Shown in pieces: positions 1 through 37,735 of a DNA stretch of 37,735 nt. The stretch is taken from assembly GCA_017466215.1 (NCBI GenBank), contig JAFTUO010000004.1, forward strand, positions 1 to 37,735. Reading direction: 5' to 3'. This DNA comes from Oscillospiraceae bacterium (GTDB taxonomy: Bacteria > Bacillota > Clostridia > Oscillospirales > Oscillospiraceae). The stretch's first letter is position 1; every line of letters starts with the position of its first letter. Both the position numbers and the translations under genes were made by a program. Below the pieces are notes generated by a model, which was given only the letters and a program-made list of their open reading frames with translations, ran no database searches and was not told where the DNA came from.

Positions 1-39
1 GGTTAGAATGTTTCAGACTGTTTGAAAGGAGACACTGCC

Positions 40-621
40 ATGAGTTTAGTACCTTATGTTGTTGAGCAGACCAGCCGCGGCGAGCGCAGCTATGACATTT
101 TCTCCCGTCTGCTGAATGACCGCATCATTTTTCTGTCTGAAGAGGTCAATGATACCACTGCCAGCCTGATCGTTGCGCAGCTGCTGTACCTGGAGAATCA
201 GGACCCCGATAAGGACATCCAGTTCTATATCAACAGCCCTGGCGGCAGCGTTACTGCCGGGATGGCGATCTACGATACGATGCAGTACATCAAGTGCGAT
301 GTCAACACCATCTGTGTTGGCATGGCCGCATCTATGGGTGCATTCTTGCTGTCTGCCGGTACAAAGGGCAAGCGTATGGCTCTGCCCAATGCGGAGATTA
401 TGATCCACCAGCCCTCTGCCGGCACCCAGGGTCAGATCACCGATATGGCCATTCATATGAAGCGCCTGCAGACCATCAAGGACCGGATGAACCGCATTCT
501 GGCGGAGAAGACCGGCAAGTCCCTGGAAGAAGTTACTGCCGCCTGCGAGCGGGATAACTTTATGACAGCGGAAGAGGCTGTTGCCTTCGGCCTGATCGAC
601 GAGATCGTACAGCGCCACTAA
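40..621 (+). CDS. clpP: ATP-dependent Clp protease proteolytic subunit ClpP
   Basis: This encodes a 193-residue ClpP serine protease. Fourteen copies form the barrel that degrades unfolded or tagged proteins fed in by ClpX or ClpC in the cytoplasm. The sequence shows the GMAASMGA motif with nucleophile Ser98, His123 in MIHQPSAG and Asp172 in the ERDNF segment, which is the complete triad. The length is normal for the family. The ATG at 40 is chosen because GAAAGGAG lies just upstream; an in-frame TTG at 22 overlaps that ribosome binding site. clpX follows after 27 bases, so the two are surely cotranscribed. The promoter is outside the window. Confidence 0.98.
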
Positions 622-648
622 TTTTCATTGAAAGGCGGTTTAGGACCT

Positions 649-1899
649 ATGGCTAACAGAGATGACCAGTCCATCCGCTGCAGTTTCTGCGGAAAAGGGG
701 AGACCCAGACCTCGCGCTTGATCGCAGGCCCTGGGGTATATATCTGCAGTGAGTGCGTGCAGGCCTGCACGGAGCTTCTGCACGATAATATGCAGGCGGA
801 GCAGCCCGCTCCTGAGCGTCTCCCGACCCCCATGGAGATCAAAAACTTTATGGACCATTACATCATCGGGCAGGAAGACGCCAAGGTGGCGCTGTCCGTA
901 GCGGTGTACAATCACTATAAGCGGATCTATCTGGCTACAGATTCTGAGGTGGAGCTGCAGAAGAGCAATATTCTGCTGATCGGACCTACGGGCAGCGGCA
1001 AGACCCTCTTTGCCCAGACCCTTGCCAAGATCCTGGATGTACCTTTTGCCATTGCGGATGCCACCACGCTGACGGAAGCTGGCTATGTAGGCGATGATGT
1101 GGAGAATATCCTGCTTCGTCTGCTGCAGGCTGCGGATTTTGACATTGACGCAGCGGAACACGGCATCATCTACATCGACGAGATGGATAAGATCGCCCGC
1201 AAGAGCGAGAATACCTCCATAACCCGGGATGTTTCCGGTGAAGGTGTCCAGCAGGCTCTGCTGAAGATCCTGGAGGGCACTGTTGCCAGCGTTCCGCCCC
1301 AGGGCGGCCGCAAGCATCCCCAGCAGGAAATGATCCAGATCGACACATCCAATATTCTCTTTATCTGCGGCGGTGCATTTGACGGTCTTGACAAGATCAT
1401 CGAAGCCCGGCAGGATCGCTCTTCCATCGGCTTCGGTGCCCAGATTCAGAGTAAGAAGGATCGAGATGTGGGTCAGCTGCTTGCTCAGGTTGAGCCGGAC
1501 GATCTATTGAAATTCGGCATTATCCCAGAGTTGGTCGGACGTATGCCGGTGATCACCTGCCTGCACAGCTTGACGAAAGAGGATCTGATCCGCATTCTGC
1601 TCGAGCCCAAGAATGCCCTAACCAAGCAGTATCAGAAGCTGCTGGAGCTGGACAATGTGGAGCTGGAGATCAATAAGGATGCATTGGAAGCGGTTGCTGA
1701 GAAGGCTCTGGCGCGCAAGATCGGCGCAAGAGGACTTCGCAGCGTAATGGAAAGCATTATGACGAAGATCATGTTTGAGATCCCGTCTGATCTTACCATC
1801 CGCAAGGTGGTTATCACGAAAGACTGCATCACCGGCGGTGAGCCGAAGATCATCCGCGATGCAAAAAAGCCCAGAGCACAGCTGGGCGCAGCAAATTAA
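649..1899 (+). CDS. clpX: ATP-dependent Clp protease ATP-binding subunit ClpX
   Basis: This encodes a 416-residue AAA+ unfoldase that recognises substrates, including SsrA-tagged proteins, and threads them into ClpP. An N-terminal four-cysteine zinc finger (Cys11, Cys14, Cys33, Cys36) is followed by Walker A GPTGSGKT at about residues 112-119 and Walker [10 protein letters not shown] near residue 173. The ATG at 649 is preferred over an in-frame TTG at 628, since AAAGGCGG precedes it. It is the natural partner of clpP, directly upstream, and of the tmRNA system further along this window. A 10-bp hairpin lies between it and lon. Confidence 0.98.
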
Positions 1900-1908
1900 C
1901 AGGGAAAG

Positions 1909-1932
1909 GAAGGGGGTAGGCTTACCCCCTTC
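1909..1932 (+). terminator. hairpin between clpX and lon, possible attenuator
   Basis: A perfect 10-bp inverted repeat (GAAGGGGGTA and its complement) with a 4-nt loop lies ten bases after the clpX stop. It is followed by a pyrimidine-rich stretch but no clean run of T, so read-through into lon is expected. It may reduce lon expression relative to clpPX or mark an RNA processing site. Confidence 0.4.
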
Positions 1933-1962
1933 TTCATCTTCACGAAAAGGAGGAGATCCCAA

Positions 1963-4362
1963 ATGAGTGAGAATATTATTTCCGGCGTTCTGCCGGTTTT
2001 AGCCCTGCGGGGCTTGGCAGTCTTCCCGGATCAGACCGTTCATTTTGAGGTTGGCCGAAAGAAATCTGTTCTGGCGCTGGAAGAAGCGATGCGCAAGGAT
2101 CAAAATCTGCTGCTGATCCCCCAAAAGGATATTACGGTAGACGATCCTGGAATGGAAGATCTGTATCCCATTGGTACGGTTGCTAAGGTCAAGCAGGTAC
2201 TGCGCACCCAGGGCGAGACCATCCGTGTGCTGGTTTCCGGCATTTGCCGCGCAAGAATTCAGAAACTGGAGCAAGCTGAGCCCTATCTTTCCGGTATGGT
2301 GTTTTCCGTTCCGGAAACCACGGTTACGGATACGCTCCGCGCCCGGGCTTTGCGCCGGGAAGCTAACGCCATCTACGCCAATTATATTGATATGTCTGAG
2401 CAGCCTGCCCAGGCGATCCAGCTGCGGATGCTCAGCTCGGAAAGCTGTGGCTTCCTGGCGGACAGCATCGCCCAGAACGCCGGCTTTGATTTCCGGGATA
2501 AGATCAGCCTGCTGAATCAGTTAAACCCCGTGCGGCGTCTGGAAACAGCTGTGAAGCTGCTGGATCAGGAGCTGCAGATGCTGCAGCTGGAAAATGACAT
2601 CCACGAGAAGACCCGCACCAATATGGACCGCCAGCAGAAGGATTACTATCTGCGCGAGCAGCTGAAGGCCATCCACGATGAGCTGGGCGACGATGAAGCA
2701 TCTGAATTTGCGGGTTATGAGCAAAAGATCCGCAAGCTGGGTCTGGAGGAAACCTATGAATCCAAGCTCCTGCGGGATGTGGAGAAGCTGAGAAAGCAGC
2801 CCTTTGGCTCGTCTGAAGCTGCTGTTTTGCGCAATTATCTGGACACGCTGCTGGAGCTGCCGTGGAACGTCCGCACAAAGGAACGTGTGGATGTGGATGC
2901 CGCAAGAAAGATCCTGGAAAAGGATCACTACGGCCTGGAAAAGATCAAGGAGCGCATTCTGGAGACCATTGCGGTGCGACAGATGGCACCCAATATGCCG
3001 CCTCAGATCCTGTGTCTCGTTGGCCCTCCCGGCGTGGGCAAGACATCCATTGCATATTCTGTTGCAAGAAGTTTAAACCGTAAAATTGCGCGAATTGCAT
3101 TAGGTGGCGTCCACGATGAAGCAGAGATCCGCGGCCATCGCAAGACCTATGTTGGCGCGATGCCCGGCCGGATTATGGCTGCCATCACTCAGGCTAAGAG
3201 CAGCAATCCGGTGCTTTTGCTGGATGAGGTGGATAAGCTGGGCTCTGACCATCGGGGCGACCCCAGCGCAGCACTGCTGGAGGTGCTGGATGCGGAGCAG
3301 AATAAGACCTATCGGGATCACTATCTGGAGATTCCTTTTGATCTGTCTGACGTAATGTTTATCACCACCGCAAACACCACCGATACCATCCCGAGACCCT
3401 TGCTGGACCGTATGGAGGTTATCGAGCTGGGCTCTTACACTGACGAAGAGAAGCTGATGATCACCAAGAATCATCTGATCCCCAATCAGCTGAAGAAGCA
3501 CGGCCTTAAAAGAAATCAGCTGCGCATTACGGACGATGCCATCCGGGAGATCATCACCTGCTACACCCGGGAATCCGGCGTGCGGAATCTGGAGCGGAAT
3601 ATCGCAACCATCTGCCGCAAGGCGGACGTGCAGCTGCTGGATGACGAAAAGCTGAAGCGTATCACCGTAAATGGCGCGAATATCGAGAAGTTCCTGGGCC
3701 AGCGCAAGTTCCTGCCGGACCGTCTGCCCGTTAATGATCAGGTGGGTCTGGTTACCGGCCTTGCCTGGACATCTGTTGGCGGTGAGGTGCTGGAGGTTGA
3801 GGTCAATGTGATGGACGGCACCGGTAAACTGGAGCTGACCGGCAACCTGGGCGATGTGATGAAGGAATCTGCCCACGCGGCAATGAGCTATATTCGCGCA
3901 AACGCCAAACTACTGGGTATTGCTGAGGATTTCTACAAGACAAAGGATATCCACGTCCATTTCCCCGAGGGCGCTGTGCCTAAGGATGGCCCGTCTGCCG
4001 GCGTAACGGTCTGCACCGCTATCGTTTCTGCATTGACCGGCGCTACTGTACGCCGGGATGTGGCGATGACCGGTGAGATCTCCATCCGTGGCAGAGTGCT
4101 GCCCATTGGCGGCTTGAAAGAGAAGACAATGGCCGCTCTGCGGCACGGCATCACAACCGTCATCATCCCCAGAGAGAACGAAAAAGATCTGGCCGACATC
4201 GACCAGACCGTGCGCAGATCTCTGAATTTCATCACCGCCCAGACGGTAGATACCGTTCTGAGCGCCGCACTCAACCGCAGCAAGCAAGAGATGATGCCTG
4301 CAATGCTGAGCATCCCCGAGGACATCAAGGGTACGTCCCGCCGGCCGGATATCCGGCAGTGA
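1963..4362 (+). CDS. lon: ATP-dependent protease Lon (LonA type)
   Basis: This encodes a 799-residue LonA protease, a hexameric cytosolic machine that degrades misfolded and regulatory proteins. An N-terminal substrate-binding LON domain (about residues 8-200) and a coiled-coil linker come first. The AAA+ module has Walker A GPPGVGKT at about 354-361. The C-terminal serine-lysine protease domain has PKDGPSAG with Ser678 and the GGLKEK segment with Lys721. The length is typical. AAAAGGAGGAG stands 7-8 bases before the ATG. The position after clpPX and before engB is a standard Firmicutes arrangement. Confidence 0.97.
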   Translation: MSENIISGVLPVLALRGLAVFPDQTVHFEVGRKKSVLALEEAMRKDQNLLLIPQKDITVDDPGMEDLYPIGTVAKVKQVLRTQGETIRVLVSGICRARIQKLEQAEPYLSGMVFSVPETTVTDTLRARALRREANAIYANYIDMSEQPAQAIQLRMLSSESCGFLADSIAQNAGFDFRDKISLLNQLNPVRRLETAVKLLDQELQMLQLENDIHEKTRTNMDRQQKDYYLREQLKAIHDELGDDEASEFAGYEQKIRKLGLEETYESKLLRDVEKLRKQPFGSSEAAVLRNYLDTLLELPWNVRTKERVDVDAARKILEKDHYGLEKIKERILETIAVRQMAPNMPPQILCLVGPPGVGKTSIAYSVARSLNRKIARIALGGVHDEAEIRGHRKTYVGAMPGRIMAAITQAKSSNPVLLLDEVDKLGSDHRGDPSAALLEVLDAEQNKTYRDHYLEIPFDLSDVMFITTANTTDTIPRPLLDRMEVIELGSYTDEEKLMITKNHLIPNQLKKHGLKRNQLRITDDAIREIITCYTRESGVRNLERNIATICRKADVQLLDDEKLKRITVNGANIEKFLGQRKFLPDRLPVNDQVGLVTGLAWTSVGGEVLEVEVNVMDGTGKLELTGNLGDVMKESAHAAMSYIRANAKLLGIAEDFYKTKDIHVHFPEGAVPKDGPSAGVTVCTAIVSALTGATVRRDVAMTGEISIRGRVLPIGGLKEKTMAALRHGITTVIIPRENEKDLADIDQTVRRSLNFITAQTVDTVLSAALNRSKQEMMPAMLSIPEDIKGTSRRPDIRQ

Positions 4363-4369
4363 GGTGGCT

Positions 4370-4954
4370 ATGAACTTACAGAAAGTAGAATTTTTGATCT
4401 CCGCCGCGTCAACCAAGGACTTTCCTAAGAAGAACATCCCGGAGATCGCCTTTGCCGGAAAGTCCAATGTGGGAAAATCCTCGGTGATCAACCGCATTTT
4501 GCAGCGCAAAAACTTTGCAAGAGTGGGTGAAAAGCCGGGAAAGACTATCCACGTGAACTATTTTACTGTGGACAGTAAGTGCTACTTTGTTGACCTGCCC
4601 GGTTACGGCTATGCAAAGGTCTCCCAGGCGGAGAAAGACCGCTGGGGCAAGCTGATGGAGGATTATTTTGCCGCAAATCGCATTGATCTGGGCGTAATGA
4701 TCGTCGATTGCAGACACGCACCCACCAACAACGATATTACGATGGCTGACTGGTTTATCCAGAGTGGCTGTCCGTTTGTGGTGGTTGCCAACAAGCTGGA
4801 CAAGGTGAAGAAGAGTGAGCTTCAGGGCAATCTTGCTACAATCCGTGAGGATCTCAACCTTCCGGATGATACCATCGTTATTCCTTTTTCCGCGGAAAAG
4901 GGCGATGGCCGGGATGCGCTGGTAAAGCTGATCTTTAAAGCTGTCGGAGAATGA
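4370..4954 (+). CDS. engB: ribosome biogenesis GTPase EngB (YsxC/YihA)
   Basis: This encodes a 194-residue TRAFAC-class GTPase required for late assembly of the large ribosomal subunit. The P-loop GKSNVGKSS (residues 30-38), the G3 motif DLPGYG, NKLDK (G4) and FSAEKG (G5) are all present, and the length is normal. The ATG at 4370 gives the conserved N-terminus MNLQKVEFLISAAS. The GAGGTGG overlapping the lon stop codon is the binding site, so translation is probably coupled to lon. The operon ends at the strong hairpin just downstream. Confidence 0.96.
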   Translation: MNLQKVEFLISAASTKDFPKKNIPEIAFAGKSNVGKSSVINRILQRKNFARVGEKPGKTIHVNYFTVDSKCYFVDLPGYGYAKVSQAEKDRWGKLMEDYFAANRIDLGVMIVDCRHAPTNNDITMADWFIQSGCPFVVVANKLDKVKKSELQGNLATIREDLNLPDDTIVIPFSAEKGDGRDALVKLIFKAVGE

Positions 4955-4959
4955 AATTA

Positions 4960-4990
4960 ACACCCCACGAAATTCGTGGGGTGTCTTTTT
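4960..4990. terminator. bidirectional terminator between engB and the TSCPD gene
   Basis: A 12-bp perfect stem (ACACCCCACGAA and its complement) is followed by CTTTTT on the plus strand, five bases after the engB stop. The minus-strand TSCPD gene converges on the same hairpin, whose T run contains that gene's stop codon, so it can end both transcripts. Confidence 0.85.
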
Positions 4991-5240
4991 ATTTAGCTTC
5001 CTTTGCCTGCTTCAGGGCTGTTGCCAGCTGATCGGGGCAGGAGGTGGGCTTGCCGCCGCAGGTAGTGCCTTCCAGACGCTCGATAACTGCGTCAACGTCC
5101 ATACCTTCCACCAGCGATGCGATGCCCTTGAGATTGCCGTTGCAGCCTCCGATGTAGGCAACATTCTTTACCTTGCCGTCTTCGATCTCAAAGTGGATCT
5201 CACGGGAGCAAGTGCCCTTGGTCTTGTAATGATACTGCAT
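4989..5240 (-). CDS. TSCPD domain-containing protein (TIGR03905-type)
   Basis: This encodes an 83-residue protein made of a single TSCPD domain. Four cysteines are spaced through it (GTCSREI, GGCNGN, TTCGG, TSCPD), suggesting metal or cofactor binding. The same domain occurs at the C-terminus of some class II ribonucleotide reductases. The stand-alone family is widespread in anaerobes and its function is not established. It starts 20 bases after the YbaK-like gene on the same strand with its own GAAAGGA, so the two form an operon. The family assignment is firm; the role is unknown. Confidence 0.85.
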   Translation of the reverse strand: MQYHYKTKGTCSREIHFEIEDGKVKNVAYIGGCNGNLKGIASLVEGMDVDAVIERLEGTTCGGKPTSCPDQLATALKQAKEAK

Positions 5241-5259
5241 TTTATATGTTCCTTTCGTA

Positions 5260-5730
5260 TTATGTTATGTCTGAAAGATCCGCATCCACGAAGGCGGCCA
5301 GTGCCTCCGGATTCAGGATCATTTGATGTCCCCGTTCACCGGCGGAAACTGCGATCTCGTCATAGAGGATGCAGGTTTCGTCGAAGTGGGTGGGGTATTT
5401 TCGCTTCATTCCCACGGGGCTGCAGCCGCCTCGGATATAGCCGGTAAGATTCAGAAGCTCCTTAACCGGAACGAGGGCGATGCTCTTATCGCCGGCAGCT
5501 TTTGCGGCCTTTTTCAGATCCAGCTCGCAGCAAACCGGAATGCAAAATACGTGGATACCGGTGCGTTCACCCCGGGCCACCAGGGTCTTGAACACCTGCT
5601 CCCGCGGCATACCAATGGCATCTGCCGCGTGGGTTCCGGAAAGATCATTTTCATCGTATTCATAAAAGCATTCCCGGCAGGGGATGCCGGCCTGTGCAAC
5701 AAGGCGGATCGCATTGGTTTTCGTGCCCAT
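5260..5730 (-). CDS. ybaK: YbaK/EbsC-type aminoacyl-tRNA deacylase (Cys-tRNA(Pro) deacylase)
   Basis: This encodes a 156-residue single-domain editing protein. YbaK/EbsC proteins hydrolyse misacylated tRNA, typically Cys-tRNA(Pro), in trans. The conserved lysine in REQVFKTLV (Lys48) and the GGCSPVGMKRKYP segment are the family signatures. The ATG at 5730 is chosen: it has TGGTGA before it, lies about nine bases from the predicted transcription start, and begins where the family begins. A longer reading frame to 5817 crosses the promoter. It is cotranscribed with the TSCPD gene. Confidence 0.9.
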   Translation of the reverse strand: MGTKTNAIRLVAQAGIPCRECFYEYDENDLSGTHAADAIGMPREQVFKTLVARGERTGIHVFCIPVCCELDLKKAAKAAGDKSIALVPVKELLNLTGYIRGGCSPVGMKRKYPTHFDETCILYDEIAVSAGERGHQMILNPEALAAFVDADLSDIT

Positions 5731-5745
5731 AAAATCACCACGGCC

Positions 5746-5774
5746 ATTATACGAAAGTTTTTTCATAATTTCAA
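5746..5774 (-). promoter_or_regulatory. sigma-A promoter for ybaK-TSCPD operon
   Basis: Minus strand: -35 TTGAAA (5769-5774), 17-bp spacer, perfect -10 TATAAT (5746-5751). The predicted start near 5739 leaves a leader of only about nine bases before the ATG at 5730. Confidence 0.75.
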
Positions 5775-5841
5775 GGAAAAACTGCCTGCCGGAACAAATA
5801 TTTACCACAGTATGCAAATGCTTGCTGAAAGTCGCGTTTTC

Positions 5842-5870
5842 TTGACAAGTGTCATAATATGTTGTAATAT
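5842..5870 (+). promoter_or_regulatory. sigma-A promoter for the sugar transferase gene
   Basis: Perfect -35 TTGACA (5842-5847), 17-bp spacer, -10 TAATAT (5865-5870). The leader to the ATG at 5955 would be about 78 bases. Confidence 0.75.
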
Positions 5871-5954
5871 GTCAGTAATTGAGTGGTATTCTCAATTTTC
5901 TCCTATCAGACCATGCCGTTTGCTGGTATTGAAAGAATGGTAAGAGGTTTCAAA

Positions 5955-7382
5955 ATGAAAAAGAAGAAATTAGACGGTATGAAACGAACGATCCGGGTCA
6001 CCGAAGGCTTCCTGGAGGTTCTGTTTCTGTCCGTCGCATATTATATTGTCTGGCGACTTGGCTATGAACGCAGCGATGGCTTCCCGGCATACTACGGCAA
6101 CGGTAAGTACGTGCTTGCCGGTGTCTATGCGATTCTGGTCATTATGCTGTTTAATAATTTCGACGGCTTCAAGTTCGGCTATTTGAAGGCCATCGAATCC
6201 TTTGCATCGCAGCTGATCGCACTGTTTATCGTTAATTTCATTACGTATCTGCAGCTTTCGCTGATCGCTAACGTGATGATCTCGCCGCTGCCGATCCTGA
6301 TGCTGATGGTGGTCGATGCGGTGATCGCGCTGGTGTGCGCTTTTCTGTTTACCTTTGTGTATCACAGACTTTACCCGCCGAAGAATATGGTGATGATCTA
6401 CGGCAGCGACAATGCAGTAGACCTGAAGTTCAAGATGGATACTCGCTCTGACAAGTATCGCATCACAAAGCTGATCAGCGCGGAGGAGGGCTTTGACGCC
6501 ATCTGCCGCCAGATTGGGGACTACGACGCCGTTATCATCAACGATGTTACCGCAGGTATCCGCAACGATCTGCTGAAATATTGCTATCACAACCGGATCC
6601 GCACCTATGTTGCACCCAAGATGACGGACATCATCCTCAAGGGCGCAACGGATATCAGCCTTTTTGATACACCGCTGCTGCTGGTCAGAGGAAAGGGCCT
6701 GACCTTCTCTCAGAGACTTGTGAAGCGGCTGATGGATATTGTGCTGTCTTTGATCGCGCTGATCATTACGTCCCCGATACTTTTGATCGTGTCTATCGCT
6801 ATCAAGATTGAAGATGGCGGTCCGATCTTCTTCAAGCAGGAGCGTGTTACTCTGGGCGGCAAGGTGTTCAAAATTCTGAAATTCAGAAGTATGATCCCCA
6901 ATGCAGAAATGGATGGAAAGGCCCAGCCTGCGGTTGACAATGACCCCAGAATCACCAAGGTCGGCAAGGTTATCCGCGCAACCCGTTTTGACGAGCTGCC
7001 GCAGATCCTTAACATCCTCAAGGGCGATATGAGCATTGTCGGACCGCGTCCGGAGCGTGTGGAGCATGTGCGCAAGTACTCCAAGATCATTCCGGAATTT
7101 GACTTCCGGCTTAGTGTCAAGGGTGGCCTGACCGGCTATGCCCAGGTCTATGGCAAATATAACACCACTCCTTACGATAAGCTCCGTCTTGATCTGATGT
7201 ATATCGAGAATTACTCTGTGCTTCTGGATATCAAACTGATCTTGATGACCATCCGCATTATTCTGAAGAAGGAAAGTACAGAGGGCTTCAACGAGCGTAA
7301 GGCGCTGGAACGCAAAAAAGCGCAGCTTCTTAAGCAACTGCACGAAGAACAGAAGGAAGAAACCGCAGTTGGCAGTAAATAA
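5955..7382 (+). CDS. polyprenyl-phosphate sugar-1-phosphate transferase (exopolysaccharide type)
   Basis: This encodes a 475-residue membrane enzyme of the WbaP/CpsE class, which moves a sugar phosphate from a nucleotide sugar onto undecaprenyl phosphate, the first step in building surface polysaccharide. Four hydrophobic segments occupy about residues 15-140. A CoA-binding-like middle region follows, then a catalytic PF02397 domain from about residue 255, beginning KRLMDIVLS with one more membrane helix. It includes FKILKFRSM, DELPQ and SIVGPRPERVEH. The ATG at 5955 has AAGAGGT six bases upstream; ATGs further up lack a good site. The gene stands alone, with no glycosyltransferases beside it. 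The substrate sugar cannot be told. Confidence 0.9.
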   Translation: MKKKKLDGMKRTIRVTEGFLEVLFLSVAYYIVWRLGYERSDGFPAYYGNGKYVLAGVYAILVIMLFNNFDGFKFGYLKAIESFASQLIALFIVNFITYLQLSLIANVMISPLPILMLMVVDAVIALVCAFLFTFVYHRLYPPKNMVMIYGSDNAVDLKFKMDTRSDKYRITKLISAEEGFDAICRQIGDYDAVIINDVTAGIRNDLLKYCYHNRIRTYVAPKMTDIILKGATDISLFDTPLLLVRGKGLTFSQRLVKRLMDIVLSLIALIITSPILLIVSIAIKIEDGGPIFFKQERVTLGGKVFKILKFRSMIPNAEMDGKAQPAVDNDPRITKVGKVIRATRFDELPQILNILKGDMSIVGPRPERVEHVRKYSKIIPEFDFRLSVKGGLTGYAQVYGKYNTTPYDKLRLDLMYIENYSVLLDIKLILMTIRIILKKESTEGFNERKALERKKAQLLKQLHEEQKEETAVGSK

Positions 7383-7385
7383 TTC

Positions 7386-7416
7386 AAAGTCCCCGATCTT
7401 CGGGGACTTTTCTTTT
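7386..7416 (+). terminator. terminator of the sugar transferase gene
   Basis: An 11-bp perfect stem (AAAGTCCCCGA and its complement, loop TCT) ends in a T-rich tract. It starts four bases after the stop codon. Confidence 0.9.
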
Positions 7417-7468
7417 GCTAAAATCTTCATTGTTGGACATCCTATTAAAAAACACGGGAGGTTTCACA

Positions 7469-8164
7469 ATGGAAGACAAAAATGCACAAATGAAGGAGCA
7501 GGAGCGGGAGCAGGTGGTAGAGCTTGGCTCTGACATTACCAAAAGCAAGCAGGGAAATATCTATACGCTGACCATCATCGGCCAGGTGGAGGGCCATCAG
7601 GTCCTGCCGGAAAACTGCAAGACCACAAAATATGAGCACGTATTGCCGCTTTTGGCTGGTATTGAGGAAAGTGATGAGATCGACGGTCTGCTGCTGCTTC
7701 TGAATACCGTCGGCGGAGATATTGAGGCCGGCCTTGCCATCGCAGAGATGATCGCTGGGATGAAAAAGCCCACGGTATCTCTGGTTTTGGGCGGTGGCCA
7801 TTCCATCGGCATTCCCTTGGCGGTCTGCACCAAGAAGTCCTTCATCACGCCTACGGCCAGTATGACAGTACACCCGGTGCGGATGACCGGCCTTGTGGTA
7901 GGCGCACCCCAGACATTCCGGTATTTTCAGCGGATCCAGGAGCAGATCGCAGATTTTGTAACATCCAATTCCAAGATCAGCCGGGAGAATTTTGAGCATT
8001 ATATGATGGCAACAGGGGAGATGGCCACTGACGTTGGCACGATCCTCTACGGAAAGGAAGCAGTTGCATCCGGGCTAATTGATAAGCTTGGTGGCTTGAA
8101 CGATGCACTGTCCGCGCTGCACAAGATGATCAGCAGAAATAGTGCTAAGCGCGAAAAAAATTAA
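7469..8164 (+). CDS. tepA: ClpP-fold serine protease, TepA family
   Basis: This encodes a 231-residue ClpP/crotonase-fold protein of the TepA (translocation-enhancing peptidase) family. Ser112 in GGGHSIGIP and His135 in MTVHPVRM match the ClpP catalytic pair. Unlike ClpP it carries a charged N-terminal extension and a basic tail. Bacillus TepA has been linked to export and sporulation, and it sits near spoIIIE there, as here. The ATG at 7469 follows GGGAGGT with good spacing. The likely role is processing at the membrane or in sporulating cells; the substrate is unknown. Confidence 0.85.
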   Translation: MEDKNAQMKEQEREQVVELGSDITKSKQGNIYTLTIIGQVEGHQVLPENCKTTKYEHVLPLLAGIEESDEIDGLLLLLNTVGGDIEAGLAIAEMIAGMKKPTVSLVLGGGHSIGIPLAVCTKKSFITPTASMTVHPVRMTGLVVGAPQTFRYFQRIQEQIADFVTSNSKISRENFEHYMMATGEMATDVGTILYGKEAVASGLIDKLGGLNDALSALHKMISRNSAKREKN

Positions 8165-8172
8165 ATCTGGGG

Positions 8173-8201
8173 TGGAAATTTCCGCAAAGTTATGTTATGA
8201 T
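8173..8201 (+). promoter_or_regulatory. possible promoter for the uppP-like/ftsK pair
   Basis: An extended -10 (TGT before TATGAT, 8196-8201) lies 17 bp after a weak -35 TGGAAA (8173-8178) in the 68-base gap after tepA. The small palindrome GGAAATTTCC overlaps the -35. Confidence 0.4.
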
Positions 8202-8232
8202 TAATTGAATAGTTTCAGAAAGGGGATCGCTT

Positions 8233-9063
8233 ATGGAATTAAGCTGGTTTGAAAGCTTCATATACGGCATTGTTTCAGGCCTCACGGAATTCCTGCCGAT
8301 CTCCGCCGAAGCCCACACGGCCATATACCTGCGCCTGATCGGAGCAGGGGATTACGGCCTGCTGCGGTTTATGACCCATATGGGTGCGCTGCTGGCGTTG
8401 CTGATCACCTGCGCACCAATGCTTTCCAAGCTCAACCGTGAGCGGAAGATCGCCGCAGTCACCAAAAAACGCCGCAAAAGAGCGCCGGACACCCGCAGCT
8501 TGACGGATATTCGCTTTTTGCGGATCTGTGTGATCGCGCTGATCATCGTGTTCATCCTCTATCCTGCCGTGCACGATCTTCACCAGAGGCTGTGGATCCT
8601 GGCAGGCTTTCTGATCGTAAACGGTATACTGCTGTATATCCCGCAGTTTTTGCCTGGTGCAAATAAGGACTCCCGATCGCTGTCGTCGCTTGACGGTATG
8701 ATCGTGGGCCTGAGCGGCGGATTGGGCGTCATCCCCGGAATTTCCCGGGTTGGATTGTTAACCTCCGTGGCGCAAATGCGGGGAGCTGACAGGCGATATG
8801 CGCTGGATACGGCATTGCTGCTCAGTATTCCGGCGATCATTGTATTGCTGATCATTGATTTCTTTGCGATCCTTACAACGACTGTTGGATTGACGTTTAT
8901 AGCGATCCTTTCCTGTATTACTGCCGGAATCACCTCATTTTCGAGTGCATTTTTCGGTATCTATATGATGCGGTTTCTTGCTGTACGGGCAGGCTTTTCC
9001 GGCTTTGCCTATTACAGCTGGGGACTGGCTCTGTTTTCCTTTATCCTATATCTGATGATCTAA
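8233..9063 (+). CDS. divergent undecaprenyl-diphosphatase (UppP/BacA) family protein
   Basis: This encodes a 276-residue polytopic membrane protein of the UppP/BacA family, which recycles undecaprenyl diphosphate to the lipid carrier for peptidoglycan. GLTEFLPIS near the N-terminus and GVIPGISR (Arg172) are recognisable. Relative to E. coli UppP, the first of two active-site glutamates is Ser15, the second is kept (Glu19), His28 is kept, but the SSTGH loop reads SAEAH. It is therefore either an altered enzyme or one that has lost or changed activity. AAAGGGG precedes the ATG. It is followed 13 bases later by ftsK. A canonical UppP may exist elsewhere in the genome. Confidence 0.8.
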   Translation: MELSWFESFIYGIVSGLTEFLPISAEAHTAIYLRLIGAGDYGLLRFMTHMGALLALLITCAPMLSKLNRERKIAAVTKKRRKRAPDTRSLTDIRFLRICVIALIIVFILYPAVHDLHQRLWILAGFLIVNGILLYIPQFLPGANKDSRSLSSLDGMIVGLSGGLGVIPGISRVGLLTSVAQMRGADRRYALDTALLLSIPAIIVLLIIDFFAILTTTVGLTFIAILSCITAGITSFSSAFFGIYMMRFLAVRAGFSGFAYYSWGLALFSFILYLMI

Positions 9064-9076
9064 GGAGGTATCTGCA

Positions 9077-11731
9077 ATGGCAGTAGATAAAAAGAAGACC
9101 CACGCCCAAAAGGCTACTTCCTCCAAGCAGACCAAGAAGTCAACAGCCAGCAAAAAAGCTGCGGCTAAAAAGACAGAAGCGCCCAAGGAGGTCAAAACAC
9201 GGATGCCTGCCCGGGTCGTTACAGCATTGATCAGCATTGCGCTGTTTCTGGTGTTTCTTGTAATGTCCCTGAATCCCGAAGGCGCACTTGTGGTGCTGTT
9301 TATGCAGATCGTTCACGGTCTGATCGGCAAGATCAGCTTCTACATAGCGATCCCTGCGCTGCTTTACTTATTTGTGATCCAGGCATTCAGCGGCAAGCGG
9401 CCGGTTCTGATGCGCAGCATCTGCCTTGTAGCCTTTGTGTTGCTTTGTGGCTGTACTTCTCAGCTGTTTATGCATCCCGTGCAGCTTCCTCAGGGCGTAG
9501 CCGTTCTGGGCGCACTGTTTGACGGTGGCGCTGCCGGCACAACGGCAGGTGTCCTCTGCGGCGGTCTGGCGCTGATCCTGCAGATGCTTTGCGGCAAGGT
9601 GATCTCTGTCATTGTCTTTATCGTTTCGGCGATCCTGGCCCTGCTGGCGGCGATGCAGATCACCATTCCCAGCATCATCCGTGCTGTTCAGAACCGTCCC
9701 AGACCCGAATGGGAGGACGAGGAGCAGGAGGAGCGTCAGGAGCCTGCGGCTGTTGTGGTCAATCACATTGCCAAGAAGCATATTGAACACGTGGAGCAGA
9801 AGCGTGCCCGGAAGAATGAGCAGATGCAGATCGACATTGATCTGGACGAGCCTGTTGTTCCCACCAAAATGCCAAAGCGCAAGCTGACCCCCGAAGCAAC
9901 AGATATGATGCGCCAGCTGGACGTGGATGTGGACAGCCCCGTTGCTGCTGCCGGCAACGCTGTTTCCGGGGATGCAAATGTTGATCTCATTATGGACGCA
10001 GACAAGAAGAAGCCTGCCAAGAAGACCAATACAATGCCCGTTCTGGAGGTTGAGGAAGAGCCCTTTGTTGAGGATGTGCCTCCTGCACCGACTGCAGATG
10101 TAAAGGTAGAAAAGGTTACTGCCAAGGAGGCTTCTGAATCTGCTGCCCAGGTGGCTGCGGAGATCGAGCAGGCCCAGGCGCAGGAGAAACCGGAGTATTG
10201 CTTCCCGCCCATTGACCTGCTGGCCAGCCCCTCCAGAGGTATGATGGACGGCACCACAGAAATGCGGGAAAACAGCCGCCGGCTGAATGAAACTCTGGCC
10301 AGCTTCAAAATCGAAGCCCATATCATCAATGTTACCCGTGGCCCCAGTATTACCCGCTATGAGGTTGAGCTGGATAAGGGCGTGCGGCTGAATAAGCTTA
10401 CCACCTGCGCCAACGATATCGCCCTGAGCTTGGGCGTTTCCAATGTGCGTATCGCCGCTGTGCCGGGTAAGATCTCTGTTGTGGGCATCGAAGTGCCCAA
10501 CAAGGCGGTTACAACCGTTTCGCTGCGCGAGGTTATTGATTCCAATGAATTCTGCCGTGCAAAATCCAAGTCCTCCTTTGCGGTGGGCAAAGACATCGGC
10601 GGCAGCTGCATTGTGGGCAACATTTCCAAGCTTCCCCATATGCTGATCGCCGGTACTACCGGCTCCGGTAAGTCCGTTTGTATGAATTCCATCATCATTT
10701 CCTTGCTGTACAAGGCAAGCCCTGATGATGTTAAGCTCATTATGGTCGACCCGAAGATGGTTGAGCTGGGCATTTACAACGGTATCCCGCACCTGCTGAT
10801 CCCCGTGGTTACCGACCCCAAGAAGGCTGCCGGCAGTCTGCAGTGGGCGGTTACCGAAATGATGCGCCGCTATAAGTCGATGTCTGATGCCGGTGTCCGG
10901 GATCTGGAGTCCTATAACAGCATTATCGAGACCCAGGAGATCGAGGGTGTCAAGCTGCCTCACGTGGTGGTCATCATCGACGAGCTGGCAGACCTGATGC
11001 TTGTCGCTGCCAAGGAAGTGGAAGAATCTATCTGCCGCATTGCCCAGATGGGCCGTGCTGCCGGTATTCACCTGGTCATCGCTACCCAGCGTCCCTCTGC
11101 AGACGTTATCACGGGTCTGATGAAAGCAAATATTCCTTCCCGTATCGCGTTTGCTGTTGCATCCGCTATGGAATCCCGCATCATTTTGGATACTCCCGGT
11201 GCGGAGAAACTGGTTGGTCGCGGCGATATGCTCTTCGCACCCATCGGTGCAGGCAAGCCCCTGCGTGTGCAGGGCTGCTTCGTCAGCGATGAGGAAGTGG
11301 AGGCCGTCGCCAGCTACGTCAAGAATAACTACAACACCAACTACGATCAGACCGTTATGGAGGAGATCGAGCGCAAGGCTGCCCAGACCGGAAATGCCAA
11401 GGCTGCGGCCACAGCTGCCGATCCCGAGCCCAATTCTGCGGAGCTGGACGGCGACGAAATGCTGCCTGCAGCCGTGGACGTGATCCTGGAGACAGGTCAG
11501 GCCTCGGTTTCTATGCTCCAGCGGCGTCTGAAGCTGGGCTATGCCCGTGCCGCGCGGATCGTGGATGAGATGGAGGAGAAGGGTATTGTCGGCCCGTTCC
11601 AGGGAAGCAAGCCCCGCACGATCCTTGTTACCAAGGAGCAGTGGGAGCAGATGAAGTCCGGCCAGCCGGCCCAGATGGACTTTGACGATCTGGAAGAAGA
11701 CAGCGACGAAGTCCCCGACGAACTGATGTGA
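9077..11731 (+). CDS. ftsK: DNA translocase FtsK/SpoIIIE
   Basis: This encodes an 884-residue DNA pump that moves chromosome ends through the division or sporulation septum. A very basic, lysine/alanine-rich start (residues 1-45) precedes four membrane helices (about 48-200). A long acidic, low-complexity linker runs to about 370. The RecA-like motor has Walker A GTTGSGKS at 526-533 and Walker B HVVVIIDELADLM. A C-terminal winged-helix gamma domain (about 790-860, including LQRRLKLGYARAARI) reads KOPS/SRS-type sequences. AAGGAGGT stands seven bases before the ATG. Whether it is the FtsK or SpoIIIE paralogue cannot be decided from sequence alone; the tepA neighbourhood favours SpoIIIE. Confidence 0.96.
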   Translation: MAVDKKKTHAQKATSSKQTKKSTASKKAAAKKTEAPKEVKTRMPARVVTALISIALFLVFLVMSLNPEGALVVLFMQIVHGLIGKISFYIAIPALLYLFVIQAFSGKRPVLMRSICLVAFVLLCGCTSQLFMHPVQLPQGVAVLGALFDGGAAGTTAGVLCGGLALILQMLCGKVISVIVFIVSAILALLAAMQITIPSIIRAVQNRPRPEWEDEEQEERQEPAAVVVNHIAKKHIEHVEQKRARKNEQMQIDIDLDEPVVPTKMPKRKLTPEATDMMRQLDVDVDSPVAAAGNAVSGDANVDLIMDADKKKPAKKTNTMPVLEVEEEPFVEDVPPAPTADVKVEKVTAKEASESAAQVAAEIEQAQAQEKPEYCFPPIDLLASPSRGMMDGTTEMRENSRRLNETLASFKIEAHIINVTRGPSITRYEVELDKGVRLNKLTTCANDIALSLGVSNVRIAAVPGKISVVGIEVPNKAVTTVSLREVIDSNEFCRAKSKSSFAVGKDIGGSCIVGNISKLPHMLIAGTTGSGKSVCMNSIIISLLYKASPDDVKLIMVDPKMVELGIYNGIPHLLIPVVTDPKKAAGSLQWAVTEMMRRYKSMSDAGVRDLESYNSIIETQEIEGVKLPHVVVIIDELADLMLVAAKEVEESICRIAQMGRAAGIHLVIATQRPSADVITGLMKANIPSRIAFAVASAMESRIILDTPGAEKLVGRGDMLFAPIGAGKPLRVQGCFVSDEEVEAVASYVKNNYNTNYDQTVMEEIERKAAQTGNAKAAATAADPEPNSAELDGDEMLPAAVDVILETGQASVSMLQRRLKLGYARAARIVDEMEEKGIVGPFQGSKPRTILVTKEQWEQMKSGQPAQMDFDDLEEDSDEVPDELM

Positions 11732-11813
11732 TCGAAAGCGGAATTTCCGCTCTAGATAAATAAATTTTGCATCGCATCCGGATGGCCGGAGCGACAGCAA
11801 GGAGGAAATTAAA

Positions 11814-12398
11814 TTGAATAAAGCAAATGTCAAACGTATGGTAGGCATCGCGTTGCTGATGGCGCTGGTCATCGTAATGCAGTTTTTGAGCGGAATCATA
11901 CCGCCGGTGGGTGGCTTCACCATCTCGCTGGTGCTGATCCCCATCGTTATGGGCGCGGCTATGTACGGGCCGACTGCAGGCGCGATCCTCGGTGCAACCT
12001 TCGGTGTCATCGTGTACATCAACTGCGTTACCGGCGCAGATCCCGGCGGCGCAATGGTTTTCCAGGCCAATCCTGTGCTGTGTTTTGTTGTCGTTCTGGC
12101 GAAGGGCACGCTGGCAGGCCTGGCTTCCGGCTTGGTATACAAGCTGATGAAGCGCTGGAATCCCTACATTGCAATGCTCTGCGCGGCTATCGTGTGTCCC
12201 GTTGTCAACACCGGTGTGTTTGTTGGTTGTATGCTGCTGTTCTTCGTGGATGTACTCAGTGCCTGGGCGGCCGGTGCGGATCTGGTTGGATATATTCTGA
12301 CCGGACTGATCCTCGCCAATTTTGTCCCTGAGCTGATCATTAACGTGGTTTTCAGCCCCGCAGGCCAGCGGATCATCCATATGTTCAAAAGAAAATAA
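11814..12398 (+). CDS. ECF transporter S component (vitamin uptake)
   Basis: This encodes a 194-residue protein of about six membrane helices that binds a vitamin-like substrate and docks on a shared energy-coupling ATPase module. Small-residue-rich helices such as GPTAGAILGATFG are typical, and the pattern is closest to my memory of PanT-like (pantothenate) S components, but the substrate is a guess. Translation starts at a TTG with AAGGAGGA seven bases upstream; no ATG fits the conserved N-terminus. The ATPase and T components are not in this window. The 80 bases before it hold small hairpins (11737-11751 and around CATCCGGATG) but no riboswitch I can recognise. Confidence 0.8.
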   Translation: MNKANVKRMVGIALLMALVIVMQFLSGIIPPVGGFTISLVLIPIVMGAAMYGPTAGAILGATFGVIVYINCVTGADPGGAMVFQANPVLCFVVVLAKGTLAGLASGLVYKLMKRWNPYIAMLCAAIVCPVVNTGVFVGCMLLFFVDVLSAWAAGADLVGYILTGLILANFVPELIINVVFSPAGQRIIHMFKRK

Positions 12399-12409
12399 GA
12401 TTGCTTTCA

Positions 12410-12457
12410 ATGTGCCCGGGTCGGTATATCTGCCGATCCGGGCACATAGTATTTTGC
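12410..12457 (+). terminator. terminator between ECF S component and spoIIIAA
   Basis: A 15-bp stem (12410-12424 with 12433-12447) with one G-U pair and an 8-nt loop is followed by AGTATTTT. It separates the transporter gene from the sporulation operon. Confidence 0.8.
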
Positions 12458-12471
12458 AGGAGTTGATGCAA

Positions 12472-13308
12472 ATGAAATGTGCCTGGCAAGAGCTGCTGGC
12501 GATCCTGCCGCCGGCGATGCGTCCGGAGGTGGACAAACTGGGAAGAGAGGATGCGCAGGAGCTGCGTCTGCGCCTGGGAAGACCGGTAGAGCTTGTTACG
12601 CACAGCGGCAGTCGGTGGCTGCCCCGGAATATCAGCGCTCAGGATATCAGCTTCGTGATCCAAACTGCCAGCAAATATTCTCCCTGGGCGGCATCCACCG
12701 TATCCCAGGGTTACATTACAGCCCCCGGCGGCCACCGTATCGGTATGTGCGGAGATGCGGTGGTGAAAGCGGATAAAGCGGTAGGTATTCGAACTGCGAC
12801 ATCTCTTTGCATCCGGGTAGCGCGGGATTTTCCCGGTATTGCGGCAAGAGCATTGGAAATCAGCGGCAATATTCTGGTCATCGGCCCTCCGGGCAGCGGC
12901 AAAACGACCCTGCTGCGGGATCTGATCCGCCAGATCTCCAACAGCGGCAGCAGCATTACCGTTGTGGACGAGCGTGGGGAGCTGTTTCCTGCGGGATTTG
13001 ATCAGGGCAGACGCACAGATGTGCTGTCCGGCTGTGCCAAGTCCCAGGGGCTTAGTATGGCAATGAGAACGATGGGGCCAAGCTGTATCGCCGTGGATGA
13101 GATCACAGCTCAGAGCGACTGCCAAGCGCTGCTGCAATGCGGCTGGTGCGGTGTGCGCTTGTTGGCTACCGCGCACGCAAGTAATCTCAACGATCTGAAA
13201 AGTCGTCCGGTTTACAGACCGCTTTTGGACACCCGGCTTTTTGACAACGTGTTGGTCTTACGGCGGGACAAGACCTGGTACACGGAAAGGATGATGGTAT
13301 GTCTGTAA
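12472..13308 (+). CDS. spoIIIAA: stage III sporulation protein AA (ATPase)
   Basis: This encodes a 278-residue secretion-type ATPase, distantly related to type II/IV secretion motors, which is thought to power the SpoIIIA-SpoIIQ feeding tube between mother cell and forespore. Walker A GPPGSGKTT lies at residues 138-146, with CIAVDEI as the second acidic motif around residue 215. CAGGAGT lies nine bases before the ATG at 12472; upstream in-frame starts at 12412 and 12466 are rejected because the first lies inside the terminator stem and the second is too close to the binding site. It is the first gene of eight, and its end overlaps spoIIIAB. Confidence 0.95.
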   Translation: MKCAWQELLAILPPAMRPEVDKLGREDAQELRLRLGRPVELVTHSGSRWLPRNISAQDISFVIQTASKYSPWAASTVSQGYITAPGGHRIGMCGDAVVKADKAVGIRTATSLCIRVARDFPGIAARALEISGNILVIGPPGSGKTTLLRDLIRQISNSGSSITVVDERGELFPAGFDQGRRTDVLSGCAKSQGLSMAMRTMGPSCIAVDEITAQSDCQALLQCGWCGVRLLATAHASNLNDLKSRPVYRPLLDTRLFDNVLVLRRDKTWYTERMMVCL

Positions 13309-13811
13309 GGTACATAGGCGCGATAATGATCTTTGTGTCCTGCGGTGCATATGGCTTTCTGCTGGCGGCGAATTACCGCCGTGAGGAGCGCAGTTTGGTG
13401 GAGCTGGTGGGGCTGCTTACCCATATGCAATGCGAGCTGGAATATCGGCTGACCCCGCTGCCGCAGATCTGCGCCAACGCTGCACGGGAGGCAACAGGCT
13501 GTCTTCGCATGGTATTTTCCGTCCTGGCGCAGGAGCTGGAGGATCAGATATCCCCGGATGCAGCTGCTTGTATGCAGGCAGCTTTGTTGGCTGTCAAGGA
13601 TCTGCCGTCTTTGTCCAGAAAGGCATTGCTCGCATTGGGAAATTCCTTAGGAAGATTTGATCTGGATGGACAAATGAACGAGCTATCTGCCGTAAAACAG
13701 CAATGCGCAACACTTTTGGAGCAAATGCGCTCGCACCGGGATGTGCGACTTCGCAGTTATCAGACGCTGGGGCTGTGCGTTGGGGCAGGTCTGGCAATTC
13801 TATTTTTGTGA
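13299..13811 (+). CDS. spoIIIAB: stage III sporulation protein AB
   Basis: This encodes a 170-residue protein with one membrane helix at each end (about residues 5-24 and 152-170) and a helical middle resembling type II secretion F-type platform proteins. It is the membrane platform partner of SpoIIIAA. The ATG overlaps the last ten bases of spoIIIAA, with GGAAAGGA upstream, so translation is coupled. The length matches the family. Confidence 0.94.
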   Translation: MSVRYIGAIMIFVSCGAYGFLLAANYRREERSLVELVGLLTHMQCELEYRLTPLPQICANAAREATGCLRMVFSVLAQELEDQISPDAAACMQAALLAVKDLPSLSRKALLALGNSLGRFDLDGQMNELSAVKQQCATLLEQMRSHRDVRLRSYQTLGLCVGAGLAILFL

Positions 13812-13814
13812 TCT

Positions 13815-14009
13815 ATGGATATTGATTTGATTTTTAAGATCGCAGCCATCGGTATTATTGTTTCCATCTTAAATCAGGTGCTTGCCCGATCCGGCAGGGA
13901 GGAGCAGGCGACGATGACAACCCTGGCAGGTCTTGTTGTGGTTTTGATGATGATCGCGCAGAAGATATCCGAGCTGTTCGATCTGGTCAAAACGCTGTTT
14001 CATTTCTGA
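13815..14009 (+). CDS. spoIIIAC: stage III sporulation protein AC
   Basis: This encodes a 64-residue protein with two membrane helices around a short charged loop (RSGREEQ). It is a small integral part of the forespore-mother cell channel. It begins three bases after the spoIIIAB stop with no clear ribosome binding site, so it relies on coupling. Its TGA overlaps the ATG of spoIIIAD. Confidence 0.93.
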   Translation: MDIDLIFKIAAIGIIVSILNQVLARSGREEQATMTTLAGLVVVLMMIAQKISELFDLVKTLFHF

Positions 14010-14404
14010 TGGACGACGTACTGAAGGTAATATTCGGGGCATTGATTGCTGTGATCCTGGGGCTGACACTTCGCCATCAGGGAAAGGATATGGCGCTGCT
14101 GCTCAGCACGGCGGTGTGCTGTATGGTCGTTGCGGTGGGGATCGCCTATCTGACGCCGGTGGTAGATTTCGTGCGGCAGCTGCACGAAAATACCGGCAGT
14201 GATCCGGAATTTCTGCGGATACTGCTGAAATCCGTGGGTATCGGTTTGGTAGCGGAGATTGCAGGGCTGATTTGCACCGATGCCGGTAATGCTGCTCTGG
14301 CGAAAACGATCCAAATTCTCGCCGCAGCGGTCGTATTGTGGATGGCTTTGCCGCTAATGAGCGCTCTGCTGGAGCTGGTACAGAGGATGATGGAGGAAGT
14401 ATGA
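14009..14404 (+). CDS. spoIIIAD: stage III sporulation protein AD
   Basis: This encodes a 131-residue membrane protein with about four hydrophobic segments, related in layout to SpoIIIAC, and predicted to sit with it in the channel base. It overlaps spoIIIAC at the start and spoIIIAE at the end (ATGA junction), so coupled translation is expected at both joints. Confidence 0.93.
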   Translation: MDDVLKVIFGALIAVILGLTLRHQGKDMALLLSTAVCCMVVAVGIAYLTPVVDFVRQLHENTGSDPEFLRILLKSVGIGLVAEIAGLICTDAGNAALAKTIQILAAAVVLWMALPLMSALLELVQRMMEEV

Positions 14405-15441
14405 GAAAACTGATCGTACTGATACTTCTTGCGGTGATCTTTGCTGTTCCTGTATCAGCACAGGAATATACTGCGCCGGAAGCGCCGGACGAGGCGCTGG
14501 GTCTGATGCCGGTGGAGCGGACGACCTTTGGACAGGATCTGTGGACGGTCGTAAAAGGTGCTGTCGGCAAGCTGCAGCCGGAGCTGGCAGCAGCGGTGAA
14601 GATATGTGTTGCTCTGGTGGCAATAACGATGGCGGTTTCCCTTGTGAGCTCGATGCCCGGCAAGTCGGCAAAGGTGGTGGAGCTGGTCGGCGTGATCACT
14701 GCAGCATCCTTGCTTCTGCAGCAGACGGGCTCTATGATCCGCACAGGGGCGGAAACAGTAACGCAACTAAGTGAGTATGGGAAGCTGCTGCTGCCGGTTA
14801 TGACGGCCGCTCTGGCGGCGCAGGGCGGCATTACAACCTCCGGCACGCTGTATGTCAGCACCACAGTGTTTGATGCGCTGCTGACAGCTGGAATTTCCGC
14901 CATTTTGATCCCGCTGGTCTATTGCTTTTTGGCGCTGTCCGTTGCCAGCTGTGCAACGGGGCAGGATATATTAAAGAAACTTTGCGATTTTGCAAAATGG
15001 CTTAGCACCTGGCTGCTAAAAACTGCACTTTATATTTTCACCGGGTTTATCGGCGTAACCGGCGTGGTCAGCGGAACAGCAGATGCCACCGCGCTGAAAG
15101 CTACGAAGCTGACGATGTCCGGGATGATACCGGTGGTTGGCGGTATTCTGTCTGAGGCATCAGAAGCCGTACTGGTGGGCGTTGGGGTGATGAAAAGCAC
15201 CGCAGGTACATACGGACTTTTGGCGGTGATCGCCATCTGGATCGCACCGTTTCTGCAGATCGGCATCCGTTATCTGCTTCTGAAGCTGACAGCGGCCGTA
15301 TGCGGCGTTTTCGGCATTAAGCAGATATCTGCGCTTATCAGCGCGTTTTCTGACGCTATGGGGCTTCTGCTGGGTATGACCAGCGCCATCTGCATCATAT
15401 TGCTCATCAGCCTGACTTGTTTTCTGAAAGGAGTGGGATAA
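14401..15441 (+). CDS. spoIIIAE: stage III sporulation protein AE
   Basis: This encodes a 346-residue polytopic membrane protein. It begins with a signal peptide (MRKLIVLILLAVIFAVPVSA) and then has about seven membrane segments. It is a conserved, essential part of the SpoIIIA complex. The ATG at 14401 overlaps the spoIIIAD stop; a longer frame to 14338 would lie inside spoIIIAD and would hide the signal peptide, so it is rejected. Confidence 0.95.
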   Translation: MRKLIVLILLAVIFAVPVSAQEYTAPEAPDEALGLMPVERTTFGQDLWTVVKGAVGKLQPELAAAVKICVALVAITMAVSLVSSMPGKSAKVVELVGVITAASLLLQQTGSMIRTGAETVTQLSEYGKLLLPVMTAALAAQGGITTSGTLYVSTTVFDALLTAGISAILIPLVYCFLALSVASCATGQDILKKLCDFAKWLSTWLLKTALYIFTGFIGVTGVVSGTADATALKATKLTMSGMIPVVGGILSEASEAVLVGVGVMKSTAGTYGLLAVIAIWIAPFLQIGIRYLLLKLTAAVCGVFGIKQISALISAFSDAMGLLLGMTSAICIILLISLTCFLKGVG

Positions 15442-15914
15442 TGCAGGGCATAAAGGAATATCTATTTGGTGTCATTGCTGCGGCAATACTATGTGCCATC
15501 GTATCCCAACTGGTGGGAAAAGACGGTCTGTTAAGTGCAGCAGTCAAGTTGATCACCGGCATATTTATGCTGCTGACGTTAGTCTCGCCGGTTTTGAATC
15601 TTAAGATCAGCGCGCCCGGTGAAATATTCTCAGACATTTCCCTGCAGGCAGATCAGATAACATCCTCCGCATCAGATTCCACCCGGGAAACGATTTCCGG
15701 TATCATAAAAGAAAAAACTGAGGCATATATCTTGGACAAAGCCAACTTACACGGCGCGGCTCTGACGGTGGATGTTTCTCTGTCTGAAAGTGAGATCCCG
15801 GAGCCTGTTTCCGTGCAGATCAGCGGAAATGTATCCCCCTACACCAGAAAAATACTGTCTGAAACCATCGAGAAGGATCTGGGCATTGCCACGGAGGCAC
15901 AAATATGGAACTGA
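15441..15914 (+). CDS. spoIIIAF: stage III sporulation protein AF
   Basis: This encodes a 157-residue protein with two N-terminal membrane helices (about residues 7-25 and 34-52) followed by a soluble ring-building-like domain facing the intermembrane space. GAAAGGAGTGGG stands before the ATG, which shares its A with the spoIIIAE stop. It overlaps spoIIIAG by ten bases. Confidence 0.93.
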   Translation: MQGIKEYLFGVIAAAILCAIVSQLVGKDGLLSAAVKLITGIFMLLTLVSPVLNLKISAPGEIFSDISLQADQITSSASDSTRETISGIIKEKTEAYILDKANLHGAALTVDVSLSESEIPEPVSVQISGNVSPYTRKILSETIEKDLGIATEAQIWN

Positions 15915-16396
15915 CGGAAAAAATTATGGGATGGGTCCGCAAATACCGTTTCGTCGTATTGATCCTGCTGATCGGTATTGCGCTGATGCTGATTCCATTC
16001 GGGGGTACAAAGGAAACGCAAGCGCCGGCTCAGACGACTGTCGCCACTCAGCCGGACATTTCTGAGGAATTAAGTCAAATTCTCAGCCAGATCGACGGGG
16101 CAGGGGAGGTGTCCGTTATGCTCTCTGTTCGCACCGGCACAAGCACCGTTTACCAGACGGACGAAAGCATAACCGGCGGCGACAATGATTCAAGCAGGCA
16201 CGATACCGTCATCGTTACCGACGAAAACCGAACGCAGTCAGGGCTTGTTCAGCACATCGTGTATCCGGAATACCGCGGCGCGATCATTGTGTGCCAGGGT
16301 GCAGACAATGTGCAGGTACGGCTGAGCATAATGGAGGCGGTTGCCCGTATAACCGGGTTGGGAATGGATAAAATTTCTGTATTGAAAATGAAATGA
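15905..16396 (+). CDS. spoIIIAG: stage III sporulation protein AG
   Basis: This encodes a 163-residue protein with one membrane helix (about residues 15-34) and a ring-forming domain. In Bacillus its homologue forms a very wide 30-fold ring in the channel. The stretch SVRTGTSTVYQTDES followed by an acidic insertion and QSGLVQHIVYPEYRGAIIV is characteristic. It overlaps both neighbours by a few bases. Confidence 0.94.
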   Translation: MELTEKIMGWVRKYRFVVLILLIGIALMLIPFGGTKETQAPAQTTVATQPDISEELSQILSQIDGAGEVSVMLSVRTGTSTVYQTDESITGGDNDSSRHDTVIVTDENRTQSGLVQHIVYPEYRGAIIVCQGADNVQVRLSIMEAVARITGLGMDKISVLKMK

Positions 16397-16410
16397 ATGG
16401 AGGATCATTT

Positions 16411-16962
16411 ATGAAAAATATCAAAAACTGGCAGAAAAACTTGATCGCTGCGGCAATACTGGTGGTTGTATGTGCCGGAATCTACATGAACTGGATGTAC
16501 AATAATACCGAGAGCGTCGGGGATCTGACCGATACACTGGACGCAGAAAAGGTAATGTCTCAGGACGGGATTCTGCTGGATACCGAGAATTTGGACGCAG
16601 ACGGCAACACTACAGTTGACTATTTTGCTGCCGTCCGTTTGTCCCGCCAGCAGGCAAGAGACAGCGCTGTGGAATTGCTGCAGGAGGCTATGGCGTATGG
16701 CGAGGAAGCAGAGAACCAGCAATCCTCTGCACAGCTGGAACAGATCGTGCAGACTGCACTGACTGAGGCCCAGATCGAAAGCCTCGTCATCGCAAAGGGC
16801 TATACGGACTGCGTTGCCTATATGTCTGACGAGGGGATCTCCGTAGCTGTCGCATCTCCCGAGGGTGGCATTCAGCAGGCGGATGTCTCCATTATCTCTG
16901 ACATCGTGCTGACCCAGACGGATATTGCTTTGTCCGATATCCGGGTCGTTGAAGTGGTATAA
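16411..16962 (+). CDS. spoIIIAH: stage III sporulation protein AH
   Basis: This encodes a 183-residue protein with one membrane helix (about residues 9-26) and an extracytoplasmic domain. In Bacillus it docks onto SpoIIQ from the forespore to complete the channel. GGAGGA six bases before the ATG at 16411 decides the start; an ATG at 16393 overlaps the spoIIIAG stop but has no site. It is the last gene of the operon, followed directly by a terminator. No spoIIQ gene is in the window. Confidence 0.93.
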   Translation: MKNIKNWQKNLIAAAILVVVCAGIYMNWMYNNTESVGDLTDTLDAEKVMSQDGILLDTENLDADGNTTVDYFAAVRLSRQQARDSAVELLQEAMAYGEEAENQQSSAQLEQIVQTALTEAQIESLVIAKGYTDCVAYMSDEGISVAVASPEGGIQQADVSIISDIVLTQTDIALSDIRVVEVV

Positions 16963-16964
16963 GC

Positions 16965-16998
16965 ATAACGGGCTGTTTTTGTAACAGCCCGTTATTTT
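16965..16998 (+). terminator. terminator of the spoIIIA operon
   Basis: A 13-bp perfect stem (ATAACGGGCTGTT and complement, loop TTTGT) is followed by TTT. It lies three bases after spoIIIAH. Confidence 0.88.
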
Positions 16999-17002
16999 CA
17001 GA

Positions 17003-17031
17003 TTGACTTGCCTTATATTTTTTGGTATACT
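17003..17031 (+). promoter_or_regulatory. strong sigma-A promoter for the asp23-nusB-xse-ispA operon
   Basis: -35 TTGACT (17003-17008), 17-bp spacer, -10 TATACT (17026-17031). It lies just after the spoIIIA terminator and about 45 bases before the asp23 leader's binding site. Confidence 0.85.
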
Positions 17032-17083
17032 GTAAAAAACTAGATTGCCGCAGTAGGCACAGATGATTTAGGAGGTTATTCTC

Positions 17084-17437
17084 ATGGCTGATAACAAGCA
17101 GTATATTACCCAGACCCAGGAAAATGGCGCTGTTATGATTTCTGAAGAAGTCATCGCCACCATCGTTTCCAACGCCGTTTCTGATGTAGAAGGCGTGGTA
17201 AGCATCGGCGCAGCAAGATCCAATCTGGAGCGCAAGCTTTTGAACAAGGGTATGAAGATCACCATCACCGAGACCAACGAGGTTACCATTGAATGCAATA
17301 TCGTGGTGTCCTACGGTACATCTGTGATCACCGTCGCAAACGCAGCGCAGGATGCTGCCGCTGCCGCTGTCGAAGCTATGACCGGCATCAAGCCCACTGC
17401 CGTCAATATCAACGTAGCCGGTATCGTCCGTCAGTAA
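17084..17437 (+). CDS. Asp23/Gls24 family envelope stress response protein
   Basis: This encodes a 117-residue Asp23/Gls24-fold protein. In staphylococci Asp23 is anchored at the membrane and linked to envelope stress. In Clostridia a copy before nusB is common and its role is not established. The core SDVEGVVSIG, the alternating ITIT/VTIEC strands and the GIKPTAVNINVAGI end are the family hallmarks. AGGAGGT precedes the ATG. It leads the operon, six bases before nusB. Confidence 0.92.
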   Translation: MADNKQYITQTQENGAVMISEEVIATIVSNAVSDVEGVVSIGAARSNLERKLLNKGMKITITETNEVTIECNIVVSYGTSVITVANAAQDAAAAAVEAMTGIKPTAVNINVAGIVRQ

Positions 17438-17443
17438 GCTGCT

Positions 17444-17902
17444 ATGACAAGAGGAGACGCCAGAGAACTGGCTGTTCATTTGATCTATTCCCAGACCTTT
17501 ACCGGCGATGAGCCGGAGCAGGTCGTAGCCACTCGGCTGCAGAAGGAATACTATGAAAAACTGGCTGCGGAGAACGAAATTTACTCCGAGCGCCCCAGAG
17601 GTGCGCAGCGCGCTTACATTGACGCAGTTGTTGCCGGTGTAACAAACAGGATGGACGAACTGAACGAGTTGATCCAGCAGTATTCCATCAGCTGGGATAT
17701 TTCCCGCATTTCCCGCCTGGCAAGAACGATTATGCAGCTGGCGATCTATGAGATCCAGAACATTGCAGACGTTCCCACCGGCGTTGCCGTGTCTGAGGCC
17801 GTGCGCCTTGCCAAGAAGTACGACGGCAGCGACACCGGCGCATTCGTCAACGGCATTCTGGGCGCATATGCCAGAAGCCTGACCCCTGAGGAAGTAAAAT
17901 GA
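17444..17902 (+). CDS. nusB: transcription antitermination factor NusB
   Basis: This encodes a 152-residue all-helical RNA-binding protein that, with NusE/S10, keeps RNA polymerase processive on rRNA operons. The RLARTIMQLAIYEI and PTGVAVSEAVRLAKKY segments and the final FVNGILG are diagnostic. There is no clear binding site, and it follows asp23 by six bases, so translation is probably coupled. It overlaps the next gene by four bases. Confidence 0.95.
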   Translation: MTRGDARELAVHLIYSQTFTGDEPEQVVATRLQKEYYEKLAAENEIYSERPRGAQRAYIDAVVAGVTNRMDELNELIQQYSISWDISRISRLARTIMQLAIYEIQNIADVPTGVAVSEAVRLAKKYDGSDTGAFVNGILGAYARSLTPEEVK

Positions 17903-18816
17903 GTGTCATCGGGTTTGATACCAGCAATTATACCACCTCCATCGCCCATTACGACGGGGCAGAGGGTGTCAATTGTTCGCAGCTGCTGCCTGTCAAACAG
18001 GGTCAGCTGGGACTGCGTCAGTCTGATGCAGTATTTCATCATACCAAAAGCCTGCCGGAGCTTTCCGGCAGGCTGTTTTCCCTTGTAGATGCGGCTGATA
18101 TACAGGCAATTGGCGTTTCCTCCCGGCCCAGAGCCGTGGAAGGGAGCTATATGCCCTGTTTTTTGGTAGGCGTTTCCCACGCGACAATGCTCAGCGACTT
18201 GCTTCGCGTACCGCTGTTTGAGGTCTCTCACCAGCAGGGCCACGTTGCGGCATCTCTATGGAGCGCCGGCCGTATGGATCTGATGGATAAGCCGCATCTT
18301 GCCTGGCATCTGTCTGGCGGCACGACTGAGCTGCTGCTGGTAGAGCCGGAGGGTAAGAACGTCCGCTGTACCCGCATCGGCGGCACGACGGACATTTCCG
18401 CCGGTCAATTGATTGACCGCACAGGTCTTCTGCTGGAGCTGCCTTTCCCGTCGGGTAAGTATCTGGACGAACTGAGCAAAGCGGCTGTTGGCACGGAGCT
18501 TTTTAAGGTGAAATGTCCGGAAATGGAATTTTCGCTGTCCGGTCTTCAGAATAAGGTGCAGAAATTCCACGCAGGCAACAATGCCGAAACCGCGGCATAT
18601 GCACTGCGGTGCGTTGCTTATGCTGTTCGCAAGGCAACAGAGAATGCCTTGAAGCAATACCCGGGTTTAGAGGTGGTCTTTTCCGGCGGCGTAGCCTCCA
18701 ATTCCTTGCTTCGCGAGGAGCTGAAGGATCTGAATCCCGTTTTCTGCGAGCCGAAATATTCCACCGATAATGCGATGGGCGTAGCCGTACTTACACACCG
18801 TCTTGCGGAGGTGTAA
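17899..18816 (+). CDS. TsaD/Kae1-family paralogue (peptidase M22-like)
   Basis: This encodes a 305-residue protein of the ASKHA-fold TsaD family, whose canonical member adds threonylcarbamoyl to A37 of ANN-decoding tRNAs. The metal ligands are kept: His111 and His115 in SHQQGH and Asp290 in STDNAMG, as are the N-terminal GFDTSNYTTS and FSGGVASN. It is shorter than canonical TsaD (about 340) and lies apart from tsaB/tsaE, so I regard it as a paralogue with an unknown substrate rather than tsaD. It overlaps nusB by four bases and contains the binding site for xseA near its end. Confidence 0.8.
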   Translation: MSVIGFDTSNYTTSIAHYDGAEGVNCSQLLPVKQGQLGLRQSDAVFHHTKSLPELSGRLFSLVDAADIQAIGVSSRPRAVEGSYMPCFLVGVSHATMLSDLLRVPLFEVSHQQGHVAASLWSAGRMDLMDKPHLAWHLSGGTTELLLVEPEGKNVRCTRIGGTTDISAGQLIDRTGLLLELPFPSGKYLDELSKAAVGTELFKVKCPEMEFSLSGLQNKVQKFHAGNNAETAAYALRCVAYAVRKATENALKQYPGLEVVFSGGVASNSLLREELKDLNPVFCEPKYSTDNAMGVAVLTHRLAEV

Positions 18817-18817
18817 T

Positions 18818-20011
18818 ATGGAGCAAAAGATCCTATCCATCACCCAGATCAACGAATATATCCGCGCCAGAATGGATGCAGATCCCATGCTGGCCAGCAT
18901 TGCCGTCCGGGGTGAGATCAGTAACTATAAGCTGTATCCTTCCGGCCATCACTACTTCACCTTGAAGGATGAGGGCGGTGCGCTGAAGTGCGTTATGTTC
19001 AAGGGCAATGCATTTAAGCTTCGCTTCCGTCCGGAAAACGGAATGAAGGTCATCGCTCTGGGCAAGATCTCTGTATTTCCCAGAGATGGCGCGTATCAGC
19101 TGTACGTCAGCGCGATGACGGTGGATGGCGTGGGCGATCTTCACGCTGCCTTCGAGCAGCTGAAAGCCAAGCTGGCCGCCGAGGGGCTTTTTGACCCGGC
19201 GCACAAGAAGTCGCTGCCAAAATATCCCGGCACCATCGGCATCATCACCAGCTCTGCCGGCGCGGCGGTCCACGATATGCTGCGTATTCTGCGAAAGCGC
19301 TATCCGCTGACAAGGGCCGTTTTGCTGCCGGTTCGGGTGCAAGGCGTGGAAGCGCCACCGGAAATTGCGGCTGCTATCCGCTATGCAAACTATTATAAGC
19401 TGGCAGATCTGCTGATCGTGGGCCGCGGCGGCGGCTCTATCGAGGATCTGTGGGCGTTTAACGACGAGATCGTGGCACGAGCCATCTATGATTCCAAAAT
19501 TCCGGTTATCTCCGCTGTAGGACACGAGCCGGATGTAACCATATCTGATTTTGTAGCCGATTTGCGGGCCGCCACGCCGTCCAACGCGGCAGAATTGGCC
19601 GTTCCTGACCAGGATGCTCTTCGCCAGACGCTGGACAGTATGTCCTCTGCAATGGCTACAGCCTTGCAGCGGCAGGTAAAGAGCGCAAAGCAGCACCTGC
19701 ATACACTATCTTCCAGCCCCGCCCTTTGCTCACCAACGGGCTATCTGGATCAGAAGCGTAAGGATACGGTGCTGCTAAGTAACCGCCTTGTTTCGGCGCA
19801 TATCCGGTGTGTTGAGCGGAAAAAGCGCCATTTTGTGGAGCTGACCGCCAAACTGGATGCCATGAGCCCGCTGAAGGTACTGACCCGCGGCTATGCCATC
19901 ACCCAGCTGGAAAGCGGCGATGTACTCCGGTCTGTAGAGCAGGTAAACCCTGACGACAAGATCGTCATTTCCGTCAGCGACGGTAAGATCAATGCCATCG
20001 TAACTGAATGA
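18818..20011 (+). CDS. xseA: exodeoxyribonuclease VII large subunit
   Basis: This encodes a 397-residue catalytic subunit of exonuclease VII, which cuts single-stranded DNA from both ends. An N-terminal OB-fold (about residues 5-100) precedes the nuclease domain with ITSSAGAAVHDML, GRGGGSIEDLWAFNDE and SAVGHEPD, and then a coiled-coil tail. GGAGGTG lies upstream of the ATG at 18818, which is preferred over an in-frame start at 18803. xseB follows after 14 bases. Confidence 0.96.
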   Translation: MEQKILSITQINEYIRARMDADPMLASIAVRGEISNYKLYPSGHHYFTLKDEGGALKCVMFKGNAFKLRFRPENGMKVIALGKISVFPRDGAYQLYVSAMTVDGVGDLHAAFEQLKAKLAAEGLFDPAHKKSLPKYPGTIGIITSSAGAAVHDMLRILRKRYPLTRAVLLPVRVQGVEAPPEIAAAIRYANYYKLADLLIVGRGGGSIEDLWAFNDEIVARAIYDSKIPVISAVGHEPDVTISDFVADLRAATPSNAAELAVPDQDALRQTLDSMSSAMATALQRQVKSAKQHLHTLSSSPALCSPTGYLDQKRKDTVLLSNRLVSAHIRCVERKKRHFVELTAKLDAMSPLKVLTRGYAITQLESGDVLRSVEQVNPDDKIVISVSDGKINAIVTE

Positions 20012-20025
20012 AAGGGGAACTCCCA

Positions 20026-20259
20026 ATGAATGAGAAGAATATGACCTTTGAACAGTCGATGCAGCGCCTGGAGCAGATCGTCCGGGCAATGGAACGCGGC
20101 GACGTGGCGCTGGACGAGAGCTTAAAGCTGTTCCAGGAGGGCACTGCGCTGGTCAGAAGCTGTGGAAAGCTTTTGGACGATGCGGAGCTTCAGATCAAGA
20201 AAGTAACCGCAGCGGCCGACGGAAGCCCCCAGATGGAGGATTTTGCAGATGAAGCTTAA
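20026..20259 (+). CDS. xseB: exodeoxyribonuclease VII small subunit
   Basis: This encodes a 77-residue helical-hairpin subunit that wraps the XseA stalk. TFEQSMQRLEQIVRAMERGD and LDESLKLFQEGT are the family core. AAAGGGGA precedes the ATG at 20026, which is preferred to the earlier in-frame start overlapping xseA. The end overlaps ispA by 11 bases. Confidence 0.95.
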   Translation: MNEKNMTFEQSMQRLEQIVRAMERGDVALDESLKLFQEGTALVRSCGKLLDDAELQIKKVTAAADGSPQMEDFADEA

Positions 20260-21124
20260 CGAACAGACTGCGCTGTACCGCGAATATATCGAAAAATATC
20301 TGGCCGATTGGTACGAAAGATTTCACGACGAGCCGCAAAATTCCCTTTTTGAAGCGATGGAATATAGCCTTCTGGCAGGCGGCAAGCGCTTGCGGCCCAT
20401 TCTTGCCTTTGAATTCTGCCGCATCTGCGGCGCCGACTGGAAAATGGCAGCGCCCTTTGCGGCGGCTGTGGAGATGATCCATACTTACAGTCTGATCCAC
20501 GATGATCTTCCCAGTATGGATAATGACGATCTTCGCCGGGGAAGACCCACCAATCACAAGGTCTATGGCGAAGCGATGGCGATCCTTGCTGGCGATGCAC
20601 TGCTGACGGACGCCTTTGCTGTCGCTTCTACCGCGCAGCTGGCGCAGCCACAGGATATGGCCTTTGTCATCAGCGTACTCAGCGAATGCGCAGGCTCTCT
20701 GGGTATGGTGGGCGGCCAGGTGCTGGATATTCGCAGCGAGGAGCGGGAATGCACAGAGGAGGAGATCCTCAACATTCAGTCCCGTAAGACCGGCGCTCTG
20801 ATCAATGCCGCCTGCGTCCTGGGCGTGATCGCCGCCGGCGGTACGGAGGAGCAGATTGACGCCGCCGCCAGCTTTGCCGGCGCGCTGGGCATTGCATTCC
20901 AGATCCGGGACGATATGCTGGATGTCATCGGCACAAAGGATGAGATGGGCAAGGGCGTGGGCACAGACGAGGTCAAGAACACCTTTGTCCGGCTCTACGG
21001 CCTGGAAAAATGTGAAGAACTGGTGCAAAGGTATACGGATGCCGCGCTGTCAGCGCTGGATGCATTTGAAGATCCCGGCATACTCCCGGAGCTTGCTGCC
21101 AGTCTGACCGCCAGAAGGAACTGA
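20249..21124 (+). CDS. ispA: polyprenyl synthetase, farnesyl diphosphate synthase type
   Basis: This encodes a 291-residue prenyl transferase that joins isopentenyl units to make farnesyl (or geranylgeranyl) diphosphate, the precursor of undecaprenyl carriers. Both aspartate-rich motifs are present: DDLPSMDNDD for the first and DDMLDVIG for the second, with GGKRLRP near the start. GGAGGA eight bases before the ATG fixes the start inside xseB. In organisms with OLE RNA this gene usually sits just before ole-oapA-dxs; here the next operon member is about 8 kb away. Confidence 0.94.
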   Translation: MKLNEQTALYREYIEKYLADWYERFHDEPQNSLFEAMEYSLLAGGKRLRPILAFEFCRICGADWKMAAPFAAAVEMIHTYSLIHDDLPSMDNDDLRRGRPTNHKVYGEAMAILAGDALLTDAFAVASTAQLAQPQDMAFVISVLSECAGSLGMVGGQVLDIRSEERECTEEEILNIQSRKTGALINAACVLGVIAAGGTEEQIDAAASFAGALGIAFQIRDDMLDVIGTKDEMGKGVGTDEVKNTFVRLYGLEKCEELVQRYTDAALSALDAFEDPGILPELAASLTARRN

Positions 21125-21137
21125 GAGGAGTGGGATA

Positions 21138-21677
21138 ATGCGACAGTATAACCGCTATGTTATGAATCCCGACGGAAAGTGGACAAAGGCTTCTGTGCTT
21201 TGTATGGCCGGTGCGCTGTTTACCCTGGCCGTGTATTATTTTGGCTTCCGGGGTCTGGTTTCGGTCGGTTTTCTGGAGGCAGTGTTCTGTCTGTTCCTGC
21301 CGCTGATCCTGATGGTGGCATATATCGCGCTGATCCACTTTATGAAATGGAATGCACCGGGCTTATTTGCCATTATGGGATTGCTTTTCTGCATTTTCCT
21401 GTTCTTCGGCACATTCGGCTCGGGAAATGTACTGCGGATCATTCTTGGCGTTGTGTGGTATCCGCTGTCCGCGCTGGCCCTGGTGGCCTGTGCAGGTGGA
21501 TATCTGCCGGGAAAGCAGCCTGCAGTTTTCGTATTTCCCATTGCGATCTTCTTCCGCTTGATCGTTTTCGGGCTTGGAAACGGATTGGTATTGTTTGTTA
21601 ATGACCTCTCCGCTGCGCTGACGCTTGCAGCGCTCGGCTGTCTGATGATGAGCTTTGAAAGCAAGAAGGTAAGATAA
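21138..21677 (+). CDS. hypothetical membrane protein
   Basis: This encodes a 179-residue, very hydrophobic protein with about six predicted membrane helices and a short basic C-terminus. I do not recognise the family. GAGAGGAGTGGG precedes the ATG 13 bases after ispA, and a terminator follows at once, so it is the last gene of the asp23-nusB-xse-ispA transcript. Confidence 0.75.
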   Translation: MRQYNRYVMNPDGKWTKASVLCMAGALFTLAVYYFGFRGLVSVGFLEAVFCLFLPLILMVAYIALIHFMKWNAPGLFAIMGLLFCIFLFFGTFGSGNVLRIILGVVWYPLSALALVACAGGYLPGKQPAVFVFPIAIFFRLIVFGLGNGLVLFVNDLSAALTLAALGCLMMSFESKKVR

Positions 21678-21681
21678 TAAA

Positions 21682-21719
21682 AAGATCCCGAAATGGTTAA
21701 CATTTCGGGATCTTATATT
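21682..21719. terminator. bidirectional terminator after the ispA operon
   Basis: A 14-bp perfect stem (AAGATCCCGAAATG and complement, loop GTTAA) has an A run before it and a T/A tract after it, so it works in both directions. The plus-strand operon and the minus-strand kinase-like gene converge here. Confidence 0.87.
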
Positions 21720-22320
21720 ATTCCTTAACCAGGGAGACGATAATATCTGCCGCCTCTTCAATGCCGATCTTGCCGGTGTTCAGGCAGATGTCGTAATTCT
21801 CTGCAGCGCCCCAGGTGCGGCCGGTATAGTGCTGGTAGTTCAGCGCGCGGCGCTTATCTTTCTCCTGGAGGCGGGTCTGAGGACTCTTCTCAGATTCACC
21901 GTAGAGCCGCACGATGCGGTCTGCCCGCTGCTCCATATCTGCGTGGATATAGGCGTGAAGAGCATCAGGTCTGTCCTTGAGGATGTAATCCGCATTTCTG
22001 CCTACGATAACGCAAGGGCCGGCCTCTGCCAGCTGGATGATCGTGCTGCACTGGATGTGCCACAGAAAATCTGCAGTAGACATACCATTCATCACGCCCG
22101 GTACGCCCTGCGGCGCAAAGGCGTAGGAGAACATTGTTTTGCCCGGTGCGTGTTCACCGTGCTCCTCCACAAATTTGGGAGCAAAGCCGGATTCCAGGGA
22201 GATCTGCTCTACAAGCTCCTTATCATAAAAGGGAATGCCGAGCTTTTCTGCAACCATACGGCCAACCGTGCGACCGCCGCTGCCAAATTGACGACTGATG
22301 GTAATGATGTTCTTTTTCAT
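21718..22320 (-). CDS. cytidylate kinase-like family protein
   Basis: This encodes a 200-residue P-loop protein of the cytidylate-kinase-like family (AAA_26-type) common in Clostridia. The start MKKNIITISRQFGSGG contains the nucleotide-binding loop, and VIVGRNADYIL is characteristic. It lacks the CMP-binding insertion of true Cmk, so the substrate is unknown. The ATG at 22320 has GGAGGT six bases upstream; an ATG at 22326 directly abuts that site and is rejected. A strong promoter of its own lies upstream. Confidence 0.85.
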   Translation of the reverse strand: MKKNIITISRQFGSGGRTVGRMVAEKLGIPFYDKELVEQISLESGFAPKFVEEHGEHAPGKTMFSYAFAPQGVPGVMNGMSTADFLWHIQCSTIIQLAEAGPCVIVGRNADYILKDRPDALHAYIHADMEQRADRIVRLYGESEKSPQTRLQEKDKRRALNYQHYTGRTWGAAENYDICLNTGKIGIEEAADIIVSLVKE

Positions 22321-22351
22321 AGCCATACCTCCAATTTATGATTCTGATATC

Positions 22352-22380
22352 AGTATACCATCCGTGCCGAATCTTGTCAA
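22352..22380 (-). promoter_or_regulatory. sigma-A promoter for the cytidylate kinase-like gene
   Basis: Minus strand: perfect -35 TTGACA (22375-22380), 17-bp spacer, extended -10 TGG then TATACT (22352-22357). The -35 overlaps the 3' end of the upstream hydrolase gene. Confidence 0.87.
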
Positions 22381-23300
22381 ATGACCTGCTGGAGAAATTT
22401 TAGGCAAATTTCCTCGTACCGCACGTGGTCGGTGATATAGCTAAGACCGTGGCCGGCATCCTGGAATATATGAAGTTGGGCGTGATCGGCACAGTTTTCG
22501 TAGATCTGCTTGCTCATTTCGCAGGGGACGAAGCGATCGTCTCCGCCGTGGATCAACAGGATCGGTATATTCGTGTTTTTAACTGCGGATACAGCGTCGC
22601 AGCTATTGAGAATAAAACCGCCAAAAACGAAAGCGCCCAGCCACAGAAACGGATAGGCCAGGGGAGGGGGATAGCCCACATCCTTACAGACCTTGCGGAT
22701 GATCGCCGACGGTGAGGAATAGGCGCAATCTGCCATAATGCCGCGGACATTTTTTGGCAGCTGCAGCGATGCGCTCATTAAAACTGTAGCAGCACCCATC
22801 GAAATACCGCTGAGAATAATGGGCGTTTCCGCACCAAGACGCCGGCGTACATATTCGATCCATTTCAGACAGTCATACCGCTCCCGGATGCCGAAGCTGA
22901 TCACTCTGCCACCGCTGGTGCCGTGGGCCCGTTGGTCTACCGCCAGGACGTTATAGCCCAGCTTCAGACCCAGTGCAAATCCACCGGCGCAATCCCGCAG
23001 GGTAGGACTGCGATAGCCGTGAAATACAATGATCACCGGTGCGTCCTTGACAACATCATAGAATCTTCCGTGGAGGGTCAGACCGTCGTAGGATGAGATG
23101 TAGACATCCTCGCACTGGGTTTGCTCCATAATGCGGGTGCTTCTGTCCATTAAGTGCTGAACAGCCTGAAATTGCGGTCTGTTCACCTGCTCATAAGGAT
23201 CTTCAAAGTGATCTTTCGCCACGTGAAAGCAAATTTTGTAGGTATATCGGCTCAAAAGCAGTATCACGATCAGCACCGCACCGCAAATGATCCAAGGCAT
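22377..23300 (-). CDS. membrane-anchored alpha/beta hydrolase
   Basis: This encodes a 307-residue alpha/beta hydrolase with one N-terminal membrane helix (residues 3-18). The nucleophile elbow GISMGA (Ser167), an acidic residue in HGGDDRFVP (about Asp254/255) and His284 in DAGHGLS form the expected triad. HGYRSPT forms the oxyanion region. Members act on esters, acyl groups or peptides, and the substrate cannot be inferred. AAAGGAGTG precedes the ATG. It is transcribed away from the PHP gene. Confidence 0.87.
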   Translation of the reverse strand: MPWIICGAVLIVILLLSRYTYKICFHVAKDHFEDPYEQVNRPQFQAVQHLMDRSTRIMEQTQCEDVYISSYDGLTLHGRFYDVVKDAPVIIVFHGYRSPTLRDCAGGFALGLKLGYNVLAVDQRAHGTSGGRVISFGIRERYDCLKWIEYVRRRLGAETPIILSGISMGAATVLMSASLQLPKNVRGIMADCAYSSPSAIIRKVCKDVGYPPPLAYPFLWLGAFVFGGFILNSCDAVSAVKNTNIPILLIHGGDDRFVPCEMSKQIYENCADHAQLHIFQDAGHGLSYITDHVRYEEICLKFLQQVI

Positions 23301-23329
23301 ATGACCACTCCTTTCTGCTTGATATTATT

Positions 23330-23358
23330 ACTATATTGCCAACAAGCCGATTCTTCAA
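23330..23358 (-). promoter_or_regulatory. probable promoter for the hydrolase gene
   Basis: Minus strand: -35 TTGAAG (23353-23358), 17-bp spacer, -10 TATAGT (23330-23335). Confidence 0.55.
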
Positions 23359-23415
23359 TACCAAAATTCATTGACACCGTGAAAAATTTGGGTTATTTTG
23401 AAGAGGGGTGATCCT

Positions 23416-24108
23416 ATGTACTACTATGAGACCCATCTGCATACCGCGCCCGCCAGTGGTTGCGCCAGATGGAGCGCAGCCGATGCTGTCAGATACTTCA
23501 AAGCTGCCGGTTATGCAGGAATCTTCATCACGAATCATTTCTTAGATGACGATATTCCCGAGCTTCGTGCGCTGCCGTATGCGCAGCAGATCGAGCTGTA
23601 TTTTGCTGACTACGAAGAAGGTCTGCGTGCCGGCAGGGAAGTGGGTCTGGCTGTTTTCAGCGGTGTGGAACTGTCTTACAAGAAAACAGATTTCCTTATC
23701 TACGGTCTGAGCAAGGAATGGTATCTCGCTCATCCCGAGATCGACGGGATGGCTGTTAAGGACTTTCTGGCGCTGGCGCAGCGTGAGGGCGCGCTGGTGA
23801 TCCACGCCCATCCGTTCCGGGAGGCCGGATCTATCGACCATATTCGTCTGTACCCCCGCAGCGTCCACGGCGTGGAAATTTATAACGCCAACCGCTCTGC
23901 ATTTGAGAACGAAATGGCGCAAAATTATGCCCGTAATTACGGCTTGCTGCCATTTGCCGGCAGCGATATCCACGGCAAGGAATCTCACGGCCAGCGCGGC
24001 GGTATGTGCTGCGAAACGCCCATCACCGACGAGCAGGACTTTGTCAAAAAAGTTCTGGCTGGGGAGATGGAGACGTTTCATAAAGAATTGAAGCCGTTTG
24101 TGAAGTAA
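23416..24108 (+). CDS. PHP domain metal-dependent phosphoesterase
   Basis: This encodes a 230-residue single PHP domain. The metal ligands are visible: ETHLHT (His7, His9), GVELSY, VIHAHPF and GSDIHG, the four canonical blocks. Stand-alone PHP proteins hydrolyse phosphate esters such as histidinol phosphate or 3',5'-nucleotide products; the substrate here is open. The ATG at 23416 with GAGGGGTGA upstream is chosen over a frame beginning at 23398. It ends about 30 bases before the duplicated tmRNA end described below. Confidence 0.88.
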   Translation: MYYYETHLHTAPASGCARWSAADAVRYFKAAGYAGIFITNHFLDDDIPELRALPYAQQIELYFADYEEGLRAGREVGLAVFSGVELSYKKTDFLIYGLSKEWYLAHPEIDGMAVKDFLALAQREGALVIHAHPFREAGSIDHIRLYPRSVHGVEIYNANRSAFENEMAQNYARNYGLLPFAGSDIHGKESHGQRGGMCCETPITDEQDFVKKVLAGEMETFHKELKPFVK

Positions 24109-24136
24109 TCATAATTGACCATATTGCGCTTCGCGA

Positions 24137-24154
24137 GGAGCCGAGGGGAATTGA
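24137..24154 (+). repeat. distal att-like copy of the tmRNA 3' end
   Basis: Reads GGAGCCGAGGGGAATTGA, 17 of 18 identical to the tmRNA 3' end at 25423-25440 in the same orientation. Similarity stops on both sides. Confidence 0.7.
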
Positions 24155-24176
24155 GTTGCATCTGCGTATTGTCTTT

Positions 24177-24286
24177 ATTGACCGCATTTCACAGCCGTAC
24201 CGGCTGCGCTCCGCGGTCAATGGAATCTCCCACGGACTAACCAAGTGTCCACCGGACACTTGGTTACACCAGTGTGTGCACTGGTG
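24177..24286. other. cluster of perfect hairpins
   Basis: Three adjacent palindromic structures lie in the gene-free 200 bases after the distal repeat. First is a nested pair: ATTGACCGC (24177-24185) with 24213-24221, enclosing CAGCCG/CGGCTG (24192-24206). Second is a 13-bp perfect stem 24238-24250 with 24254-24266 (loop ACC). Third is an 8-bp stem 24267-24274 with 24279-24286 (loop TGTG). None has a T run, so these are not terminators. They could be recombinase or replication sites, or a structured RNA. Confidence 0.6.
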
Positions 24287-24311
24287 CCGTCCTTTCGATT
24301 CCACCGGCGAC

Positions 24312-24357
24312 ACAAAAATAAAAGGCCACCCCAGCCGGGGTGGCCTTTTATTTTTGT
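24312..24357. terminator. terminator for the islet genes
   Basis: A 21-bp perfect stem (24312-24332 with 24337-24357, loop AGCC) has A/T-rich outer arms, so it is symmetrical and can work in both directions. It lies just after the stop of the peptidase-like gene on the minus strand. Confidence 0.85.
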
Positions 24358-24364
24358 CAATGGG

Positions 24365-24871
24365 CTACAAAAAAGATATTTTGGGCAGTTTTGCGTATGA
24401 ATTCGAACGCTCACAATCTTCGTCGGAATAAACATCATCGAAAACTTTTATCAGTTTGTTCATCAGTTCAATAGTCATGCCCTTTAATGATGGAATATGA
24501 ATGAAAACTGTATTAGGATTTTTCTTTAGCATATGATAATATGCAGCATTACACAGATAACGGGTCGGTTTATCAGAAATAGTGTAAGAGACATCTACGC
24601 TTCCCAACATAGTTTCTAAATAATGTATGTCAAAATCCGTGCACACCATTTCAGCATTGTACTTTGCACACTTTTCGATTCGGACTTTATTGACCAGGTT
24701 CTTATCGACACCAAACATATACACTGTGCTACAATCGCCGCTGACAAATGAAATGTCTTTTTCCAATCCTTGAAAACTATTGGTTAATAAAATATACTTA
24801 GCTGCCGTTTGATCTACCAACTGAAAAGAAGTGTTGTTCTTGCCCTTGAAAGCAGTAAAAAGAATCTTCAT
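24365..24871 (-). CDS. short pyroglutamyl-peptidase I-like (peptidase C15) protein
   Basis: This encodes a 168-residue soluble protein. By eye it follows the layout of pyroglutamyl peptidase I, the cysteine peptidase that removes N-terminal pyroglutamate: MKILFTAF at the start, Glu66 in VRIEKC, Cys107 in TRYLCNAAYYH and His125 in FIHIPSL, matching the Glu-Cys-His triad in order. It is shorter than the usual 200-215 residues, and the GRxxxTPER-type region is poorly kept, so activity or specificity may differ. It overlaps the four-helix-bundle gene upstream by four bases (ATGA). Base composition is more A/T-rich than in flanking genes, consistent with transfer. Confidence 0.65.
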   Translation of the reverse strand: MKILFTAFKGKNNTSFQLVDQTAAKYILLTNSFQGLEKDISFVSGDCSTVYMFGVDKNLVNKVRIEKCAKYNAEMVCTDFDIHYLETMLGSVDVSYTISDKPTRYLCNAAYYHMLKKNPNTVFIHIPSLKGMTIELMNKLIKVFDDVYSDEDCERSNSYAKLPKISFL

Positions 24872-25215
24872 TTATTTTCCTTTGCGGTATTAAGTGATGC
24901 AATCAGCATTCTCTTGATTTCTTCTGCAAGAGAAAGGATCTCATCAAAGTTATATTCCATAAGATTTGTTCTTTTCAGAAGTGTGAGCCAATAAATACTT
25001 TCTCCCATTTCTTTAAGGGAAATATGCAGTTTTGATATAAAATCAGCCTTACTGTTACCGTAAACTGCTTCGTTAATATTTGCTCCTACACTTGTCGCAG
25101 AACGAAGCAACTGTTTTGCGATAGTTGTGTCTTTCTTTGTTTTAGAAAACTCCTCGTAAAACAAAACAACCTGTGTTGCAAAGTCAAGAGATTTATTAAG
25201 TAACGGACTGTTCAT
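24868..25215 (-). CDS. four helix bundle protein (S23/TIGR02436 family)
   Basis: This encodes a 115-residue helical protein of the family first seen in 23S rRNA intervening sequences, which also includes the Avd protein of diversity-generating retroelements. The core QLLRSATSVGANINEAVYG, then KADFISKLHISLKEMGES and YWLTLL, is diagnostic. The family forms pentameric basic barrels thought to bind nucleic acid; the cellular role of stand-alone members is unknown. No reverse transcriptase or variable repeat lies nearby, so it is not part of a DGR here. It is the first gene of a two-gene operon with the peptidase-like gene. Confidence 0.88.
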   Translation of the reverse strand: MNSPLLNKSLDFATQVVLFYEEFSKTKKDTTIAKQLLRSATSVGANINEAVYGNSKADFISKLHISLKEMGESIYWLTLLKRTNLMEYNFDEILSLAEEIKRMLIASLNTAKENK

Positions 25216-25275
25216 TTGCTATCACCTCTGCTTGAATTATATCACATTATATGACTTAATTCAATGCTTTGCGGA

Positions 25276-25375
25276 GAAAAGCTACCTTTTCTCTTCTCTT
25301 TTCTCTCTTATCTTTTCTCTGGAAACGACAATTTGAGAGAAGAGAGAAGAACGACAAGAGAAAAGTGAAAAGAAC
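25276..25375. other. strand-asymmetric pyrimidine/purine tract with AACGACAA repeats
   Basis: About 50 bases that are nearly all C/T (25284-25320) are followed by 50 nearly all A/G, able to fold imperfectly on each other. The octamer AACGACAA occurs at 25324, 25350 and 25383, and once inverted at 25405 within the terminator. No gene lies here. Confidence 0.5.
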
Positions 25376-25419
25376 AAAAAGAAACGACAATCCTCTGTCG
25401 AAAATTGTCGTTTCTTTTT
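25376..25419 (-). terminator. terminator of the tmRNA gene
   Basis: A 16-bp perfect stem (25376-25391 with 25404-25419, 12-nt loop) begins at the encoded CCA end of the tmRNA; read on the minus strand its far arm ends in CTTTTT. Confidence 0.8.
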
Positions 25420-25767
25420 GGTGGAGCCGAGGGGAATCGAACCCCTGTCCGAAAGCAACTTGGAAAGAAATTCTCCGGGTGCAGTTTGTTATTTACATTC
25501 CCTTATCCCGGCGGGAACAAACACCCTTCGGGACTTAGTAGCTTCATTATGCATGGTGCGGGCAAAGCTTACCGCACGCACGTTCTCCACTTCAATCACA
25601 CCCGAGCCCGGCTCGTGGACCTTCCGGGGCGGATGGGCGCCTAATTAGGCAGCCAGAGCAACAGTATTGTTGTCAGTTAAATTTAAAAAGTTACCCGTTT
25701 TATCGTGGTCAGGTGCCACGACCCGCTATTCCAGCCTCACTACCCCCGTCGAAACCAGTACGGCCCC
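25419..25767 (-). ncRNA. ssrA: transfer-messenger RNA (tmRNA)
   Basis: This is a one-piece tmRNA of about 349 nt that rescues stalled ribosomes and tags the unfinished protein. The 5' end GGGGCCG (25767-25761) pairs with CGGCTCC near the 3' end (25429-25423, one G-U) to form the acceptor stem, and ACCA is encoded. The 3' half carries the T-arm GGGGTTCGATTCCCC, and GTTTCGACGGGG near the 5' end is the usual conserved block. By alignment with the Bacillus layout, the resume codon is GAC at 25674 and the tag is DNNTVALAA then TAA (25645-25674), preceded in the product by the tRNA-borne alanine. smpB lies two genes upstream on the same strand. Confidence 0.95.
25423..25440 (+). repeat. tmRNA-side att-like repeat
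   Basis: GGAGCCGAGGGGAATCGA, the functional end of ssrA, duplicated at 24137-24154. Confidence 0.7.
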
Positions 25768-25781
25768 GTATTTGAGATAAA

Positions 25782-25802
25782 AGTGAAGAGTGAAGAGTGA
25801 AA
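25782..25802. repeat. short tandem repeat AGTGAAG x3
   Basis: Three 7-bp units (the last with one change) lie between the tmRNA 5' end and the cyclophilin terminator, where the ssrA promoter would be expected. I see no convincing -35/-10 for ssrA here. Confidence 0.6.
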
Positions 25803-25810
25803 AGTTGTGG

Positions 25811-25839
25811 TGTCTTGGGTCGCAAAGCAACCCAAGACA
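25811..25839 (-). terminator. hairpin between cyclophilin gene and ssrA
   Basis: A 10-bp perfect stem (25811-25820 with 25830-25839) is followed on the minus strand by only a weak T-rich stretch. It may be a partial terminator or a processing site between the mRNA part and the tmRNA. Confidence 0.5.
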
Positions 25840-25846
25840 ATTTAGA

Positions 25847-26386
25847 TTAAAAACGTCCGTAGGGATCGGGGAGTCTCTTGGGCTCGGGGTAAGTCTCGCC
25901 CTTGGTGTCCACGGTGATGGATGCGATCTTCTGTTCCGCCACGGGGCGGTCCTGCATACCGGTCTTGGTGGAAGCGATGGCATCGACAACCTCCATACCG
26001 GAGGTAACCTTACCGAATGCGGCATACTGCTGATCCAGGTGCTTGGCATCGGCGTGCATAATAAAGAACTGGGAGCCGGCAGAGTTGGGGGAGGAGGAAC
26101 GCGCCATACTCAGAACGCCGCGCTTGTGCTTCAGGTCGTTCTTTACACCGTTAAAGAAGAACTCACCCTTGATGCAGTAGCCAGGGCCGCCCATTCCCGT
26201 ACCCTCGGGGCAGCCACCCTGGATCATAAAGCCGGGGATAACACGATGGAAGATCAGACCGTCGTAGAAATTATGATTACAAAGGTCGATGAAATTATAC
26301 ACGCTCTGGGGTGCGATCTCGGGGTACAGCTCGCCCTCGATAACGCCACCGTTTTCCATTGTGATCTTAAAAGTAGGATTTGCCAT
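25847..26386 (-). CDS. peptidyl-prolyl cis-trans isomerase, cyclophilin type
   Basis: This encodes a 179-residue cytoplasmic cyclophilin with no signal peptide. FHRVIPGFMIQGG carries the catalytic arginine, and SMARSSSPNSAGSQFFI and YAAFGKVTSGMEVVD complete the fold. The ATG is two bases from the smpB stop, and its GAGAGGT lies inside the smpB end, so the two are cotranscribed and coupled. It stands between smpB and the tmRNA gene. Confidence 0.95.
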   Translation of the reverse strand: MANPTFKITMENGGVIEGELYPEIAPQSVYNFIDLCNHNFYDGLIFHRVIPGFMIQGGCPEGTGMGGPGYCIKGEFFFNGVKNDLKHKRGVLSMARSSSPNSAGSQFFIMHADAKHLDQQYAAFGKVTSGMEVVDAIASTKTGMQDRPVAEQKIASITVDTKGETYPEPKRLPDPYGRF

Positions 26387-26387
26387 A

Positions 26388-26849
26388 TTAGTACCTCTCT
26401 TTCATAGCGCGCTCAATCTGGCGCTTGGCGTCCTTTTCTGCCGCAGATTGCCGCTTGTCATACAGTTTCTTGCCCTTACACAGACCAACCTTGACCTTCA
26501 CACGACCTCTTTTCAAGTAAACGGACAAGGGGATCAGGGAATAGCCGTCCTGCTTGACCTTGCCATACAGCCGCATAATCTCCCGCTTGTGCATCAGCAG
26601 GCGGCGCGGCCTGCGAGGATCGGGATTGAATCTGTTTCCGTGATCGTAAGGGGAGATGTGCATCTGATTCACCAGAAGCTCGCCATCTTTAATGCCACAC
26701 CAGGCGTCTTTCAAATTCAGCGTGCCTGCGCGGATGGATTTGACCTCGGTACCCATCAGCTCAATGCCGGCCTCCATCTCTTCTTCGATGAAGTATTCGT
26801 GGCTGGCTTCCCGATTCCGGGCCATAATTTTAATCGGTGTATTGTCCAA
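26388..26849 (-). CDS. smpB: SsrA-binding protein SmpB
   Basis: This encodes a 153-residue OB-fold protein that binds the tRNA-like part of tmRNA and brings it to stalled ribosomes. The core [33 protein letters not shown] and the basic KLYDKRQ tail match the family. It starts at a TTG: GGAGGT lies six bases upstream and the N-terminus so produced aligns with the family, while no ATG does. It heads the smpB-cyclophilin-ssrA series. Confidence 0.96.
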
Positions 26850-26873
26850 GGTCTCACCTCCATTACTGCGTGT

Positions 26874-26901
26874 ATTATACCACGACTGTCAAGTCAGTCA
26901 A
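26874..26901 (-). promoter_or_regulatory. strong promoter for smpB-cyclophilin(-ssrA)
   Basis: Minus strand: -35 TTGACT (26896-26901), 16-bp spacer, extended -10 TGG then TATAAT (26874-26879). The -35 overlaps the stop codon of the HAD gene. Confidence 0.8.
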
Positions 26902-27553
26902 ACAGGAATTTCTCGAATTCCGTTACCGTATTGAACGTAAAATCGCATAGCGATTCCATTTCCTTGCAGACCTCCGGAAAGCCCTGCCGACCCCAAGCCG
27001 CAAATGCTATGGGAATTGCTGCAGCTCTTGCCATGCTGACTGCAAATTTCATATCATCTACAACCAGCATTTCCTCCGGAGAAAAGCCAAATTGGTTGCG
27101 GATCTGCGTCAGTGACCAGGGACTGGGCTTTCGCTTGTCTTCCGGCAGCTCCCAGCTGTAGATCACATCCGGCTCCAAGCCGAAGTGGGTACGATAATCC
27201 CGGAGGATACTGTCCCGGGAGGACATAGACACTACGCAGATTTTTCCGCCGGCATTGCGATAGCGATGCAGCAGCTCTTTGATGCCGGGAAACGCATCCG
27301 GAATATGCTCCCGGGCGTAATCCTGCCAGAATTGATATTCCTGCTTCAGCTCTGTATCATCCATACCGAAGCGGATCTTGCACATTTCCGTAAATGACAT
27401 TTTGCTGCAGTCGGCGATATAGTCGCGCAGGGAATAGGTTGTTCCCGGATAGTATTGCTCCAGATAGCGGCAAAAGCAGGGATAGTTGACTGTGGCTTCA
27501 CTTTGCACTACAGTATCATCGTGATCCAGCACCAGGCAGGGATATTTCAGCAT
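26894..27553 (-). CDS. HAD family phosphatase (beta-phosphoglucomutase/Gph-like)
   Basis: This encodes a 219-residue haloacid dehalogenase-type hydrolase. The nucleophile motif DHDDT (Asp10, Asp12) sits at the start, VVSMSS is motif II, the lysine in DKRKPSPW is motif III, and VVDDMKFAVSMARAA is motif IV. A helical cap lies between residues 15 and 95. The substrate is likely a small phosphate ester but is not identifiable. The ATG at 27553 has AGAGGTG six bases upstream; the GTG at 27562 is part of that site. Confidence 0.88.
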   Translation of the reverse strand: MLKYPCLVLDHDDTVVQSEATVNYPCFCRYLEQYYPGTTYSLRDYIADCSKMSFTEMCKIRFGMDDTELKQEYQFWQDYAREHIPDAFPGIKELLHRYRNAGGKICVVSMSSRDSILRDYRTHFGLEPDVIYSWELPEDKRKPSPWSLTQIRNQFGFSPEEMLVVDDMKFAVSMARAAAIPIAFAAWGRQGFPEVCKEMESLCDFTFNTVTEFEKFLFD

Positions 27554-27576
27554 AAAATGCACCTCTCTTTTCCTTT

Positions 27577-27605
27577 ATTATACCAGACCGGCAGGGAAGT
27601 GGCAA
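27577..27605 (-). promoter_or_regulatory. sigma-A promoter for the HAD gene
   Basis: Minus strand: -35 TTGCCA (27600-27605), 17-bp spacer, extended -10 TGG then TATAAT (27577-27582). It diverges from the dinB operon promoter. Confidence 0.82.
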
Positions 27606-27619
27606 CCTGAAAATTCCAC

Positions 27620-27648
27620 TTGCTATTATAGAACAAATGTGCTACAAT
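27620..27648 (+). promoter_or_regulatory. promoter for the dinB operon with a LexA-like operator
   Basis: -35 TTGCTA (27620-27625), 17-bp spacer, extended -10 TGC then TACAAT (27643-27648). Inside the spacer, GAAC AAAT GTGC (27631-27642) differs by one base from the Gram-positive LexA core GAAC-N4-GTTC. Confidence 0.7.
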
Positions 27649-27677
27649 AAAGAAAAACGCAAGGAGGTGGCCGGAAT

Positions 27678-27941
27678 ATGAGCAATCAGCCGGTAGATGT
27701 CATATCGGTCTGCAGCGCCAGCGGCGATATCCGGCCATTGCGGCTGCGTATGGAGGACGAGCAGCATCAGCTGCTGCGGGTAGATATCGACGAGATCATT
27801 AGTGTGCGCCCCGTTCAGTTTGTGGGCATTGAGGCGCAGATCTTTCTGTGCAAAGCCAAGGTTGCGGGGAAGCAGTGGCTTTTTGAGCTGAAATATACCA
27901 TTCGCACCCATAGCTGGTGCTTTTTCAGGAGGGTGTACTGA
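27678..27941 (+). CDS. small conserved-looking protein upstream of dinB
   Basis: This encodes an 87-residue protein with predicted beta strands and no membrane segment or obvious motif. I do not recognise a family. AAGGAGGTGG precedes the ATG with good spacing, the promoter lies just upstream, and its stop codon overlaps the dinB start (TGATG), so it is a real gene coupled to dinB. A role with the polymerase is an inference from position only. YolD-like proteins accompany UvrX in bacilli in a similar way, but I see no sequence likeness. Confidence 0.75.
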   Translation: MSNQPVDVISVCSASGDIRPLRLRMEDEQHQLLRVDIDEIISVRPVQFVGIEAQIFLCKAKVAGKQWLFELKYTIRTHSWCFFRRVY

Positions 27942-29218
27942 TGGCGCAGCGTGTTATTTTCCACGTGGATGCCAATTCCGCGTTTTTAAGCTGGTCGGCA
28001 GCCTATCGGGTCAAGGTGCTGGGCGAAACCGAGGACTTAAGAGATATCCCATCGGTGGTAGCCGGGGATAAGGAGTCCCGGCACAGCATTATCCTTGCCA
28101 AAAGCGCACCGGCGAAGAAATTCGGCATTCAGACCGGCGAGCCGCTGTTTCAGGCCTTAGAAAAATGCCCGCAGCTGAAGATTGTACAGCCGGACTATCC
28201 GCTGTATGTGGAGGCAAGCCGTCATTTTGTGGAAATGCTGCGGCAGTTCAGCCCTCAGGTGCAGCAATATTCTATCGACGAGGCCTGGGTGGATATGACC
28301 GGCACGGAGCGCCTCTTCGGAAGTCCCCGATTGGCCGCGGAAAAGATGCGCCAGCGGATCAATGACGAATTGGGCTTCACCGTCAATATCGGCATTTCCA
28401 GCAATAAGCTGCTGGCAAAAATGGCTGGCGATTTTGAAAAGCCCAATAAGGTACACACCCTTTTCCCGGAGGAAATGGAGGAGAAGATGTGGCCGCTGCC
28501 GGTGCGGGATCTGTTTTTGGTAGGTCCGGCCACCGAGAAAAAACTGAAAGTATACGGTATATACACAATCGGCGACCTTGCAAAGACAGATTTAGCCCTC
28601 CTGCGCAGGCGATTGGGAAAGCACGGCGAGACCATCTGGCACTTCGCCAACGGCCGCAATGCTGACGCAGTAACCCCGGAGCCTCAGGAGAATAAGGGCT
28701 ACGGAAATTCCGTTACAACGCCCAAGGATGTGATAAGCACCCAGCAGGCCCATCAGGTACTGCTGAGTCTGTGTGAAACGGTAGCCGCCCGGATGCGCAA
28801 GGACGGCAAATGCGGCAGCTGTATCAGCATCCATCTGCGCACCAACGACTTTTCTCACGCATCCCATCAGACGGTGCTTCTGGGCGCTACAAACATCACC
28901 GGCGAGATCTTTGAGGCGGCCTGCCGTGTCTTTGACGAGATGTGGGATCGGGTTACGCCACTGCGGCAGCTAGGGGTGCAGATGACCCGGCTTTCCACCG
29001 AGCCGTACCAGCAATACGACCTGTTTTCCGGGATGAGTCCGGAGCGCTACGAGCGGAAGATCAAGCTGGACGAAACGGTGGACGCTCTGCGGGATAAATT
29101 CGGCGAGGAAATCATCCGCCGGGCGAAATTTGCCCAGGATCCTGACTCCCATATGGCCGGCGGCCTGGACAAAGCCCGACGTACCGGCATCACAAAACCC
29201 GTTCCCGATGAATTTTAG
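27941..29218 (+). CDS. dinB: DNA polymerase IV (Y family)
   Basis: This encodes a 425-residue translesion polymerase. The catalytic residues are in FHVDANSAFLSW and QYSIDEAWVDM. NIGISSNKLLAKMAGDFEKP and the little-finger domain (about 240-350) follow. The C-terminal YDLF segment resembles a beta-clamp binding peptide (QYDLFS). AGGAGGG precedes the ATG, which overlaps the previous stop. The LexA-like site upstream suggests DNA-damage induction. Confidence 0.95.
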   Translation: MAQRVIFHVDANSAFLSWSAAYRVKVLGETEDLRDIPSVVAGDKESRHSIILAKSAPAKKFGIQTGEPLFQALEKCPQLKIVQPDYPLYVEASRHFVEMLRQFSPQVQQYSIDEAWVDMTGTERLFGSPRLAAEKMRQRINDELGFTVNIGISSNKLLAKMAGDFEKPNKVHTLFPEEMEEKMWPLPVRDLFLVGPATEKKLKVYGIYTIGDLAKTDLALLRRRLGKHGETIWHFANGRNADAVTPEPQENKGYGNSVTTPKDVISTQQAHQVLLSLCETVAARMRKDGKCGSCISIHLRTNDFSHASHQTVLLGATNITGEIFEAACRVFDEMWDRVTPLRQLGVQMTRLSTEPYQQYDLFSGMSPERYERKIKLDETVDALRDKFGEEIIRRAKFAQDPDSHMAGGLDKARRTGITKPVPDEF

Positions 29219-29220
29219 GG

Positions 29221-29249
29221 TAGAAAATCCAACAAAAGCGGTGTATAAT
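29221..29249 (+). promoter_or_regulatory. probable promoter for the Nudix gene
   Basis: Perfect -10 TATAAT (29244-29249), 17 bp after a weak -35 TAGAAA (29221-29226), right after the dinB stop. Confidence 0.5.
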
Positions 29250-29272
29250 ATCCTTAAAGGGGAGGCGATGCT

Positions 29273-29740
29273 GTGGCAATCGTAAAATTTTACCGGGGTG
29301 ACCCGAAAAACGCACCCAGGACCACGATGCCGGCCCATCTGGGCGCTAATGTGATCCTGACCTGCCAGGGTAAGCTACTGCTGGAAAAGCGCCGGGACAG
29401 CGACACCTGGGGCTTGGTCGGCGGCGGTGTGAAAAAGCACGAGACCGAGCTGCAGGCCATTACCCGGGAAATCTACGAGGAGCTTGGCATCCGCGTGAAG
29501 AAGGAGCAGCTGCGCAAGCTGGGCGTCTACGGTGAGCCGGGACGCATTGCCGCATATCAGGACGGCAGCGTATGGCGAATGGTAATCGTGGTATTCGGGC
29601 TGGATCTGGAAGAAGAGCCGGCACTTCGCATCAGCGCAGAGTCCAGAGAACTCCGCTTTTTCAGCAGGGAAGAACTAGAAAATATAGACATTGTGATCAC
29701 CCATAGCGATATTGTGGAAGATCACTTTCTGAACGCATAA
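29273..29740 (+). CDS. Nudix hydrolase
   Basis: This encodes a 155-residue Nudix protein that cleaves nucleoside diphosphates linked to another group. The full Nudix box is present (G-x5-E-x7-REIYEELGI, about residues 52-74, starting at GGVKKHETE). Substrate type (damaged dNTP, ADP-ribose or other) cannot be told. It starts at a GTG: AAAGGGGAGG lies seven bases upstream, and the nearby ATG at 29268 is in another frame. A terminator follows at once. Confidence 0.9.
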   Translation: MAIVKFYRGDPKNAPRTTMPAHLGANVILTCQGKLLLEKRRDSDTWGLVGGGVKKHETELQAITREIYEELGIRVKKEQLRKLGVYGEPGRIAAYQDGSVWRMVIVVFGLDLEEEPALRISAESRELRFFSREELENIDIVITHSDIVEDHFLNA

Positions 29741-29744
29741 CACG

Positions 29745-29771
29745 CCGCCCTGAAGTTCAGGGCGGTTTTTT
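29745..29771 (+). terminator. terminator after the Nudix gene
   Basis: A 10-bp perfect GC-rich stem (CCGCCCTGAA and complement) is followed by TTTTTT. It insulates the OLE operon from upstream transcription. Confidence 0.92.
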
Positions 29772-29805
29772 ATAAATTCTGCGATAAAAAATTTTTAATG
29801 AATAC

Positions 29806-29834
29806 TTGTATATTCATAAATAATGTGATAATAT
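29806..29834 (+). promoter_or_regulatory. promoter of the OLE RNA operon
   Basis: -35 TTGTAT (29806-29811), 17-bp spacer, extended -10 TGA then TAATAT (29829-29834). The surrounding 60 bases are very A/T-rich. The predicted start is about 29841. Confidence 0.75.
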
Positions 29835-29840
29835 ACAATT

Positions 29841-30445
29841 TGACGGTGCAGTATCCTAGTCAGAACGGCCTCTTCCAGGTAGGGCCTAAAAATCCTATGA
29901 AGGGCACATCGATGAAGTCCCTGGTGTCTGCTTTTTACGCCCAGTTTAGGGTGGATGCTGGGGGTTAAGGATTCCGGGCGCGCTCCAATGGCATGGAGCA
30001 TACGACCCAGTTTCCGTGGAGACCGGAACCTTGTGCGACGAAGTTGAGAACTCCAATTCGTGGAAGCCTCTTCGCGTACGAATCCGGTAAGAACCTGCAA
30101 AGTGGTGCACAGAATCGTGTGCTACGTGCAGCGTAGCCTGCCTTGAGTGAGTATGTTGGGAAAGATGACAAGCATCTGCGTGCTTTGGCCATAGCATCAG
30201 GTGATAGCGCTTCTGGAAATCATCCTTGCAAAAGAGGCTAAGATTTGGTTTGTTCTGCAGTGGAAATCACCTAGGCTGTCGTAACTGGGCAAACAGGGGA
30301 TTACAGTACGGACTCAGTGGCAATCGGGTAGTCAAGTTGGCAACGCTTGAACATACGGATCAAACGGAAACGGCCTGCGCGGCAACGGCAGGTTCTGTAT
30401 GGGGAAAACCAACCCGACCTAAGCCGTAAGATTTATCCTGTTTGC
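29841..30445 (+). ncRNA. ole: OLE RNA (Ornate, Large, Extremophilic RNA)
   Basis: About 605 bases between a clear promoter and oapA hold no plus-strand gene with a ribosome binding site. The size matches OLE RNA (about 610 nt in Bacillus halodurans), and so does the setting: it lies directly before oapA and upstream of dxs-tlyA-nadK-argR-recN, the gene company known for OLE. Local hairpins include GCTACG/CGTAGC (30121-30137), GCTCC/GGAGC around 29985 and CCTGC/GCAGG near 30380. In B. halodurans OLE forms a membrane-bound particle with OapA (and OapB, OapC) needed for growth in cold, in ethanol and at raised Mg2+. The identification rests on context and size; ends are approximate. Confidence 0.9.
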
Positions 30446-30468
30446 TACCGTCTCATTTTAACATATTA

Positions 30469-30481
30469 AGGAGAAATTCCT
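30469..30481 (+). promoter_or_regulatory. small hairpin over the oapA ribosome binding site
   Basis: AGGAG (30469-30473) can pair with TTCCT (30477-30481) across a 3-nt loop, covering the binding site directly before the GTG start. Confidence 0.35.
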
Positions 30482-31066
30482 GTGTCTAAGTCCGACCCAA
30501 GCACCGCAAAAAAACAAAGAAACAAGACCGTCCGCTGGGTAGTTACCATTTTCTTGGTGACGATTTTTGTCTCCGGCCTGATATCTCTGATCTCAGAGGA
30601 GGTTATGGCCAGCAGTTCTATCTATGTGGCGTTTTTGATCTTGTTTATCATCATTCTGATCGGTATTTTGTTTGATATAGTCGGCGTTTCCGTTACTTCT
30701 GCGGTTGAAGCGCCTTTTCACGCAATGGCCGCCAGAAAGGTGCCCGGTGCAAAAGAGGCGATCAATCTGCTTCGGCAGGCTGAAAAGGTCAGCTCCATCT
30801 GCAATGACGTGGTTGGTGATATTTGCGGCGTCGTTTCCGGCTCTGCATCTGCCACCATCGCAGCGCAGGTTCTGCAGCATTTTGAGTTTTCCTGGCCCCG
30901 TCTGATCATTCTGGTGATGTCTGCGCTGGTAGCTGGCCTCACTGTCGGCGGCAAGGCCATCGGCAAGACCTTTGCAGTTAATTCCTCTACCACCATTGTC
31001 CACTCCGTGGGCAAGCTTATCTACTGGCTGCACAATTTCCCGCAGCTGGGCAAGAAAAAGAAATGA
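30482..31066 (+). CDS. oapA: OLE-associated membrane protein OapA
   Basis: This encodes a 194-residue membrane protein. Hydrophobic helices lie at about residues 18-38, 46-68 and 132-152, with basic ends (KKQRNK at the start, KKKK at the end) suited to RNA contact. CNDVVGDICG gives a DxxxD motif (Asp109, Asp113), the conserved feature of OapA, mutation of which in B. halodurans causes Mg2+ sensitivity. In that species two OapA copies bind one OLE RNA and hold it at the membrane. It starts at a GTG with AAGGAG eight bases upstream, right after the OLE RNA, and precedes dxs by 19 bases. Confidence 0.9.
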   Translation: MSKSDPSTAKKQRNKTVRWVVTIFLVTIFVSGLISLISEEVMASSSIYVAFLILFIIILIGILFDIVGVSVTSAVEAPFHAMAARKVPGAKEAINLLRQAEKVSSICNDVVGDICGVVSGSASATIAAQVLQHFEFSWPRLIILVMSALVAGLTVGGKAIGKTFAVNSSTTIVHSVGKLIYWLHNFPQLGKKKK

Positions 31067-31085
31067 AGATAGGTAGTGTATCGTT

Positions 31086-32930
31086 TTGAATATTTTAGAG
31101 AAAATCCACGGCCACAGCGATCTGACCGCCCTTGACGCAGACCAGCGCCAAGAGCTTTGCGCGCAGATCCGGCAGTTTCTCATTGATAACATTTCCAAGA
31201 CCGGCGGCCATCTGGCCTCCAATCTGGGTGTGGTTGAGCTGACTGTCGCGCTGGAGACCGTATTTGATACCGAAAATGACCGTCTGGTTTTTGATGTTGG
31301 TCATCAGTCTTATGTCCATAAACTGCTGACCGGCCGCCAGGCGGATTTTGCGCAGCTGCGCCAATTTGGCGGCATTGCCGGCTTCCCCAAGCCCTGCGAA
31401 AGCAATACCGATGCCTTTGTTGCCGGCCACGCATCCAATTCCGTCTCCATCGCCCTGGGTATGGCCCGTGCCAGAACGCTGCTTGGCGAAGATTATGACG
31501 TGGTTGCTGTGATCGGCGACGGCGCTGCCACTGGCGGTATGGCCTACGAGGGCCTGAATGATGCTGCTGACAGCGGTGAGCCGATGGTAGTCATCCTCAA
31601 CGACAACGAGATGTCTATCGACCGCAATGTTGGCGGCTTTGCGCGGCATTTGTCCCGCCTGCGTACCAAGGAAAAATATCTCGGTATGAAGGCACATTAC
31701 CGCAGCTTTCTTACCGATCTTCCCGGCGGCAGGTTTATTTACCGTGTAACCAGCCGGATGAAGGATTGGCTCAAGCGGGTGCTTTTGCCCACCACCATCT
31801 TTGAAAATATGGGCTTTACCTATCTTGGCCCGGTAGATGGCCACGATCTGGAGAGCTTAACGTCGCTGCTGCAGTATGCCAAGGAACTGCGAAAGCCCGT
31901 GCTTGTCCACGTGCTGACCCAAAAGGGCAAGGGGTATAAATATGCAGAAAGCAGTCCTGCACAGTTTCACGGCATCGGCTGCTTTGATCCGGAATCCGGC
32001 AAAGCCGCAGGCAAGGGCAGCAGCACATTTTCTGACACCTTCGGCGATCAACTGACCGCTCTTGCCCGGGAAAACCCGCGCATTTGCGCCATCACAGCTG
32101 CTATGCCCGGCGGTACCGGCCTGCTGAAATTTAAGGATGAATTCCCCAAGCGGCTTTTTGACGTGGGTATTGCCGAGGAACACGCAGTCTCTATGGCCGG
32201 CGGCCTTGCAAAGCAGGGGATGATCCCTGTTGTTGCGGTGTATTCCACCTTCCTGCAGCGCGCTTATGACCAGCTTTTGCAGGACATTGCAATGCTGAAG
32301 CTGCACGTTGTCTTTGCTGTTGACCGGGCAGGTCTGGTTGGTGAGGACGGCGAGACTCACCACGGCGTTTTTGACGTTGGTTACCTGCGGCAGATCCCCG
32401 GTATGACCGTTCTGGCGCCTGCCAGCTGCGAGGAATTACGGCAGATGCTGCGCTGGGCTGTGAATGTATGCGATGGCCCTGCGGCCATCCGTTACCCCAG
32501 GGGCGGCGACGGACCTTACCATAGCGCCCGCTGGAGCAGCAGCAACTGTGTGCTTACCCATCGAGAGGGAAATAGCTGCGCCATAATTACCTACGGAACA
32601 CTCATCAATCAAGCTCTGGAAGCTGCGGATATCCTTGCTCAGCAGGGGATAGAGGCGAAGGTCATTCGTTTGACGGCCTTAAATCCGCTGCCCGAGGATG
32701 CGCTGCGTGAAGCACTTGCGGATATCAGCAACGTTTTTGTGGTGGAGGAGACCTGCGCAGGCTCCGGAATCTCCGCCGCGATCAGTCACCAGATTTGTAA
32801 ATGCACCGCTCTGGATCTGGGCGGCGAATATGTTACCCACGGCAGCATTCGGCAGCTGTATCAAAAGCACGGTTTGGATGCAAGCTCCATCGCACAAAAA
32901 ATTCAGGAGGTCCTGGTCTGTGAAAATTAA
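31086..32930 (+). CDS. dxs: 1-deoxy-D-xylulose-5-phosphate synthase
   Basis: This encodes a 614-residue thiamine-diphosphate enzyme that condenses pyruvate and glyceraldehyde 3-phosphate, the first step of the MEP isoprenoid pathway. The cofactor motif GDGAATGGMAYEGLNDA, the conserved glutamate in GIAEEHAVSMAGG and the C-terminal transketolase domain are all present. The start is a TTG with AGGTAGTG upstream; the N-terminus from it matches the family. Its last 11 bases overlap tlyA. It lies directly after ole-oapA. Confidence 0.96.
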   Translation: MNILEKIHGHSDLTALDADQRQELCAQIRQFLIDNISKTGGHLASNLGVVELTVALETVFDTENDRLVFDVGHQSYVHKLLTGRQADFAQLRQFGGIAGFPKPCESNTDAFVAGHASNSVSIALGMARARTLLGEDYDVVAVIGDGAATGGMAYEGLNDAADSGEPMVVILNDNEMSIDRNVGGFARHLSRLRTKEKYLGMKAHYRSFLTDLPGGRFIYRVTSRMKDWLKRVLLPTTIFENMGFTYLGPVDGHDLESLTSLLQYAKELRKPVLVHVLTQKGKGYKYAESSPAQFHGIGCFDPESGKAAGKGSSTFSDTFGDQLTALARENPRICAITAAMPGGTGLLKFKDEFPKRLFDVGIAEEHAVSMAGGLAKQGMIPVVAVYSTFLQRAYDQLLQDIAMLKLHVVFAVDRAGLVGEDGETHHGVFDVGYLRQIPGMTVLAPASCEELRQMLRWAVNVCDGPAAIRYPRGGDGPYHSARWSSSNCVLTHREGNSCAIITYGTLINQALEAADILAQQGIEAKVIRLTALNPLPEDALREALADISNVFVVEETCAGSGISAAISHQICKCTALDLGGEYVTHGSIRQLYQKHGLDASSIAQKIQEVLVCEN

Positions 32931-33723
32931 GAAAAGATTGGATGTCCTCCTGACGGAAAATGGCTTCTGCGACAGCCGCTCCAAGGCGCAGGCCATCATT
33001 ATGGCCGGCCAGGTCTATGTGGACGGCCAAAAGGCGGACAAGCCCGGCATTTCCTACGAGGAAACCGTGGCTATTGAGGTCCGCGGCGAAAGCTGCCCCT
33101 ATGTCAGCCGGGGCGGACTTAAGCTGGAAAAGGCCCTGCGGGACTTTGGTGTTGATCCTACCGGCTTTGTCTGCAGTGATTCCGGTGCATCCACCGGCGG
33201 TTTTACTGACTGCCTGCTGCAGCAGGGCGCAAGCAAGGTCTTTGCCATCGACGTGGGCTACGGTCAGCTGGACTGGAAGATCCGCAGCGACCCCCGCGTG
33301 GTGGTTATGGAGCGCACCAACATCCGCTATGTTACGCCGGAGGATCTGGGCGAAGCTCTGGATCTTTCCGTTATTGACGTAAGCTTCATTTCCCTGAAGA
33401 TCGTTCTGCCCGCTATCAAGGCACTTTTGAAGCCCAACGGCCAGGTGCTTTGCCTGATCAAGCCCCAGTTTGAGGCAGGGCGGGAGAAGGTAGGGAAGAA
33501 AGGCGTTGTTCGCGAGCCTGAGACCCATATTCAGGTACTGGATGATTTCGTGAAGCTGGCGCAAAGCCTTAATTTTACCATTCTCGGCCTGACTTTCTCT
33601 CCCGTGAAAGGGCCGGAGGGAAATATTGAATTTCTGGGGCATCTGACCCTGGCTGACCGGGAAGGCATTACGCCGGATACTGCCCAGGTCGTTAGCGATG
33701 CCCACACAGCACTGAAGGGGTGA
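32920..33723 (+). CDS. tlyA: TlyA family rRNA 2'-O-methyltransferase
   Basis: This encodes a 267-residue protein with an S4 RNA-binding domain (about residues 1-60) and an FtsJ-like methyltransferase domain containing DSGASTGGFTDCLLQ. The characterised mycobacterial homologue methylates 16S and 23S rRNA cytidines; the older name is haemolysin A. It starts at a GTG with AGGAGGT eight bases upstream, inside the end of dxs. A longer frame to 32698 lies within dxs and is rejected. Confidence 0.93.
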   Translation: MKIKKRLDVLLTENGFCDSRSKAQAIIMAGQVYVDGQKADKPGISYEETVAIEVRGESCPYVSRGGLKLEKALRDFGVDPTGFVCSDSGASTGGFTDCLLQQGASKVFAIDVGYGQLDWKIRSDPRVVVMERTNIRYVTPEDLGEALDLSVIDVSFISLKIVLPAIKALLKPNGQVLCLIKPQFEAGREKVGKKGVVREPETHIQVLDDFVKLAQSLNFTILGLTFSPVKGPEGNIEFLGHLTLADREGITPDTAQVVSDAHTALKG

Positions 33724-33728
33724 AACGT

Positions 33729-34589
33729 ATGAAAAATGTCATATTAACGCCCAATCCCTATCGGGACAGAGGCTTTCAGACTGTGCGCGAAGCCAAGCGG
33801 ATTCTGGAGGAATCCGGCGTTTCCTGCAAGGTCTGCCTGCCTTTTGAAGTGGACAGTACATTTGTTTTACCCAATGATCTGCTTTTTTCCCGCCTGGAGA
33901 ATCAGATCCATCATTGCGATCTGGTGATCTGCTTCGGCGGCGACGGTACGATCCTGCATATGGCAAAAACCGCCACGAAAGCCGGCGTGCCGATCCTCGG
34001 TGTCAATATCGGCACTATGGGCTTTATGGCCGAGCTGGAATCCACCGAGCTGGAGCAGCTTCGCCGCCTGGCGTCGGATAACTATACCATCGACAGCCGT
34101 CTGATGCTGGATGTGATCGTCCAGCGACAGCAGGACATCATCTTCCACGATATCAGCTTAAATGACGTGGTGGTAACCAAGGGCGCTGTGGCGCGGATTA
34201 TGAATCTGAGTGTGGAGTGCGACGGCGTGGAGGCCGTTTCCTTCGGCGGAGACGGCGTAATCGTCGCGACGCCCACCGGCTCTACCGCTTACAGTTTGTC
34301 CGCCGGTGGCCCCATCATCGAACCGGAGACGGACAGTATGCTGATCACACCCATTTGCGCACACGATATCGTCAGCCGGTGCATCGTTACCTCCGGGAAA
34401 CGGGTGATCACCGTGAATATGCGCAACAACACAAAACGAAACGCATTTTTAAGCGTTGACGGCGGAAAAGCCTTTCGCCTCAATCCCGAGGATAAGGTAA
34501 CCGTCCGCAAATCCAAATTGGAAACCAAGCTGCTCCGGTTAAAGGATCGCAGTTTTTATGACGTTGTCAATATGAAGTTCAGAAAATGA
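33729..34589 (+). CDS. nadK: NAD kinase
   Basis: This encodes a 286-residue enzyme that phosphorylates NAD to NADP. The GGDGT motif (residues 70-74) and the NDVVVTKG and GDGVIVATPTGSTAYSLSAGGP segments are intact. The ATG at 33729 has AAGGGGTGA upstream; the in-frame GTG at 33720 is inside that site. Its end is ten bases before argR. Confidence 0.96.
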   Translation: MKNVILTPNPYRDRGFQTVREAKRILEESGVSCKVCLPFEVDSTFVLPNDLLFSRLENQIHHCDLVICFGGDGTILHMAKTATKAGVPILGVNIGTMGFMAELESTELEQLRRLASDNYTIDSRLMLDVIVQRQQDIIFHDISLNDVVVTKGAVARIMNLSVECDGVEAVSFGGDGVIVATPTGSTAYSLSAGGPIIEPETDSMLITPICAHDIVSRCIVTSGKRVITVNMRNNTKRNAFLSVDGGKAFRLNPEDKVTVRKSKLETKLLRLKDRSFYDVVNMKFRK

Positions 34590-34599
34590 GGTGGAAATT

Positions 34600-35052
34600 A
34601 TGAAGAGCCAAAGACAAGCAAAAATTATGGAGATCATCTCCAACAGAGATATTGAAACCCAGGAGCACCTGCTGCTGGAGCTGAATAAGGCAGGTTTTCG
34701 CAGCACCCAAGCTACCATTTCCCGGGACATAAAGGAGCTGCGGATCGTTAAGGAGCTGACCAATTTCGGCACATACCGCTATACCGCCGCCACCAGCGAG
34801 GTTTCCGGTACATTTTCCAGCAAGCTGAACACCATTTTCCGTCAGTGCATCACCCGCTATGACTATGCAATGAATATGGTGGTTATCCATACGCTTCCCG
34901 GCCTGGCATCTGCCGCCGCATCTGCTGTGGATGCAATGAATATGAGCGTTGTTGTGGGCACTTTGGCCGGCGATGACACCGTGTTTATCGTAATGCGGGA
35001 TATGAACGCTGCCGCAGCTTTCTGCGGTGAGATCCAGAATCTGCTGGACTAA
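34600..35052 (+). CDS. argR: arginine repressor ArgR/AhrC
   Basis: This encodes a 150-residue hexameric regulator of arginine synthesis and breakdown. The winged helix contains STQATISRDIKELRIVK, and the C-terminal domain has GTLAGDDTVFIV, the arginine pocket. GAGGTGG overlapping the nadK stop precedes the ATG at 34600. Its place before recN is conserved in Firmicutes. I saw no ARG box in this window. Confidence 0.95.
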   Translation: MKSQRQAKIMEIISNRDIETQEHLLLELNKAGFRSTQATISRDIKELRIVKELTNFGTYRYTAATSEVSGTFSSKLNTIFRQCITRYDYAMNMVVIHTLPGLASAAASAVDAMNMSVVVGTLAGDDTVFIVMRDMNAAAAFCGEIQNLLD

Positions 35053-35073
35053 CTTTTACGGGAGGAGTACGCC

Positions 35074-36720
35074 ATGCTGAGCCTTCTGCATATTGAGAAT
35101 ATTGCGGTCATCGAGCGGGCGGAAATCTCCCTCGGCCGTGGTTTTCACGTTCTCACCGGTGAGACCGGTGCCGGTAAATCCATCCTGATCGACGCCATTT
35201 CTGCCATTTTGGGCGAACGCTCCTATCGGGATATGATCCGTACCGGGGCAGACAAAGCCTCTGTCCGGGCGATTTTTACAGACGTGCCGGAATATCCCTG
35301 GTTTGAGGAAAACGGCGTAGAGTACGACAGCGAGGTCGTCATCCAGCGGGATATCTACCTGGACGGCAGAAATAACTGTCGGGTCAACGGCACGCCGGTT
35401 ACCGTTACCATTTTGCGCAAGCTGGGCATCCAGCTGATCAATATTCACGGTCAGCACGATTCTCAATCGCTGTTTGACGAGAACAATCATCTGCGTTTTC
35501 TGGATGATTTTGCCGAAAATGCCCCGCTTCGTGATACATATGCGGAAAAATATGCTGCTGTGGATTCCTTAAATAAGGAAATCGAGCGTCTGTCTATGGA
35601 CGAGGGTGAGAAGCTGCGCAAGCTTGAAATGCTGAAGTATCAGATTGCCGAGATCGAAAAGGCTGAGCTTGAAGCAGGGGAGGATGAGACCCTGGAAGAT
35701 CGGCGCAAGGTGCTTCAGAATGCTGAAAAGCTGTCTGACGGCCTGAACGGTGCTGTTGAGAGCCTTTACGGCTCAGACGACACGGACGGCGCAATTTCCC
35801 TGCTTAGCAACGCCCAGCACGAGCTTGCCCGGCTGTCGCGCTACACCGATACCTTTGCCGAATTGCAGGAAACGCTGACGGATCTGATGTACAGGATCCA
35901 GGATGCAGCGGATGAACTGCGATCCCAGTGGGACGAGCTTTCCTATTCCGGCGACGAATTGGAGCGGATCGAGGCCCGTCTGGATGTGATCCACCGCCTG
36001 CGGCGCAAATACGGCGCAGACTGTGCTGAAATTCTGGAATACCTGGAAAATGCCCGCAAAGAATTGGATGAGATCGAATTCTCCGACGATCATCTGGACA
36101 AGCTAAAGCGCAAGCTTCTAAAGGCTGAGAAAGAGGCTTGGGATGCGGCCTATGCCCTGCGTGACAGCAGAATTGCGGCTGCTGAGAAGCTGTCTGCCCG
36201 AATTCTTGACGAGCTTTCCCAGCTGGATATGCCGAAGGTACAGTTTTCCTGCGTATTTACCGAGCTGGAATTGACTGCGAACGGCGCTGACAGCGTGGCA
36301 TTCTATATGTCCGCCAATGCCGGCGAAGCTCTGAAGCCTATGAGCAAAGTCGCATCCGGCGGCGAATTGGCCCGGATTATGCTGGCCATCAAGAATGTGC
36401 TTGCCGAGCAGGACCAGGTTCCCACACTGATCTTTGACGAGGTAGATACCGGTGTTTCCGGACGCGCCGCTGTCAAGGTGGCTGAAAAACTCCACAGTAT
36501 TGCCGGTAAGAAGCAGGTGCTTTGCGTTACACACCTGCCCCAGATCGCGGCGAAGGGCGACAATCATATGCTGATCTCCAAGTCCGAGCGGGACGGCCGT
36601 ACTTATACAACGGTTACACCGCTTGACCGAGAGGGGAGAAAGCAGGAGCTTGCCCGGATCATCGGCGGCGCCAACATTACAGAAACTACACTCAAGAGTG
36701 CAGAAGAAATGCTGCAGTAA
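35074..36720 (+). CDS. recN: DNA repair protein RecN
   Basis: This encodes a 548-residue SMC-like ATPase that gathers at double-strand breaks. Walker A GETGAGKS is near residue 30. A long coiled coil fills about 160-360, and the C-terminal half has the signature VASGGELARIMLA and Walker B LIFDEVDTGVSG. GGGAGGAG precedes the ATG. It closes the OLE operon. No hairpin follows before the next promoter 11 bases on. Confidence 0.96.
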   Translation: MLSLLHIENIAVIERAEISLGRGFHVLTGETGAGKSILIDAISAILGERSYRDMIRTGADKASVRAIFTDVPEYPWFEENGVEYDSEVVIQRDIYLDGRNNCRVNGTPVTVTILRKLGIQLINIHGQHDSQSLFDENNHLRFLDDFAENAPLRDTYAEKYAAVDSLNKEIERLSMDEGEKLRKLEMLKYQIAEIEKAELEAGEDETLEDRRKVLQNAEKLSDGLNGAVESLYGSDDTDGAISLLSNAQHELARLSRYTDTFAELQETLTDLMYRIQDAADELRSQWDELSYSGDELERIEARLDVIHRLRRKYGADCAEILEYLENARKELDEIEFSDDHLDKLKRKLLKAEKEAWDAAYALRDSRIAAAEKLSARILDELSQLDMPKVQFSCVFTELELTANGADSVAFYMSANAGEALKPMSKVASGGELARIMLAIKNVLAEQDQVPTLIFDEVDTGVSGRAAVKVAEKLHSIAGKKQVLCVTHLPQIAAKGDNHMLISKSERDGRTYTTVTPLDREGRKQELARIIGGANITETTLKSAEEMLQ

Positions 36721-36730
36721 CTTGTTTTAC

Positions 36731-36759
36731 TTGACAAAACCGTATCCATTTGTTAGGAT
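36731..36759 (+). promoter_or_regulatory. sigma-A promoter for tyrS
   Basis: Perfect -35 TTGACA (36731-36736), 17-bp spacer, extended -10 TGT then TAGGAT (36754-36759). Confidence 0.87.
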
Positions 36760-36765
36760 ATCTTC

Positions 36766-37016
36766 AACGCGATGATGGGAAGAAGTAAGCGATCCGTTTC
36801 CCGCCAGAGAGCTGCCGGTCGGTGCAAGGCAGTGGGGAAATACGCCGAAATACCTCCCGGAGCGGCTTCCTTGAAATTGCAGTAGGGGAGGACGGGCGCG
36901 CCCGAGACAGCGCGAAGCGTTATTGGACGCTATGAGGTTTGCATCGTGAGGTGCAAATAAACCAGAGGTGGTACCGCGTATTTTACGCCCTCTGTCCGTA
37001 AGGACGGAGGGCGATT
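36766..37016 (+). promoter_or_regulatory. tyrosine T-box leader with terminator/antiterminator
   Basis: This leader senses uncharged tRNA(Tyr). The T-box AGAGGTGGTACCGCG (36964-36978) is followed by a 12-bp terminator stem (36986-36997 with 37002-37013, loop GTAA, one G-U). Stem I starts near GATGATGGGA, with GAAGAAGTAAG as the 5' side of the specifier loop. The specifier is most likely UAC (Tyr) at 36851-36853, just before the TCCC that pairs back to GGGA; another TAC at 36841 is possible. The gene it controls, tyrS, confirms the amino acid. Confidence 0.95.
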
Positions 37017-37038
37017 ACTATTTCAGGAGGAAATGAAG

Positions 37039-37735
37039 ATGAAAGTTTATGACGAACTGGTGGCCCGTGGTCTGATCGCCCAGGTTACCAATGAAGAAGA
37101 AATCCGGGAAATGATCGACAACGGCAAGGCCACGTTCTATATTGGCTTTGACCCCACCGCAGATTCTCTGCACGTTGGCCATTTTATGGCGCTGTGTCTG
37201 ATGAAGCGGCTGCAGATGGCCGGCAACAAGCCCATTGCCCTGATCGGCGGCGGCACTGCTATGATCGGCGACCCTTCCGGCCGTACCGATATGCGCTCTA
37301 TGATGACCAAAGAGGTCATCGACCACAACTGCGCCTGCTTCAAGAAGCAGATGGAGCGCTTTATTGAGTTTGGCGAGGGCAAGGCCCAGATGGTCAACAA
37401 TGCCGACTGGCTGCTGAATCTGAATTACGTTGATTTTATCCGGGAGATCGGCGGCTGCTTCTCTGTTAATAATATGCTGCGCGCTGAGTGCTTCAAGCAG
37501 AGAATGGAAAAGGGCCTGAGCTTCCTGGAGTTCAACTATATGCCTATGCAGTCCTACGATTTCTACTACCTGTTCCAGCACTACGGCTGTAATATGCAGT
37601 TCGGCGGCAACGACCAGTGGAGCAATATGCTGGGTGGCACAGAGCTGATCCGCCGCAAGCTGGGCAAGGATGCCCACGCTATGACCATCACGCTGCTGCT
37701 GAACTATGAGGGCAAGAAGATGGGCAAGACCGCCA
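37039..37735 (+). CDS. tyrS: tyrosyl-tRNA synthetase (partial, cut by window end)
   Basis: The first 232 residues of a class I synthetase that charges tRNA(Tyr). [15 protein letters not shown] contains the HIGH-type motif (HVGH), and [20 protein letters not shown] and GGNDQWSN form the tyrosine pocket. The second signature reads KKMGKT at the very edge. AGGAGG lies eight bases before the ATG at 37039; an ATG at 37033 is too close to it. The gene runs off the window. Confidence 0.96.

Follow-up and report, generated by a model that had tools for sequence, protein, structure and literature searches.

OLE RNA, complete in length, and the membrane protein OapA that goes with it were found side by side behind a single recognised promoter at the head of a dxs operon in a genome from a gut-anaerobe lineage of the Oscillospiraceae. 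The reading favoured here, at a probability of roughly 0.7, is that ole and oapA stand under this one promoter as a cassette that can drop out in genomes with an MpfA-type protein, with the promoter staying in place. It is about an even bet that the cassette, lying between a nearly genome-unique promoter and dxs, was lost several times among the relatives and only beside MpfA, the promoter being the scar. If so, the relatives would form a natural swap series, a membrane device of RNA and protein being exchanged for one made of protein alone. The window, meaning the whole 37,735-nucleotide stretch of DNA that was analysed, is contig C51 of a metagenome-assembled genome (MAG) of 1.56 Mb in 93 contigs, 83% complete. 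The features of the locus are as follows.

29806..29834 (+): promoter of the ole-oapA-dxs operon, read from the sequence as TTGTAT, a 17-bp spacer and the extended -10 TG.TAATAT
29827..30467 (+): OLE RNA, span of the Rfam model (434.2 bits, covariation); the transcript would start near 29841
29907..29921 (+): probable 5' part of the k-turn region (OapC-bound in H. halodurans), placed from the published description
29960..29970 (+): probable J5/6 side of the k-turn region
30380..30387 (+): probable P13 loop (OapB site), at the tip of the last long hairpin
30482..31066 (+): oapA, GTG start, a membrane protein of 194 aa whose DxxxD motif is DVVGD
31086..32930 (+): dxs (TIGR00204, 691 bits)
32920..33723 (+): tlyA (TIGR00478, 286 bits), with a probable start
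33720..34589 (+): nadK (Pfam NAD kinase domains)
34591..35052 (+): argR (TIGR01529, 133 bits)
35074..36720 (+): recN (TIGR00634, 557 bits)

OLE, OapA and their promoter

The original prediction, which had named OLE RNA, OapA and the downstream series dxs-tlyA-nadK-argR-recN from the letters of the DNA, held for all three; two outcomes that would have refuted it, a missing OLE match and a protein unlike OapA, did not occur. An Rfam scan of 29000-31500 matched OLE (RF01071) at 29827-30467 on the forward strand, scoring 434.2 bits where the gathering score is 50 (E 1.4e-125), the copy covering model positions 1-616 untruncated, and 14 control genomes gave no OLE match. The 194-residue protein is OapA, with DVVGD at residues 109-113, of which D109 and D113 are invariant in all 33 aligned OapA sequences, and Pfam and NCBIfam agreed with the gene names downstream. 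On the 5' side the locus is flanked by two genes, one of the NUDIX type and the other DNA polymerase IV-like. The same Rfam scan also gave a HOTTIP_3 match at 30821-30905, set aside as chance (E 0.31). Three RNA families reached their gathering thresholds in the window, namely OLE, a tmRNA gene at 25419-25767 on the reverse strand (164.9 bits) and a T-box leader at 36763-36995 on the forward strand, 3' of recN (122 bits).

The structure of the RNA is evidently under selection in this clade, since the double changes among its pairs exceed those of every shuffled and every slid version of the alignment. In 80 distinct complete copies, from the genus and some farther relatives, one or more double changes were seen in 83 of the 155 model pairs for which the window copy has both partners; 200 shuffles averaged 49 such pairs and never exceeded 56, and sliding the partners gave no more than 51. 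With the Rfam pairs mapped on the MAFFT alignment, standard pairs fill 88% of cells versus 82% in shuffles, and the window copy itself forms 134 of its 155 pairs. Over half of its columns (348/641) are at least 95% identical among the 80 copies. Three conserved blocks may correspond to published elements, the first two to the k-turn region that OapC binds in H. halodurans (PMC9723947), and the third to the P13 loop; their lowest column identities among the 80 copies are 0.675 (29907-29921, with a mean identity to the window copy of 0.96), 0.975 (29960-29970) and 0.96 (30380-30387). Unlike the Rfam consensus, the window copy carries a 21-nt insertion at 30048-30068.

Fourteen bases, containing AAGGAG, separate the end of the OLE match from the GTG of oapA. 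The protein is probably a helical one with a CNNM-like fold. Its AlphaFold2 model is all-helical (mean pLDDT 79, pTM 0.69), and the four best PDB matches of that model are CNNM/CorC membrane domains, at E values from 6.7e-3 to 2.1, none reaching 0.001, with a TM-score of 0.43 for the best. Pfam CNNM was matched weakly in 27 of the 33 OapA sequences with E values no higher than 1, the best being 8.6e-7 and the window protein falling below the cut-off at E 0.0089, and a PDB sequence search with OapA gave nothing useful. The likeness of OapA to CNNM was already published (PMC11332333). OapA shares a CNNM-like membrane fold with the MpfA/CorC/CNNM Mg2+ transporters; unlike them it bears the DxxxD motif and, in a Pfam scan, neither a CBS nor a CorC_HlyC domain.

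The promoter that the original prediction had assigned to the RNA was borne out at the level of sequence, with -35 TTGTAT at 29806-29811, a 17-bp spacer, TG at 29826-29827 and -10 TAATAT at 29829-29834, and from these positions transcription would start near 29841, as had been proposed. The pattern TTGTA-N13..19-TRTGNTA lies upstream of 62 of the 80 OLE copies, and a looser one, TTG...TRTGN[TA]A, for which lengths of 25 or 26 nt and no others were permitted, upstream of 77, every one of them 25 nt long. The stricter form TTGTATAT-N10-TRTGNTA occurs once in the window genome, at the ole promoter, and 11 times in ten chosen whole genomes, five with OLE and five without, where nine occurrences lie at ole or dxs; a reversed control pattern had no occurrence in the same ten. 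Of the remaining two, one is close to where a contig ends in G055, a genome in which OLE begins at the edge of another contig, and one is elsewhere in G078. Since 9 of the 11 matches are at ole or dxs, and all eight true absences described below retain the promoter, it is all but confined to this operon and persists without ole-oapA.

At the -35 position the box CTTGTATATT is conserved well past a -35 hexamer and forms the imperfect dyad ATAC-TT-GTAT. The box may resemble half of the Bacillus GntR operator. Were the cassette-swap reading true, CTTGTATATT would be the target of an operon-specific regulator.

As to whether the window copy works, a claim of the original prediction, the evidence supports it indirectly: the covariation in 80 copies and the conserved promoter are consistent with a functional RNA, whose transcription and activity are predicted. 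An implied rarity of such a copy did not hold, as OLE in uncultured gut Bacillota was already reported, with 2,822 Bacillota hits, in PMC11332333. The host was rightly judged an ordinary anaerobe rather than an extremophile, in view of the host-gut origin of the relatives of its OapA; the best of these among named genomes are MAGs of Oscillospiraceae and other Clostridia, three of the 80 listed being Candidatus Faecousia, and many came from gut samples of goat, yak, sheep, deer, water buffalo, rabbit or chicken.

The window copy belongs to the already known OLE class. It resembles the OLE/OapA of Halalkalibacterium halodurans in size, in its match to the full Rfam consensus, in having oapA with DxxxD directly 3' and in heading a housekeeping cluster, a position published for OLE generally, and differs in its gut-anaerobe lineage and in that the incomplete window genome gave no match for OapB or OapC. 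Uncultured gut hosts are shared with OLE variants 1 and 2, which are commonest in the TANB77 and RF39 gut clades (PMC11332333); unlike those variants, the window copy spans model 1-616. Half-length matches in the genus (model 278-595; G017, G042, G044, G051 and G083) were considered as a short variant and rejected, all five lying at contig ends.

For OapB and OapC, the window genome gave no match in its 83% complete assembly, in which infA likewise had none. An OapB candidate was recognised in 44 of 101 genomes of the genus (21 of the 28 good ones), called so because of its size and its position between map and infA at the relative locus L072, where infA is its neighbour. The map gene and a KOW domain there are putative assignments made by eye; Pfam and NCBIfam give the candidate no family name, and a PDB sequence search with it gave nothing useful. 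OapB is described in PMC9723947 as an 11-kDa protein with a KOW domain, encoded in a translation operon. No count is given for OapC because PF01248 matches mix OapC-type and YlxQ-type proteins; of the ten such loci looked at, six are next to rpsL, one is by infB/nusA and three had no assignment.

Absence of ole-oapA and presence of MpfA

Across the 101 genomes of the genus, OLE was found in 72 and OapA in 75, and the 71 that have both have them on the same contig, in agreement with the near-complete co-occurrence already published. The four genomes with OapA only have contigs that end inside OLE (G004 and G025, where blastn detected an OLE remnant) or inside oapA (G005 and G048), and the one with OLE only, G089, has it on a 3,904-bp contig that ends inside OLE. 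In 71 genomes oapA adjoins ole, and the five exceptions are all at contig ends. Neither was found in 25 genomes. A dxs search divided these into 17 without a true dxs, which were therefore not counted as OLE losses, and eight with dxs (G001, G035, G059, G060, G062, G065, G067 and G073).

In all eight the order dxs-tlyA-nadK-argR-recN is intact, and an OLE-type promoter, in which TTG through to the first -10 bases again spans 25 nt, lies 37-138 bp upstream of dxs. The NUDIX gene is still upstream in G001 and G059, about 220-245 bp from dxs, and was not found in the upstream stretch fetched for the other six. An inverted repeat was seen by eye in the short promoter-dxs leader of G001 (L166 4500-4742) and G059 (L168 6940-7159), on the reverse strand. 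Two of the eight, G060 and G062, both good genomes, have no match to the OapB candidate although infA is present, and an rpsL-linked L7Ae match is also absent, G060 having none at all and G062 a single one linked to nusA/infB; the loss of all four parts is possible in these two.

In other genera, eight OLE-lacking dxs loci were examined, leaving out G108, without a dxs match, and G208, with a partial one. The promoter pattern lies near dxs in G135, G227 and G240 and farther up in G203 (262 bp) and G238 (161 bp), and is absent at the loci of G200, G246 and G109, G200 having a similar sequence by eye. Where relatives outside the genus have OLE beside dxs, the pattern is at OLE in three of seven. 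With these mixed results, retention is clear in just two further genera (g36 and g67). The loss of ole-oapA with retention of the promoter is not described in those parts of the literature on OLE with OapA-C, MpfA, promoter/operon and gut hosts that were consulted.

The absence of OLE is associated with MpfA. The marker of MpfA, the CorC_HlyC domain, was found in 27 of the 101 genomes of the genus: in all eight true absences, in 13 of the 75 with OapA and in 6 of the 17 without dxs. Neither G089 nor the window genome, both of which carry OLE, has it. The full set of CNNM, CBS and CorC_HlyC domains is present in each of ten proteins scanned, six from OLE-lacking and four from OLE-bearing genomes, and some other MpfA-type proteins are truncated by contig ends. 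Uncorrected for kinship, the contrast of 8/8 with 13/75 has a Fisher p of 5e-6, and that within the good genomes (4/4 versus 4/23, leaving out G058, which has the marker and no dxs) a p of 0.004.

The same contrast holds in the family, where the marker is present in 8 of 44 OLE-bearing and in 104 of 106 OLE-lacking genomes, absence of OLE being mostly unconfirmed against dxs across the 106; two OLE-lacking genomes thus have no marker. This set of 150 genomes, for which a completeness of at least 90% was requested, includes the window genome (83%), and its membership was partly reconstructed, with totals that agree with both tallies. All eight genera that hold both OLE states, at 3-4 genomes each, differ in the same direction (sign test 0.008), and in four of them an OLE-bearing genome has the MpfA marker too. 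The anticorrelation of OLE and MpfA as such was already published (PMC11332333).

It is possible, though doubtful, that OLE and MpfA are not functionally equal and each instead track some further factor, for instance habitat or the type of genome. The evidence is a correlation, and some genomes carry both; against this reading, two different MpfA classes were recognised by eye in separate OLE-lacking lineages, and the eight genera repeat one contrast. A cross-rescue between OLE and MpfA is mentioned, as unpublished work, in PMC12265935.

Loss, gain and the role of OLE

Kinship was addressed with a tree of dxs, tlyA, nadK and argR in 80 rows, those bearing OapA being scored as OLE-bearing, and this tree requires five changes of OLE state. 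An independent-pairs test gave 4 pairs on the starred branches, of which about 2.7 pointed the expected way, none the opposite way and 1.3 were ties; this is not significant because the pairs are too few. When the fitted MpfA rates were kept in simulation, all eight OLE-lacking tips had MpfA in 2,091 of 20,000 draws. Making OLE loss dependent on MpfA improved the likelihood model (LR 16.2), and none of 240 null simulations, with draws restricted to 12-30 MpfA tips, reached this value, the maximum being 11.1. The fitted model allows no regain of OLE, and the number of state changes does not tell gains apart from losses.

Loss is the simpler reading. An alternative, that repeated transfers brought ole-oapA into the interval between promoter and dxs, is considered improbable. 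It draws on the presence of OLE in just 44 of the 150 family genomes, on parsimony counts that give no direction and on the finding that for just 31 of 52 copies does the closest OLE neighbour also rank in the top three by operon proteins. It is opposed by the distances between OLE copies, which track those between the operon proteins (Mantel r 0.77, none of 2,000 permutations as high, in 52 of the 80 copies), and by OLE adjoining dxs in five other genera (g36, g55, g59, g67 and g68). As the operon proteins are linked to OLE, the Mantel result leaves room for transfer of the whole operon.

Under the cassette-loss reading, OLE and OapA would be transcribed from the single promoter at the head of the dxs-tlyA-nadK-argR-recN operon, and the RNA would fold, dimerise and sit in the membrane with OapA as a CNNM-like multi-helix protein. 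The particle may help to control the balance of divalent metal (Mg2+) and related stresses, OapA possibly transporting the metal and the RNA filling the role of the CBS and CorC domains of MpfA-type transporters. Where an MpfA-type protein is present the whole cassette could then be lost, which would bring the promoter directly before dxs. The membrane location, the Mg2+ phenotypes and the CBS/CorC analogy come from the literature, and PMC12265935 reports a polycistronic transcript in H. halodurans. That OLE takes the part of the CBS/CorC_HlyC domains is a published proposal, and the biochemical job of OLE was still described as unknown after nearly 20 years in PMC11332333. The close relatives with and without OLE offer matched natural pairs for testing the proposed equivalence of OLE-OapA and MpfA, and the surroundings of the window copy provide a fine-grained natural test of the exchange.

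It is quite improbable that OLE instead serves chiefly as a long regulatory leader for the dxs operon, acting in cis on the genes downstream. OLE does lie between dxs and its sole recognised promoter, which the OLE-lacking relatives keep before dxs. However, two genomes of the family, G107 and G213, have OLE and dxs on separate contigs, the absences remove oapA too and not dxs, and a membrane location with trans-acting partner proteins was published for OLE in H. halodurans (PMC12265935).

Contig ends at OLE

Contigs that carry OapA often stop at OLE, 17 of 75 ending in oapA or at most 655 bp upstream of it, two of them inside oapA. Excluding those two, 15 of 73 do so, which is 6.0 times the rate elsewhere (39 in 1,137 bin-visits, p 2e-8) and 3.6 times that in the other upstream bins (25 of 434). 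OLE blocks common to co-resident species may break the assembly graph. Through this excess, and the 17 further genomes that have neither OLE and OapA nor a true dxs, an assembly artefact could be suspected behind the eight absences, with no real exchange for MpfA, but this is highly improbable and already contradicted, for in all eight dxs-recN and the upstream sequence are on one contig with a promoter-dxs gap of at most 138 bp.

The excess of contig ends in or at OLE does mean that surveys of MAGs under-count the RNA and can yield false short variants; such surveys should be read with the warning that they overstate the absence of OLE and may take contig ends for short OLE forms. Two different oapA loci were observed in one genome of the genus (G043:C114 and G043:C193), which may represent two species, since the bin is 6% contaminated.
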